In this document: piece after piece, positions 1 through 64,000 of the stretch | Layout of the letters: every line of letters starts with the position of its first letter | Position numbering within the stretch: position 1 is the stretch's first letter | DNA from: Collinsella tanakaei | Lineage (GTDB): Bacteria > Actinomycetota > Coriobacteriia > Coriobacteriales > Coriobacteriaceae | DNA: 64,000 nt | Assembly (NCBI RefSeq): GCF_021531055.1 | Contig: NZ_JADYTL010000005.1 | Location: 1 to 64,000, forward strand | Reading direction: 5' to 3' | Position numbers and translations under genes: made by a program | The notes under the pieces: model-generated | Databases searched by the model: none | Seen by the model: only the letters and a program-made list of their open reading frames with translations | Told to the model about the DNA's origin: nothing

Positions 1-71
1 GGCGGGCACACCTGCGCCGTAGCAATGTGAGATATTCACTGTCTTTCTTCCCAAGGAAGCCTGTTCTCCCT
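1..71 (-). other. start of the 16S-23S rRNA spacer
   Basis: This is the sequence immediately 3' of the 16S rRNA gene on the minus strand. It should be the beginning of the internal transcribed spacer leading to a 23S gene outside the window. No tRNA is visible in the 71 bases present. Confidence 0.7.
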
Positions 72-1580
<1,509 letters not shown>

Positions 1581-1585
1581 ATTGA

Positions 1586-1605
1586 AGACCCGCGGGAGCG
1601 GGTCT
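1586..1605 (-). other. leader hairpin just 5' of 16S
   Basis: A perfect 8-bp stem (AGACCCGC/GCGGGTCT) with a four-base loop sits six bases upstream of the mature 16S 5' end. It probably belongs to the pre-rRNA leader or processing structure. Being followed by 16S rather than a T-run, it is not read as a terminator. Confidence 0.5.
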
Positions 1606-1925
1606 GATCGGTCGCAGTGCCCGTCCGGCCGGCGTGACGCCGATCGGATCCATCTGATTCGCGTTCGTTCGTACTGGAAAGTGATGTGGAATCGCGGGGC
1701 CTGGCGCTCAAGCCAGACCTCACTCATTCGCTCATCTGCTTGGTACACGATCGCACCTCGATGGGTGCTCGTCTTCCCTTGCATATCCTCGCAGTATCCG
1801 GTTCTCAAGGTGCCCGCCTGCGCGGCGGCGCCGCGCGGCAAGGAGATATATTGCCAGACGCCGGGGCCGCCGGGGGCGGGAATCCGGGCCTCCACGGAGT
1901 CTTCACATTTGCGTGCAACTTCACG

Positions 1926-1954
1926 ATTAGTTGCACTATATGTTGTGTTTTCAA
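1926..1954 (-). promoter_or_regulatory. candidate rRNA promoter
   Basis: The 415 bases between the 16S 5' end and the phosphohexomutase stop (1581-1995) hold no gene and should be the rRNA leader and promoter. The AT-rich stretch offers a -35 TTGAAA (complement of 1949-1954) and, 17 bases on, ACTAAT (1926-1931) as a weak -10. TATAGT (1935-1940) is an alternative -10 with a poor -35. A start site here would give a leader of roughly 340 nt. Confidence 0.35.
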
Positions 1955-1995
1955 ACGCCTGCCGCGCCGTAGCTACCGTTTGCCGAACCCGTTTC

Positions 1996-3393
1996 TTAAG
2001 ACAGCTCGCCCCTTGCTACATCGCTTCCGGCATCGAGCAGCTCATCGCGTTGTTCGACGGTTGCCGCCTCCGCGTATACGCGGACGACCGGCTCGGTACC
2101 GCTGGGTCGCAGCAGCAACCAGGATTCGTCCTCGAATTCGAACCGCAGGCCGTCCATATGGCTTACGCGCACCGGCTTTCGCCCTGCGATGTATTTGGGG
2201 TTGATTCCCGGCAACATCGTGCGCAGCACCTCGATGCTCTCGTTTTGCAGACGAAGATCGCGCCGAGCATAGCTCGTCGCGCCGAATGCACGCTCCAGTT
2301 CCTCGACCAGCTCCCCGAGCGTCTTGCCCGTCATGGCCATAAGTTCGCACAGCAGCAGGACCATCAACAGGCCGTCGCGTTCCGGGAAATGCTCGGGGAT
2401 TCCAAAGCCACCCGTCTCCTCGCCGCCCATCAGGACGCCGCCCTTTCTCATCTCTTCATATATATATCTAAAGCCGACGGGTTTGATCACATAGCGGCAA
2501 TCGAGCGCACGCGCCACACGACGCGTGAGGACCGACGACGCCAGCCCCATCACGACACGGCCGCTCTTTCCATGGTTCTTGACGAGATGACCCAAGATCA
2601 AGGAGAACAGCTTATGCCCGTTCACGAACCGTCCCCGCTCGTCGACGGCTCCGACCCGATCGGCATCACCGTCGTTGATCAACCCCGCGCGGGCGCCGCA
2701 GGCGATAACCGCCTGCTCGCAATCGTCCACCCAAGGCTCGATGGGCTCCGGACGCATATCCCGAACCCCTTCGTCGTCGACCCCATGGATCTCGTCGACC
2801 TGAACGCCGAGCCTTCGCAGAATCGCCGGCACGTAGCCACGCCCCGCACCGTACATCGGATCGTAGACGACATGCAGGCCAGCCTGCGCGATGGCGTCGG
2901 CATCCACCATCGCCACGAGTGCATCGAGGTACGGGGTGACGATGTCCTTCTCCTCGATCGGTCCGCGTGCGTCCGTCGGATCGGGGTCGATGGCACGCTC
3001 GACCTCGGCGGCGAATTCGGACGATCCGGCGCCTCCGTCCGAAACGCGGAACTTGACGCCCAAATAGTCCTCCGGATGATGCGATCCCGTCACGATCAGA
3101 CCGCCGCATGCACGCGAATCGTTGGCGATCGCCCATGAAACCGCCGGCGTGGGCACGTATCGGTCGGATAGGCGGACGACCAAGCCGTGGCCCGCGACGA
3201 CGCGGGCGGCGAGGCGCGCGAATCGATCGGCACCCTCACGCGTGTCATATCCGACATATACGATCGCCCCGGGATCGCTTTGCGCCCACAGAGCGCCGGC
3301 GGCATCCGCGACGCGGATGACGTTTTCCTCCGTGAACTCGGCGTTTCGACGCGCCCGCCAGCCATCGGTTCCAAATCGAATCATGTCACTCAT
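1996..3393 (-). CDS. phosphoglucomutase/phosphomannomutase-family protein
   Basis: An alpha-D-phosphohexomutase of 465 residues that should interconvert sugar-1- and sugar-6-phosphates. All four family signatures are visible: the phosphoserine loop TGSHHP (Ser104), the Mg-binding DGDADR (241-246), the sugar-recognition loop GEETGG (324-329) and the phosphate-binding RPSGTEP (429-435). The active-serine loop reads TGSHHP rather than the common TASHNP. That occurs in the PgcA/ManB-like branch and makes the exact sugar uncertain, so glmM, pgm and manB are all possible. The start was chosen at the ATG at 3393 because GGGAG lies about 11 bases upstream. An upstream in-frame ATG at 3435 lies inside the promoter-like region. 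It is a single gene between the rRNA locus and the methyltransferase. Confidence 0.88.
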   Translation of the reverse strand: MSDMIRFGTDGWRARRNAEFTEENVIRVADAAGALWAQSDPGAIVYVGYDTREGADRFARLAARVVAGHGLVVRLSDRYVPTPAVSWAIANDSRACGGLIVTGSHHPEDYLGVKFRVSDGGAGSSEFAAEVERAIDPDPTDARGPIEEKDIVTPYLDALVAMVDADAIAQAGLHVVYDPMYGAGRGYVPAILRRLGVQVDEIHGVDDEGVRDMRPEPIEPWVDDCEQAVIACGARAGLINDGDADRVGAVDERGRFVNGHKLFSLILGHLVKNHGKSGRVVMGLASSVLTRRVARALDCRYVIKPVGFRYIYEEMRKGGVLMGGEETGGFGIPEHFPERDGLLMVLLLCELMAMTGKTLGELVEELERAFGATSYARRDLRLQNESIEVLRTMLPGINPKYIAGRKPVRVSHMDGLRFEFEDESWLLLRPSGTEPVVRVYAEAATVEQRDELLDAGSDVARGELS

Positions 3394-3445
3394 GAACTGC
3401 ATCGCTCCCGTGCTTCGCTTCGTGTGTGACGCCATGCGAACTTTT

Positions 3446-3475
3446 TATATACCCCGCTCGACTCCATGCAGTCAC
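3446..3475 (-). promoter_or_regulatory. candidate promoter of the phosphohexomutase gene
   Basis: Minus-strand -35 GTGACT (complement of 3470-3475), 18-base spacer, -10 TATATA (3446-3451), or TATAAA two bases on. The predicted start site falls about 40 bases before the chosen start codon. An imperfect inverted repeat (CTCGAC/GTCGAG with inner CATG/CATG) overlaps the spacer and could be an operator or the terminator of the preceding gene. Confidence 0.4.
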
Positions 3476-3494
3476 ATGGGTGTCGAGGGTGTCT

Positions 3495-4448
3495 TTATTG
3501 TGGTGAGCGCTCCTCGAGGCAGCCGGAAAGCACGCATGCGACCTGCACGTCGGTCCCGCAGCATCCGCCAACGATACTCGCTCCATCGTCGCACCAGCGG
3601 GCGCATGCGTCCGCGAATCGATCGGTGAGGTCCTCCCAGACGAGCGCACCCTCGTCATCCCTATGCGGCGCGCCCGCATTCGGCCTCACCGAAATAGGCA
3701 GATCGACCGCCCGCGCCATCAGCGGCACCGCGGCATCGGCGGCGGCAAGGGAACAGCAATTCACCCCGACGCTCGCCACGCCATAGCCGCTCGCCTCCTT
3801 GCACGCGCGCGACAGCTCGGCACCATCGCCCAGCAGGCGGCATTCATCATCCACCGCGAAGCTGACGAGTACCGGCATGCCGGATGCGACATCCATCACG
3901 CCCGTCAAGGCGGGTTGCAGATCATGCAGCGACGTGAATGTCTCCAGCAGGATGCCGTGGGTTCCCGCATCGAGTAGGGCGTGCGCCTGCTCCCGATATG
4001 CCGCGCGTACCGCGCGGAACTCGGATGTTTCGGGTTCCTCCCACGACAGGCCGCACGGCCCCATCGAGCCGATAACGCACGGAGTTCCTGCGCGCCTGGC
4101 GCACGCGACGGCCGAACGGTTCACATCCTCCATGGACGCACCGATGCCGTCACGCGCGAGCGCGGGCGCACTCGCCTGGAAGGTATTGGTGAGCATGATG
4201 TCGGCACCGACGGCGCGATAGAGGCTGTGCAGCCGGATGACCTCCTGCGGCTCGGCGATATTCCAGTACGCCGCGGGAACATCCTCGCATCCCGCATACT
4301 GCATCAGGGCACTCCCCATAGGCCCCTGCATGAGGAGTGGGAAGCGGCCGAGCCGGTCGGTCAGCCAAGAAGCCCCGATCCGGTCGTATCGCCCGGCATC
4401 GAGCGAGTCAAGCACCGAGAAGCGTGCAGCGTCAGGAGGGGTGCTCAC
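3495..4448 (-). CDS. homocysteine S-methyltransferase family protein
   Basis: A 317-residue single-domain protein of the homocysteine methyltransferase/BHMT fold, also the N-terminal module of MetH. It should transfer a methyl group to homocysteine to give methionine. The zinc-binding cysteines are present: Cys231 in GVNCC and the pair Cys296-Cys297 in GGCCGT. The QGPMGSAL loop near residue 41 fits the start of the barrel. No cobalamin or folate domain is attached, so the methyl donor could be S-methylmethionine, a betaine or a partner protein. The GTG start overlaps the stop of the upstream regulator by four bases (GTGA), implying translational coupling. Substrate specificity is not decided by sequence. 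Confidence 0.85.
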   Translation of the reverse strand: MSTPPDAARFSVLDSLDAGRYDRIGASWLTDRLGRFPLLMQGPMGSALMQYAGCEDVPAAYWNIAEPQEVIRLHSLYRAVGADIMLTNTFQASAPALARDGIGASMEDVNRSAVACARRAGTPCVIGSMGPCGLSWEEPETSEFRAVRAAYREQAHALLDAGTHGILLETFTSLHDLQPALTGVMDVASGMPVLVSFAVDDECRLLGDGAELSRACKEASGYGVASVGVNCCSLAAADAAVPLMARAVDLPISVRPNAGAPHRDDEGALVWEDLTDRFADACARWCDDGASIVGGCCGTDVQVACVLSGCLEERSPQ

Positions 4449-4870
4449 TTGTCACCGACCGAGATACCCTGCTGCTCCAGATACGCAAGCCAGCGCTCCA
4501 TGGTGTCCTCGGATAGCGCGTGCTCCATCATGCAGGCCTCGGCATCCGCCCGATCGAACTCGACACCGAGCTCCTGGGTCAAAAACGTCCGAATCAACCG
4601 ATGGCGATACCACACCGCCTGACCGAGCGCGCGGCCGGGCTCCGTCAGGATGACCTTGCCGTAGTGCGATTGCTCGACCAATCCCTGCTCCTTGAGGACC
4701 GTGACCGCCTTGTTGACCGAAGCCTTCGAAACATTGAGCTGCTGGGCGATATCGACCGAGCGCACGCCCTCGCCCTGCACGCCCTCGTCCTCGAGCCGGA
4801 CGATGCACTCCAGATAGTCTTCGTTCGCAACCGTCAGGTGAAGCTCGCGGGAAATATCGGTGGTATCCAT
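4445..4870 (-). CDS. DtxR/MntR-family metal-dependent transcriptional regulator
   Basis: A 141-residue regulator with an N-terminal winged helix (about 10-75; the SVDIAQQLNVSKASVNKAV helix-turn-helix and the KVILTEPG wing) followed by the dimerisation/metal-binding domain of the DtxR family. The helix containing EFDRADAEACMMEHALSED carries the acidic, Cys and His residues typical of metal ligands. The length matches MntR, which lacks the SH3-like third domain of DtxR. The start at 4870 has a good GAGAGG site. It is the first gene of a two-gene unit with the homocysteine methyltransferase. A TACACT -10-like box lies at 4903-4908. The metal (Mn, Fe or other) cannot be told from sequence. Confidence 0.87.
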   Translation of the reverse strand: MDTTDISRELHLTVANEDYLECIVRLEDEGVQGEGVRSVDIAQQLNVSKASVNKAVTVLKEQGLVEQSHYGKVILTEPGRALGQAVWYRHRLIRTFLTQELGVEFDRADAEACMMEHALSEDTMERWLAYLEQQGISVGDK

Positions 4871-4978
4871 AGGGTCGTCCTCTCCGTTGCGTATCGCGTC
4901 CCAGTGTAGCGCATCGCCGGCTTATGGGCGGCGTCCCGCAAGGCGACGGGCTATCTGGTCGCCTACTGGCATTCTTAT

Positions 4979-5011
4979 ATGTATAGCTGTATGCTGTACA
5001 ATGTCATACAT
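4979..5011. promoter_or_regulatory. dyad overlapping a -10-like box upstream of the toxin-antitoxin pair
   Basis: Two nested inverted repeats precede the antitoxin gene: ATGTAT (4979-4984)/ATACAT (5006-5011) and TGTATG (4988-4993)/CATACA (5005-5010). They bracket TACAAT (4997-5002), a plausible -10. The arrangement suits autoregulation by the ribbon-helix-helix domain encoded just downstream. No strong -35 is visible. Operator function is inferred. Confidence 0.45.
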
Positions 5012-5028
5012 CTTTCTAAGGATCGGCC

Positions 5029-5532
5029 ATGGCACAATCGATCTTGAGCGTCCGCATGGACAGCGAAACCAAAAAACAGTTTGCAGCATTCTGCAACGAA
5101 ATCGGCATGAGCGTCTCTACCGCCATCACCCTCTTTGCCAAACAGACGCTCCGCGAAGGTCGCATTCCCTTTACCATCGGTTTATCCGACAGCCAGCGTA
5201 CGCAAGGGGCGATTCCACGGTCGATCTTGGCCGTTTCCACCATTAAGGATATCGTCGCCGAAGAAGCTAGACGGCACGTCGGCATTTCCGCCGTCGTGCT
5301 CTTCGGATCGTACGCGCGTGGCGAAGCATCCCCGGAAAGCGACATAGACCTGCGCATCGTATACGACGACGATGGGCTTACCCTTCTCGATCTCGCTGCG
5401 TTCTCGGAAGCGGTGCGCGAGCGCACGGGGAAAAACATCGACATCGTATCGAAGGCAGACTTGGGTGACGACGAATTCGCTCACACCGTTGAACGCGAGG
5501 GAATGGTTCTATATGAGCGCCAGGAGCAGTGA
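5029..5532 (+). CDS. antitoxin: RelB/DinJ-like domain fused to MntA nucleotidyltransferase
   Basis: A 167-residue protein of two parts. Residues 1-50 look like a RelB/DinJ ribbon-helix-helix antitoxin domain (start AQSILSVRMD, the helix MSVSTAITLFAKQ, then LREGRIPF). Residues 70-167 are a minimal nucleotidyltransferase with the family signature GS-X10-DXD (Gly93-Ser94, Asp105, Asp107) and a likely third carboxylate at Asp138. MntA antitoxins of this fold AMPylate the partner HEPN toxin on a tyrosine. The partner gene overlaps the 3' end by 20 bases. The DNA-binding domain is extra compared with a bare MntA of roughly 100-140 residues and probably represses the operon through the upstream dyad. 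Function is inferred from motifs and context. Confidence 0.85.
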   Translation: MAQSILSVRMDSETKKQFAAFCNEIGMSVSTAITLFAKQTLREGRIPFTIGLSDSQRTQGAIPRSILAVSTIKDIVAEEARRHVGISAVVLFGSYARGEASPESDIDLRIVYDDDGLTLLDLAAFSEAVRERTGKNIDIVSKADLGDDEFAHTVEREGMVLYERQEQ

Positions 5533-5890
5533 CGACGCACGCGTAACTGAAATGTATCGCGTCATATGGGAAACTCGAGAGAGGATCCGCGAGCTCAACC
5601 TGACGAAATCCGCTTTCGTATCCGACGAGTCCGCACAAGGACGCATGAACGCCGACGGCATCTTTATGTGCGTCTTTCGCGTCGCAGAAGAAGCGGGCAA
5701 TATGTCCAACCAAGCAAAAAGGACATATTCGGATATACCTTGGAAAGCCATCCACGGCATGAGGAACATATTTGCGCACGACTACGGCAGACTCGACCGC
5801 TCGATCGCCTGGAGTGCCGTGACGGAAGATTTCCCAAAGCTCGAAGCGTTTTGCAGGCGATACGCCGCCGACCGTGGCTTGAAGCTGTAG
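5513..5890 (+). CDS. hepT: HEPN-domain toxin (HepT-like)
   Basis: A 125-residue alpha-helical protein with the HepT signature RX4HXY: Arg84, His89 and Tyr91 in RNIFAHDY. In characterised HepT/MntA systems this motif forms the RNase active site and the tyrosine is AMPylated by the antitoxin. The start at 5513 lies inside the antitoxin gene (20-base overlap), with GAGGG about 11 bases upstream, which suggests coupled translation with antitoxin first. Its stop is only five bases from the convergent acetyltransferase stop. The region has repeats and an acetyltransferase nearby and looks accessory. Confidence 0.85.
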   Translation: MSARSSDDARVTEMYRVIWETRERIRELNLTKSAFVSDESAQGRMNADGIFMCVFRVAEEAGNMSNQAKRTYSDIPWKAIHGMRNIFAHDYGRLDRSIAWSAVTEDFPKLEAFCRRYAADRGLKL

Positions 5891-5895
5891 CAGCC

Positions 5896-6441
5896 CTAAC
5901 CGACAAGTTTGTACCTGGCACCATCTTGTCGTGACAGAAGGCGTTGGCAGTATTCGACGCGACGTTCACCCAGCAGCTCCACCTCGCGTTCGACTCGATA
6001 TTGGAACACAAAGCCGAGCTTCTCCTGCACGCGGCGCGAGCGCTCGTTGCCCTCATAGTATCCCGCCCAGATCGAGATAAGCCCGAGCTCATCAAAGCCG
6101 TATGCCACCACGGCCCGCGCAGCCTCCGTGGCATAGCCAAGGCCCCAGTGCGCTGCGCCGATCCAGTAACCGAGTTCCGCCTCATCGATACCCGCCATCT
6201 CCGAAGTGTCCTCGTGTTTAAGGGCGACGGCTCCCACAAGCGCCCCCGTGGTCCGTTCGACGATGGCAAAGCTATCGGGCATCATCAAGACATTGCGAAT
6301 GATCCCGGCGCTCTCCTCCACACTGCGATGGGGAGGCCAGCCCGCCGCCGGACCGACCCTCGGGTCGCGCGCAAGCTCAAATAGGGCATCGGCATCGTCT
6401 TCGCGCCAAGAGCGCAACAGCAAGCGATCGGTTTCCAGCAT
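5896..6441 (-). CDS. GNAT-family N-acetyltransferase
   Basis: A 181-residue acetyltransferase resembling the RimJ/RimL branch. The N-terminus MLETDRLLLRSWREDD is typical, and the acetyl-CoA-binding segment (GYWIGAAHWGLGYATEA) and NERSRRVQEKLGF are present. The start at 6441 has GGAG seven bases upstream. The last 11 codons (RQDGARYKLVG) and the stop are encoded by a 32-bp repeat (5900-5931) whose identical twin lies 50 bases upstream of the gene. The C-terminus therefore seems to have been set by the repeat, and the whole gene looks like an inserted cassette. The substrate (protein N-terminus, antibiotic or small amine) is unknown. Confidence 0.82.
   Translation of the reverse strand: MLETDRLLLRSWREDDADALFELARDPRVGPAAGWPPHRSVEESAGIIRNVLMMPDSFAIVERTTGALVGAVALKHEDTSEMAGIDEAELGYWIGAAHWGLGYATEAARAVVAYGFDELGLISIWAGYYEGNERSRRVQEKLGFVFQYRVEREVELLGERRVEYCQRLLSRQDGARYKLVG
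5900..5931. repeat. 32-bp direct repeat, copy 1 (flanks the GNAT gene)
   Basis: Identical over 32 bases to 6492-6523 and in the same orientation. It is an imperfect palindrome: CGACAAG and CTTGTCG form 7-bp arms, with GTACCTGGCAC in the loop. It encodes the last codons of the acetyltransferase. Confidence 0.9.
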
Positions 6442-6491
6442 CTCCAAGCTCCATCGGTATCTGCACGGTGACTTCACACATGCAATCGTAG

Positions 6492-6523
6492 CCGACAAGT
6501 TTGTACCTGGCACCATCTTGTCG
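6492..6523. repeat. 32-bp direct repeat, copy 2 (flanks the GNAT gene)
   Basis: Exact second copy of the 5900-5931 repeat. Bases beyond each end differ between copies, so the boundaries are sharp. Reading on the minus strand, GTGCCA inside the repeat lies 17 bases from TACGAT, so this copy might supply a -35 box for the acetyltransferase. Confidence 0.9.
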
Positions 6524-6577
6524 CGTGCTACGCTGTAGGCGGATTTCATATCGGCGACGATCTTCAAAGGAGCAATC

Positions 6578-7822
6578 ATGTCCGAATCGAACGAACCCGA
6601 CGTCCTATCCCGATTTCTGAGGTACGTCGCCGTCAACACCGAGTCGAGCGACGAGCACAGCGACCACGTGCCCTCCACCCCGTGCCAGTTCGATCTGGCG
6701 AACCTCCTGGCCGATGAGCTGCGCGCCATGGGCGCACACGATGTCGAGGTCAGCGAGCATGCCTACGTCACCGCCCATATCCCCGCGAGTACTGGCTCCG
6801 AGGAGGCTCCGAAGCTCGGCCTGATCGCCCACCTCGATACCACCGAAGCCGCCCCCGGCGCGAACGTCAAGCCCCATATCGTCACCTACGAAGGCGGAGA
6901 TCTTGTCTGCGGCGTCGTCGATGGCGAGCCGATCTCCATCTCCCCCGACAAGATCGCCGATCTGAACGACCTCGTGGGCGAAGATCTGATCTGCACCGAT
7001 GGTACCACGCTGCTCGGCGCCGACGATAAGGCGGGCGTCGCCGAGATCATGGCGCTCGCATACCGCCTGCTGCAGGACCCCTCGATCCCCCACCCCGGCA
7101 TCGGCGTCTGCTTCTGCCCCGACGAGGAGATCGGCCACGGCGCCGAGTTGCTCGACATCCCCGCGTTCGGCTGCACGTACGCCTACACGGTCGACGGCGG
7201 CCCCATCGGCGAGCTCGAATGGGAGTGCTTCAACGCGGCCGAGGCCGTCGTGCGCTTCGACGGGTTCTCCATCCATCCCGGCGACGCCAAGAACCGCATG
7301 GTCAACGCCTCGAACCTCTTCGTGGCGTTCCATGAGCTGCTGCCCGCGGTCGAGCGGCCCGAGCACACCGAGGGCTACGAGGGCTTTATCCACCTGTGCA
7401 GCGTCTCGGGCACCGTGACCCACGCGACGGCGCGCTATATCGTCCGCGACCATGACGCCACCAAGTTCCAGGCCAAGCTCGACCTCATGCAGCGAGCCTG
7501 CGACTTTATCAACGCCCAGCAGGACGAGCCGCGCGTGTCGCTCGAGATCAAGCACGAGTATCGCAACATGGCCGAGATCGTCGCCGATTATCCGCAGCTG
7601 ATCGATATCGCGAAATCCGCATTTTCCGCTGCCGGCGTCGAGCCGAACGTCATCCCCATCCGCGGCGGCACCGATGGCGCGCAGCTTTCGTTCCGCGGCC
7701 TGCCGTGCCCCAACCTCTCGACCGGGGCGTACTGCTGCCACGGTGTCAACGAGTTCATCCCGGTCTCGTCGCTCGTGACGATGGTCGATGTCCTGGAGCA
7801 GCTCGTCCGCTCCTTCGCGTAA
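6578..7822 (+). CDS. pepT: peptidase T (tripeptidase, M20B)
   Basis: A cytoplasmic di-zinc aminotripeptidase of 414 residues, the usual size. Metal-ligand and catalytic motifs of the M20B family are all seen: HLDT, the bridging Asp segment GADDKAG, the catalytic EE in CPDEEIGHGAE, TVDGGPIGELE, RGGTDGAQLSF and the C-terminal His in CCHGVNEF. The ATG has a strong AAAGGAG site. A strong terminator follows the stop. The gene stands alone on the plus strand between the accessory patch and the convergent LCP gene. Confidence 0.96.
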   Translation: MSESNEPDVLSRFLRYVAVNTESSDEHSDHVPSTPCQFDLANLLADELRAMGAHDVEVSEHAYVTAHIPASTGSEEAPKLGLIAHLDTTEAAPGANVKPHIVTYEGGDLVCGVVDGEPISISPDKIADLNDLVGEDLICTDGTTLLGADDKAGVAEIMALAYRLLQDPSIPHPGIGVCFCPDEEIGHGAELLDIPAFGCTYAYTVDGGPIGELEWECFNAAEAVVRFDGFSIHPGDAKNRMVNASNLFVAFHELLPAVERPEHTEGYEGFIHLCSVSGTVTHATARYIVRDHDATKFQAKLDLMQRACDFINAQQDEPRVSLEIKHEYRNMAEIVADYPQLIDIAKSAFSAAGVEPNVIPIRGGTDGAQLSFRGLPCPNLSTGAYCCHGVNEFIPVSSLVTMVDVLEQLVRSFA

Positions 7823-7854
7823 GACCGCGCGCGGCGACATCACCGGTAACGCAA

Positions 7855-7894
7855 GCGCGGGGCACCGTCGACGGACGGTGCCCCGCGCTTCTTT
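7855..7894 (+). terminator. rho-independent terminator of pepT
   Basis: Perfect 15-bp stem (7855-7869/7874-7888), four-base loop GACG, then TTCTTTT. It faces the pepT direction. Confidence 0.92.
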
Positions 7895-7956
7895 TCACGC
7901 GATTAGCCAGGGGGACGAGCGAACATCGCTGCAGCCCCGTCGGCGCTTCGTGCGAG

Positions 7957-9138
7957 CTACTCGGTCTCGGTCGGGACCTCTTCGCTCTCGGTACCGGCCT
8001 CCTCGCTGGAACCGGTCGTCGCCATGCCGTACGCCCAATCATCCGAGCTGTTGTTGGCAAGATCGCCGGTCGTGGCGCCCTGGCCCTCGCCGCCGGTGCC
8101 CATCGTCTGCGGGCCCTGCGGATCCTCGCCCGCATCGACACGCTCCATCATCGCGGCAAGCTCGGCCTCGTGCACGAACACGTAGCTCTGACCGTCGATG
8201 TAGGTGTCCTCGCCGGCCCACGAAGGCAGGTTGGCGGACCAGATCTCGTCGGTATCCATGCCGCGCATCGCGGTGACGAGCGACACGATATCCTGCGGCG
8301 ACAGATCGGTCACGACCATGTTGGACAGCGATTCGATAATGCCCATGATGTTCGTGACGTCCATCTCATTCAGCAGCTTGTCCGCGAGCGCGGAGAGCAC
8401 CTGGCGCTGGTGGCGCATGCGCGTGTAGTCACCGTCGGCGTACTGGTAGCGGGCGCGGGCGTAGGTGAGCGCCGTCGCGCCGTCCATGTGCTGCCAACCG
8501 GGTTCGATGGTGATCTCGAGGTGCTCGGGATCGTCGACACCGTCGGTGGCGTTGATGTCGATACCGCCCACGGCATCGATCAGCGACTTCATGCCCTCGA
8601 AGTTGATCTCGGCATAATGCGATATCTCCACGCCGCATAACTGGTTGACGGCCTCGACCATACCCTCGGCGCCGCCGTAGGAATGTGCCGCATTGATCTT
8701 CATGGTGGATCCGTTGTAATCGATCTTGGTGTCACGGGGAATCGAGATGAGGGCGACCTTCTTCTCGGTGGGGTCGACGCGCGCCAAGATGATCGAGTCG
8801 GCACGATACGTCTCCTCACCGGGGCGTCCGTCGGTACCGAGCAGCAGCATGTAGAACGGCTCGCGCGTCACGTTGGTATCGACGAGCGTCGCGAGCAGGT
8901 TATCCGTGATGATCGAAGCGTTGTTCAGGTTGCCGACGACGCGGTTGAACCACAGACCGGCGGCGGTGCCGACGCACGCGATCAGTCCGAGCAGCGTCAC
9001 GAGCACGACGCGGCGGATGCGCTTGCCGCGCTGACGCTGATGGGCGCGCTCGGAATACCGCGCCACGTTGTCGCGGCTGTAGACGCGACTGGCTGAGGCG
9101 TTCGAGTGACGCGCGTCCTGTACGGGTTTATTCCTCAT
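7957..9138 (-). CDS. LytR-CpsA-Psr (LCP) family cell-wall glycopolymer ligase
   Basis: A 393-residue membrane-anchored LCP protein. A basic cytoplasmic N-terminus is followed by one membrane helix (about residues 43-65) and an extracytoplasmic LCP domain. Motifs include LLLGTDGRPGE, RADSIILARV, SIPRD and the MRHQRQ arginine region that binds the polyprenyl pyrophosphate. LCP enzymes attach teichoic-acid-like or capsular polymers to peptidoglycan. The last 60 residues are acidic, Gly/Thr/Glu-rich and probably disordered. It starts 12 bases after the murA stop, so the two cell-wall genes look like one operon. Confidence 0.93.
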   Translation of the reverse strand: MRNKPVQDARHSNASASRVYSRDNVARYSERAHQRQRGKRIRRVVLVTLLGLIACVGTAAGLWFNRVVGNLNNASIITDNLLATLVDTNVTREPFYMLLLGTDGRPGEETYRADSIILARVDPTEKKVALISIPRDTKIDYNGSTMKINAAHSYGGAEGMVEAVNQLCGVEISHYAEINFEGMKSLIDAVGGIDINATDGVDDPEHLEITIEPGWQHMDGATALTYARARYQYADGDYTRMRHQRQVLSALADKLLNEMDVTNIMGIIESLSNMVVTDLSPQDIVSLVTAMRGMDTDEIWSANLPSWAGEDTYIDGQSYVFVHEAELAAMMERVDAGEDPQGPQTMGTGGEGQGATTGDLANNSSDDWAYGMATTGSSEEAGTESEEVPTETE

Positions 9139-9150
9139 AAGGGTACCTGC

Positions 9151-10434
9151 TTAATCGTCGATCGAATCCGGACGGGTCGCGCGCTCGACGCACGCGCCGA
9201 GACCCACGAGCTTGGAAACGAAGTGCTCGTATCCGCGGTCGATATGATGAATCGCGGAAACCTCGGTATACCCGTCGGCGATCAGGCCGGCGACCACCAG
9301 CGCGGCGCCGCCGCGCAGATCGGGAGAGACGACCTGCGCACCGGAGAAGCCCTTCACGCCATGGATCATGGCGTGGTGGCTCTCGATACGGATATCGGCG
9401 CCCATGCGCACGAGCTCGGACGCGAACATGAAGCGGTTCTCGAAGATGTTCTCGGTGATGACGGAGCTGCCGTCGGCGAGCGCGGACAGCACCATCGTCT
9501 GCGCCTGCATGTCGGTGGGGAAACCCGGGAACGGCAAGGTCTGGATGTCCACCGGCCTGATGCGCTCCGCACGCCTCACGCGCACGCCGCCCACGATCCG
9601 CTCGATATCGATACCCATGAGCTCGAACTTCTTGAGCACCATACCCAGATGGCTGGAGTTGAAGCCCACGACGTCGATGCCTTCGTCGCCCGCCATGAGC
9701 GCGCCGGCGACGATGAAGGTTCCTGCCTCGATGCGGTCGCCGATCACGCGATGCGTCACCGGGTGCAGCTCGTCGACGCCCTCGATCTGGACGACGGGGG
9801 TACCCGCGCCGGAGATCTTGGCGCCCATCTCGTTGAGCATGTTCGCCAGATCGACGATCTCGGGCTCGCGGGCCGCATTGTCGATGACGGTGGTGCCGCG
9901 GGCGCGCACGGCGGCCATGATCAGGTTCTCGGTCGCGCCGACGCTGGCGAACTCGAGCGTCACCGTCGTGCCGACAAGGCCGTCGGAAGCATCGGCATGG
10001 ATATAGCCATGGTCGGTGTCGAAATGGACGCCTAGGGCCTCAAGGCCGAGGATGTGCATATCGATCTTGCGGGCACCCAGGTTGCAGCCGCCGGGCATGG
10101 CGATCTTCGCCTTGCCGAAGCGGCCGAGCAGCGGACCCATGACCGCAGTGGATGCACGCATCTTGGCAACGAGGTCGTAGGGAGCCTCCCACGAATCGAC
10201 CGCGGAGGTGTCGATGGCGAGGCTGTGCTCATCGACCACCTCGATGGTGGCGCCCATGCGCTTGAGCACCTTTCCCATCACGTGGACGTCCGAGATGTTC
10301 GGCACGTTCTCCAGCGTGGTGACGCCCGGCGCCAGAAGCGTCGCCGCCATCAACTTGAGCGCTGAGTTCTTGGCTCCGGATACGTGGACGCTGCCGTTCA
10401 GCTCATGTCCACCTTCGACGCGTATGATATCCAA
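9151..10434 (-). CDS. murA: UDP-N-acetylglucosamine 1-carboxyvinyltransferase
   Basis: First committed enzyme of peptidoglycan synthesis: transfers enolpyruvate from PEP to UDP-GlcNAc. The 427-residue length is standard. The catalytic cysteine is present (Cys117 in PGGCNLGARKID, so the fosfomycin-sensitive Cys form), as are HVSGAKNSALKLM near the N-terminus and LPFPGFPTDMQAQ. The start is taken as the TTG at 10434, with AAAGGGA seven bases upstream. The in-frame ATG farther up lies in the intergenic hairpin. It lies downstream of the ATP synthase operon, separated by a GC-rich hairpin. Confidence 0.95.
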   Translation of the reverse strand: MDIIRVEGGHELNGSVHVSGAKNSALKLMAATLLAPGVTTLENVPNISDVHVMGKVLKRMGATIEVVDEHSLAIDTSAVDSWEAPYDLVAKMRASTAVMGPLLGRFGKAKIAMPGGCNLGARKIDMHILGLEALGVHFDTDHGYIHADASDGLVGTTVTLEFASVGATENLIMAAVRARGTTVIDNAAREPEIVDLANMLNEMGAKISGAGTPVVQIEGVDELHPVTHRVIGDRIEAGTFIVAGALMAGDEGIDVVGFNSSHLGMVLKKFELMGIDIERIVGGVRVRRAERIRPVDIQTLPFPGFPTDMQAQTMVLSALADGSSVITENIFENRFMFASELVRMGADIRIESHHAMIHGVKGFSGAQVVSPDLRGGAALVVAGLIADGYTEVSAIHHIDRGYEHFVSKLVGLGACVERATRPDSIDD

Positions 10435-10458
10435 GCGCGGTCCCTTTCGATATGAATA

Positions 10459-10483
10459 TGCCCGGGGACGCGCCCCGGGCATG
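10459..10483 (-). other. GC-rich hairpin between atpC and murA
   Basis: A 10-bp stem (ATGCCCGGGG/CCCCGGGCAT, five-base loop) in the 80-base gap between atpC and murA. No T-run follows on the minus strand. It is more likely an RNA processing or partial termination element than a full terminator. Confidence 0.4.
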
Positions 10484-10514
10484 ATGAAACCCCTGAACTG
10501 TATCGGACGCGCCG

Positions 10515-10919
10515 CTAGGCGTGCACGTCGAGCAACAGTTTACACCATGCGATTTCATTATAGAGGTACGCACGGCGTGCATCGTTCTCCGACAAAACGC
10601 TCAACTGGTCTTCAAAACCTCGCATCTTCTCGGTCACCTGGTCGGCATCGACGGAGGCCATGTCGCGGGCGCGCTCGGCCAAGATGATGACCTCGTCGTC
10701 GGCGATCTGGGCATATCCGCCGCTCACCGCGAACCGGTGGTCGACCGTCCCCATCGCGACATCGCACACGCGGACGTAACCGGCGCCGAGCGTGCAGATC
10801 TCGCTTGCGTGACGCGCGGCGACACCCAACTCGCCGTCGGTCGAGGGAAGGGCGACGAAGGCCGCCTCGCCCTCGTACTCACTGTGCTCGGGACACACGA
10901 TCCGCAGCTGCATGGCCAT
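10515..10919 (-). CDS. atpC: ATP synthase F1 subunit epsilon
   Basis: A 134-residue epsilon subunit: N-terminal beta-sandwich (MQLRIVCPEHSEYEGEA...GELGVAARHA) and two-helix C-terminus. It is part of the central stalk and regulates ATP hydrolysis. Last gene of the atp operon, three bases after atpD. The ATG at 10919 has GGAGG eight bases upstream; an in-frame ATG two codons on is less well spaced. Confidence 0.95.
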   Translation of the reverse strand: MAMQLRIVCPEHSEYEGEAAFVALPSTDGELGVAARHASEICTLGAGYVRVCDVAMGTVDHRFAVSGGYAQIADDEVIILAERARDMASVDADQVTEKMRGFEDQLSVLSENDARRAYLYNEIAWCKLLLDVHA

Positions 10920-10922
10920 GTG

Positions 10923-13282
<2,360 letters not shown>

Positions 13283-13287
13283 GGAGC

Positions 13288-14898
13288 TTAGTTCTCCTCG
13301 GTTTCGCCCTCAGGCGTCGCGGCCTGGGTGGCGTGGTTGCTTGCGAACTCGGACTTGTAGTCGGCGATCGCCTGCGTGAGCTTTCGATCGAGATCGCCCT
13401 CGATCTTCTCGGTGCGAACGCGGTCCAAAAGCCTGCCGTAGCTGTTGTTCATGTACTGGATCAGGCCGTCGCGGAACTCGAGCACCTGCGAGATGGGCAG
13501 ATCGTCGATGAAGCCCTTGTTGCCCGCGAACAGGGCGACGACCTGCTCGGCGACGTCGAAGGGCTTGAAGCGGGACTGCTTGAGCAGCTCGGTCATGCGC
13601 GAGCCATGCGTCAGCTGCTTCTGGGTCGCGGCGTCCAGGTCGCTTCCGAACTGGGCGAAGCCGGAAAGTTCCTGGTAGGATGCGAGGTCCAGACGCAGGT
13701 TGCCGGCAACCTGCTTCATGGACTTGATCTGGGCGGCGCCACCCACGCGCGACACGGAGATACCGACGTCGACGGCGGGACGCTGACCCTGGAAAAACAG
13801 GTCGCTTTGCAGGTAGATCTGGCCATCGGTGATGGAGATGACGTTCGTCGGGATGTAGGCCGACACGTCGCCGTCCTGGGTCTCGATGAGCGGCAGCGCC
13901 GTCATGGAGCCGTAGCCGTTGGCCTCGGAGAGCTTGCAGGCACGCTCGAGCAGGCGGGAGTGCAGGTAGAAGATGTCACCGGGATACGCCTCGCGTCCGG
14001 GCGGACGACGAAGCGTCAGCGACATCTGACGATACGCGACGGCCTGCTTGGACAGATCGTCGTAGATGATCAGGACGTGGCCGCCGGGATTCTCGGCGCT
14101 CGCCGGCTTTCCGTCGGCGCCGTTGTACATGAAGAACTCGCCGATCGCGGCGCCGGCCATGGGCGCGATGTACTGCATCGGCGCGGACTCGGCGGCGGTG
14201 GCGGACACGATGACCGTGTAGTCGAGGGCACGGTGCTCCTCGAGCGTCGCGCGGATGTTGGCGACCGTGGACGCCTTCTGGCCGATCGCGACGTAGATGC
14301 AGACCATATCCTTGCCGCGCTGGTTGATGATCGCGTCGATGGCGATGGCGGTCTTGCCGGTCTTACGGTCGCCGATGATCAGCTCACGCTGGCCGCGACC
14401 GACCGGGATCATCGAGTCGATGGCGAGCAGGCCGGTCTGCACGGGCTCGCACACGGGCGTGCGGTCGATGACGCCAGGGGCCTTGAACTCGATGGGACGA
14501 TAGTGGGTCGTGTGGATCTCGCCGAGGCCGTCGATGGGCTCGCCGAGCGGGTTCACGACGCGGCCGAGCATGGCGCGGCCGACCGGGATATCCATGATGT
14601 GACCGGTCGTGCGGCACTCGTCGCCCTCCTTGATGACCGAGACGTTGCCGAACAGAACGGCACCGACCTCGTCACGCTCGAGGTTCTGGGCGAGTCCGAA
14701 GACCGTCTCACCGGTCTCGCTGCTCTTGAACTCGAGCAGCTCGCCGGCCATGGCGCTGCGCAGGCCGGACACGCGCGCGATACCGTCTCCCACCTCATCG
14801 ACGAGGGAGACTTCCTGCGTGTCGACGACCGCGTTCAGCGAATCGAGTTTCTCCGCGAGGGCCTGGGCGATGGTCTGGGCGGTAATGATCTCAGCCAT
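13288..14898 (-). CDS. atpA: ATP synthase F1 subunit alpha
   Basis: Non-catalytic nucleotide-binding subunit, 536 residues. The P-loop [11 protein letters not shown] and the signature [13 protein letters not shown] region are present. The C-terminal 25 residues are acidic and Thr/Ala-rich, a short tail beyond the usual end. The start at 14898 overlaps the end of atpH by eight bases. Confidence 0.98.
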
Positions 14899-15376
14899 TG
14901 CTGGCCTCACCTCCTTGGAATAGCTGGACGCCACCGAGCGTCTTGCGCGCGGCGCGCAGCTGGGTCTTGACCGAGACATCGCGACGCTGACCGCGCGCCT
15001 CGAGCACGATACCGCCGATGATGGACGGATCGACCTTCTCGATGAGGGACACGCGGCGGCCGAACTGCTCCTCGCACATCTTCGTGATCTGCGCGCGAAG
15101 CTCGTCGTCGAGCTCGACGGCGGTCGTGACGGTCACGCCCACGACGTCCGCGTCGTCCTCGGTCATGGCACGATAGGTCTCTGCCACCTGCGGCAGCAGG
15201 TCGAGCTGGTCGCGCTCGACCATGGTCTTGACGACCGCCAGGACCTCGGGGCTCGCGTTCGACAAGACGTCGAGCGCATCAAGATCTGAGAACACGTGGC
15301 CCTCTGCCTTCGCCGCCTCCAACAGCGAGCGAGCGTAGGTCTCGAGGATCCTGCTCTCCCTACGGCTAGTCGGCAT
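14891..15376 (-). CDS. atpH: ATP synthase F1 subunit delta
   Basis: Peripheral-stalk subunit OSCP/delta, 161 residues (usual about 175-180). The N-terminal helical bundle starts [15 protein letters not shown]. The C-terminal strand-helix contains the family signature [22 protein letters not shown] in degenerate form. It overlaps atpF by 11 bases and atpA by eight, suggesting tight translational coupling of stalk and head subunits. Confidence 0.93.
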
Positions 15377-15968
15377 TCAGGCTACCTACCTCTTTGATGT
15401 AACGCTCGATGAGGCGACGCTGCTCGCCGTCCTCGTCCAGGGTCTTCTCGACGATCTTGGACGCGACGGACACCGAGAGGTCGGCGATGGTGCCGGCGGC
15501 CTCGGCGTACAGCGAGCGGCGCTCGTCCTCGGCGTTGGCGCGGGCCTTGGAGATGATCTCCTCCGCCTCGGTATGCGCCGCGGCGATGATGCGGGCACGC
15601 TCGTGCTCGGCGTCCTGACGGGCCGCGAGCACGATCTCGGCGGCCTGACGGCGCGCGTCGGCGACGAGCTCGTCGGACGCATGGCGGTCGTCGATGGCCT
15701 TCTGCTTGGTGCGCTCCGCCTCCTCGAGGCTGTCGGCAATCCGGCGGCTGCGCTCGTCCATCATCGTCAGGACCTTGGGCCAAGCCACCTTGGCCAGCAC
15801 GACCCAGATGATGAGGAAGGCGATGAGCGCCGGGATGAACTCCGCCATGTTGGGGATGAGGATGGCCGGGCCACCCGCGGACCCCTCGGCGAACGCCGGC
15901 ACGGGAGTGGCCATCAGCGCGCACGCGACGGGCACGGCTGCTCCGGCAGCACGATTGAGTAACTTCAT
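15366..15968 (-). CDS. atpF: ATP synthase Fo subunit b, with signal-peptide-like N-terminus
   Basis: Peripheral-stalk b subunit of 200 residues. After the start (ATG 15968, GGAG six bases upstream) comes MKLLNRAAGAAVPVACALM, then TPVPAFAEGSAGG: a basic, hydrophobic, AxA pattern like a cleavable signal peptide. The true membrane helix (FIPALIAFLIIWVVLAKVAW) follows at about residues 44-63, then a long charged coiled coil. E. coli b (156 residues) lacks such an extension. Cleavage is inferred, not shown. Confidence 0.95.
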   Translation of the reverse strand: MKLLNRAAGAAVPVACALMATPVPAFAEGSAGGPAILIPNMAEFIPALIAFLIIWVVLAKVAWPKVLTMMDERSRRIADSLEEAERTKQKAIDDRHASDELVADARRQAAEIVLAARQDAEHERARIIAAAHTEAEEIISKARANAEDERRSLYAEAAGTIADLSVSVASKIVEKTLDEDGEQRRLIERYIKEVGSLNAD

Positions 15969-16002
15969 GTTCCGCTCCTTACTCGACACGATGCGCGAGC
16001 AA

Positions 16003-16194
16003 TTAGGAGATCAGCGTGACGACGAAGCCGATGAGGCCGAGCGCCTCGGTGAACGCGGACGCCAGGATGAAGACGGTGAACGCGCGACCCTGGACCTCGG
16101 GCTGGCGAGCCATAGCGCTCGTGGCGCCGAACGCGGCGAGGCCGATGGCCAAGCCGGCACCGATAACACCGAGACCGTAACCGATAACTCCCAC
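16003..16194 (-). CDS. atpE: ATP synthase Fo subunit c
   Basis: Proteolipid ring subunit of 63 residues with two membrane helices joined by the polar loop ARQPE. The ion-carrying carboxylate is the Glu in SAFTEALGLIGF of the second helix. The residue after Glu is Ala rather than Ser/Thr, which suggests proton rather than sodium coupling, though only weakly. The start is taken as GTG at 16194 behind AAGGAGG (four-base spacing). No ATG is available in a sensible place. The gene is shorter than the usual 70-85 residues. Confidence 0.93.
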   Translation of the reverse strand: MGVIGYGLGVIGAGLAIGLAAFGATSAMARQPEVQGRAFTVFILASAFTEALGLIGFVVTLIS

Positions 16195-16288
16195 AATTCC
16201 TCCTTTGTCGTGCGCCTTGTGGCGCAGGATACCCTTATATTCGACAGGGCCGGGAAACCCGACCCGAGTCAACGGAACAGATCGCCGA

Positions 16289-17086
16289 TCAGTGGCCCTC
16301 GGCCTCGGCGATCTGGATGTAGACCGCGGCGAGGACCGTGAAGACATATGCCTGGACGAACGCGACGATGAGCTCGACCGCGTAGATGATGAGCAGGATG
16401 GCGAGCCACGCCAGACTCGGCAGCGCCCCGAGGGCGTTCATGGCGCTGAAGTGCTCGAGCAGCGGCTCGGCGAACAGCGTCGCCATGATCGAGAACGAGC
16501 CCATGACGATGTGGCCGGCGAACATGTTGCAGAACAGACGGATGGCCAGCGTGATGGGACGCAGCAGCAGCGAGAAGACCTCGATGACCCACACGAACAC
16601 GTTCATGGGGAACATCACGCCCGCCGGAGCCAGGCTCTTGATGTACCCGATCACACCGTGCTTCTTGCACCCGAAGTACACGAAGTAGATGAACGTGACG
16701 AGCGCGAGCGCCGCGGTGCAGCCGATCGCGCCCGTGCCGGGCTTGCAGCCGGGGATGAGGCCGATGAAGTTGTTGACGAGGATGAACAGGAAGATCGTCG
16801 CCAAAAACGGGAAGTGGCGGCGCCACTCGGTGCCCACCACGCCCTTGGCGACATCGTCCTGGACGTACTCGATCAGATATTCGACGCCGTTGACGAACAC
16901 GCCGCGGGGGACGAGCGTCTGGCGCTTGATGAAGACGAGCATGATCGCCGCGAACACGATCGCGGCGACGAGCAGCCACACCGAATACTGCGTGAGTCCG
17001 GCTCCCAGACCACCCACGACGGGCATCGAGGAGAACTCCGAGACCAGATGGTTGATCTCTTCGGGCAGCTTGGAAAACGCGTCCAA
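16289..17086 (-). CDS. atpB: ATP synthase Fo subunit a
   Basis: Stator channel subunit, 265 residues, with about five to six membrane helices. The essential arginine is in LLLRPITLAIRLFCNMFAGH, the family signature. It lies between atpI-like and atpE genes. Ordinary length. Confidence 0.97.
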   Translation of the reverse strand: MDAFSKLPEEINHLVSEFSSMPVVGGLGAGLTQYSVWLLVAAIVFAAIMLVFIKRQTLVPRGVFVNGVEYLIEYVQDDVAKGVVGTEWRRHFPFLATIFLFILVNNFIGLIPGCKPGTGAIGCTAALALVTFIYFVYFGCKKHGVIGYIKSLAPAGVMFPMNVFVWVIEVFSLLLRPITLAIRLFCNMFAGHIVMGSFSIMATLFAEPLLEHFSAMNALGALPSLAWLAILLIIYAVELIVAFVQAYVFTVLAAVYIQIAEAEGH

Positions 17087-17130
17087 GGTTCCACCTTCCT
17101 ACGGTCGCCGGCGACGCCGGTGCCAACGAC

Positions 17131-17430
17131 TTAATCCGTTTTCGCGATAACCGCGATGGCGACACCGATCCAGCATACGAAGAAGCCGACCAGTTCGCCC
17201 GCGACGAACGCGACCAGCGCCCCGGGTGACAGCAGGTGCACCACGACGACACCCACGAACAGGATGACGAACGAGGCACCGACTCCCAGCATGCCCTTGA
17301 CCATACTCGCGTCGCACATGCGGCGCAGCATGGGTACGATCGCCAGCAGCAGCGGGACGAAGGCGAACACGCCCACAAGACAACCGATGGCGAGCGCGGG
17401 ACCATGCTGGACAAGGCCGAATGCTGGCAT
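17131..17430 (-). CDS. small membrane protein at the head of the atp operon (AtpI-like)
   Basis: A 99-residue protein with three to four hydrophobic segments (about 12-35, 45-65 and 70-97). Its position directly upstream of atpB and its size fit the AtpI/ATP synthase protein I group, which assists c-ring assembly or Mg handling. The sequence itself is too divergent for certainty. The start at 17430 has GGAGG seven bases upstream. Confidence 0.65.
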   Translation of the reverse strand: MPAFGLVQHGPALAIGCLVGVFAFVPLLLAIVPMLRRMCDASMVKGMLGVGASFVILFVGVVVVHLLSPGALVAFVAGELVGFFVCWIGVAIAVIAKTD

Positions 17431-17492
17431 CGAGCTACCTCCCGGGCGCCACGCAACCCACGAAAACGTGGGCACGCGAACGTCGTGTGACT

Positions 17493-17520
17493 AGTATAGG
17501 CAACGAATCCGAAAATTCAA
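17493..17520 (-). promoter_or_regulatory. promoter of the ATP synthase operon
   Basis: -35 TTGAAT (complement of 17515-17520), 16-base spacer, -10 TATACT (17493-17498). The 5' leader of about 55 nt contains a small hairpin, CCCACG with a four-base loop (17457-17472). It is the only good promoter seen before atpI. Confidence 0.75.
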
Positions 17521-17553
17521 TCCGATGTAACAAGCGACACAATGCAAGCGTAC

Positions 17554-17586
17554 CAAAGAAAAGCCCCCTGATAGCGACAGGGGCCT
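17554..17586 (-). terminator. rho-independent terminator of upp
   Basis: On the minus strand GCCCCTG and CAGGGGGC form a stem with a short loop, followed by TTTTCTTT. It separates upp from the atp promoter. Confidence 0.85.
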
Positions 17587-17590
17587 GCAC

Positions 17591-18238
17591 TTACCGTGTG
17601 CCGAAGATGCGGTCGCCCGCATCGCCCAGGCCCGGCACGATGTACGCATCGTCGTTCAACCGTTCGTCGACCGAGCAGGCGAAGATGCGGACATCCGGAT
17701 CAGCGCGGAGCACGACGTCGAGCCCTTCGGGCGCGGCGACGATGCAAAGGAAACGGATGTCGTTCGCCCCTTGGGCGCGCAGGTACTGCAGGGCCGCGGC
17801 CGCCGAGCCACCGGTCGCCAGCATGGGGTCGACGACCAGGCACACGCGCTGTCCGATGTCCTCGGGCAGCTTAGCGTAGTACTCATGGGGCTCGTGGGTC
17901 ACCTCGTCGCGGTACATCCCCAGATGACCCACGCGCGCGGCGGGGATCAGGTCGAGCACGCCGTCGACCATGCCCAGACCGGCGCGCAGGATGGGGATCA
18001 CGGCGAGCTTGCGACCGGCGATGCGCTCGGCATCCATCTCGCACAGCGGCGTCGTGATGCGCACCGGCTCGACCGGCAGGTCGCGCGTCGCCTCGTAGCA
18101 CTCGAGACGTGCGAGCTCGCGCACCAGGTCGCGAAACTGCTTGGTGCCGGTGCGCTCGTCGCGCAGGATGGACAGCTTGTGTTTGACGAGCGGATGGTCG
18201 ACCACCGTCACCCGTGCCCTATCGAATTCCTTTGCCAT
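17591..18238 (-). CDS. upp: uracil phosphoribosyltransferase
   Basis: Salvages uracil with PRPP to UMP. 215 residues. The PRPP loop [14 protein letters not shown], the [10 protein letters not shown] segment and the C-terminal uracil-binding [12 protein letters not shown] are present. The start at 18238 has AGGAGG nine bases upstream. The 83-base gap to rpiB holds a terminator-like hairpin ending only 24 bases before the start codon, leaving no room for a separate promoter. Confidence 0.97.
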
Positions 18239-18261
18239 ATCGTATGACCTCCTCATAACCG

Positions 18262-18300
18262 AAAAAGCGCCCGGACGCCCTCTGCGGACGGTCCGGGCGC
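18262..18300 (-). terminator. intercistronic terminator or attenuator between rpiB and upp
   Basis: Perfect 10-bp stem GCGCCCGGAC/GTCCGGGCGC (18267-18276/18291-18300) with a 14-base loop and a TTTTT tail on the minus strand. Because upp starts just 24 bases later, this may control read-through into upp. Confidence 0.82.
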
Positions 18301-18321
18301 CATGCATCGGGCATATCCAGC

Positions 18322-18759
18322 CTAGTCGAGCGCCATGACCTTCGCGACGCGGTCGGCGTGGCGGCCGCCCTCGAACGGGGTCTCCAAAAACACGCGGATG
18401 ATCTCCTTGTTGACCGCAGGCTCGACGAAACGGCCCGACAGGCACAACACGTTGCCGTCGTTATGGCGACGGAACAGGTCGGCGAACTCGGGCGTGGTGA
18501 TCGAGGACGCGCGGATACCGGCGACCTTGTCGGCAGCGAGCGCCATCCCGATACCCGTGCCGCACACGAGGATGCCGCGATCGGCGGTGCCGTCGGCGAC
18601 GGCATGGGCGACCGACGCGGCATAGTCGGGATAGTCCACACGGTCATCGGAATCGGGCCCCATATCCATGACATCGAGCCCGAGTTCGGTCGCAAGGTAA
18701 TCCACGAGAATCTGCTTCTGTTCGAATCCGGCATGGTCTGAGGCGATGGCGACGCGCAT
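18322..18759 (-). CDS. rpiB: ribose 5-phosphate isomerase B
   Basis: Interconverts ribose-5-P and ribulose-5-P. 145 residues. The RpiB/LacAB fold is marked by [11 protein letters not shown] at the N-terminus and the active-site cysteine Cys66 in [15 protein letters not shown]. It starts 48 bases after glpK with an AAAGGA site and is probably in the same transcript. Confidence 0.95.
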
Positions 18760-18807
18760 ATATGGGTCCTTTCAGCTCGCTGGTGTCGGGGCGGACGGTG
18801 CCCTACC

Positions 18808-20352
18808 TCACTCTATCACGGTTCGGGTCCGCGACACCGCATCGCGCCAGCCGGCAAGATAGCGCGCGGTGTCCTCAGGGTCTCCCCGCGGCTCGAACCG
18901 CCTGCCGTGGGCATGGTTCTGCAGAAGCTCCTCACGGTCCTCCCAATATCCGACGGCAAGACCCGCAAGGTAAGCCGCGCCGAGCGCCGTCGTCTCGACG
19001 GAGTCCGTCTGGACGACCGGAATGCCGAGCAGGTCGGCTTGGAACTGCATGATGAACTCGTTGCGCGAGGCGGCGCCGTCGACCGATAGGCCACCGAGCG
19101 TCATATGGGAATCGGCTTCCATAGCGCGCAGCACGTCGTGACTCTGATAGGCCATGGACTCGCATGCCGCACGCACCAGCGTGGCGCGGTCCGAGGCGGC
19201 CGTCAGACCGGCGATGAGGCCGCGGGCGGTCGGATCCCACCAGGGCGCCCCGAGACCGCTGAACGCCGGCACGAGGTAACATCCCGCGTTGTCCTCGACC
19301 GACTGCGAGATCTCGGCGGTCTCGGCGGCGTCCGCGATGATACCGAGCTTGTCGCGCAGCCACTGGATGACCGACCCCGCGTGGAATATCGACCCCTCGA
19401 GCGCGTAGGAGATCGTGCCGCCCTCCGCGATCCCGATCGTCGAGATCAGCCCGTTTTCCGAGCGGACGATCTCGTCGCCCGTGTTCATGAGCATGAAGCA
19501 GCCGGTACCGTAGGTGTTCTTCGTGTCGCCGCGCTCGAAGCAGCAGTGTCCGAACAGCGATGCCTGCTGGTCACCCGCCACACCCGTGATGGGCGGCATA
19601 TGGGTCATGACCTCGCTCGACACATGCCCGAAGTCCCCGGAGCTCCACCTGACCTCCGGCAGCATCGAACGGGGAATCCCCAGCATGTCCAAAAGCTCGT
19701 CGTCCCAATCGAGCGTATGGATGTTGAACAGCATCGTCCTGCTCGCGTTGGTGTAGTCCGTCGCGTACACCGCACCGCCGGTGAGGTTGTAGATCAGCCA
19801 GGTGTCGATGGTGCCGAACATGAGCTCCCCGGCCTCGGCGGCCTCGCGGGCGCCGCTCACGTTGTCCAGCACCCATTTGATCTTCGTCGCCGAGAAGTAC
19901 GGATCGGGTGTCAAGCCGGTCTTGTCGCGAATCACGTCTTCATAACCCGCCGCGATCAGCTCGTCCACGATCGAGGCGGTGCGGCGGCACTGCCACCCGA
20001 TCGCGTTATAGATGGGCTGCCCGCTGTCGCGATCCCACACCACACAGGTCTCGCGCTGGTTGGATATGCCGAGCGCGGCGATCCGATCGGAATGGATGCC
20101 GCTTTTGAACTGCACCTCCGCCATGACGGCGATCTGGGACGCCAAAATCTCCATCGGATCCTGCTCAACCCACCCGGGTTGCGGGTAGCTGACCGATATG
20201 GGCTTGGCGGCGCTCGCGACGATGTCGTCGTACTCGTCGACGATCAGCGCTCGGACGGACGTCGTCCCGGAATCGAGCGCCATGATATAGCCGCTCCCCT
20301 GCACCGGATATGCGCCTTCGGAAAGGGTGAGATCGACGAGGCTGATGGACAT
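18808..20352 (-). CDS. glpK: glycerol kinase
   Basis: ATP-dependent glycerol phosphorylation. 514 residues, FGGY family. Key segments are DSGTTSVRALIVD (ATP loop; the common DQGTTS reads DSGTTS here), WRSSGDFG, GVAGDQQASLFG, TYGTGCFMLMNTG and the second signature GLSVDGAASRNEFIMQFQAD. The first 22 residues before YIMALDSGTT are an N-terminal extension. A later start is possible, but only the 20352 ATG has a usable ribosome site (GGAAG). Follows tsaC by 13 bases. Confidence 0.93.
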   Translation of the reverse strand: MSISLVDLTLSEGAYPVQGSGYIMALDSGTTSVRALIVDEYDDIVASAAKPISVSYPQPGWVEQDPMEILASQIAVMAEVQFKSGIHSDRIAALGISNQRETCVVWDRDSGQPIYNAIGWQCRRTASIVDELIAAGYEDVIRDKTGLTPDPYFSATKIKWVLDNVSGAREAAEAGELMFGTIDTWLIYNLTGGAVYATDYTNASRTMLFNIHTLDWDDELLDMLGIPRSMLPEVRWSSGDFGHVSSEVMTHMPPITGVAGDQQASLFGHCCFERGDTKNTYGTGCFMLMNTGDEIVRSENGLISTIGIAEGGTISYALEGSIFHAGSVIQWLRDKLGIIADAAETAEISQSVEDNAGCYLVPAFSGLGAPWWDPTARGLIAGLTAASDRATLVRAACESMAYQSHDVLRAMEADSHMTLGGLSVDGAASRNEFIMQFQADLLGIPVVQTDSVETTALGAAYLAGLAVGYWEDREELLQNHAHGRRFEPRGDPEDTARYLAGWRDAVSRTRTVIE

Positions 20353-20365
20353 CGGGCATCTTCCT

Positions 20366-21043
20366 TCACTGGGGATCGGATTCGAACACCGAGCGGATAC
20401 GATCGTCTGACAGGGCGCCGTGACGCAGGATCTCGAGCTCGCCCTCCAGGCACGACACGATGGTCGACGCGTCCCGACACGGGGTCGGGCCGCCATCGAT
20501 CGCGATATCGACGCCGGCGAGGATGCGCGACTCGACCGCATCGAACGAGATGGGCGCGGGAGCGCCGTGCGTGTTAGCGCTCGTCACCGCCAAGGGCGAC
20601 TTGCACATGTGGACGAGCGCGCGAATGGTGGGCGAGGCGGAGGCGCGCAGTGCGACCGTGCCGTCCGCCGCCTGCATGAACGTGGGGACACCGGGCGCGG
20701 CGCGCACGATGAGGGTCAACGCTCCCGGCCAGAACTCCTCGGCCAGACGGCGCGTCTGGGGCGTGATGTCCACACCGTATTCGTCAAGCGCCTCGGGGCC
20801 GCTCACGAGCCACGGCACCGTCTGGGCGATATCGCGGCGTTTCAACGAGAAGATGCGGCGGTACCCGCTGCCTTCAGGAGGAAGCTCGTCGCACCCGGCG
20901 TACGCCGCCACCGACACGCCGACGCCGTAGACGGTCTCGGTCGGTAGAAGCGCCAAGTTCCCTGCGCGCAGCGCCATGGCGGCATCGCATGCGGCGAGAG
21001 GATGCGGGCACGCATCGCCTGTCACCCGATAGATTCGCTGCAT
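20366..21043 (-). CDS. tsaC: threonylcarbamoyl-AMP synthase (Sua5/YciO/YrdC)
   Basis: Makes threonylcarbamoyl-AMP for tRNA t6A37 modification. 225 residues, the short TsaC form without a Sua5 C-terminal domain. Recognisable segments are LLPTETVYGVGV, RIFSLKRRDIAQTVPWLV, FWPGALTLIV and SPLAVTSANTHGAPAP. The start at 21043 follows GAAGGGA; an upstream ATG at 21061 overlaps that site. About 210 bases separate it from prmC. Confidence 0.93.
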   Translation of the reverse strand: MQRIYRVTGDACPHPLAACDAAMALRAGNLALLPTETVYGVGVSVAAYAGCDELPPEGSGYRRIFSLKRRDIAQTVPWLVSGPEALDEYGVDITPQTRRLAEEFWPGALTLIVRAAPGVPTFMQAADGTVALRASASPTIRALVHMCKSPLAVTSANTHGAPAPISFDAVESRILAGVDIAIDGGPTPCRDASTIVSCLEGELEILRHGALSDDRIRSVFESDPQ

Positions 21044-21252
21044 GCCGGTCCCTTCGCGCATAGTGAAACAAAACGTTTTACCGCGGCGGCGTCACGCTAC
21101 GGTTCGCAGCATTGTCTCACGTCGCGCGCCACCGCGGCGCCGCGGTTCATACCCACCGGATAAACGGGAAACTGCATTCGGCAAAGGGAGCCGGATGTGC
21201 GCAAGCTGTGCACCGGAAGCGACGATACGGGAGAGCCCTCCGGGGGCCGAAC

Positions 21253-22431
21253 CTATTCCCGCACAAAACGGCGACGTGCGGCGGCAACCGCCGCCTCGGG
21301 CACGCGCGCCAAGATGAACCGTGGGCGCCCCGGCAGGTCCCGGGCGATGCGGACGTCCTCGAAGCCCGCCGCCCGGCAGATCTCGGCCGCGGCATCGAGC
21401 GTCGTCTCGTGAAGCTCGCAGGCGAGCAGACCGTCCGAGCGCAGCATGCTCGGTGCGGCGTTGACCAGCCGCCGGAAGATATCCAGGCCGTCGGCGCCGC
21501 CCTCGAGCGCCAGGTGCGGCTCGTAGTCGGCGACCTCGCGGGGAAGTTCCCGCATCACATCCGTCGGGATATAGGGAGGGTTGGACACCAGCACATCGAA
21601 CGTCCCCCATTCGGTCTCGCGATCGAGCGGGGACACGAGATTACCCTCGCGCACATCGACGACGTCGGGCGCGACACCGAGGGCGTCGCGATTCCGGCAC
21701 GTCAGCGCCACGGCGCGCGGCTCGATATCGGTCGCGACGCACGTCACGCGACCGGGCCGCTCGACGGCGAGCGATAGCGAGATGCACCCCGTGCCGCAGC
21801 CGACCTCGAGCACGCGCGCGACGCGCGGCCCCTCGGCATCGGCCGAGGCGTCATCATCGGGCATCTTTTCCTCGACGTCGCCGGCATCGTCGGCAACGAC
21901 AGGCGCAGGCCCCTTCTCCGCCCCATGGCGGTCGGCATCCGTCTGCGGTTCGCCCTCCTCCGAGCCATCGGCGTCATCGCGCTCGGCGGCCTGCTGTTCC
22001 TCGGCGCGGCGCGCCGCCTCGACCTGCTCGTTCCACGGCAACACGGTCCGCTCCCGAGCAGCCAGACGCCCGGAGTCCCCCAGCACCTCCCGGTCGATAA
22101 ACGTCAGGACCTCCTCGACGAGCACCTCCGTCTCGGGACGTGGGATCAGCACGCCCGGTTCGCAGGCGATCTCGATGGTGCGAAACGAGGTATCGCCCAC
22201 GATATACTGCAGCGGCTCCCCCTTCGCACGACGGACGACGGCCTGGTGCATGCGTGACAGCTCGTCCGCGGACAGGGGTTTCGCGTAATCCATATACAGT
22301 TGAATGCGCTTCAATCCCGTCACGGAACACAGGAGCCACTCGGCGGACACCCTCGGGCTCTCGATTCCCTTGGACTCGAGATACGCATTCGTCCAATCAA
22401 GGCATCGCTTGATGGTCCATGTCTCGTCCAT
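21253..22431 (-). CDS. prmC: release factor glutamine methyltransferase with acidic insertion
   Basis: N5-glutamine methyltransferase for the GGQ motif of RF1/RF2. N-terminal helical domain (residues 1-115, WTIKRCLDWTNAYLESKG) and class I methyltransferase domain with LEVGCGTGCISLSLA and the substrate motif NPPY. At 392 residues it is about 110 longer than typical PrmC (about 280). The extra is a charged segment at about 130-205 rich in Glu, Asp, Ala and Arg, between the two domains and probably disordered. GGGAG lies six bases before the ATG at 22431. Confidence 0.93.
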   Translation of the reverse strand: MDETWTIKRCLDWTNAYLESKGIESPRVSAEWLLCSVTGLKRIQLYMDYAKPLSADELSRMHQAVVRRAKGEPLQYIVGDTSFRTIEIACEPGVLIPRPETEVLVEEVLTFIDREVLGDSGRLAARERTVLPWNEQVEAARRAEEQQAAERDDADGSEEGEPQTDADRHGAEKGPAPVVADDAGDVEEKMPDDDASADAEGPRVARVLEVGCGTGCISLSLAVERPGRVTCVATDIEPRAVALTCRNRDALGVAPDVVDVREGNLVSPLDRETEWGTFDVLVSNPPYIPTDVMRELPREVADYEPHLALEGGADGLDIFRRLVNAAPSMLRSDGLLACELHETTLDAAAEICRAAGFEDVRIARDLPGRPRFILARVPEAAVAAARRRFVRE

Positions 22432-22470
22432 GATCCGCTCCCTCAACACCGGCCGTCGTTTCCAAGCGAT

Positions 22471-22479
22471 TCTATACCA
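22471..22479 (-). promoter_or_regulatory. candidate extended -10 promoter of prmC
   Basis: Minus-strand TGGTATAGA (complement of 22471-22479), an extended -10 (TGN plus TATAGA), 40 bases before the prmC start. No good -35. The rest of the 22432-22663 gap shows nothing else. Confidence 0.45.
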
Positions 22480-22661
22480 CTGGGCACGCGCATCCGTCGC
22501 CAACGACAAATTGCAGCTTAGAGGGGCAGAATCGACGCTTTCCTCCCCATCGCCCGACCCGCGGGCCGAAATGCCCCGACGGTTATCCGACAGCCTCTGC
22601 GAAAACGCGACGGAGAGGACGAAGCGTCACGCTTCCGGCGCCGCGGCATCGACCCGCATGG

Positions 22662-22692
22662 AAACGCCCCCGCCGCTCAAGCGACGGGGGCG
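22662..22692 (-). terminator. probable terminator of purN
   Basis: A 12-bp stem with one mismatch (22665-22676/22681-22692), loop TCAA on the plus strand, followed on the minus strand by a short T-run (TTTCC). It is weak at the T-tract. Confidence 0.55.
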
Positions 22693-22721
22693 AGACGACA
22701 ACGACGTGCCCGGTTCCCCTA

Positions 22722-23555
22722 TCACGCGTGGATAGCAACGGTCAGATCATCGCGAACCTGGACGCGACCGTCCGCGAGCAGCTGCACCACCTGCGGGTAC
22801 AATTCATGCTCGATCTCGTGGATATGGGACTCGAGGGTATCGACGTCCCAGCCCTCCTCCACCGCCAGGGCGCGCTGGGCGATGATGGGGCCCGCATCGT
22901 AGGCGGCGTTGGCGAAGTGCACCGTCACGCCGGTGACCTTGACGCCGCGCTCGTACGCGTCGGCGATCGCATGCGCGCCGGGAAAGCTCGGCAGCAGCGC
23001 CGGGTGTAGGTTGACGATACGGTTGGGGAAGGTCGCGAGCAGCGGGGCGCGCACCATGCGCATGTAGCCCGCCATGATGACGTACTCCACGCCATGGGCC
23101 AACAGCTCGTGCGCGATGACCTCGTCGGCCGCGATGGGGTCGGCATAGATCTCCTTGGAAAGCGTGAGCGTCTGGATACCCGCCTCCTCGGCACGCTTGA
23201 GGCCGTACGCGGAGGGACGGCTCGACACCACGAGCTCGATCGAGGCGTTGAGGGTGCCGTCGGCGATACGATCGATCAGCGCCTGCAGATTGGTACCGGA
23301 ACCGGAGATGAGCACGCCGATCTTGAGCGGCTCGAGCCCGCCGGCCTCACAGGCGGCGGCGCGAGCGGCCTGGATCTCGTTGTTGTCGATGACGTGGAGC
23401 TCCTCGTCGGCGAGATTCGACGCCTCCGAGGCGTCCTTGACCGCACGGGCGAGCTCGCCGTCGACGTTCGCGTTGAAAAACGCGTCGCTCGGCAGGGCCT
23501 CGGGCGGCAGGCCGGCTTCCTCGATCAGCTTACGGTACTCGTCGCTACTGCTCAT
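22722..23555 (-). CDS. purN: phosphoribosylglycinamide formyltransferase with N-terminal extension
   Basis: Third step of purine synthesis: formyl transfer from 10-formyl-THF to GAR. The catalytic domain begins at about residue 77 (LKIGVLISGSGTNLQALID) and has the active-site Asn/His region VNLHPALLPSFPGAHA and the Asp region of AAYDAGPI. The first 76 residues are a helical, acidic extension absent from standard PurN (about 200 residues). No methionine or ribosome site is visible near the catalytic domain to support a shorter start. Overlaps purM by 11 bases. Confidence 0.92.
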   Translation of the reverse strand: MSSSDEYRKLIEEAGLPPEALPSDAFFNANVDGELARAVKDASEASNLADEELHVIDNNEIQAARAAACEAGGLEPLKIGVLISGSGTNLQALIDRIADGTLNASIELVVSSRPSAYGLKRAEEAGIQTLTLSKEIYADPIAADEVIAHELLAHGVEYVIMAGYMRMVRAPLLATFPNRIVNLHPALLPSFPGAHAIADAYERGVKVTGVTVHFANAAYDAGPIIAQRALAVEEGWDVDTLESHIHEIEHELYPQVVQLLADGRVQVRDDLTVAIHA

Positions 23556-24648
23556 CGGAGTACACCACCTTGCCGGAACCGGCGACGCAGGTGCCCACGC
23601 GGAACGGCTGCTCGCCCATCGCGGTAAGCTGCTCGACGATGCCCGCCTCGTCCTCGGGGGCGCAGATGATGCACAGGCCGACGCCCATGTTGAAGGTCTT
23701 GCAGGCCTCGTTGGGAGCGAGTTCGGCCTGATCGGCGATGTAGGTGATGACGGGCGGCACGTCCCAGCCCATCTCGGAGCCGTTGCGCGTCACCACGGCG
23801 TCGACGTCGTCGGCGAGCGCGCGGTTGAGGTTCTCGGTGATACCGCCGCCGGTGATATGGGCGAGCGCGTGCACCGGCGCCCCCGCGCGCAGCAGGTCGA
23901 GGATGGGCTTCACGTAGATGCGGGTGGGCGCGAGCAGCGCGTCGGCGAGATTCAAGCCGGGCGCGACCTCGATGCCCTCGAGCTCGGCCTTCTTGGCAGC
24001 GGCCTCGGGCGTGCCGGGCACGACGCCGTCCACGCCGATGACCTTGCGCACGAGCGAATAGCCGTTGGAGTGGACGCCGGTCGAGGGCAGGCCCAAGATG
24101 ACGTCGCCGGGGCGCACGTTCGCCGGGTCGAGCATCTTGGGACGGTCGACGACGCCCACGGCGAAGCCGGCCAAGTCGTAGTCGTCCGGACGCATGACGC
24201 CGGGATGCTCGGCCATCTCGCCGCCCACGAGCGCGCAACCCGAGAGCTTGCAGCCGTCGGCGACGCCACGCACGATCTTAGCCATATGCTCGGCCTCGAT
24301 ATGGCCGATGGCGATGTAATCGAGGAAGAACAGGGGCTCGGCACCCGACGCGAGGATATCGTTCACGCACATGGCGACCAAGTCCTGACCCACGGTCTCG
24401 TGACGGTCGAGGATCTGGGCGAGCACGAGCTTGGTGCCCACGCCATCGGTGCCGGAGATGAGGATGGGATCCTCCATGTCCTTGAGGGCGGCGGCGGAGA
24501 ACAGGCCGCCGAAGCCGCCGATGCCGCCGATGACCTCGGGTCGGTTGGTCTCGGCAACCATCTGCTTGATCGCATCGACCGCACGCCCACCTTCGGCGGT
24601 GTCGACGCCGGCGTCCTCATAGGTGACGTGCTTGGTGTTCTCGCTCAT
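23545..24648 (-). CDS. purM: phosphoribosylformylglycinamidine cyclo-ligase
   Basis: AIR synthetase, fifth step of purine synthesis. 367 residues. YEDAGVDTAEGGRAVDAIK, ISGTDGVGTKLVLA, VCVND-type segment (AMCVNDILASGAEPLFFLDY), LPSTGVHSNGYSLVR and ITGGGITENLNRAL are conserved. The start at 24648 (second of two near ATGs) has AAAGGA five bases upstream. Forms a coupled pair with purN. Confidence 0.97.
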   Translation of the reverse strand: MSENTKHVTYEDAGVDTAEGGRAVDAIKQMVAETNRPEVIGGIGGFGGLFSAAALKDMEDPILISGTDGVGTKLVLAQILDRHETVGQDLVAMCVNDILASGAEPLFFLDYIAIGHIEAEHMAKIVRGVADGCKLSGCALVGGEMAEHPGVMRPDDYDLAGFAVGVVDRPKMLDPANVRPGDVILGLPSTGVHSNGYSLVRKVIGVDGVVPGTPEAAAKKAELEGIEVAPGLNLADALLAPTRIYVKPILDLLRAGAPVHALAHITGGGITENLNRALADDVDAVVTRNGSEMGWDVPPVITYIADQAELAPNEACKTFNMGVGLCIICAPEDEAGIVEQLTAMGEQPFRVGTCVAGSGKVVYSDEQ

Positions 24649-24684
24649 GCGCATCCTTTCGAAAGAACGTTCAACCTGCTCCCC

Positions 24685-24693
24685 ATGATAGCA
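24685..24693 (-). promoter_or_regulatory. candidate promoter of purM-purN
   Basis: Extended -10 TGCTATCAT (complement of 24685-24693), with TTGCTG 19 bases farther up as a weak -35. It lies 40 bases before the purM start. Confidence 0.5.
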
Positions 24694-24797
24694 GGCCCGC
24701 TCATGCCGACAGCAACACGAGCGCGTGAAATTGGAACGGACGTGACGGACGATGAGGGCTGAGACGACGGCGCTCTCCCGCTGCGAAAGCCGATATG

Positions 24798-24926
24798 CCG
24801 TTTACGGTTCGGTTTTATGGGCGCGTATTGAGTAGAGCGGCTCATGGACGCAGAAGGCTCGCAGGTAGCGCGCTTGCCATGTTGGACGATACTCGAAACA
24901 TCCATCTAAAACCGAACCGTAAACGG
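24798..24926 (+). repeat. palindromic repeat element, copy 1 of 5
   Basis: A 129-bp element between purF and purM, with perfect 19-bp terminal inverted repeats (24798-24816 and 24908-24926) of core GTTTACGGTTCGGTTTT. The interior has the family's GAGTA...TACTC inner pair and GCAGGT core. No coding capacity. With flanking bases it makes up most of the 332-base gap 24649-24980. It may serve as the purF 3' hairpin, since no other terminator is seen there. Confidence 0.92.
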
Positions 24927-24980
24927 GAACAACGGGTTTTACGACGAGAATAGACGGTTAATCCTGACAAAAGGGACACA

Positions 24981-26603
24981 TCAAACAGCGGGATGGGCCG
25001 CCTCCCAGCTATGGTCGCGCTCCTTGGCCACCACGACGTCGCGAGGCAGCACGGGGTTCTCGGTCAGGTTGCAGGGGTCGTAGCCGGGCATGAACTTGTC
25101 GCGTCCGAAGCTCTCGGGGATCGCGATCGGATACACCCCGGTGAAGCAGGCCGTGCAGTAGCCCCGTGCCGGGCACCCCTCACCGGCGACCTCACCGCAG
25201 GCGGGCAGGCACGCGAGCAGTCCCTGCACGGAGAGGAACGCCAGCGAATCCGCGCCGATGTAGTCGCGGATCTCGTCGACCGTCTTGTTCGCGCTGATGA
25301 GCTGCGCCTGCACGTCGGTATCGATTCCGTAAAAGCACGGCCACACGACCTCCGGAGAGTTGATGCACACATGCACCTCGGCGGCGCCGGCGTCCCGCAG
25401 CATCTTGACGAGCTGCACCATCGTGGTCCCGCGGACGATGGAATCGTCGATCACCACCAGGCGCTTGCCGGCGATGTTGTCGCGCAGCGGATTGAGCTTC
25501 ATGCGCACGCCCATCGCGCGGAGCTCCTGCGTGGGCTGGATGAAGGTGCGCGCGACATAGCGGTTCTTGATCAGGCCTTCGCCGAAGGGGATACCGCTCT
25601 CGCGCGCATAGCCCTCCGCCGGGGGCATGCCGGAATCGGGCACGCCGATGACCATATCCGCCTCGACCGGTGCTTCGCGCGCCAGCTGGCGGCCCATGTC
25701 GTAGCGGCAGGCGTAGACCGATTTGCCGCCCATGATGGAGTCCGGTCGGGCAAAGTAGACCTGCTCGAAGATGCACTCGGCGCTCTCCGGCATCGCGGGC
25801 ACACCCTGTTCGGACACAAGGCCGTCGGCGGAGATGCGCAAGATCTCACCGGGGCGGATATCGCGCACGTAGCGCGCGCCCACGATATCGAGCGCGCAGG
25901 TCTCGGACGCCACGACCCAGCCGGCGACATCGGCCGCGTCCACCGCGGCAGCCGAATGGGTTGAATCGAACACGTCCCCATCTGACCCATCGTCTGCGGG
26001 GAGCTTGCCGAGCACGAGGGGTCGGATGCCGTGCGGATCGCGAAACGCGTAGAGCGCTTGCTCGTTGATGAGCGTCATGGCATAGCCGCCGCGGATGAGC
26101 TCCATGGTCTTGCGGATACCCTCGCGCAGATGATGGGATTGCTGGGTGAAATAGCCGATAAGTTTGGTGGCGACCTCGGAATCGGAATTGGATAGGAAGG
26201 GAACGCCGAGCTCGATCAGCTGGCGGCGCAACTCGTCGGTGTTCACGAGCGTCCCGTTGTGGGCGAGCGCCGTGATCACGTCGCCGATCGTGGAGAGATG
26301 CGGCTGGGCCGCCTCCCAGCTCTTGGCGCCCGCCGTGCCGTAGCGCACATGACCCACCGCGAGCTGGCCGGATAGCGACGACAGGTCGGCGTTGGAGAAC
26401 ACCTGGTCGATCAGACCGAGGTCCTTGCGGACCATGACGGTGCCGCCATCGCCTACGGCGATGCCGGCGGATTCCTGCCCGCGATGCTGCAGCGCCTTTA
26501 GACCGAAATAGGTGATGCGGGCGACATCGCGCCCCGGCGCCCACACGCCGAAGACACCGCACTCCTCGTGGAGGGTATCGTCACCATAGACTTCGTTGAA
26601 CAT
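24981..26603 (-). CDS. purF: amidophosphoribosyltransferase
   Basis: First committed step of purine synthesis. 540 residues. The nucleophile is Cys15 in HEECGVFG, so a 14-residue propeptide must be removed. The PRPP loop VIDDSIVRGTT is present. Four cysteines at the positions of the B. subtilis [4Fe-4S] ligands are kept (SETCAL, WPCFYG and the pair in YCTACF), so an oxygen-sensitive iron-sulfur form is likely. The start at 26603 follows GAGAGG. Downstream, a repeat element separates it from purM. Confidence 0.97.
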   Translation of the reverse strand: MFNEVYGDDTLHEECGVFGVWAPGRDVARITYFGLKALQHRGQESAGIAVGDGGTVMVRKDLGLIDQVFSNADLSSLSGQLAVGHVRYGTAGAKSWEAAQPHLSTIGDVITALAHNGTLVNTDELRRQLIELGVPFLSNSDSEVATKLIGYFTQQSHHLREGIRKTMELIRGGYAMTLINEQALYAFRDPHGIRPLVLGKLPADDGSDGDVFDSTHSAAAVDAADVAGWVVASETCALDIVGARYVRDIRPGEILRISADGLVSEQGVPAMPESAECIFEQVYFARPDSIMGGKSVYACRYDMGRQLAREAPVEADMVIGVPDSGMPPAEGYARESGIPFGEGLIKNRYVARTFIQPTQELRAMGVRMKLNPLRDNIAGKRLVVIDDSIVRGTTMVQLVKMLRDAGAAEVHVCINSPEVVWPCFYGIDTDVQAQLISANKTVDEIRDYIGADSLAFLSVQGLLACLPACGEVAGEGCPARGYCTACFTGVYPIAIPESFGRDKFMPGYDPCNLTENPVLPRDVVVAKERDHSWEAAHPAV

Positions 26604-26769
26604 GGATCCTCTCGCTTTCCCGTCGACGACGCGCACATTATGGCACGCGGCGCATGCGCCGAATCGCGGCGTCGCACACCGCCGCGGATTCTTAACGTGG
26701 GCCCGTGTGAATGGGACGGTCGCGACGGGGTATGATGCGCCCATGCAGCTACGAAGGAGCGCGAAACAC

Positions 26770-28071
26770 GTGAGCACCATATCCGACACCACGGCACGCA
26801 AGGACCCGGGCCTGCCCGGCAACGACTTGGATCCCAAGACCCAAACGCCCGAGGAGCGTCGACGCATCCCGCGCCTCATCAAGGTCTACGGCATCCTCTG
26901 CCTGATCAGCGGCATCGTCACGCTGCCGCTGACCGTCGCCCTCATCGTCGCCGTGGCGCTCGTGGTGGCGCACGATCCCGCGCAGCTCAGCGTGGCACGC
27001 GATCCTACGCTCACGATCGTCGTGACCGCGTTGAACGTCCTGCTGTCGCTCGTGGGCTCGATCCTGCTCATCCGCTTCGGGCGCTCGCTACTCAAAAACC
27101 GTCGCCGCAACGCCGCGATCTGGTCCGAGGTCCTCATCGCCATCACCTTCGCGCAGGGCGTCATCTCCATCATGCTCGACGGCATCGGTCTGCAGCTCAT
27201 CCAGCCGGCGATCCAGCTCGTCATCCTGCTGGCCATATCGGTCACCATCGATCCGTCGCTTCGTCAGGAACGCGACTTGCAACGGCGCCTGCAGGTCATG
27301 CAGGAGCGCGAAGCGGCCGAGGAGGGGATGCTCGGCCGCGACATCACCGGTGAGGGCTACATCAAGCTCAACTTCTTCAACCTGTTCTGGGTATTCATGG
27401 TGTGCAGCGTCATCGGGCTTATGCTCGAGATCATCTGGCATATGACCGTGGTCGACCCGGGCGTGTACCAGGATCGCGCAGGTCTTTTGTTCGGACCCTT
27501 CTCGCCCATCTACGGAGTGGGCGCGGTCCTCATGACGGTGGCGCTCAACCGCTTCTACCGCAAGCACTTCGCGATCATCTTCCTCGTGAGCGCAGCGATC
27601 GGCGGCGCGTTCGAGTTCGCGGTGAGTTGGTTCATGCAGACCGCCTTCGGCGCGGTCGCGTGGGATTACACCGGCTCCATGATCTTCGGCGTGATCCCGG
27701 ATCCCATCGCGGCCCTGTGCGACGGACGCACCTCGACCATGTTCGCAAGCATCTGGGGCATCCTGGGCCTCGTCTGGATCAAGCTGCTGCTGCCGCGCCT
27801 GCTCAAGCTCATCAACCTCATCCCCTGGAAGGCGCGCTACTCCGTCACGTCCCTGTGCGCCGTGCTCATGCTGGTTAACGCCGTCATGACGCTGCAGGCA
27901 CTCGACTGCTGGTTCGAGCGCGTGAGCGACATCGCCCCCAGCTCGCCGGTCGAGGAGTTCTACGCCGACCACTTTGACAACAGTTACATGGAGCACCGCT
28001 TCCAGAGCATGACGATCCATCCCGACAACTCCGGTCGTATGGATTCCGGGTCCGTCGCGCCGAACGCATAA
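26770..28071 (+). CDS. PF06541-type multi-spanning membrane protein (putative ABC permease)
   Basis: About 433 residues. The N-terminal part has four hydrophobic helices after a charged 45-residue head. The C-terminal half matches the CmpB-like 'putative ABC transporter permease' family (PF06541) by recall: NLFWVFMVCSVIGLMLEIIW, FGPFSPIYGVGAVLM, a FEFAVSWFMQ helix and a WDYTGS motif. The function of this family is not established. The GTG at 26770 is preferred for its AAGGAG site; an ATG at 26743 lies close to a TATGAT -10-like box. Divergent from purF. Confidence 0.75.
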   Translation: MSTISDTTARKDPGLPGNDLDPKTQTPEERRRIPRLIKVYGILCLISGIVTLPLTVALIVAVALVVAHDPAQLSVARDPTLTIVVTALNVLLSLVGSILLIRFGRSLLKNRRRNAAIWSEVLIAITFAQGVISIMLDGIGLQLIQPAIQLVILLAISVTIDPSLRQERDLQRRLQVMQEREAAEEGMLGRDITGEGYIKLNFFNLFWVFMVCSVIGLMLEIIWHMTVVDPGVYQDRAGLLFGPFSPIYGVGAVLMTVALNRFYRKHFAIIFLVSAAIGGAFEFAVSWFMQTAFGAVAWDYTGSMIFGVIPDPIAALCDGRTSTMFASIWGILGLVWIKLLLPRLLKLINLIPWKARYSVTSLCAVLMLVNAVMTLQALDCWFERVSDIAPSSPVEEFYADHFDNSYMEHRFQSMTIHPDNSGRMDSGSVAPNA

Positions 28072-28072
28072 G

Positions 28073-28105
28073 TGTCCCAAAAGGGGCCGGGAGAAAATTG
28101 GGACA
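28073..28105. repeat. short palindrome after the PF06541 gene
   Basis: Eight-base arms TGTCCCAA (28073-28080)/TTGGGACA (28098-28105) around a 17-base loop, in the gap between convergent genes. No T-run after the second arm. It may be a weak bidirectional end signal. Confidence 0.5.
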
Positions 28106-28127
28106 TGAGAACCGGCGGGCGCGGGCG

Positions 28128-28538
28128 CTACGCCGGCAACTCGATCTCGGAGACGCACTCGTCCTTGAGCCGGCCGACGAGCGCCTGCAGCGCATCGACC
28201 ACATGCGGGCGGATGTCACCGCCGACGAGCACGAGCATGATGTCGTCACCTACGGCAAGCTCGCCCTCGTTGAGCCAAACGCGCACGTAGCCGATGCCGG
28301 GCATCGCTCGCGCCGCCGCCACGGCGGCCTCGACCGCACGTGCATCGTAGGCAAAGCGCATGCCCGCGACGCGTTCGCCCGGACGCAGTCCGCACGGCGC
28401 CGCCTCCTGCCCCCGCACCTCGGCTTTGGGCGTCGCGCGCACCGTTCCGTTGTGGACGAGGTACATGCCGCACAAGCCCGCCGACGGGTCGGCCTTGGCC
28501 TCGGCGAGCCAGGAGTCGATAGAGGGCATGGTCGCCAC
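28128..28538 (-). CDS. moaE: molybdopterin synthase catalytic subunit (MoaE-like)
   Basis: A 136-residue MoaE-family protein. The N-terminal half has CGMYLVHNGTVRATPK. The C-terminal half matches the family core (YDARAVEAAVAAARAM, WLNEGELAVGDDIMLV, ALVGRLKDE). It should insert sulfur into precursor Z with MoaD to make molybdopterin. No moaD or other moa gene is in the window, so the role is inferred from family only. The GTG at 28538 is the start because AAAGGA sits six bases upstream. Confidence 0.78.
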   Translation of the reverse strand: MATMPSIDSWLAEAKADPSAGLCGMYLVHNGTVRATPKAEVRGQEAAPCGLRPGERVAGMRFAYDARAVEAAVAAARAMPGIGYVRVWLNEGELAVGDDIMLVLVGGDIRPHVVDALQALVGRLKDECVSEIELPA

Positions 28539-28869
28539 GGGAGTTCCTTTCGATCGATTCGCCGCTGGCAGCACGCTCGAGTGCATCTTGATGCGCCTGC
28601 CATACGCCGCAGCACAAGACCACCCGATTGTACCGCTGAGGGACTCGCGTCCACGTTGTAAGCCATCCGTAAAGATGCCGTATCGTCCATTTGCACGGTA
28701 GGCCCCACGTAGTCGCGCCGCCCGTCGTGCCACGACGTCGTTTTTTTCATACACGCGACTCGCGAAAGCTTATTTTCATCTTACGGAGCGTTTAACGATT
28801 TTGGCAGGTAGACCCCTAATCTTGAGCATGCCGGCAATGCATCGCATTCCACGAAAGAGGGGAACCACC

Positions 28870-29712
28870 ATGTCATCCATCGCCGAACGCGGGGCCACGC
28901 AGTCCCAGAAACTGATGGTCTTCGTCCTATCCATGTCCCTGTACGGCTTGGCCACGCTCATCTCCGAGCTCATCCCGTCGATTCAGATCGGCATCGTCGA
29001 GCTGTCCGTCGAGTTCTTCCTGTTTATCCCGCTCACCCTGGCCATGCTCTTCGATCCGCTGTCCGCCGCCTTGGGCGCCGCGACCGGTGAGCTCGTGTTC
29101 TCAGAGATCATGCTCGGACAGTTCGGCGGCTTGGGCGAACTCGAGAAATTCCTGACCGTGACCATCGGCGTCTACATCGCCGGCCTCATGGTCCGCAACC
29201 CCAAGAGCGTCAAGCAGGTCGCCATCGCCGCTATCACCGGTCCGGCCATCCAGCTCGCCATGAGCGCCGTGGTCGACATCGTGAAGGTTCAGGTCGCCGT
29301 GGACGACTTCGAAGCCGTCGCCGGCCTCCCTGAGTCGGTCTTTGCCACCGAGGGCTTCGCGTTCCTAAACGACCTGTGCTTCTCGGGTATCCTGTTCTGC
29401 CTGCTGCCCACCTTGTTTTTGGTCCCGCGTCTGTACGGCAAGATCGAGCCGCTGCTGGGCTGCAAGCCTCGTACGGCTGACAACGATGCGGTTCCTGCCC
29501 TGAGCGGACACGTCATCGGCTGGTCGGTCGTGGGCTTCATCGTCGCCATCGTGGTCGCCTGCGTCTCCAAGGCCGGCATGTCCATCATCGAGTGGGAGGC
29601 CGAGTGGGCGGAAAGCCAGACGGCCATCTTCGTCGGCATCGCCGTTGCGGCCGTCATCGCGCTCGTCGCCGGTTTCTGGGCACGCCGTTCCGCTCAGCTC
29701 AAGAACGCGTAG
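28870..29712 (+). CDS. ECF transporter substrate-binding membrane (S) component, unknown substrate
   Basis: A 280-residue integral membrane protein with about six to eight helices, first gene of a four- to five-gene plus-strand operon encoding ECF ATPases and EcfT. The N-terminal two thirds has S-component-like features (short helices, IELSVEFFLFIPLTLAMLFDPLSAALGAATGE). It is longer than typical S proteins (about 180-200), with two additional helices at the C-terminus. Substrate cannot be read from sequence. The ATG at 28870 follows AGAGGGGA. The 331-base gap before it (28539-28869) shows no clear riboswitch. Confidence 0.72.
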   Translation: MSSIAERGATQSQKLMVFVLSMSLYGLATLISELIPSIQIGIVELSVEFFLFIPLTLAMLFDPLSAALGAATGELVFSEIMLGQFGGLGELEKFLTVTIGVYIAGLMVRNPKSVKQVAIAAITGPAIQLAMSAVVDIVKVQVAVDDFEAVAGLPESVFATEGFAFLNDLCFSGILFCLLPTLFLVPRLYGKIEPLLGCKPRTADNDAVPALSGHVIGWSVVGFIVAIVVACVSKAGMSIIEWEAEWAESQTAIFVGIAVAAVIALVAGFWARRSAQLKNA

Positions 29713-29724
29713 AGGAGCCGACGC

Positions 29725-31464
29725 GTGTCTGCTGTAACCCTGACGGATGTCACCTTCACCTACCCCGGAGCAGCAGCCCCAACCCTCCGGCATGTCGACC
29801 TCGACGTGCCGGAGGGCGATTTTCTCGCCATCATGGGTGCGAACGGCTGCGGAAAGTCCACGCTCTGCAAGACGATGAACGGACTCATCCCCCAATTCAT
29901 CGTCGGCGATCTCTCCGGCTCCATCACGGTGTGCGATACGGATGCCGCCACTGCGCAGATCGGCGAGCTCGCGCAGCGCATCGGTTATGTCTACCAGGAT
30001 TTCGAAAACCAACTTGTGCGCCCCACCGTCTTGGACGAGGCGTCCTTCGCCTGCTTGAACTACGCGTTTGACGATTACCTCGAGCGCGGCATGCGCGCAC
30101 TTGAGCTGTGCGGCCTCGCCGAACGCGCGGACTCCTACATCTGGCAGCTGTCCGGAGGCCAAAAGCACCTCCTCGCGCTCGCAGGGGCCATCGCGCTCGG
30201 ACCCGACATCATCGTGCTCGACGAGCCGGTCGCCCAGCTCGATCCCTACCATGCACGCCAGACGTACGAGGTCCTGCGCGACCTCAACGAAAACCACGGC
30301 AAGACGATCATCGTCATCGAACACCACACCGACTTCATCGCCGAGTATTGCAAGTCGGCCGCGCTCATGCACAACGGTACCATCGCCTGGACCCTTCCCG
30401 CGCACGAGGCGCTCCAGCGAATCGAGGATCTGGAGGCGAGCGATGTGCACCCGCCGCAGATCGCCCTCGCTGCCCGCGAGCTCAAGCGCGTCAATGCACT
30501 CGCTGAGCGTGCGCCGCTTCCCACAACCGTCGACGAGGGCTTCGCCGCGTTTGCGAATATCCCGTTCGTGCCGCCCCGCAGCGCGTGCGACAAGAAACAG
30601 GCGGAAACCCCAAGCATCCCGGCGGTGTCGTTCCGCGGTGTCGACGTAAGCTACCGCAGCGTCAAGGGCGAACCCCGAAGCGTCTTTCACAACCTTGACC
30701 TTGACATCCGTCAGGGCGAGAAGATCGCGCTCGTAGGCTCCAACGGCGCCGGAAAGTCCACGCTCATGAAGCTCATGTGCGGCTTGGTCAGGCCGCAGGC
30801 AGGCGAGGTGCTGCTTGACGGCACGCCGACGCGCGACCTGGGACCGGACGAGCTTTCCGAAACCATCTCGCTCGTCTATCAAAATCCCGAGCAGATGTTC
30901 ATCAAGGACTCGATTCGCGGCGACATCGAATTCGCCATGCGCGCACGCGGCGTCACCGACGCGCAACGGCGGGCAGACGAGCTGCTCGCGCGATTCCGCC
31001 TGACCGAGCTGGCGGACCGCGACGGACGCCTGATGTCCGGAGGCCAGATGCGACGCGCCTCGCTTGCTATCGGCATCGCACTCGACCCGCCCATCCTGCT
31101 GCTGGACGAGCCGACCGCCAATCTCGATATCGGCACGCGTCAGGAGATCATCGGACTCGTGGCAGACCTGCGCGGCGTGACGGATACCGTCGTCATCGCC
31201 ACCCACGACATGCAGCTCGTATGCCAGTTCGCCGACCGCATCATCGTGCTGTGCGATGGCGAGGTCATCGGCGACGGCACGTCCGATGAGATCTTCATGG
31301 ACGCCGATATCGTTGCCCGCTCGGGCATCCGCCCGCCCGAGATCTTCGCGATGGGGCAGGCGCTCGACTGCAGCGCGGCCTGCTACACCCTTGACGACTT
31401 CCTCTCCTGCTTTCCCGCATGGCGCGAACGACAGGTGAGTTCACGGGAAGGTAATGACGCATGA
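29725..31464 (+). CDS. ECF transporter ATPase, two fused ATP-binding domains
   Basis: A 579-residue tandem ABC ATPase, equivalent to EcfA and EcfA' in one chain. Domain 1 (1-240): Walker A GANGCGKSTLC, signature LSGGQKHLLALAG, Walker B IIVLDEP. Domain 2 (about 305-545): Walker A GSNGAGKSTLM, signature MSGGQMRRASLA, Walker B ILLLDEP. The linker at about 250-300 is variable. The GTG start has AGAGGAG upstream, 12 bases after the S gene. The stop overlaps the EcfT start by four bases (ATGA). Confidence 0.93.
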   Translation: MSAVTLTDVTFTYPGAAAPTLRHVDLDVPEGDFLAIMGANGCGKSTLCKTMNGLIPQFIVGDLSGSITVCDTDAATAQIGELAQRIGYVYQDFENQLVRPTVLDEASFACLNYAFDDYLERGMRALELCGLAERADSYIWQLSGGQKHLLALAGAIALGPDIIVLDEPVAQLDPYHARQTYEVLRDLNENHGKTIIVIEHHTDFIAEYCKSAALMHNGTIAWTLPAHEALQRIEDLEASDVHPPQIALAARELKRVNALAERAPLPTTVDEGFAAFANIPFVPPRSACDKKQAETPSIPAVSFRGVDVSYRSVKGEPRSVFHNLDLDIRQGEKIALVGSNGAGKSTLMKLMCGLVRPQAGEVLLDGTPTRDLGPDELSETISLVYQNPEQMFIKDSIRGDIEFAMRARGVTDAQRRADELLARFRLTELADRDGRLMSGGQMRRASLAIGIALDPPILLLDEPTANLDIGTRQEIIGLVADLRGVTDTVVIATHDMQLVCQFADRIIVLCDGEVIGDGTSDEIFMDADIVARSGIRPPEIFAMGQALDCSAACYTLDDFLSCFPAWRERQVSSREGNDA

Positions 31465-32300
31465 TCGAGAAGCTCTCGGAGAACGTGATGGACAAGGTGT
31501 CCATCGACTTTTTGCGCGACCAGGTGCTCAAAAACGCCTACGGCAACGACGACACACCCATCGCCAAGCTCGACCCGCGCGTCCTTTTGCTGTGGTACCT
31601 CTTCTTCGGGCTGGTGCCGTGGTTCGTAAGCGACGTCGTCGTCCTGTTGGGAATGTTCCTGTTCACCGCCGCCACCACACGGCTGGCGCGCGTGGCGCCG
31701 CTCGTGTTGTTCGTCTTCGCGCTCGGCGTCTTCTCGCAGACGGGCTACATGTTCATCGTGTCGCTGTTCTTCGGCGGCAACCTGTCGACGCTTATCCCGC
31801 TGCTCGTGCTGACACTCAAAGTCGCCACGATCTCACTCGCAAGCATCACGGTGTTCTCGGGGCTCGACCCCGATAAGCTCTCGAACGGCCTTCTGTGGTT
31901 CGGATGCCCCGAGCGCCTATCGTTCTCGATCGGCTTTGCCTACCGCATCCTGCCCATCCTTATGGAGGAGCTGCAAAACATCCTGCTGTCCTATCGCCTG
32001 CGTGGGCGTGCGCCGGCCCACGACACGCTCGGCGGCAAGGTGCGCTGGCTTATCTACCAGGTGAAAACCATCGTCCAGTCGTTCTATCCGCTCATGCTCA
32101 ACACCGCCAAGCGCTCCCGCACCACTGTCGAGGCGCTCGAACTCAAGGGGTACCGCTACGCCGCGACCAACATGAAGGTACTCAAAATCAAGCTCTCGTC
32201 GCTTCACGCCGGGCGCCGCGAAGCCCTATTCGCCGTCGTGAGCGTGCTGTGGATCGCGCTCTGCTTCGCCGCTCCCCGTATCCTGGAGGTTCTCTCGTGA
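31461..32300 (+). CDS. ecfT: ECF transporter transmembrane component EcfT
   Basis: A 279-residue T component that couples the ATPases to S components. Several membrane helices (about 45-155 and 250-275) and a cytoplasmic coupling region with an ALELKGYR segment resembling the ARG motif that contacts the ATPase. Overlaps the ATPase gene and the PHP gene by four bases each, which supports a single functional unit. Confidence 0.9.
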   Translation: MIEKLSENVMDKVSIDFLRDQVLKNAYGNDDTPIAKLDPRVLLLWYLFFGLVPWFVSDVVVLLGMFLFTAATTRLARVAPLVLFVFALGVFSQTGYMFIVSLFFGGNLSTLIPLLVLTLKVATISLASITVFSGLDPDKLSNGLLWFGCPERLSFSIGFAYRILPILMEELQNILLSYRLRGRAPAHDTLGGKVRWLIYQVKTIVQSFYPLMLNTAKRSRTTVEALELKGYRYAATNMKVLKIKLSSLHAGRREALFAVVSVLWIALCFAAPRILEVLS

Positions 32301-33094
32301 TCATCGATTTCCATACCCACGGCAAGCTCGCCAAGTACCTCGCCTTCTCGCCCGACTACACCGATTGGCTGTTCGCCTCGGCGAAGCGGGCCGGCCTGGA
32401 TGCCCTGTGCCTCACCGAGCATTTCAACACCCAGGGCTTTCAGCAGGTATACGCCGATATCTCGTCGCGTTACCCGCGTGTCGGGGACGCCTTCGACGTC
32501 AACGGCCTGCTGGTGTTTCCCGGCATGGAGGTCGACATCGCTGAGCGCGGCCACACGCTCGTGCTCGGCTCCATGGAGGATATCCTTGCGTTCAATCGCG
32601 CGCTCGAGCCGCATAAGATGAAAGATGCGTTCCTGCCGTTTGACGAGCTGGCCGACGAGGTTGAGCGTCGCGGGCTGCACTTCGGGGCAGGCCACCCCTT
32701 CCGCGCACCTGGCCGCATCCCCGAGCTCACCTGCGACCAGCTGCGCCGCTTTGAGTTTGTCGATCTGAACGGCAAGGACCTGAGCCACGACCGCACGCGC
32801 ACCGTCGAGCGGACCTACGCTTTCGCCGAACGCATAGGCGGCGTCCCGGTCGTCTCGGGGTCGGACACACACCAGGCGTTCCAGTACGGCTGCGTCGTCA
32901 CGCGCATGGCGCGCACCTGCACCACGTTCGACGAGCTGTTCGAGCAGGTGCACGAGCGCGCCTACCAGATCGAGTTCGCCGAGGACCTTGAGTTCCGCGT
33001 CCTCACGGCGGCCACCCTCAAACGAGCGCTCAAGGAGATCGACCGCTTGGGCGGCAGCTACGTGGAGACGATTCTCGCAGGCCCCGCAGCTTAG
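32297..33094 (+). CDS. PHP-domain metal-dependent phosphoesterase
   Basis: 265 residues with the PHP fold signatures: HTH near the N-terminus (DFHTHG), a Glu-His segment (CLTEHFN), GMEVDIAE, GAGHPFRA and SGSDTH. These supply the usual metal ligands. Likely hydrolyses a small phosphorylated compound. The GTG start overlaps ecfT by four bases, so it is translated with the transporter. Its substrate may be linked to the imported compound, but that is inference. Confidence 0.85.
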   Translation: MIIDFHTHGKLAKYLAFSPDYTDWLFASAKRAGLDALCLTEHFNTQGFQQVYADISSRYPRVGDAFDVNGLLVFPGMEVDIAERGHTLVLGSMEDILAFNRALEPHKMKDAFLPFDELADEVERRGLHFGAGHPFRAPGRIPELTCDQLRRFEFVDLNGKDLSHDRTRTVERTYAFAERIGGVPVVSGSDTHQAFQYGCVVTRMARTCTTFDELFEQVHERAYQIEFAEDLEFRVLTAATLKRALKEIDRLGGSYVETILAGPAA

Positions 33095-33161
33095 GAACGC
33101 TGCCGCCATCGCCATCTAGGCGGACAGGCCGTCGGTCCGCTCTTCTTGCGAAAGGACTCGT

Positions 33162-33995
33162 ATGTCACCGATTTCGCTGTTCAAGCAAGGAATTGCATAT
33201 ACGCAGGCGGAGCATGCCATCATCGACTTCATCTCGTCCAACCCGACCGAGTTTCTGGTCATGTCCATCCAGCAGCTTGCCGCACGCCTGGGCGTATCTG
33301 AAGCCACGGTCTCCCGCTTTGCGCGACACGCCGGCTTTCGCGATTTTAAGGAGCTCAAGAGCGCCGTCGCGTCGAGCACGCTGGGGCCGGCGGAGAAGAT
33401 CGCAGCAAGCATCGAGGGCGGCACATCATCATCCGCCGCGGCTTTCCTGAAGGGACAGCAGGGGTATCTCGACATCACGGCACAGCGCCTCGACGCCGGC
33501 GCATTCAGGCGTGCCGCACGCGCGCTGGCAGATGCGGAACTCGTGCTCATCCACGGCAAGGGCGCCGCCGTCGCCTGCGCCGAGTTGCTGCGCTTTCGCC
33601 TGTCGCGCTTCGGAAAGCACGTCGAGATGTTGCCGGCAGGAGGATCTGAGCTGTTCGAGGGACTCGTGCATACGCACCGGGAGAGCACCTTGGTGACCTT
33701 TGGGTTCTCGCGGCTCCCCGCCGAGAGCCGCATCGCCATCGAACATGCGCGTACCGTCGGCGCGACCTCGGTGCTCTTCACCAGCAGGGCGCTGCGCGAG
33801 GCCGATGCCCACGCCGACATCGAGCTCGTCGCATACCGAGGCGAGCCGCGCGAATATCATTCGATGACCAGCGCCATCGCACTGGTCGACGCGCTTGTGG
33901 TCGCCGTTGCAGCCCATCTTGACGGCGCGGCGACCGACGAACTCGAACGATTGCGCGCGCTCAAACGACGCTACGAGAGCACATTGCCGCGATGA
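33162..33995 (+). CDS. RpiR-family transcriptional regulator (HTH plus SIS domain)
   Basis: 277 residues. Residues 1-80 form the RpiR helix-turn-helix (LAARLGVSEATVSRFARHAGF). Residues about 110-250 are a SIS domain that binds sugar phosphates in this family. The ATG follows GAAAGGA. Lies 67 bases after the PHP gene, in the same direction. The regulator suggests that the transported or processed compound is a sugar or sugar phosphate. Confidence 0.9.
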   Translation: MSPISLFKQGIAYTQAEHAIIDFISSNPTEFLVMSIQQLAARLGVSEATVSRFARHAGFRDFKELKSAVASSTLGPAEKIAASIEGGTSSSAAAFLKGQQGYLDITAQRLDAGAFRRAARALADAELVLIHGKGAAVACAELLRFRLSRFGKHVEMLPAGGSELFEGLVHTHRESTLVTFGFSRLPAESRIAIEHARTVGATSVLFTSRALREADAHADIELVAYRGEPREYHSMTSAIALVDALVVAVAAHLDGAATDELERLRALKRRYESTLPR

Positions 33996-34065
33996 CATCC
34001 CACCCGAGCGCTCGATGGGTCGGGTTGTCGAGCAAGGGCGATGGCGCACCGCCGCGCCGTCGAGC

Positions 34066-34099
34066 CGGGGTGGCGCTTTTTCTGCCGCACCACCCCGGC
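34066..34099. terminator. hairpin between convergent rpiR-like and sortase genes
   Basis: Nine-bp stem CCGGGGTGG/CCACCCCGG (34066-34074/34091-34099) with a 16-base loop containing a T-run. It lies in the 117-base convergent gap and could end one or both transcripts. Confidence 0.4.
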
Positions 34100-34112
34100 A
34101 AACGCAAGAATC

Positions 34113-35660
34113 TTACTGCCGCGCGACCTCGGCATCCGCGGACAGCACCATGACGGCGCGCGTGGTGCGCGGGATGATCTCGCCGGCGCAGGTGACCAGA
34201 CTCATGACCTTATCGGTGGTGGCGATGCGCTCCTGCGCGTCGGGAGCCTGCGCCTTGGCGTAAGCATAGATGTCCTCGAGATAGGCTTGGAGCGACTCGC
34301 CCTCGCCGGTGAAATTGGGTTTGCGGGCGTCGACGTAGGTGTCCTCGACCTGCGCGGTGAACATCGGCGTCAGGGTATAGGTGGCGTCGCGGGTGATGTA
34401 GTAGACCGTCTCGATCTTGTCGAAGTCGGCCTGGTTCGTGGTGTTGTCGATGACCTTGAGCATGGAGCCGTCGTACATATGGTGCCCGTACAGCGTGGTC
34501 TGCTGGTCGATCATGCCGGGCGCCGTGTCGTCCATATCCATGAAAATGGCACCCGATCCGTTGCCCGACAGGTCGAACAGCGTGGTGAGATACGTCGTGT
34601 TGTCATCCGTCTGGACGACCGGGTAGTTGACCACGGTCCCGGGGATATAGATCCACCCGACGACATCCGGATTGATCTCGGCGAGCGCGTCGAAATCGAC
34701 GTCGGGTACGCCATCGCCCTCGTCGGACGAGACGGCATATCGCTGGAGCTCGGCGTAGGACTCCTGCGCCTGACGGTAGCCGATCTGCGCGGAGATGAAG
34801 ATGCCCGCAGCGACGACGAGCAGGATGACGCCGAGGACGATAAGCACGAGTGAGAGCTTGGAGCCGCGTCCCGATCCACTCCCGGCGGCCTTATCCCGAT
34901 GCCCGCGTCCGCCCCGGGGAGGCTCTCCGCCACCGGAGATCGGACGCGGGGCCTGCTGGGCGCGTATGGGCTCGACGGGAATCGGGGACATGCGCGCCTC
35001 GGGGGCGAGCGCCGGCATGGACGCGGTGACGGATGCGCCGTCCTCGTCCGCCTCGTCGCGACCGGCGCGCGGCGGAACCTGCCCTGCGTGCGCATGCGGA
35101 GCATCGGCCGTCGAAGGACGGCCGGCGGTATGGACGGCCGGGACGACGGGCGCCGGCCGGGAGGCGCGCGGGACATCGGCCGTGGGGGCATCGGGCTGTG
35201 GAGTCCGAACGTGTGAACGGGCGGCAGGAGCAGCTGCAGGGGTCGACGCGCGTTTGGAGGACGATGCGATGGCGATCCACTGGTCGGTCGTCGTGGGCGA
35301 CGCCGCACTCTGAGCAGGCACCTGTCGAGACGGCGAGGGCGGCTGCTGGGCACGGGAGGCGAAGCGCTTGCCGGCGGGACGGGGAGCCTCACCGGGCTGG
35401 GACGTTTCGGCGGGGCGGGAAAAACGGGCCCCTTGGGGGCGCCCATTCGACGGGGCGGCATCCGTACGGGCGGGCGCGGCGAACCGACGGCCGGCAGGAC
35501 GGGCAGCCTCCCCGTCATCCCCATGACCGGAGGGAACAGCGGAAGCGGCGAAATGCGTGCCGGCGCGGACCTTCCGAGTGGGAAGCGCCGAAGCGGCACG
35601 CGCCGTCTCGGAAGCGCCCGTATCGCCCGAGGACGCACGGCCTATCTTGTCATCCAACAT
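34113..35660 (-). CDS. class B sortase with long cytoplasmic N-terminal region
   Basis: 515 residues. Residues 1-265 are low-complexity (Ala, Pro, Arg, Ser) with two copies of a short unit PAG(R/K)RFA, likely cytoplasmic and disordered. One membrane helix follows (about 270-292, [20 protein letters not shown]), then the sortase domain: [10 protein letters not shown], the His segment YGHHMYDGS, the catalytic Cys491 in SLVTCAG and Arg in IPRTTR. Class B sortases anchor proteins or build pili. No obvious NPQTN/LPXTG substrate lies next to it. Typical class B sortases have about 240 residues, so the head domain is extra. Follows purE by 80 bases. Confidence 0.9.
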
Positions 35661-35740
35661 ATCCCGATCCTCCGTCAGATTCGCAGTCGTGTACCAAGTG
35701 CCTTTTTCCGTATCGAACCGACGACGCGCCGACGCCTTTG

Positions 35741-36214
35741 TTACGCCTCCGCCATCTCGCGCTTGAGATCCTCGACCACCGCGCGGTACTCGGGCAGGGT
35801 GGCGCCCAAGATCTGCGTGGCGTAGATCGCCGCGTTCTTGGCACCGTTGATGGCCACGCAGGCCACCGGCACGCCGGAGGGCATCTGCACCATGGACAGC
35901 AGGGAATCAAGACCGCCCAAATCGCTCGTCTTCATGGGGACGCCGATGACCGGCAGCGGCGTGAACGCAGCGACGACGCCGCCCAGGTGCGCAGCCTTGC
36001 CGGCAGCGGCGATGATCACCTTGATGCCGCGCTCGGCGGCGGAACCCGCCCACTCGTGCACCTTGTCGGGCGTGCGATGCGCGCTGGCGATGACCAGCTC
36101 ATAGGGAACGCCCAGGCGCTCAAGCTCGGCCGTGCAGCCCTCCATGGTGGGAAGGTCGGACTTGGAACCCATGATGATGCCCACGAGCGGGGTCTTGTCG
36201 GCGGTGTCTGCCAT
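35741..36214 (-). CDS. purE: N5-carboxyaminoimidazole ribonucleotide mutase
   Basis: Class I PurE, 157 residues, moving a carboxyl group in purine synthesis. Motifs are [17 protein letters not shown] and [10 protein letters not shown]. Class I enzymes normally need PurK, which is not in the window. Same strand and probably the same transcript as the small membrane protein upstream and the sortase downstream. Confidence 0.96.
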
Positions 36215-36327
36215 GATGTACCTCCATGTTGAGAGCGGCGGCGGACGACGGCGCCCGTCCCTTGACTACGAACCATCCCAGTATAGCCGCGCCCGCGTGG
36301 CGCGGCCCTGTATGCGCGGGATATCGG

Positions 36328-36525
36328 CTATTTCTTCTTATGCGGGCGCTTGCCGCGCACCGCGCTCGACCGCTTGGCGGAGCCGTCCTGCCCCCGACGC
36401 GATCGAACTGCATAGAATCCCGCGCCGAAAAACGCCGCGAGCGCCACGACAAGCAGGTAGATAAGCGGATTGGACGAGCCGGTTTGCTGCTGGACCGCCA
36501 GAATCGCACATAGCGCCTGATGCAT
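36328..36525 (-). CDS. small single-span membrane protein
   Basis: 65 residues: a short head (MHQALCAILAVQQQTGSSN), one membrane helix (about 20-41) and a basic tail of 24 residues ending in lysines. AAAGGGG lies five bases before the ATG at 36525. No family recognised. The order QQTG, hydrophobic helix, Arg-rich tail vaguely resembles a cell-wall sorting signal, and a sortase gene lies two genes downstream, but the tail is longer than usual. Confidence 0.55.
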   Translation of the reverse strand: MHQALCAILAVQQQTGSSNPLIYLLVVALAAFFGAGFYAVRSRRGQDGSAKRSSAVRGKRPHKKK

Positions 36526-36692
36526 GGAAACCCCTTTCATCTGCATACACGAAGAGTGTACCCGGACACGACCCGGAACACGCCCCTCGGCGGCGCGAAA
36601 CGATACCCGGCGTTTTTTCACGTCGATGCGGCCTCATTTCCGGGCCGAGCGACCATGAAACACCGGCACGAAGCGGGCTGGAAATCGTTGTC

Positions 36693-36823
36693 CCCGTTTA
36701 CGGTTCGGTTTTGCAGGGGTACCCCGAGTAGCGAGGCCCTTCGCGCCGGAAAACCCGCAGGTCAGGACAGCGCCGTTTTTCGGACTACTCGAGGGGCGCC
36801 GTCAAAACCGAACCGTAAACGGG
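36693..36823 (+). repeat. palindromic repeat element, copy 2 of 5
   Basis: 131 bp with perfect 20-bp terminal inverted repeats (36693-36712/36804-36823). The interior holds GAGTAG (36726-36731) and CTACTC (36785-36790) as an inner pair and the GCAGGTCAGG core shared with copy 5. It lies downstream of the carB terminator in the 414-base gap 36526-36939. Confidence 0.93.
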
Positions 36824-36876
36824 TTTTCTTTTCCCGCAGTCGCTTTTCGACAGGAACACGCCGCCGGCACGACGGC

Positions 36877-36917
36877 AAAAAGCGGCGCGCTGCGGAAATA
36901 CTTCCGCAGCGCGCCGC
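36877..36917 (-). terminator. rho-independent terminator of carB
   Basis: Perfect 16-bp GC-rich stem (36882-36897/36902-36917), four-base loop, then TTTTT on the minus strand. Confidence 0.93.
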
Positions 36918-36939
36918 ATATCGTCGGTTGTCACCCGAG

Positions 36940-40230
<3,291 letters not shown>

Positions 40231-40262
40231 CTGTTTGCTCCTTCACGTTGGAATAGATGAGG

Positions 40263-40355
40263 GGTGGACGGCAGGGGGCGTGTTCGCCTCAACCCATTTC
40301 CCTATGGGATGGGCAAAAGGGGATGAAGCGAACACGTCCCCATTTGACCGTCCGC
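40263..40355 (-). other. large hairpin in the carA-carB gap
   Basis: The 125-base gap folds into a nested hairpin: GGTGGACGG (40263-40271)/CCGTCCGCC (40348-40356, with one G-T pair), and a 14-bp inner stem GGGGGCGTGTTCGC (40274-40287)/GCGAACACGTCCCC (40328-40341, one G-T pair). No T-run follows. It may protect or separate the two coding regions, or attenuate carB. Confidence 0.6.
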
Positions 40356-41786
40356 CTATTCGCTGGCGAAGACCCAGCCGGCCAGGCGGTCGCGCGCGAT
40401 ATCGATGTTCAGGTAATCGGGCTCACCCGCCATGAGGCGTGCGAAGGCCGTGAACAGGTAGTGCGCATCGGTGGGGCCGGGCGCGGCCTCGGGGTGGTAT
40501 TGCACGGAGAACGCGGGATGATCGAGCAGCTGGATGCCCTCCGCGGTGCCGTCGTTGAGGTTCACGTGCGTGAGTCGGATGCGGCCGAAGCGCTCGTTTT
40601 GCACCACGGGCGCGATGCCGCGCTCCACCCAGAAGCGCAGGTCGCCGTCGGCGGGATGCTCGGCGATACTGCCGGAAAGCTCGGGGATGAGCGCGCCGAG
40701 CGTCGGGAAGACCAAGCCGAACCCGTGGTTTTGCGCGGTGATCTCCACGCGACGGGACAGCAGGTTCATGACGGGCTGGTTGCCGCCGCGATGGCCGAAC
40801 TTGAGCTTTTCCATCTCGGCGCCGCAGGCGAGGCTGATCATCTGATGTCCCAGGCAGATGCCGAACAGCGGAACCTGTCCGATGAGCTTTTGCACCTGGG
40901 TGTAGGTCTTGTCGACCGCGTCGGGATCGCCCGGGCCGTTTGAGAGGAACACGCCGTCGGGATGCTGTGCGAGCACGTCCTCGGCGGGGGTGTCCCACGG
41001 TACGACGGTCAGCTCGCAGCCGGCGCGCACGAGCCCCTCGAGGATACCGCGCTTGATGCCGCAGTCGTAGACCGTCACGCGGAAGCGCGCGTCGGCAGCC
41101 GCCGCCGACGAGGCGAAGGCATGGCGCTCCGGCAGGTCCGCCGCCCCGTATCGATGAACATCCGCGCAGCTCACGGTCTGCACGAGGTTCTGGCCCACCA
41201 GGCTCGGCGCCTCATCGAGCATGCGCGAGAGCTCGGCCAGGTTGAACACCTCGGTCGAGATGATGCCCTTCTGCGCACCGTGGTCGCGCAGGTGCCGCAC
41301 GAGCGCGCGGGTGTCGACGCCCTCGATGGCGACGATCCCCTCGCGTGCGAGGTAATCCGGCATGCTGATGACGCTGCGCCAGTTCGACGGGGTCGAGCAC
41401 ATATCGTGGACCACCATACCGCGCAGAGCGGGCGTGTCGGCGCCGCGGTCGCCATCCCCCGGATAGGCGCTCTGGACGTCGGCGGGGTCGATGCCGTAGT
41501 TGCCGATCTGCGGGTAGGTCATGGTCACGATCTGGCCCGCGTAGCTCGGATCGGTGAGCACCTCGAAGTAGCCCTCGAGCGAGGTGTTGAAGCACACCTC
41601 CCCCGTGGCGGTTCCGGAAGCGCCGCAGGAACGGCCGTACATGACCGTGCCGTCCTCCAGCATGAGGATGGCGGACCCGCGGTAACCCTTGCTTGTCGTT
41701 CGGATGATGCGCTGCGCCAACTCGCTCGGTGCAGCCTTGCGCGCGTCGATGCCCTCGAGCGCGCCGCGTGCCATATCAGGCTCCAT
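40356..41786 (-). CDS. carA: carbamoyl-phosphate synthase small subunit
   Basis: 476 residues, about 90 more than E. coli CarA. The N-terminal 36 residues precede the normal start SAILMLEDGTVM. The class I glutamine amidotransferase domain has Cys311 in LFGICLGHQM and the His-Glu pair in YHPEAAPGP. The ATG at 41786 has AAGGAG five bases upstream, so the extension is likely real. A TACAAT -10-like box lies at 41843-41848. Upstream of carB, the usual order. Confidence 0.95.
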   Translation of the reverse strand: MEPDMARGALEGIDARKAAPSELAQRIIRTTSKGYRGSAILMLEDGTVMYGRSCGASGTATGEVCFNTSLEGYFEVLTDPSYAGQIVTMTYPQIGNYGIDPADVQSAYPGDGDRGADTPALRGMVVHDMCSTPSNWRSVISMPDYLAREGIVAIEGVDTRALVRHLRDHGAQKGIISTEVFNLAELSRMLDEAPSLVGQNLVQTVSCADVHRYGAADLPERHAFASSAAAADARFRVTVYDCGIKRGILEGLVRAGCELTVVPWDTPAEDVLAQHPDGVFLSNGPGDPDAVDKTYTQVQKLIGQVPLFGICLGHQMISLACGAEMEKLKFGHRGGNQPVMNLLSRRVEITAQNHGFGLVFPTLGALIPELSGSIAEHPADGDLRFWVERGIAPVVQNERFGRIRLTHVNLNDGTAEGIQLLDHPAFSVQYHPEAAPGPTDAHYLFTAFARLMAGEPDYLNIDIARDRLAGWVFASE

Positions 41787-42111
41787 GCTCTCTCCTTTTC
41801 GGTCTCTCGGTACCGGCTTAAAGGTCGGAATAGTTTGGACGTATTGTAGGCGCTTTTCCGTACTAAAGAGACACGGAATCGCAATTATTCATATGGCGGA
41901 AAACATCGGGGCGTTTTATTCAGCAATTACCACCATTTCGTGAAGACGTCGCCCGACGGCACCCCACATGCGGCTCGCCGCTCTGCACTCCGACCGTGCC
42001 TCCCACCCCAAATGTGAACATGGTGATTCCCGCCGCCACCGCGCCGCCCAAGCGCTATGGTGGTTTTTCGTACGCTGGTCCATAAGTCCGCGGAAGAAAG
42101 AAGGAACACCT

Positions 42112-43005
42112 ATGTCCAACGTCATCACCAGCCCAGATCAAGCCCTTTACCAGCGCGAGGGGGCCTACATCCCCCGTATCGCCGCCGTGCACGACATGTG
42201 CGGTTACGGAAAGTGCTCGCTCGGCGTCGCCATCCCCGTGCTCTCGGCAGCCGGCTGCGACGTATGCCCCGTCCCCACGTCGCTGTTCTCCTCGCACACG
42301 GCATTCCCCGGCTGGTATATGCATGACACCACCGATATGCTGCCCGATTACCTTGCCGCCTGGAAGAACATCGGCGTCGGGATCGATGCCGTCTACTCCG
42401 GCTTCCTCGGTGCCCCCGAGCAGGTCGACCGCATCCGCGACCTGTACGCCATGTATCCCGACGCCCTGCGCGTCGTCGACCCCGTGATGGCCGACCACGG
42501 CAAGGTCTACCCCACGTACACGCCCGAGCTGTGCGCCGCGATGGCGGAGCTCGCCGAGGGCGCGGACATCCTCACGCCCAACCTCACCGAAGCCGCGATC
42601 ATCCTGGGCGAGCCCATCGGCGACGCATGGGCCGGCGAGGACATCGCCGATGACGAGGCACGCCGCATGGTCGATGCCCTGCTTGCCAAGGGCACCAAGA
42701 CGGCCGTCCTCAAGGGAATCCAGCGCGGCGATGGCCGCATCCGCAATTTCGTGGGAACCGAGGGCGGCGCGTTCTTCGAGGTCGACAACGAGCTGCTGCC
42801 CTATATGCTGCACGGCACCGGCGACCTGTACTGCTCCTGCCTGCTCGCCGCCGTCATGGCGGGCCGGACGCTCGAGGAGTCGGTGCGCTTCGCCTGCGAT
42901 TTCGTGCACGACGCCATGCTCGTCTCGGCCGAGCAGCCGCAGTTCCGCGAGCGCGGCGTCTCGTTCGAGACGATGCTCGGACGCGTGGCCGACCTGCTCA
43001 AATAA
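42112..43005 (+). CDS. pyridoxamine/pyridoxal kinase family protein
   Basis: 297 residues, ribokinase-fold PdxK/PdxY-like kinase. Segments are VHDMCGYGKCSLGVAIPVLSA (N-terminal glycine motif), PVPTSLFSSHTAFPG, VVDPVMADHGKVYPTY and the anion-hole motif HGTGDLYCS. Should phosphorylate vitamin B6 forms. AAGGA lies six bases before the ATG. Divergent from carA across a 325-base gap (41787-42111) in which little else is seen. Confidence 0.88.
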   Translation: MSNVITSPDQALYQREGAYIPRIAAVHDMCGYGKCSLGVAIPVLSAAGCDVCPVPTSLFSSHTAFPGWYMHDTTDMLPDYLAAWKNIGVGIDAVYSGFLGAPEQVDRIRDLYAMYPDALRVVDPVMADHGKVYPTYTPELCAAMAELAEGADILTPNLTEAAIILGEPIGDAWAGEDIADDEARRMVDALLAKGTKTAVLKGIQRGDGRIRNFVGTEGGAFFEVDNELLPYMLHGTGDLYCSCLLAAVMAGRTLEESVRFACDFVHDAMLVSAEQPQFRERGVSFETMLGRVADLLK

Positions 43006-43032
43006 CGCGAATCCCTCTGTGCCGCAACGCGA

Positions 43033-43069
43033 GGACGGCGGAGCCCGACACGGGTTCCGCCGTCCTTTT
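43033..43069 (+). terminator. rho-independent terminator of the pyridoxamine kinase gene
   Basis: Perfect 10-bp stem GGACGGCGGA/TCCGCCGTCC (43033-43042/43056-43065) with TTTT tail. Confidence 0.93.
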
Positions 43070-43142
43070 CGTCTCTATATGCACCTCACGTATCGAAACG
43101 GCGCAACTGGCCGAATAGCGCCCGCGGCGGCCCAGGCGGGCG

Positions 43143-44126
43143 TCAATTCGCCTCGTTGCCGGCTTCCTCGCTGCTGGATTCGGACGCAGCGCCGCTCCCG
43201 TCACCCGTAAACGTCTCGGAGCCGTGCAGGTCGCGCTCGAGCTGCTGCTCGATGTGCATATCGTCGACGTCATCCTGCGTGATCTCGGAGGATTCGGTCA
43301 GCGACGAGACGGAGTTGACCTGCTCCTGGATCTTCTCGGCGGTCTCGTCGTCCATGCCGACGATGCGAAGCTCCCAGTCGATCGTGCTCGACGTATCCGA
43401 CACGTCCTTGGTCCAGATGAAGGTCAGCATCGCACGCAGGGACCCCTGCCCCTTCACGAATCCGAAAAAGCTATCGTGCACGAAGTTGCCGTCGTCGTCC
43501 ACCCGGACGAACACGTTGTACTCGACGCGGTTGATCTTGTCGTTCAACAGCGCATTCGTCGACAGGGCGGATGCGGCGATCTGCGAGTTGGACAAAAGCT
43601 CGAGCTCGTTTTTCGACGTCGAGTCGACCACCGACACCTCGACCACGCCCGTGCGCTCATCGGCCTCGTCGACCGTGAACTCGCTCGGGAACTGCGTGAA
43701 GCCGTTGCCCCATTCGACGCCGCTCTCCATGGCATGGGTCACGGTCTCCACCGTCGTGCGCTCCGACAGGTTGGCGGTGTTCAGACGCCGGCTGACGCCA
43801 TAGGCGACCTGCATGCCCACCACGAGCACGAGCACGCCCACGATGCATAGCAGCGCCATGCGCGAGATGGCCTCGCCCGCCTTCGAACCCGACGGGTCGT
43901 CTGCGGACAACGGGTCGACCTTCGCCTGACTTGCGCGACGGCGGCTGCGATGGTCGGCCTCGAGCTTGTTGACCGCGGCGGCACCGCCTTCGCGGCGGGC
44001 CTTCGCGCGGACCTCGCGGCGACGGCTGGCATCGCGAGCCCGCATGGGGTCGACGACACCGGAGTCGTCCAGCTCGGAGAACAGCTCCGTCGCTTCTTCG
44101 GCTGTCAGAGGAGGTCGCTTTGCCAT
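43143..44126 (-). CDS. hypothetical membrane-anchored protein
   Basis: 327 residues, no recognised family. A very basic cytoplasmic head (1-88, many Arg/Lys, Ala) contains an acidic SELDDSG region, one membrane helix follows (about 90-112, MALLCIVGVLVLVVGMQVAY), then an extracytoplasmic domain with many Thr, Ser, Asp and Glu and a final acidic, Ser-rich tail. It lies 58 bases downstream of the ABC exporter and probably shares its transcript. The outer domain could be a novel adhesin or regulator, but nothing in the sequence decides this. Confidence 0.75.
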   Translation of the reverse strand: MAKRPPLTAEEATELFSELDDSGVVDPMRARDASRRREVRAKARREGGAAAVNKLEADHRSRRRASQAKVDPLSADDPSGSKAGEAISRMALLCIVGVLVLVVGMQVAYGVSRRLNTANLSERTTVETVTHAMESGVEWGNGFTQFPSEFTVDEADERTGVVEVSVVDSTSKNELELLSNSQIAASALSTNALLNDKINRVEYNVFVRVDDDGNFVHDSFFGFVKGQGSLRAMLTFIWTKDVSDTSSTIDWELRIVGMDDETAEKIQEQVNSVSSLTESSEITQDDVDDMHIEQQLERDLHGSETFTGDGSGAASESSSEEAGNEAN

Positions 44127-44184
44127 CGTCTCGCCTTCGTCACCCTACATCATCGCCTGCGCATACGGAACGGCGGTGCGCTCC

Positions 44185-45996
44185 CTACGCCGGCATCTCG
44201 CCGGCCAGCGCCGCATCGGCGGCGCGAACGCCCTCGAACTGCATTCGATAGTAACGGGCGTACGTGCCTCCCCGCGCGAGAAGCTCCTCATGCGTGCCAC
44301 GTTCCACGACCTGCCCACGTTCCACAGTCGCGATCTCGTCGGCGTTTTTGATCGTGGACAGGCGATGCGCGATGATGATCGTCGTGCGGTCCTGCGCCAA
44401 GCGCTCGAGCGACTCCTGCACGGCCTCCTCGCTCTCGTTGTCGAGCGCGCTCGTGGCCTCGTCCAGGATGAGGATCGCCGGGTCCTTGAGGAACACGCGT
44501 GCAATGGCGACGCGCTGCTTCTGACCGCCGGACAGGCGGCTGCCCCGCTCGCCGACCACCGTGTCGTAGCCGTCCGGCAGACTCGCGATGAAATCGTGGA
44601 TGTTCGCGCGACGCGCCGCCTGCTCGATCTCGGCCGCCGAGGCGTCGGGACGGCCGTAGGCGATATTCTCGCCGATCGTGCCGTCGAACAGGTACACGTC
44701 CTGCTGGACCAACCCGATGGCGCGACGCAGGGACTCCTGCGTGACTTCGCGGACGTCCTGCCCGTCGATCGTGATGGAGCCGGCGTCGATATCGTAGAAG
44801 CGCGGCAGCAGGGAGCACGTGGTCGATTTGCCGCCACCCGAGGGGCCGACGAGCGCGATGGTCTCGCCGGGACGGATCGACAGGTTCAGGTGGTCGATCA
44901 CCGGACGGGCATCTCCGCCCTCGGAAAGCTCGACATCCTTGTACGAGAAGCAGACGTCGCGATACTCGATGGCGCCGGGACCGACCTCGAGCGGGCGGGC
45001 GTCGGGGGCGTCCTGGACATCGGGCATCGTGGCGAGCACCTCGTCCATGCGTTTGAAGCCCGCGATGGCCTTTTGGAACGTCTCGGTGGAGTTGACGAGC
45101 GTCTCGATCGGCGTGGCGAACAGCGAGATGTACAGAGCGAACGTCGCCAGATCGACGGCCGTCATCTGGCCGGCGGCGATCAGCAAACCGCCGGCGACGA
45201 TGATGGTGGTGTAGAGCGTGCCGGTCATAAGCGCGCTCGTCGCCTGGTAGGCGCCCATGGCATGGTACTGGTTGACCTTGGAATCGAGATAGGCGGCATT
45301 GGAGCGGCGGAACTTGCCGCGCTCGGTGGCCTCGTTGGCGAAGGATTTGACGACGCGGATGCCGGCAAGCGAATCCTGAAGCTGGGAGTTGACGCCGGCG
45401 ATCTTCTTGCGGTTGTCGGCGAACACCGCGCGCATGGTGAGGTTCTGGCGCACCATGATCGCGATGAACACGGCCGTGATCAGCGCCATGATGGCGGCCA
45501 GCGCCGGCGCGATGGTGAACAGGATGACGAACGCGCCGACGATCTCGATGGTGCAGATGATGATCCATTCGGGCAGATGGTGGGCGCCCTCGCAGATATC
45601 GAACAGGTCGTTGACCACGCGGCTCATCATATCGCCGGAGTTCACGCGGTCGAAGTACGAGAAGCAGAAGCGCTCATACTGGTCGAACAGGTCCTCGCGC
45701 ATCTTGGATTCCATGCGCGCGCCCATGATATGGCCCTGTGCCGACACGAAATAACGGCACCCCGTACGGACGAGGTACATGACGATCAGACCGGCGGCGA
45801 TATAGGCAAGCGACCCCATGATCGCCTGCGGGCCGTCCATGAACAGCCCGCCGGTCAGGTTGCGCAGCACGATGGGAAATGCCAAATCGATACCGGCAAG
45901 CACCAACGCGCATACCGTATCCGCGATGAACAGATGCTTTTGCGGGCCGTAATAGGCGATGAACCGACGGAACATGCCGGACTGCTGCTTGGACAA
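44185..45996 (-). CDS. ABC exporter, fused permease and ATPase
   Basis: 603 residues: six-helix type IV permease (about 1-310) and ATPase (about 345-590) with Walker A GPSGGGKSTTC, Q-loop, signature LSGGQKQRVAIARV, Walker B ILILDEATSALD and the H-loop IAHRLST. Likely a homodimeric lipid or drug exporter (MsbA/LmrA type). Ordinary length. Lies between the NUDIX gene (95-base gap with terminator) and the hypothetical protein. Confidence 0.93.
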   Translation of the reverse strand: MSKQQSGMFRRFIAYYGPQKHLFIADTVCALVLAGIDLAFPIVLRNLTGGLFMDGPQAIMGSLAYIAAGLIVMYLVRTGCRYFVSAQGHIMGARMESKMREDLFDQYERFCFSYFDRVNSGDMMSRVVNDLFDICEGAHHLPEWIIICTIEIVGAFVILFTIAPALAAIMALITAVFIAIMVRQNLTMRAVFADNRKKIAGVNSQLQDSLAGIRVVKSFANEATERGKFRRSNAAYLDSKVNQYHAMGAYQATSALMTGTLYTTIIVAGGLLIAAGQMTAVDLATFALYISLFATPIETLVNSTETFQKAIAGFKRMDEVLATMPDVQDAPDARPLEVGPGAIEYRDVCFSYKDVELSEGGDARPVIDHLNLSIRPGETIALVGPSGGGKSTTCSLLPRFYDIDAGSITIDGQDVREVTQESLRRAIGLVQQDVYLFDGTIGENIAYGRPDASAAEIEQAARRANIHDFIASLPDGYDTVVGERGSRLSGGQKQRVAIARVFLKDPAILILDEATSALDNESEEAVQESLERLAQDRTTIIIAHRLSTIKNADEIATVERGQVVERGTHEELLARGGTYARYYRMQFEGVRAADAALAGEMPA

Positions 45997-46039
45997 CGAT
46001 CTCTCCTTATTACCGACGTGACGAGACGAACAGGACCGA

Positions 46040-46082
46040 GAAAGATGAAGATGCGCAGAGGCATGCCGCGCCCCTGCGCATC
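46040..46082 (-). terminator. terminator of the NUDIX gene
   Basis: Nine-bp stem GATGCGCAG/CTGCGCATC (46050-46058/46074-46082) with a 15-base loop, followed on the minus strand by TTCATCTTT. Confidence 0.65.
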
Positions 46083-46091
46083 CTGACGATC

Positions 46092-46739
46092 CTAGAGACG
46101 ATGCGCGATCGCGTCGCAGGCGAGCGCGCCCACGACGGTCTTGGCATCCTGGATCTTGCCGTCGAGCACGGCATCGATGAGCTCGGACAGCGGCACGAGG
46201 TCGACGTTTAAGAACTCGTCCTCATCGGGGCAGGCCTGGTCGAATTCGAGCTGCGTGGCCATGTAGATGTGGATGAGCTCGTCGCAGAAGCCCGCCGAGC
46301 TGGCGATGGTCGTGAGGTAGCGCATGCGGTGCGCGATGAAACCGGTCTCCTCGTGCAGCTCGCGACGGGCGCACTCCTCCGGATCCTCGCCCGGATCGAG
46401 CTTGCCGGCGGGAAGCTCGACCGTCACGCGGTCGAGCGCGGTGCGGTACTGGCGCACGAGCGCGATCTTGCCGCTCTCGGTCAGGGCCACGATGGCGGCG
46501 GCGCCGTGGTGGCGCACGATGTCGCGGCGGGAGGTATGGCCGTTGGGCAGCTCGACCTGCAGCGTATCGACGTTGAAGATCTTGCCGCTCCAGGCTCGGT
46601 CCTCGGACAGGATGCGCTCGTGGAGGCCAGGGTCGCGCTCATCGTCGTCGCCGAGCACGAGCGCGGGAACGTACTCCTCCTGCTCGTCGATCTCGGCCTG
46701 TTCGGGCACCTCGAGATTCTCGGTATCCGTGTTCTCCAT
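46092..46739 (-). CDS. NUDIX hydrolase, ADP-ribose pyrophosphatase type
   Basis: 215 residues. The Nudix box GX5EX7REUXEEXGU is seen as GKLDPGEDPEECARRELHEETG-type sequence (about 115-136). LVRQYRTALDRVTVELPAG matches the ADP-ribose pyrophosphatase subgroup. The first 37 residues are strongly acidic (EVPEQAEIDEQEEY) and precede the usual start. Likely cleaves ADP-ribose or a related nucleoside diphosphate sugar. The gene begins MENTDTENLEV at 46739. Confidence 0.9.
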   Translation of the reverse strand: MENTDTENLEVPEQAEIDEQEEYVPALVLGDDDERDPGLHERILSEDRAWSGKIFNVDTLQVELPNGHTSRRDIVRHHGAAAIVALTESGKIALVRQYRTALDRVTVELPAGKLDPGEDPEECARRELHEETGFIAHRMRYLTTIASSAGFCDELIHIYMATQLEFDQACPDEDEFLNVDLVPLSELIDAVLDGKIQDAKTVVGALACDAIAHRL

Positions 46740-46810
46740 ATCCCATCACACCTTTCGCCCGCTCGGCTTACCCTCATACACGGTGTCAAACGCTGCTATT
46801 GTGGCACGAA

Positions 46811-46835
46811 TGGGGACGCGCTTCCAGCGTCCCCA
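46811..46835. other. hairpin upstream of the NUDIX gene
   Basis: Nine-bp stem TGGGGACGC/GCGTCCCCA with a seven-base loop, about 70 bases before the NUDIX start. No T-run. The 526-base gap (46740-47265) also holds repeat copy 3 and the purD terminator. A TTGACA hexamer lies near 46784 without a fitting -10. Confidence 0.45.
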
Positions 46836-46969
46836 CAGGCGGCACGGTATTCCCATGCCGACGCGGGCGCTACCCGATCTCCATGCGGTCTTTCGGCTCC
46901 GCTCCCGCCCGTTTTCGGCCCTCGTGAGCCCAAAACGGGACCAGGCCGCGCTGGGGGAGCGATAACTTC

Positions 46970-47095
46970 GTTTACGGTTCGGTTTTGAGGCATCCTGCCG
47001 AGTGGACATCGTCCTCAAATCGACAAACTCGCTGGTACAGCTTGTGCATACAAGTGTTGATACTATCGATGTGCCTATAAAACCGAACCGTAAAC
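46970..47095 (+). repeat. palindromic repeat element, copy 3 of 5
   Basis: 126 bp, 17-bp perfect terminal inverted repeats (46970-46986/47079-47095). The interior is the most diverged: GAGTGG replaces GAGTAG and the core reads GCTGGT. Located between the purD terminator and the NUDIX gene. Confidence 0.9.
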
Positions 47096-47189
47096 CTTAT
47101 CGGGGGTCCAGACCCCTCCCAAACCGCCTTCACACACCGAAGCGGACGGATACCGCCGCGCCGGCGCGGCGCGCAAGCTCGCATCCCGC

Positions 47190-47225
47190 ACAAGAAGCGG
47201 TGCGCCGAAAACCCGACGCACCGCT
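47190..47225 (-). terminator. terminator of purD
   Basis: Nine-bp stem AGCGGTGCG/CGCACCGCT (47196-47204/47217-47225), 12-base loop, tail TCTTGT on the minus strand. Confidence 0.6.
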
Positions 47226-47265
47226 TTCCCAGCTCGGTTCTTATCCGGACAATGGCAACGCGCCG

Positions 47266-48576
47266 CTAGTCCCACGCCTCGCGACCGCGCAACGCGCGCA
47301 GGCCGATGTCATGGCGCAGCGTCTTGCCCTCGAAGTCGATCTTCTCGCACGCCTCGTACGCCAGATCGCGCGCGGCCTCGAACGTCGGCGCGAGCGCCGT
47401 CACGTTGAGCACGCGGCCGCCGTTGGTGAGCACGCGGCCCTCATCGTCCATGCGCGTGCCGGCGTGGTACACCGTCAGGTCATCCATGGCCTCGGCATCC
47501 TCGATGCCGGTGATAACCTTGCCCTTCTCATAGCTCCCCGGGTATCCGGCGCTCGTGAGCACCACGCTCACGGCATACTCGGGGCGCCAGGAGAGCTCGA
47601 CATCGTCTAGGCGCTGCTCGGCGCAGGCGAGCATGACCTCCACGAGATCGTTTTCCAGACGCGGCAGGATGACCTGCGTCTCGGGATCGCCGAAGCGGGC
47701 GTTGAACTCGAGCACCTTGGGGCCGGCGGGCGTGAGCATGAAACCACCGTACAGGCAGCCGCGGTAATCGATACCCTCGGCCGCGAGCTCGGCCACGGTG
47801 GCCTCCATGATGCGCACCATCTCGGCGTGCTCCTCGTCGGTCACGATGGGCACGGGGCTGTAGACGCCCATGCCACCGGTGTTGGGGCCCAAATCGCCCT
47901 CGAGTGCGCGCTTGTGGTCCTGCGAGGTATCCATCGGACGGACACAGCGTCCGTCGGTGAACGCCAGCAGCGAGCACTCCGGACCGGTCAGCATCTCCTC
48001 GATGACCACCGTGGAGCCGGCATCGCCGAACGTGCCGCTAAAGCACTCGTGCACGGCCTCCTCGGCCTGCGCGAGCTCGGTCGCCACGATCACGCCCTTG
48101 CCGGCAGCCAGGCCGTCGGCCTTCACCACGAGCGGAGCGCCCTGCTCGCGCACGTAGGCGAGCGCCGACTCCTCGTCGGTAAAGGAACCGTAAGCCGCCG
48201 TCGGCACGCCGGCACGACCCATGACCTGCTTGGAGAAGAGCTTGGAGCCCTCCATCTGGGCACCGGCTGCCCCCGGCCCGAAGCAGGGGATACCCGCCTC
48301 GCGCACGGCGTCGGCGACACCGACCACGAGCGGGGCCTCGGGGCCGATCACGACCAGGCCGCAGCCCGTCTCGCAGGCGAAATCGGCGACGGCAGCGGGG
48401 TCCTCGGCATCGAGCGAGACGTTCTCGCCCACGGCGACCGTGCCGCCGTTGCCCGGGGCGATATAGAGCTTGCCGCAGCGCGGCGACGCGGCGAGCTTGC
48501 AGGCGAGCGCGTGCTCGCGGCCACCGCTGCCGAGCAGCAGGATATCGAGGGTGGAAACGTCGTTGGTAGCGGCCAT
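47266..48576 (-). CDS. purD: phosphoribosylamine-glycine ligase
   Basis: GAR synthetase, second step of purine synthesis. 436 residues, ATP-grasp. [58 protein letters not shown] and [12 protein letters not shown] are conserved. Begins 10 bases after the degV stop; third gene of purA-degV-purD. Confidence 0.98.
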
Positions 48577-48586
48577 GGGTCCTCCT

Positions 48587-49498
48587 TTAGAACGCAGCCT
48601 CGAGGAACATATCCGAATCGTCCAGAAGCGGGCTGTGGAGCGCGGCGGGATAGCTCAGCAGGCCCACGGCCCCCTCCCCCACGTGCGTGGCGATGCACGG
48701 ACCGATCGTGGCGATACCGCCGCAGACACCCTCGAGCTCGTTGGTCTCGAGCGGCTTTTCCAACATGGCGATCGCCTTCGGCGAACGGGTGTGCAGCTTG
48801 TAGTAGACGAGCGGTCCGAGCTCCTGGGAGCGGCGGGCCACCTTACGGGCCATGAAGGCGACGGCGTTGCGCATGCCCTTGGCCTTATGGGCGACCTCGA
48901 TACGGCCCTGCTCGCCCACCTCGATCACGACCTTCACGTTGAGGATGGAGGTCGCGAGGTGCTGGGCTCGCGTGGCGCGTCCGCCCTTGACCAGATTCGC
49001 CAGATTGTCAGGAATGAAGAAGATCTTCGCGCTGTCACGGATGGCGCGCACGCGCTCGATCGCGTCGTCGATCGTGCCGCCCTGCTCGGCGATGGCGGCG
49101 GCCTCGAGCACCATGGCGCCCTCGCCCACCGTGGCCGAATAGCTGTCGATCACCTCGAGCCGCACACCTGAGGGCATCTGCCGCGACAGGAAACGCGGGG
49201 TCTCGATGGTCGCGGACAGCTCGCGCGCGATGTGGATGGACAGGATGTCCTTGTACCCCTCGTCCACCAACTCGCGGTAGACCTCGATGAAGTCGGCGGG
49301 AGCGGGCTGCGAGGTCTGCGGCAGCTCCTTGGTGTCGCGCATCAGGTCGAGGTACTCGCCGATCTGGATGTCCACGCCGTCACGGTAGTCGCGCCCATCC
49401 GCCATGATATGCAGCGGGATCACGCGGATACCTAGGCGCTCGGCCGTCTCGTGATTGATGTCGGACGCGCTGTCCGTGACAATTGCAAACTTGCGCAT
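48587..49498 (-). CDS. DegV-family fatty-acid-binding protein
   Basis: 303 residues. N-terminal FAIVTDSASDINHE, the TSQPAPADF (TSQPSP-type) signature and the loop with SIHIARELSAT. The family binds fatty acids (FakB type) and passes them to a kinase. FakA is not in the window. Between purA and purD with gaps of 12 and 10 bases, so co-transcribed. A fatty-acid protein inside a purine operon is a context oddity, not a functional proof. Confidence 0.9.
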   Translation of the reverse strand: MRKFAIVTDSASDINHETAERLGIRVIPLHIMADGRDYRDGVDIQIGEYLDLMRDTKELPQTSQPAPADFIEVYRELVDEGYKDILSIHIARELSATIETPRFLSRQMPSGVRLEVIDSYSATVGEGAMVLEAAAIAEQGGTIDDAIERVRAIRDSAKIFFIPDNLANLVKGGRATRAQHLATSILNVKVVIEVGEQGRIEVAHKAKGMRNAVAFMARKVARRSQELGPLVYYKLHTRSPKAIAMLEKPLETNELEGVCGGIATIGPCIATHVGEGAVGLLSYPAALHSPLLDDSDMFLEAAF

Positions 49499-49510
49499 CG
49501 CCGGGGTTCC

Positions 49511-50797
49511 TTAATTCCAAAAGCGATTGATGGTCTGCTCGCGGTCGGGACCGACGGACACGAAACTCACGCGCGTATGGGCGAGCTTCTCGATGTAGGC
49601 CACGTAGTCCTGGGCCGCCTGCGGCAGCTCCTCGAAGCTGCGGCAGCCGGAGATGTCGCACTTCCAGCCGGGCAGCTCCTCGTAGACGGGCACCGCGGCG
49701 GCAAACGCGCTCTCGTGCTCGGGCACGGTGGTGTAGCGCACGCCGTCGCACTCGTAGGCAACGCATACCTTGATGGTGTCGAAGGCGGACAGCACGTCCA
49801 ACTTGGTGAGGGCGATATCGGTCAGGCCGTTCACGCGGGCGGCGTAGGTGGCGATCACGCCGTCGAACCAGCCACAGCGACGGCGGCGACCGGTGGTCAC
49901 GCCGTACTCGTAGCCATCCTCGGTGAGGGTGCGGCCCTCGGGCGTCTCGTAGGCGAGCTCGGTGGGCATGGGGCCCTCTCCCACGCGGGTGATGTAGGCC
50001 TTCATGATGCCGAGCACGCGGTCGATGTTCTTCATGCCCACGCCGGAGCCCGTGACGGAGCCGCCGGCCGTGCAGTTGGACGAGGTCACGTACGGGTAGG
50101 TGCCGTGATCGATGTCGAGCAACGTGGCCTGGGCGCCCTCGAACAGGATGGACTTGCCCTCCTCCACCAGACCGTTCAGCAGAAGGCCGCTCTCGCAGAT
50201 ATAGGGACGCAGGCGCTCGGCATAGGCCAGGTACTCCTCGCAGATCTGGTCCACGGTGTAGGTCGGCATGCCGAAGATCTTCTCGAGCTGCGGGTTCACG
50301 CGGTCGAGCGCGCGGGCGAGCTTGGCACGGAAGACGTTCTCGTCGAGCAGGTCCTGCATGCGCAGGCCGATGCGCGCCATCTTATCCTGGTAGCACGGGC
50401 CGATGCCGCGCTTGGTGGTGCCGATGCTGTGGTCGCCGAGCAGCTGCTCGTAGGCGCCGTCGAGGTCCATGTGGTACGGCATGATGACATGCGCGTTGCC
50501 CGAGACCTTGAGGTTGGCGGTCGTGATACCGTCCGCCTCGAACATGTCGATCTCCTCGAGGAGCACCTTGGGATTGACGACGCAGCCGTTGCCGATCACC
50601 GAGATGCAGTCCGGGTACATGATGCCCGAGGGCACCTGATGCAGGCCGTACTTGCGGTCGCCCACCACGATGGTGTGGCCGGCGTTATTGCCGCCCTGAT
50701 AGCGAACGACGCAGTCGAAATCCCCGGCGATCAGGTCGCAGATCTTACCCTTGCCCTCATCGCCCCACTGGGTTCCGACCAACACTGTCGAAGGCAT
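49511..50797 (-). CDS. purA: adenylosuccinate synthetase
   Basis: GTP-dependent first step from IMP to AMP. 428 residues. GDEGKGK P-loop-like motif, GGNNAGHT, TTKRGIGPCY, FEGAQATLLDIDHGTYPYVTSSN, TGRRRRCGWFD and TKLDVLS are conserved. The ATG at 50797 has AAGGAG five bases upstream. A perfect TATAAT -10 lies at 50853-50858 on the minus strand. Confidence 0.98.
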   Translation of the reverse strand: MPSTVLVGTQWGDEGKGKICDLIAGDFDCVVRYQGGNNAGHTIVVGDRKYGLHQVPSGIMYPDCISVIGNGCVVNPKVLLEEIDMFEADGITTANLKVSGNAHVIMPYHMDLDGAYEQLLGDHSIGTTKRGIGPCYQDKMARIGLRMQDLLDENVFRAKLARALDRVNPQLEKIFGMPTYTVDQICEEYLAYAERLRPYICESGLLLNGLVEEGKSILFEGAQATLLDIDHGTYPYVTSSNCTAGGSVTGSGVGMKNIDRVLGIMKAYITRVGEGPMPTELAYETPEGRTLTEDGYEYGVTTGRRRRCGWFDGVIATYAARVNGLTDIALTKLDVLSAFDTIKVCVAYECDGVRYTTVPEHESAFAAAVPVYEELPGWKCDISGCRSFEELPQAAQDYVAYIEKLAHTRVSFVSVGPDREQTINRFWN

Positions 50798-50814
50798 GTC
50801 TTCTCCTTACATAC

Positions 50815-50858
50815 AGACGATGTGCGCATCGTCTTGGCACTCAAACAGTCCTATTATA
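50815..50858 (-). promoter_or_regulatory. purA promoter and leader hairpin
   Basis: Consensus -10 TATAAT (complement of 50853-50858); no convincing -35. The short leader forms an 8-bp hairpin AGACGATG/CATCGTCT (50815-50822/50827-50834) just upstream of the ribosome site. Confidence 0.55.
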
Positions 50859-50970
50859 CGGCGGGGCGGCAACGGCGTGCCCTGCCAATTCATCGCGTTC
50901 GGCCGGCGCGACGCTTTCCCCATGCGCATCGCCGCGCCGGCGCGTAGCCCACGTGCGCAGGCACGCATGC

Positions 50971-50994
50971 AAAAGGGCGGACCGAAGTCCGCCC
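50971..50994 (-). terminator. rho-independent terminator of dnaB
   Basis: Perfect 8-bp stem GGGCGGAC/GTCCGCCC with tetraloop CGAA on the plus strand (TTCG on the minus), followed by TTTT. Confidence 0.9.
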
Positions 50995-51006
50995 CGCAGG
51001 TTGCCG

Positions 51007-52404
51007 TTATTCCTCGGCGTGCTCGTTGAGTTCGTAGAACTTGGTGGACGCCGGCAGGAACACCAGGTCCACGTCGCCGATCGGGCCCGAACGGTTCTTG
51101 GCGACGATCACGCGCGTGATGCCCTCGGGCGGACGGTCGTCGCGCGCGGCCTCCTGATCGGAACTCGAGCGATCGAGGAACATGACGATGTCTGCGTCCT
51201 GCTCGATGGAGCCCGATTCGCGCAGGTCGGACAGTTGCGGGCGCTTGCCGGTACGCGACTCGACGGCACGCGAGAGCTGCGACAGCGCGATGACGGGCAC
51301 GCCCAGCTCCTTGGCCATGATCTTGAGGGCGCGGCTCATCTCGGAGACCTCGACGGCGCGGTTCTCGGCGCGGCGGCCCGCCGGCGGGCTCACCAGCTGC
51401 AGGTAGTCGAGAATGATGATCGACTTCTCCTTGTTGTGGAGCATGCGGCGCGCCTTGGCACGGATCTCGGTCACCGTGGTGCCCGGCGTGTCGTCGATCA
51501 GGATGTCCAGCCGCGACAGATCCTGCGTCGCCTCGTTGATGTTGGCCCACTCCTGCGGCGAGATGCGGCCGGTGCGGAAGTTGGACATGTTGATCTGGGC
51601 GTGCGCGCAGATGAAGCGCTGGGCGATCTCCTTGCCCGACATCTCGAGCGAGAAGAAGGCGACCGTGTAGCCTTCCGACGCCGCATTCAACGCGAGGTTC
51701 AACGCGAACGACGTCTTACCGACGGCGGGGCGCGCGCCGATGATGACGAGCTGGCCCTCGCGCAGGCCCATGAGCATGCGGTCGAGGCTCGGGTAACCGA
51801 CGGGCGCGCCGTGCACCTCGCCGCCGGCCGCGCAGACCTCCTCGGCCTCGTTGTAGGCCTCGATCATGAACTCGGTCAGCGACTTGTAGGAGCTGCGGAC
51901 CTCGCGCGCGGTCACCGAGAGCAGCATGGACTCGGCGCGCTCGATGACCTCCTTGGTATCGGAGGGAGCGTCGTAGGCGAGCGCGTTGATCTGGTTGGTG
52001 GCGCCGATGATCTCGCGCAGCATGGAGTCGCGGCGCACGATGCCGGCATGATGCTGCCAGTTGACCAGGCTCAAGGTCTGGCCCATCAGCTCGAGGATGT
52101 AGGCTTCCCCGCCCACCGCCTCGAGCTTGTCGATGGACTTGAGGTAGTCGACCAGCGAGATCGCATCGATCGGCAGGTTGCGGTCGTACATCTCGTGCAT
52201 CGCGCTGAACAGCGTCTTGTGCGCGGGGCGATAGAAATCGTCGGGCAACAGCTCGACGAGCGCCTCCTCGACGACCTCGCTCGACAGCAGCATGGCGGCC
52301 AGGACGTTCGCCTCGGCTTCGGTGTTGTTGGGCAGGCCCATGCGGGCACCGCGGTCGGTCACGCCCGACGGCGACCACGAATAGTCGGACGAACTTGACG
52401 GCAT
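51007..52404 (-). CDS. dnaB: replicative DNA helicase
   Basis: 465 residues, DnaB/DnaC-type hexameric helicase. N-terminal primase-interacting domain (LPNNTEAEANVLAAML, FYRPAHKTLFSAM), RecA-like domain with Walker A GARPAVGKTSFALN, Walker B IILDYLQLV, and DLRESGSIEQDADIVMFL plus the arginine finger region. No intein. The start at 52404 has AAGGGAG five bases upstream; an earlier ATG at 52446 has none. Upstream is an AT-rich region with DnaA-box-like sequences. Confidence 0.97.
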   Translation of the reverse strand: MPSSSSDYSWSPSGVTDRGARMGLPNNTEAEANVLAAMLLSSEVVEEALVELLPDDFYRPAHKTLFSAMHEMYDRNLPIDAISLVDYLKSIDKLEAVGGEAYILELMGQTLSLVNWQHHAGIVRRDSMLREIIGATNQINALAYDAPSDTKEVIERAESMLLSVTAREVRSSYKSLTEFMIEAYNEAEEVCAAGGEVHGAPVGYPSLDRMLMGLREGQLVIIGARPAVGKTSFALNLALNAASEGYTVAFFSLEMSGKEIAQRFICAHAQINMSNFRTGRISPQEWANINEATQDLSRLDILIDDTPGTTVTEIRAKARRMLHNKEKSIIILDYLQLVSPPAGRRAENRAVEVSEMSRALKIMAKELGVPVIALSQLSRAVESRTGKRPQLSDLRESGSIEQDADIVMFLDRSSSDQEAARDDRPPEGITRVIVAKNRSGPIGDVDLVFLPASTKFYELNEHAEE

Positions 52405-52505
52405 GCTGGCTCCCTTCGAGCGGTCGATTGCTTGCGCGCCCTCCATGGTAAAGCATCACGGGTCCACAGCCGGTTTTTTCTTACCCCTCACCTGCACGTA
52501 TGTCT

Positions 52506-52852
52506 TTATCAACACGGGGGTGTGGAAAGCTCGGCGCCGCTTTCTTGCCGAGATGCCGCTTATCAACGTTTTCCACATTTTTCGGGTTCGGTTTTGGTGA
52601 GTTTTCCACAGCAAGCCTTGTACCTGCGAATATACAAAACTAACCGGCGTTTTACGGCGTTTTTATTAAAGCTTTACTTGAAGGTTTGATGAAAACGCAG
52701 GTAAGCAAGGGTACTTTATTCATTCCGCAGGAAAACGAGGGCGCGCCGTATGCACCCGGAGTGCCTTCTCTATCCAGTCCGAATGCCCATACTTTTCCGC
52801 CCTTTCGGATTTTGCAGCGTGTACCTGTGGATTTCTCAACTGGTTATCCAAA
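52506..52852. promoter_or_regulatory. cluster of DnaA-box-like 9-mers upstream of dnaB
   Basis: The 616-base gap 52405-53020 is unusually AT-rich for this window and holds seven 9-mers near TTATCCACA: TTATCAACA (52506-52514), TGTGGAAAG (52521-52529, reverse), TTATCAACG (52560-52568), TTTTCCACA (52569-52577 and 52602-52610), TGTGGATTT (52826-52834, reverse) and TTATCCAAA (52844-52852). Four match 8 of 9 positions. Between lies an AT-rich stretch (52625-52730). Could bind DnaA to control dnaB, or act as a titration or origin-like site. No gene is seen in it. Confidence 0.5.
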
Positions 52853-52960
52853 AGTAAACCACCGTTGGGAAAACCGAACATACGCTCTCCCCCGAAGGCG
52901 AACATGCGAAAACGTCAGATGTTATTTCACGCCCAACGCCCCGGCGGCACCGACATGCAG

Positions 52961-52995
52961 AAAAAACGACCCGGGCGCACATGCACCCGGGTCGT
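52961..52995 (-). terminator. rho-independent terminator of rplI
   Basis: Perfect 10-bp stem ACGACCCGGG/CCCGGGTCGT (52966-52975/52986-52995), 10-base loop, tail TTTTTT on the minus strand. Confidence 0.95.
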
Positions 52996-53020
52996 ATCAC
53001 ATCGGTTCGAGAGACGAATG

Positions 53021-53542
53021 CTACTCGGCGGCAGCCTCGGTCTCGACAGCCTCAGCGGCCTCCTCGGCAACCTCGGCCTCAGCCTCGGGCTCCTCGGGGG
53101 TGACGCCCACGGCGACATTGACCGCAGCGCGGATGTCGCGGTACAGCGAGATGACCACAGGGTGGACACCGGCCATCTTGATGGGCTTGCCGAGCTCGAC
53201 GCGCTTGCGGTCGATCTCGACATCCAGCTGGGCCTTGATCGCATCGGCGATCATGCCGCTGGTAACGGAACCGAACAGGACGCCCTCGTCGCCGACCTTC
53301 GCGTCGATGGTGACGGTCTTGCCGTCGACGGCATCCTTGAGCGCGTTGGCGTCGGAGATACGGACGGCCTCGCGCTTGGCGATGTTGTTGCGGCGCTCCT
53401 CGAGCTGCTTCAGGTTGCCCTTGGTAGCCGCAACGGCGAGCTTCTTAGGGAAGAGGTAGTTCTCGGCGTAGCCCTGGGCAACGTCCACAACGTCGCCTTC
53501 GCCACCCTTGCCCTTGATCTCACCAAGAAGAACGACTTTCAT
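53021..53542 (-). CDS. rplI: ribosomal protein bL9
   Basis: 173 residues; bL9 is normally about 150. N-terminal rRNA-binding domain (KVVLLGEIKGKGGEGDVVDVAQGYAENYLFPKKLA), long helix and C-terminal domain are clear. The last 25 residues form an acidic Glu/Ala tail. Last gene of the rpsF-ssb-rpsR-DUF2232-rplI cluster, with its own strong terminator. Confidence 0.97.
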   Translation of the reverse strand: MKVVLLGEIKGKGGEGDVVDVAQGYAENYLFPKKLAVAATKGNLKQLEERRNNIAKREAVRISDANALKDAVDGKTVTIDAKVGDEGVLFGSVTSGMIADAIKAQLDVEIDRKRVELGKPIKMAGVHPVVISLYRDIRAAVNVAVGVTPEEPEAEAEVAEEAAEAVETEAAAE

Positions 53543-53583
53543 GAGATCTCCTTGCGATGTGCGCCGCGTGCGCGACGCAGTGA

Positions 53584-54570
53584 TTACTGCTTTGCCTGTG
53601 CGTGGGAGCCATCTCGCTCAAGCTTGCGAAAGTTGGCCCACACGTCGATCAGGCCGACGATGCTCATAGCGAAGAACATCATCTCGGACCAGAAGACGAG
53701 CAGGATGCAGATGAAACGCGTCACGCATCCGAAGCGCCTGCGTGCCATGAGGGCGGAAAGCACCCCGAAGCCCTGGCAGGCGAAGATGATCCTGACGCTC
53801 ATGATCGCCGTCACGCTCACGGTGCGGACGATTTGAGCCTCGGGAAAGCCCGTGAACGACGCGCCGACGCACACGATCGAAACCGCGAGGACGGCGACGC
53901 TCCACATGGGCGCATCGAAGCGTGACAACGACGGTCTGCGGGGATCTCCCGTGCAGCGCGTCTGCATCACATGGGAACCGAGCCCGGCGAACAGCGCGTA
54001 GCTTGCCGCGCTCACCACATACACGAGCGGCCAGAGGGCCATCATGATAGGCTCGAGACCGCTGGCGAGAAACTCGCCCTCGATCCCCGTTCCCACGGAC
54101 TGCGCGACAGCCGCCATGAGATAGGACACCATGGCGTCCTGTAACGACGGACCGGTCATCGCTGCGATCGCCGCATCGATACCGAGACTCGTCAGCGCCG
54201 TGAGCACGACCACCACGGAGACGTTCGTGACCGTGGCGCCGCGCCACATACACCACGCGATGCCCAGGCTGCACACGATAACGGGAGCCAAAAGCACCGC
54301 ATACGTGACGTTGGCGATGAAGGAGACCGCGAGCAGGCCGACACCCTCGAACAGGATCAGGCCGACACCGCGGCGCGCCTTCGCGCACAGGACCTCGCGC
54401 GCGCCATACGCGGCGAGAAGGATTCCCGCATACGGAAGGAAGATCGCCACGACGCACCCGAGTGCGAGCATGAACGCACCGTGGGCGTTACGCGGCGGGA
54501 CCGCCCGACGCATCGGCGTGCCGTTCGGCACGATGGCGCCTTGCCGAGGATCCGAACTTCCGTCCTGCAT
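53584..54570 (-). CDS. YybS-like membrane protein (DUF2232)
   Basis: 328 residues with about eight membrane helices. Its place between rpsR and rplI matches yybS in Firmicutes, and the hydrophobic pattern fits DUF2232. Sequence similarity is only suggestive. N-terminal 35 residues are polar. The ATG at 54570 has a weak AAGGG site; none of the later ATGs is better. Function unknown; some relatives resemble ECF S components. Confidence 0.65.
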   Translation of the reverse strand: MQDGSSDPRQGAIVPNGTPMRRAVPPRNAHGAFMLALGCVVAIFLPYAGILLAAYGAREVLCAKARRGVGLILFEGVGLLAVSFIANVTYAVLLAPVIVCSLGIAWCMWRGATVTNVSVVVVLTALTSLGIDAAIAAMTGPSLQDAMVSYLMAAVAQSVGTGIEGEFLASGLEPIMMALWPLVYVVSAASYALFAGLGSHVMQTRCTGDPRRPSLSRFDAPMWSVAVLAVSIVCVGASFTGFPEAQIVRTVSVTAIMSVRIIFACQGFGVLSALMARRRFGCVTRFICILLVFWSEMMFFAMSIVGLIDVWANFRKLERDGSHAQAKQ

Positions 54571-54592
54571 CTACTCGACCCTTGCCCCTCGC

Positions 54593-54859
54593 CTAGCCGC
54601 GATTGCGCTCGCCGCGGGAAGAGACCACGGGAACGGTGTAGGGCAGAAGCGCCATCTCGCGAGCGCGCTTGATGGCGTTCGCGATGTCGTGCTGATGCTG
54701 CGTGCAAGCGCCAGTGACACGACGGGGCTTGATCTTGCCGCGATCCGTCATGTACTTGCGGAGAAGCTGAGTATCCTTGTAATCGATGTACTCGGTGTTC
54801 TCCTTGCAGAACTGGCAGTACTTACGACGCGGCTGACGTGCTGAATAATCATTAGCCAT
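54593..54859 (-). CDS. rpsR: ribosomal protein bS18
   Basis: 88 residues. [31 protein letters not shown], then [12 protein letters not shown] are the bS18 signature. Cys15, Cys18 and Cys52 with His55 suggest a zinc-binding (C+) form with a His ligand. AAAGG lies nine bases before the ATG at 54859. Confidence 0.97.
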
Positions 54860-54939
54860 GTCAAAATACCTTTCATTTGGCACCGTTCGCGCAAAACGCG
54901 ACGGCGCCGCTCACTTACCACGTGACCCCGTTCGAAACC

Positions 54940-55419
54940 TTAGAACGGGATGTCCTCATCGTAGACGTCGACCGCCGGCGGAACCTGCGCGGGCGCAGGC
55001 GCCGGGTGCGGCGCGGGCGCGGAATAGCCGCCGCCGTAGGAGGACCCGCCATACGAGCCGGAGCTCTCCTGGCCGTAGCCACCCTGGTTCTGTCCACGGC
55101 TCATGAACTCGATCTCATCGACGATGACCTCGAGCTTGCTGCGACGCTGACCGTCGCGCTCCCACGAGCTGTAGCGCAGCTTTCCCTCGATCGCGACCTT
55201 CGACCCCTTCTGGAGGTAGCGGGAGACGGCCTCGGCGCGGGCGCCGAACATCGTGCAGTCCACGAAGTTGGGGTAATCCTCCCAGTCACCGGTCTGCGGG
55301 TTGCGGCGGCGATCGTTGACCGCCACGCCGAAGCTGAGCACCTGGGTGCCGCTTGCGGTCGCGCGCAACTCGGGGTCACGGGTGAGATTACCGGAGATGT
55401 TGACTCGATTGATGCTCAT
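54940..55419 (-). CDS. ssb: single-stranded DNA-binding protein
   Basis: 159 residues. OB fold (1-110: INRVNISGNLTRDPELR, FVDCTMFGARAEAVSRYLQKG), a Gly/Tyr/Ser/Pro/Ala-rich linker, and the conserved acidic tip DEDIPF that recruits replication proteins. Between rpsF and rpsR as in most bacteria. The ribosome site before the ATG at 55419 is distant (AGAGG, 13 bases). Confidence 0.97.
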   Translation of the reverse strand: MSINRVNISGNLTRDPELRATASGTQVLSFGVAVNDRRRNPQTGDWEDYPNFVDCTMFGARAEAVSRYLQKGSKVAIEGKLRYSSWERDGQRRSKLEVIVDEIEFMSRGQNQGGYGQESSGSYGGSSYGGGYSAPAPHPAPAPAQVPPAVDVYDEDIPF

Positions 55420-55486
55420 GTATGACTCACTACCTCTCTGTTCGAGCGGGCGGGCAAAGCCCTGGCGCTCGATTTCCAAACGGTTC

Positions 55487-55780
55487 CTACTCCACGTCGT
55501 CGCGGCGGACGATCATGTGACGAACCACGGCATCGGTGATGCGCAGCACGCGATCGAGCTCGGCGATCTGGGTAGGATCTGCATGGAAGTTGATGAGGGT
55601 GTAGTCACCTTCGGTGAGCTTGTTGATCTCGTAGGCGAGCTTGCGCTTGCCCCACTCGTCAACGTTGTCGACCTTGCCGTTACCCTCGGCGATCGTGGTG
55701 TCGATGCGCTTCATCACAGCGAGACGGGTCTCGGGATCGAGAGCAGGGTCAACAAAGAACAGCAGTTCATAGGCCTTCAT
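55487..55780 (-). CDS. rpsF: ribosomal protein bS6
   Basis: 97 residues. Ferredoxin-like fold with YELLFFVDPAL, VDEWGKRKLAYEINK and VLRITDAVVRHMIVR. First gene of the operon; AGGAGG lies just before the ATG at 55780. Partner of bS18, encoded two genes downstream. Confidence 0.97.
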   Translation of the reverse strand: MKAYELLFFVDPALDPETRLAVMKRIDTTIAEGNGKVDNVDEWGKRKLAYEINKLTEGDYTLINFHADPTQIAELDRVLRITDAVVRHMIVRRDDVE

Positions 55781-55804
55781 GTGGTCACCTCCTCTGGACA
55801 TAAG

Positions 55805-55833
55805 GCTCCGGGTCGTGAAGGTGCGCCCGGAGC
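55805..55833 (-). promoter_or_regulatory. candidate S6:S18 autoregulatory leader hairpin
   Basis: In the rpsF 5' leader an 8-bp stem GCTCCGGG/CCCGGAGC (55826-55833/55805-55812) encloses a 13-base loop containing CGCACC and ACGA. Many bacteria carry an S6:S18-binding leader hairpin with a CCG-containing stem at this place. Match is by position and general form. Confidence 0.5.
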
Positions 55834-55849
55834 AGGAAAAGACCGGTTT

Positions 55850-55878
55850 ACTGTAGACCAACCGCCGTCTCTTCTCAA
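55850..55878 (-). promoter_or_regulatory. promoter of the rpsF operon
   Basis: -35 TTGAGA (complement of 55873-55878), 17-base spacer, -10 TACAGT (55850-55855). Gives a leader of about 65 nt. The remaining 55879-56255 before the DUF4013 stop shows no gene and no clear signal. Confidence 0.75.
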
Positions 55879-56255
55879 GTTGCCGCAGGTACGCCCTCAT
55901 GACCTCCATATTTTCGGCATGGTGGCAAGCGCCTCGCACGCTCGCCGTGCCGCGCTCCCCTATCTTCGCCGTCCGTGCCGACACAAAGCCGACGGGCGAT
56001 GCGAAACCTCCGACGACATCCTCAGCGTCCTGCACACAAATGCCGACAAACGCGGGTCGGCGTCCTCATCCGGATCGCAAACCACGAGGAATCGGCCCTA
56101 AAGGGCATGAAAACGACACGATTTCAACCTGTCGCCCAATGCGATCGATCCGCTCGCAGCGCAATCGCGTCCACTCACGGCGAGGACCTCGAAACGAAAC
56201 GCCTCGAGGCCCATGTCGACAAAACGGCTCTGCGCCTTCGGCAGGCTCCTCCACA

Positions 56256-57176
56256 TCAACACGCCGGCGGAACAGGCGGCACCGAGGAGGTATCCGACAC
56301 ATCACGCTGCGGCACGCCATCGGGCAGCGGGGCCGACGAAACGCCCCAACGCCCGACCTCGAATCGACAGAGCCACTGACCGACCGCATTGATGCACACC
56401 AGGTTCATCGCAGTCGAGATAACCGACCCCGCAAAGGTGACCGATACGAATGCCGCGACGGTCAGCACCACGATCCCCGGCCCAAGGCCGAACAGCAGCC
56501 GCTCGATGCCACTGCCGGGACCCACCGCGAGCTCGACCGCCACGCCCATGACGCCGCCGAACGCGATGCCGCTTGCGACCAAGGCGACCAAAAGACCGTA
56601 GAGGATATTGATCGCACCGCCGATCAACGAAATCGCGTAGAGATGGAGAAAACCGCTCGCGTCGCGTGCCACCATCTGGAAAAGCCTGTCCAGGCGCCAG
56701 CCCGCGGCAAAGCTGTCGTAGAGGGTCGCCCGCAGCATCGCCGCCGCGCAAAACGTTCCCGCAAGCAGATTGAAGGCGAGCATCACCAGCACGACAAGGG
56801 GGGACATCCGGCGCATGATGTCGAGCAGCGATCCGCTGAACAGGTTCACTCCCGCCGGGAACAACGCGGCGGAATACCAGTCACCGAACAGGAGCATGTC
56901 GAGAAGCATGAGCACGAAGCCCATCGTCACGCTGACCAAAAACGCGATGCCACCCGTGGCGAGGACCTTGCCGTACGCGACGCCGCGCTGCTTGGGCGCC
57001 GCATCGACGCCCCACGCCGTCAGCCGCGCCCATTCGAGTGCGTAGCCGAGCACCGCGATCTGCCCCAGAACGGGAATCCATCCCACCAAGGTGAGCACGA
57101 GAACGGGCTTGATCCATCCCTTGTCTCTCGTCAGCATCTTCCACGAAGACGCGAAACCAAGCTGTCGGGCGTACAT
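56256..57176 (-). CDS. DUF4013-type membrane protein
   Basis: 306 residues with about six to seven hydrophobic segments. The N-terminus (YARQLGFASSWKMLTRDKGWIKPVL) and the pattern of glycine-rich helices fit DUF4013 proteins, whose function is unknown. C-terminal 30 residues are polar and Pro/Ser-rich. GGAGG lies four bases before the ATG at 57176; an in-frame ATG 27 codons earlier has no such site. Confidence 0.65.
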   Translation of the reverse strand: MYARQLGFASSWKMLTRDKGWIKPVLVLTLVGWIPVLGQIAVLGYALEWARLTAWGVDAAPKQRGVAYGKVLATGGIAFLVSVTMGFVLMLLDMLLFGDWYSAALFPAGVNLFSGSLLDIMRRMSPLVVLVMLAFNLLAGTFCAAAMLRATLYDSFAAGWRLDRLFQMVARDASGFLHLYAISLIGGAINILYGLLVALVASGIAFGGVMGVAVELAVGPGSGIERLLFGLGPGIVVLTVAAFVSVTFAGSVISTAMNLVCINAVGQWLCRFEVGRWGVSSAPLPDGVPQRDVSDTSSVPPVPPAC

Positions 57177-57360
57177 GCACCCTCCTCGTTCGCAAACATC
57201 CGGCGCGCACGATGCGCCCCAAGGCAAGTGTATCCATCCGATCGGATCGGCCGGCACGAGACGGATACATTTAAGGGCTATTTAAGCGGCCCTCCCCGTG
57301 GGATGATAAGACGGATTCGAACGAATCCGCCACATTTTTCGACGGACTTGAGATTGGCAC

Positions 57361-57388
57361 TTGATTGCGTCCGCGTTTACGGTACAAT
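57361..57388 (+). promoter_or_regulatory. promoter of the tRNA-Ser pair
   Basis: -35 TTGATT (57361-57366), 16-base spacer, -10 TACAAT (57383-57388), placing the start about 10 bases before the first tRNA. Confidence 0.75.
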
Positions 57389-57404
57389 TGCCTGTGCATT
57401 TCAC

Positions 57405-57495
57405 GGAGAGTTGTCCGAGTGGCCGAAGGAGCACGATTGGAAATCGTGTAGGCGCCAAAAGCGTCTCCAGGGTTCAAATCCCTGACTCTCCGCCA
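57405..57495 (+). tRNA. tRNA-Ser (anticodon GGA)
   Basis: Full cloverleaf with a type II long variable arm. Acceptor GGAGAGT/ACTCTCC, anticodon stem CACGA/TCGTG with loop TTGGAAA (anticodon GGA), T-arm AGGGTTCAAATCCCT. Discriminator G and encoded CCA end the gene. Confidence 0.97.
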
Positions 57496-57543
57496 GCATC
57501 CTCTCATGGCGCGCCTTCGGACGCGCCATGTTTCACTCCATGC

Positions 57544-57635
57544 GGAGGAGTGGCAGAGTGGTTGAATGCGGCGGTCTCGAAAACCGTTTACCCGGTAACC
57601 CGGGTACGAGGGTTCGAATCCCTCCTCCTCCGCCA
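57544..57635 (+). tRNA. tRNA-Ser (anticodon CGA)
   Basis: Second serine tRNA, 48 bases after the first. Acceptor GGAGGAG/CTCCTCC, anticodon stem GCGGT/ACCGT with loop CTCGAAA (anticodon CGA), long variable arm, T-arm GAGGGTTCGAATCCCTC, discriminator G and encoded CCA. Confidence 0.97.
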
Positions 57636-57888
57636 TTTAAACCTTCCAACAATTCAACACTCCCATTTTCGATCCCCTTGCTGCAACGTGCAGGAGGGAT
57701 TCGAACCCGCAGGGCCTCATGCTGTGCAAGCCTGCGGCCGGCACCCCTCCTTCGCCATCATTCCCTGTCAACAGGCACATACCCGCAGTGAGAAACCCCT
57801 TGCCGAGGGGCTGACGACACCACGGTTCCTCGCTCATCCGCTATACTGAAAGAACGCTGTACACGGAATTTCCTCGAATGGAGCCGCC

Positions 57889-58440
57889 ATGATTCCGACC
57901 ATTATCGGCATCGTTATCGTCATCGCCATCATCTGCGCGATCGCCGGCATCTATAACAACATGGTCACGCTGCGCAACCGCATCGACAACGCGTGGCAGA
58001 ACATCGACACGCAGCTGCAGCGCCGCAACGACCTCATCCCCAACCTGGTGGAGATGGTCAAGGGTTACGCCGCCCACGAGAAGGAGGCGCTCGCCGCCGT
58101 GACCAACGCGCGCAACAACGCCGTTGCCGCCACCACCCCCGAGGACAAGATGGCCGCCGACGGCATGCTCACCGGCGCGCTTCGCCAGCTGTTCGCCGTG
58201 GCCGAAGCCTACCCCGACCTCAAGGCCAACACGAACTTCATCCAGCTGCAGACCTCGCTCGAGGATACCGAGAACAAGGTCTCCTACGCACGCCAGAGCT
58301 ACAACGACTGCGTGCTCAACTACAACAACGCCATCCAGACCTTCCCCGGCGTCATCTTCGCCGGAATCTTCCAGTTCAAGGAGCGCTCGGGCTTCGAAGC
58401 CGAGGAAGCGGCGCGCACCGTGCCGGAGGTCAGGTTCTAG
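57889..58440 (+). CDS. lemA: LemA family protein
   Basis: 183 residues: N-terminal membrane helix (about 2-22), then an all-helical domain with the family motif RIDNAWQNIDTQLQRRNDLIPNLVE and FPGVIFAGIFQFKER near the end. LemA proteins are of unclear function, often near membrane proteases. A TATACT -10-like box lies at 57842-57847. TGGAG lies five bases before the ATG. Followed by a strong terminator. Confidence 0.96.
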   Translation: MIPTIIGIVIVIAIICAIAGIYNNMVTLRNRIDNAWQNIDTQLQRRNDLIPNLVEMVKGYAAHEKEALAAVTNARNNAVAATTPEDKMAADGMLTGALRQLFAVAEAYPDLKANTNFIQLQTSLEDTENKVSYARQSYNDCVLNYNNAIQTFPGVIFAGIFQFKERSGFEAEEAARTVPEVRF

Positions 58441-58472
58441 AAACCGATCCTCAACAGGCGTTTTGTTGATAT

Positions 58473-58514
58473 GGCACCGTTTGGGCGCACGCGCCCAAAC
58501 GGTGCCTTTGTTTA
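58473..58514 (+). terminator. rho-independent terminator of lemA
   Basis: 15-bp perfect stem (58473-58487/58492-58506), four-base loop CACG, tail TTTGTTTA. The tail runs into the left end of repeat copy 4. Confidence 0.93.
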
Positions 58515-58634
58515 TGGTTCGGTTTTGGAGCGGTCCTTGGAGTAGAGACGACCGTCATGCCAACAAAATTGCTGGTAGACGGCTTGACGTTTTTTGGTCT
58601 ATTTGACCCGCCGGCCTAAAACCGAACCATAAAC
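58510..58634 (+). repeat. palindromic repeat element, copy 4 of 5
   Basis: 125 bp with perfect 17-bp terminal inverted repeats (58510-58526/58618-58634). Both ends carry the same change relative to the other copies: GTTTATGG at left and CCATAAAC at right instead of GTTTACGG/CCGTAAAC, so pairing is kept. Makes up much of the 415-base gap 58441-58855. Confidence 0.93.
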
Positions 58635-58855
58635 CGGCATACCCGATTTGCCGGCCGACGAAGACCGTAAAGAGAGGGAGAATGGACGCCGAACAAGCTG
58701 CCGAGAGGCGGCCGCCGCGGCTCCCATGCCTTTCCCAAATCGGTCGAACCTTACCGGATCCCGACAGGGATCAAATGGTTTCCCAACACCGTTTTCCCAG
58801 CTAGATAGTGTGATTTCTCGTTCTTCAAACCCCTTTGGCATGCTATCCTCTCTCC

Positions 58856-60079
58856 ATGGGTAAGCAGTTTGACGCCATTGTGTGCGACCTGTCGGCCTGG
58901 CAATACCGGTCGACTCCGCCAGCCATACGCAAGGCGATTCTCCCCACAGAGCTGGCACGCGAATCTATGCCGAAAAGCCCTGAGCTCTCGGCTTCCCTCC
59001 GCGTGCCGAGAAAGAACGCGCGCCGGCCCGACGCGCTCATCAGCTCAAGACTGCTTGGCGATTTGAAGGGCGTCTCGCTACCCGTCCATGTCATCACGGA
59101 TTCCTTGAAGACCAGGCTGGTCACGACCCTCGTCCATCCGCACCGCATGCGCATCGGCCTGATGGACTCCGAGCTTTACGACCTAGGAGGCGGACTTGCC
59201 GTGACCTCCCCCGAGGCAACGCTTCGGCATCTTGCAAGAACGCACACACTTGGCTTCGTCCTCGAGAAGATGCTCGAAGCGTGCGGTATCTACAGCGTGG
59301 TTCCCCAAACTGCGCGCGTTGCGGCGACGATCGGCCTCCTTGTCCAAGAAGGGCTGTTCGCCCGTAGCGCCATCGCGCGAATGCCCTCGATCAGCGCGTT
59401 TTACGATGAGGCCGGAAGCATCGTGTCCCACATAGATCGTGAAGGAAATCCTCTGGATTGGAAACCGGCGATCGACCGATCGGGAGTCATCACCAACCTA
59501 TGGAAGCGCCCGCAGCTCGTCTCGTTGGACAACCTGCGTGCACACACGAAAGCCGCCGCGCAGCCCCCCCGCGCGCGCGGCACCGCCCGCGCGCTTTGCG
59601 CCGCGCAGCAGGCCATGGAAGGATCAGGCTCCCCGCTCGAAAGCAAGGCTGCCATCATGCTCTTCACCGAACGATCCATCGGCGGCGAGCAGCTGACGGA
59701 CGTCAGGCTCAACCATACGATCGCCCTCACCGAGAAGGCACAAGCGCTCGCTCATCAAAAAACGTGCGTAGCGGATGCGCTCGACTCGCAGCACGAGCTG
59801 GTGTTCGAAGCGAACGGTGAGGCGTATCACGCCGACAGGCACGGTTTTACCGAGCAATCGGGCAGGAGGGCGGCACTTGAAACCATAGGCTACACGGTCA
59901 TGGACATCACGAATGATATGATCAACGATCTTGAGCGCTTCGACGCCTTCCTGACCTCGATAGAGATGCAGACAGGGATACACCTCCGCGATAAATCCGT
60001 GGCCTTCTTGGGACGAAGGGAAAAGCTTCATGGCGAGCTGTTCTCCCCGCACACGCTCCGTGCGGGAAAGCACCCGTAA
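58856..60079 (+). CDS. hypothetical protein with DUF559/Vsr-like endonuclease C-terminus
   Basis: 407 residues, between two repeat copies. No firm family. The C-terminal 110 residues (ELVFEANGEAYHADRHGFTEQSGRRAALETIGYTVMDIT) follow the pattern of DUF559/Vsr-like PD-(D/E)XK nucleases: acidic residue, Glu, His, Asp/Arg, then R-x-x-x-L-x-x-x-G-x-x-V. The middle (about 85-150: HPHRMRIGL, LAVTSPEATLRHLAR) resembles AbiEi-type or related regulator-nuclease proteins. The ATG at 58856 has no ribosome site; a TTG at 58835 also lacks one, so a leaderless start is possible. Likely accessory; activity is unproven. Confidence 0.6.
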   Translation: MGKQFDAIVCDLSAWQYRSTPPAIRKAILPTELARESMPKSPELSASLRVPRKNARRPDALISSRLLGDLKGVSLPVHVITDSLKTRLVTTLVHPHRMRIGLMDSELYDLGGGLAVTSPEATLRHLARTHTLGFVLEKMLEACGIYSVVPQTARVAATIGLLVQEGLFARSAIARMPSISAFYDEAGSIVSHIDREGNPLDWKPAIDRSGVITNLWKRPQLVSLDNLRAHTKAAAQPPRARGTARALCAAQQAMEGSGSPLESKAAIMLFTERSIGGEQLTDVRLNHTIALTEKAQALAHQKTCVADALDSQHELVFEANGEAYHADRHGFTEQSGRRAALETIGYTVMDITNDMINDLERFDAFLTSIEMQTGIHLRDKSVAFLGRREKLHGELFSPHTLRAGKHP

Positions 60080-60115
60080 AAACATGGAAGCAGCGCCTCC
60101 GAAACCGATAATCGC

Positions 60116-60240
60116 ATTTACGGTTCGGTTTCAGAGGATTATTCCGAGTAGACACACCGTTCTCGTCAATAAATGCGCAGGTCAGGGCATCGCACGTTTT
60201 TTGTCTACTCAGCGGGTTGCTCCAAAACCGAACCGTAAAC
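60116..60240 (+). repeat. palindromic repeat element, copy 5 of 5
   Basis: 125 bp with 15-bp perfect terminal inverted repeats (60117-60131/60225-60239). Strong inner pair GAGTAGAC/GTCTACTC and the GCAGGTCAGGGCA core. Sits between the endonuclease-like gene and the convergent transporter gene. Confidence 0.92.
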
Positions 60241-60261
60241 ACGCCGATTGGTTTTAGAGGC

Positions 60262-60311
60262 CGGCGGAGGCAGGAAGATCCCCGAAGACGAGGCCCGACA
60301 CGCCTCCGCCG
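60262..60311. other. long-loop inverted repeat after the Nramp-like gene
   Basis: Ten-bp arms CGGCGGAGGC/GCCTCCGCCG (60262-60271/60302-60311) around a 30-base loop, directly downstream of the transporter stop on the minus strand. No T-run follows, so terminator function is doubtful. Confidence 0.4.
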
Positions 60312-60320
60312 ACGACCCTC

Positions 60321-61562
60321 TCAGTAACCGAGGGCCTGCAGCGCGAACATCACGACGGTGAGGACCGTGATGATCACGATGGTCGCCCAGGTCAGCGCGT
60401 TCCAGACGCGCCCGTTGCGGTACTCGCCCATGATGTGGCGGTCCTTGGCGATAAACAGGAGGAACACGAGGAGCACCGGAAGCAGCACACCGTTGATGAC
60501 CTGCGCGCTCATCATGATCTGGAACAGGTTGACACCGGGCATGATGACCAACAGCGCCGACGCCACGATAACGGCGGTGATGATGCCGCGGTAGACCGGC
60601 GCCTCCTCCCAACTGCGGTCGGCTCCGCGCTCCCAACCGAACGCCTCGCAGATCGCGCTCGACGTGACGCCGGGCAGCACGCAGGCGGCAAGGAAGCTCG
60701 CCGCGACCAGGCCCGAGGCGAACAGGACCGTCGAGAACTTGCCGGCGATCGGCTCGAGCGCGAGCGCGGCGTCGGCGGCATCGGCAACCTGGACGCCCGC
60801 CGGGTAGAGCACCGCGCCGGTCGTCACGACGATGAACCATGCGACGGCGCAGGCGATCACCGATCCCGACGCGGTATCGATGCGCTGCAGGACGATACCG
60901 TCCTCGTCGATGTTCTTGTCCACGACGTTGTTCTGCGCCAGGAACACCATCCACGGGGCGATGGTGGTGCCGATGGTCGCCACCAGCAGGCTGACGTACT
61001 CCGGCTCGGCGACGATATGCGCCGACACCGTCGCCATGGCGACCTCGCCCCAATCGGGGCCGGCGAGAAACGCCGCCACCACGTAGGTCACGAAGACGCA
61101 GCTCACCATGAGCAGGATCTTCTCGATGCGCTGGAAACTGCCGGACATGGTGAGCAGCCAGATTGTCAGACCGACGAGCGGCACCGAAACCGTCGCGGGC
61201 ACGCCGAACAGGGCGAGACCGCTGGCGATGCCGGCGAATTCCGAGATGGTCACCGCCGTGTTGGCGATGAGCAGCGCCGCCATGGCGAGCGCGCTTTTAC
61301 GTATACCGAAGCGCTCACGGATGAGCGAGGCGAACCCCTTGCCCGTCACACAGCCGCAGCGGGCAGCCGTCTCCTGGACGACGATGAGCAACAACGCCAT
61401 GAGCGGCAGCATCCACAGCGTGCCGTAGCCGTAGCTCGCTCCGGCACTCGAGTAGGTGGCGATACCGCCGGCGTCGTTGCCCGACAGCGCCGCGAGCAGA
61501 CCGGGCCCCATGGCTCCAAGGACCGCGCCGACGGTCAGTTTTTCGCGATGTTCCTTCCGCAT
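60321..61562 (-). CDS. Nramp-related divalent metal transporter, likely magnesium type (NRMT-like)
   Basis: 413 residues, about 11 membrane helices, SLC11/Nramp fold. The first-helix metal motif DPGN reads DAGG here (Asp30 kept, Asn to Gly33). The sixth-helix MPH motif reads APW (Met to Ala203, His to Trp205). Loss of the Met and Asn while keeping the Asp is, from recall, the hallmark of Nramp-related magnesium transporters described in Eggerthella and Clostridium, rather than Mn/Fe Nramps. It begins 15 bases after an MgtE-like gene, which supports Mg2+ transport. Metal selectivity is inferred from motif changes and context. Confidence 0.85.
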   Translation of the reverse strand: MRKEHREKLTVGAVLGAMGPGLLAALSGNDAGGIATYSSAGASYGYGTLWMLPLMALLLIVVQETAARCGCVTGKGFASLIRERFGIRKSALAMAALLIANTAVTISEFAGIASGLALFGVPATVSVPLVGLTIWLLTMSGSFQRIEKILLMVSCVFVTYVVAAFLAGPDWGEVAMATVSAHIVAEPEYVSLLVATIGTTIAPWMVFLAQNNVVDKNIDEDGIVLQRIDTASGSVIACAVAWFIVVTTGAVLYPAGVQVADAADAALALEPIAGKFSTVLFASGLVAASFLAACVLPGVTSSAICEAFGWERGADRSWEEAPVYRGIITAVIVASALLVIMPGVNLFQIMMSAQVINGVLLPVLLVFLLFIAKDRHIMGEYRNGRVWNALTWATIVIITVLTVVMFALQALGY

Positions 61563-61577
61563 GATCGGCCCCGCAGC

Positions 61578-63473
61578 CTATGCCGCGATCGCGACGAGAG
61601 CGAGCACGGCGAGCACCGAGTACAGCGCGCATGCGATCAGCACCGCCGATACCGAAAGCGCCGTACCCGAGGTGTTGAGGTCGTGCTCGTCGCGCCAGAA
61701 CAGCACCTTGAGGTAGACGACCGACGTCGCGCAGGATACAAGCGATACCGCGGCGGCGCAGGCGAAGCACGACGCGAGCGCCGTGGCGGCCAAGGCGACC
61801 TCGCCGGCAACCGGCGCGGGCGCCTCGAACAGATGGATGGTCGCAAGCAGGTCGTCGGGATAGGCGGCGCCGAGCACGAGCTGACCGCACAGGTAGATCA
61901 CGAGTGCCAGCGCGATACCGATTACCAACATCTGCAAAAAGAAGCCGAGATACGGTTTATCCTGCTCGTCGTCCTCGTCGTACTCGAGGTAGTAGTTGCG
62001 CACGAACGACACGACGCGGTTGGCGGCAAGCAGCACCACGGGCATGACGCACATGGGGTACACGAACAGACCGGTCGCGACGCCTGCCGCCTCGAGCGCG
62101 GCGGCGATGACGCCGGAAGCGATCGCCCAGATGAGCAGCCAGTACTGACGGCGCGCGAACCACGAGAACGCATGGATCGACTCGCCGGCGCTGCCCTCGC
62201 CGGAACCGACACCGGCGATCTGCAGGTCCTCCTGGTGCTCCTCGGTCATGACCTCCATGGCGTCGTCGACCGTGACGATGCCCAGGATGTGGCGGTTCTC
62301 GTCGCAAACCGGCATCGCGGCGAGGTTGTACTTGGACATCTCCTCGGCGACGTCCTCCTGGTCCTCGTCGGGAGCGACCCAGACCACGTCGCGGTACGCG
62401 AGGCTGTTCAGGCGCGCATCGCGGTCGGCCACGATCAGCGTCCGCAGCGAGAGCACGCCGGTCAGCGCGCCCGTGGGATCGGTGGTGTACACGTAGTAGA
62501 CGCTCTCGAAGTCCTCGTCGAGACCGCGCAGGCCCTCGATCGCATCGGCGACGGTGGCGGTCGCCGGCAGCGCGACGAACTCCGAGGTCATGATACGACC
62601 GGCGGTGTTCTCCTCGTATCCCAGCAGGGTGCGGATCGCACGCTCCTCCTTGACGCCCATCAGGCGCAGGAGCTTCTCGGCCTTCTCGTAGTCGAGCTCG
62701 TCGATGAGCGCGGCGGCATCGTCGGGGTCCATGAGGGCGAGCATCGAGGACGCATCGCGGTCCGACAGGCCCTCGAGCATCTCGGCGACGAGCTCATCAT
62801 CGTCGAACTCCGAGATGGCCTCGGCCGCCTGAGCGGTGTCGAGCTGGGCGAACACCTCGCCGCGCAGGCGCGGATCGAGCTGCTCGATGATGTCGGCGAT
62901 GTCGGCGGGGTGCAGCTCGCCGAGCGTCTTGTGCGACACGGAGAGCTTGATGGTCTGCGTGGAGCGTTCGAGCAGGTCCATGTAGGACCACGCGATGATA
63001 TCCTCGGGCAGCGTCTTGCCCATGGCGCGGGCGACCTTGACCACCACATGCTCGAGCACCGGGTGCAGCGTGCGCAGCAGTCCGCGCATACCCACCTCGG
63101 CGCCGAGCAGGCGCAGCTGGTTCTCGCCGGAAGCGGAGAGCTTGATGTCGTTCACGCGGACGACCTTCATGCCCTGCGTGTCGACGATCTGCTTGTTCAT
63201 GATGTCGCGGGCGAGCAGGACCTCGTCGGGCTGCAGATACGAGAAGCGGATGTCGGTCGCGGGAACCTTCAGAAAGACCCCGTCGTCATCGATGCGCTCG
63301 ACGTACTTGCGCCATGAGATCATAAACGGCGTCTTGCCCGGCCCCTGGAAGGCCAAGGACGTCACATGGGGGAAGACCTCGCCGGTGGCGATGCCCAAGT
63401 CGTTGACGATGCCGATCTTCTCGCCGGTCGAATCGACGACAGGAAGCTTGAGCATCTCGGAAAGATAGTTCAT
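61578..63473 (-). CDS. MgtE-like protein with PRC, MgtE_N, CBS and an atypical membrane domain
   Basis: 631 residues. N-terminal PRC-barrel-like region (1-about 150), MgtE_N superhelical domain (about 180-290, LGELHPADIADIIEQLD, YEENTAGRIMTSEFV), a CBS pair (about 295-415), then about five membrane helices (440-631). Cytosolic MgtE domains sense Mg2+ and gate the channel. The membrane part lacks the GGN (PxxGGNAG-type) pore signature and is not a normal MgtE pore; the acidic loop YDEDDEQD sits inside it. Co-transcribed with the Nramp-like gene. It could be the sensor partner of that transporter or a divergent channel. Confidence 0.85.
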   Translation of the reverse strand: MNYLSEMLKLPVVDSTGEKIGIVNDLGIATGEVFPHVTSLAFQGPGKTPFMISWRKYVERIDDDGVFLKVPATDIRFSYLQPDEVLLARDIMNKQIVDTQGMKVVRVNDIKLSASGENQLRLLGAEVGMRGLLRTLHPVLEHVVVKVARAMGKTLPEDIIAWSYMDLLERSTQTIKLSVSHKTLGELHPADIADIIEQLDPRLRGEVFAQLDTAQAAEAISEFDDDELVAEMLEGLSDRDASSMLALMDPDDAAALIDELDYEKAEKLLRLMGVKEERAIRTLLGYEENTAGRIMTSEFVALPATATVADAIEGLRGLDEDFESVYYVYTTDPTGALTGVLSLRTLIVADRDARLNSLAYRDVVWVAPDEDQEDVAEEMSKYNLAAMPVCDENRHILGIVTVDDAMEVMTEEHQEDLQIAGVGSGEGSAGESIHAFSWFARRQYWLLIWAIASGVIAAALEAAGVATGLFVYPMCVMPVVLLAANRVVSFVRNYYLEYDEDDEQDKPYLGFFLQMLVIGIALALVIYLCGQLVLGAAYPDDLLATIHLFEAPAPVAGEVALAATALASCFACAAAVSLVSCATSVVYLKVLFWRDEHDLNTSGTALSVSAVLIACALYSVLAVLALVAIAA

Positions 63474-63533
63474 GGTGCTCCTTTGCGAAAGCTATGGCGA
63501 CGCCACCCCAGCGTGCGCCGGCAAAGGGCACCC

Positions 63534-63642
63534 GCAGGGGTCAGCTACTGTGTGGTCGAGGTTTGGGTTTCACCTGTATCCTTCTCTCGTGACCCTGCAA
63601 AATAAGAGCCCGACATCCGTCGAGCCCTCATATTCTATAGCA
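63534..63642 (-). promoter_or_regulatory. promoter and structured leader of the magnesium operon
   Basis: Extended -10 TGCTATAGA (complement of 63634-63642), then a 9-bp hairpin (about 63607-63628, with G-U pairs) and TTATTTT, then a long-range stem GCAGGGTCA/TGACCCCTGC (63590-63598/63534-63543) closing a 46-base region with GGTGAAACCC and ACAGTAGC. About 150 nt of leader before the MgtE-like start. The core faintly recalls a cobalamin-class fold, but no M-box or other known metal riboswitch consensus was matched. Confidence 0.45.
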
Positions 63643-63685
63643 TTTTCCGCGTCCCGGGGAAAGGGATGCGAAGCAGAACGAACCG

Positions 63686-63723
63686 AAAGCGCGGGAGACG
63701 GGCGCGCGACCCGTCCCCCGCGC
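63686..63723 (-). terminator. terminator of the deacetylase gene
   Basis: 14-bp stem with one G-T pair (63689-63702/63710-63723), seven-base loop, short TTTC tail on the minus strand. Confidence 0.7.
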
Positions 63724-63753
63724 ACGCGTCACATGTTCGATCCGCGGTACGGG

Positions 63754-64000
63754 CTAAGCCTCGGGCAGCACGGCGCTCTTCGGCATCTTGACGGTACCGT
63801 TGATGACATCCTCGGGGAAACGCCCGTCGAGCTCCATCAGCTCGGACACCGTGACCAGCTCGTAGCCGGCGTCCTGCAGCCCCTCGATGATGTCCGGCAG
63901 CGCCTCGATGTCCTGGGAGCGGTCCCCGCCGCCGTCGTGCATGAGCGCGATGGCACCGTTGAAAGCCTGCGACAGGACCGTATCGGTGATGGCGTCGGCC
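63754..64000 (-). CDS. polysaccharide deacetylase, C-terminal end (partial)
   Basis: About 81 C-terminal residues of a NodB-like deacetylase; the start lies beyond the window. The last catalytic-site motif ALMHDGGGDRSQ is visible, followed by the typical ALPDIIEGLQDAGYELVTVSELM. Likely acts on cell-wall or exported glycans. Confidence 0.85.
   Translation of the reverse strand, partial: ADAITDTVLSQAFNGAIALMHDGGGDRSQDIEALPDIIEGLQDAGYELVTVSELMELDGRFPEDVINGTVKMPKSAVLPEA

Follow-up and report, generated by a model that had tools for sequence, protein, structure and literature searches.

Dispersed palindromic repeats are common in bacteria, and for many of them, ERIC for example, we know of no mobilising enzyme. 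ERIC and Correia-type palindromic elements are about 100-155 nt long, have inverted ends and are intergenic; neither type is known to have a nuclease partner. The REPIN/RAYT system combines short hairpin-forming repeats, present in tens of copies, with a partner enzyme that duplicates the REPINs. According to PMC8049555, REPINs persist, in smaller numbers, in E. coli genomes without a RAYT gene. On the nuclease side, I-Bth0305I is reported (PMC3943268) to form a dimer on a DNA target nearly 60 bp long, a length that would suit a long palindrome. A literature search, judged by titles and the beginning of abstracts and with most subscription journals outside its scope, gave no link between this type of nuclease and such repeats, and the available text of PMC8040213, on structured RNAs of human microbiomes, contained no DUF559.

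The window analysed here is a 64,000-nt stretch of Collinsella tanakaei (NZ_JADYTL010000005.1, positions 1 to 64,000), part of a genome of 2.23 Mb in 16 contigs (G000) whose relatives are Collinsella species; other genomes, contigs, loci and elements are designated G, C, L and E. The initial annotation had described a 407-residue gene between two repeat copies of the same orientation, here copies 4 and 5, and this arrangement was confirmed by the coordinates and by the strand scores, which were better on the + strand for all five window copies (Table 1). The ORF is present as counted from its ATG, a mechanical ORF list beginning it further 5', at TTG 58835, and it leaves 415 bp of free space on the lemA side and 241 bp on the Nramp-like side. 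We consider it fairly probable that gene and repeat are the halves of one system, a REPIN/RAYT-like pair in which the enzyme is a homing-type nuclease; this pairing of a nuclease gene with a repeat family was unforeseen in the initial annotation.

Table 1. Positions of the repeat copies, genes, protein parts and putative expression signals in the window
Feature	Position	Strand	Basis
Element copy 1, dispersed	24800..24924	+	+ strand score
Element copy 2, dispersed	36696..36820	+	+ strand score
Element copy 3, dispersed	46970..47095	+	+ strand score
lemA, 5' neighbour of the 407-aa ORF	57889-58440	+	
Element copy 4, 125 nt, arms GTTTATGGTTCGGTTTT, on the 5' side of the 407-aa gene	58510..58634	+	hairpin fold, model score
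CAGCTAGATA, where related promoters have GCAGGTA	58798..58807	+	read by eye
-10-like TGCTATCCT, 6 nt ahead of the ATG	58841..58849	+	read by eye
407-aa ORF, homing-endonuclease-like protein, A3 family	58856..60079	+	ORF list, Pfam, alignment, predicted model
N-terminal part, residues 2-147, weakly AbiEi-like fold	58859..59296	+	AbiEi 6y8q Z 5.2
C-terminal nuclease domain (predicted), ~residues 255-400	59618..60055	+	alignment, model, profile
Element copy 5, 125 nt, starts 37 bp past the stop codon	60116..60240	+	hairpin fold, model score
Nramp-like gene, convergent with the 407-aa ORF, followed by an MgtE-like gene	60321-61562	-	

The window copies are imperfect palindromes of 125-126 nt (124-126 nt across 29 genome copies read), with 17-nt arms reading GTTTACGGTTCGGTTTT or nearly so, inside which lie a GAGTAG/CTACTC inner pair and a GC[A/T]GGT core, with variants. 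The covariance model found 37 distinct element places in the window genome at E<=6.2e-9; the same search gave 79 rows up to E 1, since both strands of a palindrome are matched. In 15 of the 29 fully read copies the two arms are perfectly complementary, and mean column conservation among the 23 G000 copies of exactly 125 nt was 97.6% in the arms and 65% in the interior. An element match at E<=0.001 was obtained in 42/42 genomes of the genus searched. Close spacing of copies 4 and 5, on which the initial annotation had laid weight, is real at 1.6 kb; about one neighbour within this distance is expected by chance for 37 copies in 2.23 Mb, and a second pair on the same contig is spaced by 1959 bp, so that the bracketing alone is not significant. 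At the site of copy 3 (46970-47095), where the window has a single element, G021 has two about 6.2 kb apart (L165/L166), with a 1925-codon surface-protein-like ORF between them.

The hairpin folds of the five window copies had z values of -5.1 to -6.6, with 0/200 shuffles as good. Such strong predicted hairpins adjoining a nuclease gene could also be read as an element working as RNA, structured or guide, with the adjacent nuclease in an OMEGA-like manner. This is extremely improbable, given that the orientation of the core relative to the gene varies, as read by eye, and that a search of positions 57000-61000 in Rfam at E<=1 gave no match for copies 4 and 5.

The association of gene and element is well supported. 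Similarly built palindromes with other arms were seen by eye at 10 of 12 homologues (the window included; not at L047 and L132), and a scripted scan detected a palindrome at 29/30 loci, some of them non-adjacent. With adjacency taken as a palindrome of 100-170 nt lying no more than 300 bp 3' or 400 bp 5' of the gene, it was found in 35 of 44 protein clusters (65 members, clustered at 50% identity), a rate that applies to the better matches, as the family loci were the best-scoring hits; by profile strength the figures were 34/38 clusters at E<=1e-31 and 1/6 among weaker ones. The A3 profile was built from protein only, and the rows L127, L071 and L086 were picked after their elements had been seen. 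Among control ORFs of the named loci an adjacent palindrome occurred in 39/551. Because the named loci repeat the same genes, the controls were clustered at 50% as well, giving 31/246 by any member and 21/246 by the first member (Fisher p 8e-19). When all 19 family members of three further genomes (G008, G065, G005) were taken, 7 had an adjacent palindrome. The positive clusters extend beyond the window's family within the same order, and the window genome itself holds a further gene-element pair (element G000:C11:10237-10394, gene C11:10468-11418). The arms differ between gene lineages and are private to each, and elements bearing them are often dispersed in the genome that has the gene.

To follow the distribution of arm types, 17 gene-adjacent elements were joined into one query and compared with 17 genomes; E01 was represented in it by window copy 2, not a gene-adjacent copy; the counts, made by hand, are lower bounds and include gene-adjacent places. 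E01 occupied at least 11 places in G000, at least 10 in G021 and at least 4 in G022, and no other genome among the matches listed. Several places per genome were likewise counted for E15 (at least 17 places in G149), E12 (at least 8 in G027), E08 (at least 8 in G003, at least 7 in G009), E14 (at least 4 in G000, at least 3 each in G021 and G022), E06 (at least 4 in G005, at least 2 in G015) and E16 (at least 4 in G034). Lower counts were obtained for E13 (at least 2 in G000, at least 1 each in G021 and G022) and E10 (at least 1 in G029, at least 2 in G019), as well as for E09 (at least 2 each in G003 and G009), E04 (at least 2 in G020) and E17 (at least 2 in G031). Among the matches listed, arm types occurred in genomes that have the cognate gene or in close relatives of these. 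Dispersed copies picked up with the G000-type model carried the local gene's arms in two of three read in G013 (L170, L232) and in the one read in G001 (L233).

Several observations count against the nuclease-palindrome pair as the explanation. E09, E04 and E17 had only gene-flanking places among the matches listed, and E02, E03, E05, E07 and E11 only the gene-adjacent place; dispersed copies of E02 and E05 were found by other means. The two gene-flanking copies of G149 match the query on opposite strands, and the third G013 copy (L231) has E01-like arms instead of those of the local gene. An arm prediction written beforehand for G008, G065 and G005 failed: none of the A3-family genes found in these genomes adjoins the arms of the dispersed families of G008 and G065 or those of another family in G005, so that orphan element families exist. 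Many E01-type elements in G021 and G022 occur without a close homologue of the gene, and of 14 genomes four (G006, G007, G009, G030) gave no E08-type gene at E<=1e-50, although each of these four has an E08-type element at the L214 site. From these observations it seems that the genes come and go and that the elements outlive them.

The junction between lemA and the Nramp-like gene was compared in relatives, as the initial annotation had proposed, and the gene, which it had called accessory, was indeed not at this locus in all of them. The closest species by LemA are G021 and G022 (97% and 98% identical), at whose junction the 407-aa gene was not found; one element stands there, its core in the opposite orientation and its arms different from those of the window copies. 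G013 has a homologue of only 43% identity at the junction, although its LemA and Nramp proteins are 94% and 92% identical, and the arms of the neighbouring element differ from the window's. Homologues lie upstream of mgtE in L046, L047 and L079 and beside nramp in L071, and in seven relatives (L040, L043, L063, L125, L041, L042, L084) the junction is occupied by a 689-782-codon ORF, presumably acyltransferase-like. Absences are provisional here and elsewhere, several genomes being drafts or metagenome assemblies.

The two direct copies around the gene had led the initial annotation to a composite mobile unit or recombination hot spot, that is, to direct repeats moving the gene in and out by homologous recombination. 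Repeat-gene-repeat arrangements do recur at other loci (L034-L037, L086, L127, L176, L179, L246, L256), and the element kept at the empty junction of G021 and G022 could be taken as a remnant of such an exchange. With its flipped core and other arms it is not what a simple recombination of copy 4 with copy 5 would leave behind, and a clean relic at the empty site is ruled out by these features; moreover the palindrome was detected on just one side of the gene in 30/35 positive clusters, and no element was seen by eye at the gene-less sites of the L034 locus (G028, G058, G059). At the latter sites the neighbouring gene also ends differently, and replacement of a longer stretch may therefore account for the change in the gene. 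A composite transposon carrying its transposase in the flanks was discarded, copies of 125 nt having no room for one. Movement by recombination between direct repeats, as in a composite unit, is on these grounds quite improbable. Inspection by eye of the ends of the copies read out for this purpose revealed no target-site duplication, and no clean empty site was found.

The nuclease-like end proposed for the protein was supported as a prediction by the structure and profile comparisons. Pfam DUF559 (PF04480) matched the window protein at E 0.0027 with 18 bits, against a gathering cut-off of 20.6, and none of 10 relatives rose above this cut-off. In an alignment of 19 proteins (the window protein and 18 relatives of 23-43% identity) E262, D307, E318 and H325 are invariant, as are S259, P260 and R337. 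Residues 259-374 of the AlphaFold model (pLDDT 77.8, pTM 0.82) superposed on I-Bth0305I (3r3p) with Z 9.4 over 94 aligned residues (rmsd 2.7), and also on NGO0050 (3hrl, Z 8.6), Vsr (1vsr, Z 6.6) and TnsA (Z about 5), the matches to 3r3p, 3hrl and 1vsr together covering residues 258-375; the same list includes mitochondrial ribosomal chains at Z 8-9, which tells against the assignment. Foldseek with the whole model gave no PDB match at E<=0.001, its top rows by E-value being mitochondrial ribosomal chains with TM about 0.2. The sequence profile matched 3r3p at E 5e-4, with an artificial TIM barrel about equal. The C-terminal domain is predicted from the model to have a Vsr/EDxHD (I-Bth0305I-like) nuclease fold.

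The AbiEi-like middle of the initial annotation is better described as a weak AbiEi resemblance in the N-terminal third. Modelled alone (pLDDT 68), this part matched the S. agalactiae AbiEi structure 6y8q over 94 residues with rmsd 4.9 and Z 5.2, the sole structure to reach Z 5 in the follow-up comparison, and gave nothing in Foldseek at E<=0.001; the follow-up with the whole model gave Rv2827c (1zel) at Z 4.5. No AbiEii-like toxin gene stands beside the 407-aa gene, its neighbours being lemA and the Nramp-like gene. PADLOC had no family for the window protein at E<=0.01, which gives the suggested defence role no direct support; over the 19 family proteins there were weak matches only, to HEase (4), Hhe (1) and AbiEi (1, E 0.0097). 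PHROGs and NCBIfam contained no informative family for the protein.

As had been remarked in the initial annotation, no Shine-Dalgarno-like sequence is seen before the ORF. The sequence TGCTA directly before the ATG recurs in L010, L011, L012 and L014, all four with GCAGGTA upstream, and this motif of the related promoters is also the core motif of the element. Judging by eye from these signals, the gene probably has no leader, and the absent ribosome site would thereby be explained; the signals also suggest that the gene is perhaps self-regulated.

Across 27 loci, arm similarity was about at chance below some 60% protein identity and rose above it, the fraction of pairs beyond the 95% point of the null being 0.40 at 60-75% identity and all above 75%. 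The correlation of arms with protein, uncorrected for shared ancestry, was 0.71 by Pearson (0/5000 permutations) and 0.10 by Spearman. The 13 G021 copies fall into three arm subtypes, with a side-to-side mismatch of at most 1 in 11 of them and of 3 and 4 in the others. Three G021 copies at different places agree at 110-116 of 125 bases, and at 76-82 of 91 in the interior, where other pairs average 50/91 and one other pair reaches 80/91; this agreement suggests recent spread. Some element positions are common to several species. A test for an insertion junction, in which the joined flanks served as query and nine genomes were aligned, found no clean insertion with a defined junction, the sole aligned presence/absence site being a mosaic of several hairpins. 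At this site G014, G023 and G028 are without the element and also without the neighbouring hairpin, so that no junction can be defined.

These data bear on a reading in which the protein is a DNA-binding regulator or a defence nuclease and the palindromes serve as binding sites for it, as decoys or as transcription-end structures, maintained by selection and non-mobile. Such a role would suit the siting of the window copies in gaps between long ORFs (copies 2 and 3 do overlap shorter ORFs of the mechanical list), the recurrence of the GCAGGTA core where related genes have promoter-like regions, the weak AbiEi resemblance, and the element of the L214 site, covered full-length in 9/12 other genomes searched (G021 and G022 not counted). 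We regard it as unlikely: the three near-identical G021 copies point to recent spread, interiors diverge while arms stay uniform, presence varies between species at one site, and the window protein is without a PADLOC match.

Several further observations were made at such elements. L225 (G011:C5:71400-74000) has a transposase ORF, partly reading N and presumably IS110-like, in a 1.6-kb insert within the L214-site element, and matches in G010 break inside three such elements onto different contigs; from these an IS may target them. At L206 (G023:C1:1346500-1350500) the element upstream of the L034-type gene is interrupted by a 1.5-kb insert, and its two matches overlap by about 7 bp. Near the L209 site (L222-L230) there is a further hairpin family (GTTGCGGTGGAATA...), the inner arms of which switch on both sides together between genomes.

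The window genome also contains four Y1/RAYT-like transposase genes (PF01797; L133-L136), and close to each of them stand inverted repeats of its own, such as GGGACAGTCCC, ACACGTCCCC, AACCCCTGGGGTT and AAAAGGGGCCAGGAG. The window has two further short repeat families, one at 5890-5931 and 6482-6523, the other at 25955-25987 and 40317-40349, the latter resembling repeats beside the RAYT-like gene of L135. The four Y1 genes, with other repeat families beside them, would allow a different enzyme, either a RAYT or an IS transposase, to move the palindromes, with the nuclease gene as a passenger tolerating or preferring such sites. This is very improbable, the exact arm strings of the element being found within 1.5 kb of none of the four Y1 loci and the arm type tracking the nuclease gene among the matches listed; a RAYT link was rejected on the first of these counts.

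In the preferred reading of a nuclease paired with its own palindrome, the protein would be a homing-type (EDxHD/Vsr-fold) DNA endonuclease, the N-terminal part of which probably recognises the arms of its element. The element itself would be a non-autonomous hairpin-forming sequence of about 120-165 nt with outer arms specific to the gene lineage, inside which, in the window's family and many others, there are GTAG/CTAC arms and the GC[A/T]GGT core. The nuclease would most likely nick or cut at the element or a similar site, be it duplex, cruciform or lagging-strand hairpin, and repair from another copy as template would spread the element or overwrite copies. Such repair would keep the arms uniform within a genome and let both sides change together between species. 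By analogy with REPIN/RAYT and homing endonucleases, copying or conversion of the element by the nuclease would be the most economical mechanism. The analysis shows the anatomy, the adjacency of gene to element, the matching of arms and the predicted nuclease fold; binding, the part responsible for it, cleavage and copying are inferred. A fuller account, offered tentatively, is that Coriobacteriia have many diverged nuclease-palindrome pairs, with several in one genome, each spreading and homogenising its non-autonomous palindrome by cutting at its own arms and repair, with fast co-evolution of protein and arms and with orphan populations left after gene loss. The findings suggest an unreported type of selfish or domesticated DNA element with a partner enzyme, in a group of gut bacteria.

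Known systems resemble this pair in different parts. With AbiE toxin-antitoxin systems there is the weak N-terminal fold likeness to AbiEi, to which a predicted nuclease domain is here added. ERIC and Correia-type elements are similar in size, inverted ends and intergenic siting. I-Bth0305I and Vsr have in common with the protein the predicted nuclease fold, a weak profile match and conserved, putatively equivalent acidic and His residues; unlike I-Bth0305I, the gene has no intron and another N-terminal type, and stands intergenically beside a dispersed palindrome. The pairs would also provide natural nucleases in series, the long DNA targets of which co-vary, so that recognition could be tested directly. 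With REPIN/RAYT the window element shares dispersed inverted arms, a variable spacer and a hairpin, the repeats being likewise short and in tens of copies, and element type matches the type of the partner gene among the matches listed, orphan families excepted. In contrast to REPIN/RAYT, the genes here are patchy, with several divergent pairs per genome, and the elements measure about 120-165 nt. The partner there is a tyrosine transposase (PF01797), whereas here a nuclease of the PD-(D/E)XK/EDxHD type is predicted; if the preferred reading is true, a chemically unrelated second partner enzyme would mean more than one origin of REPIN-like populations, and orphan elements elsewhere would gain a candidate enzyme type.
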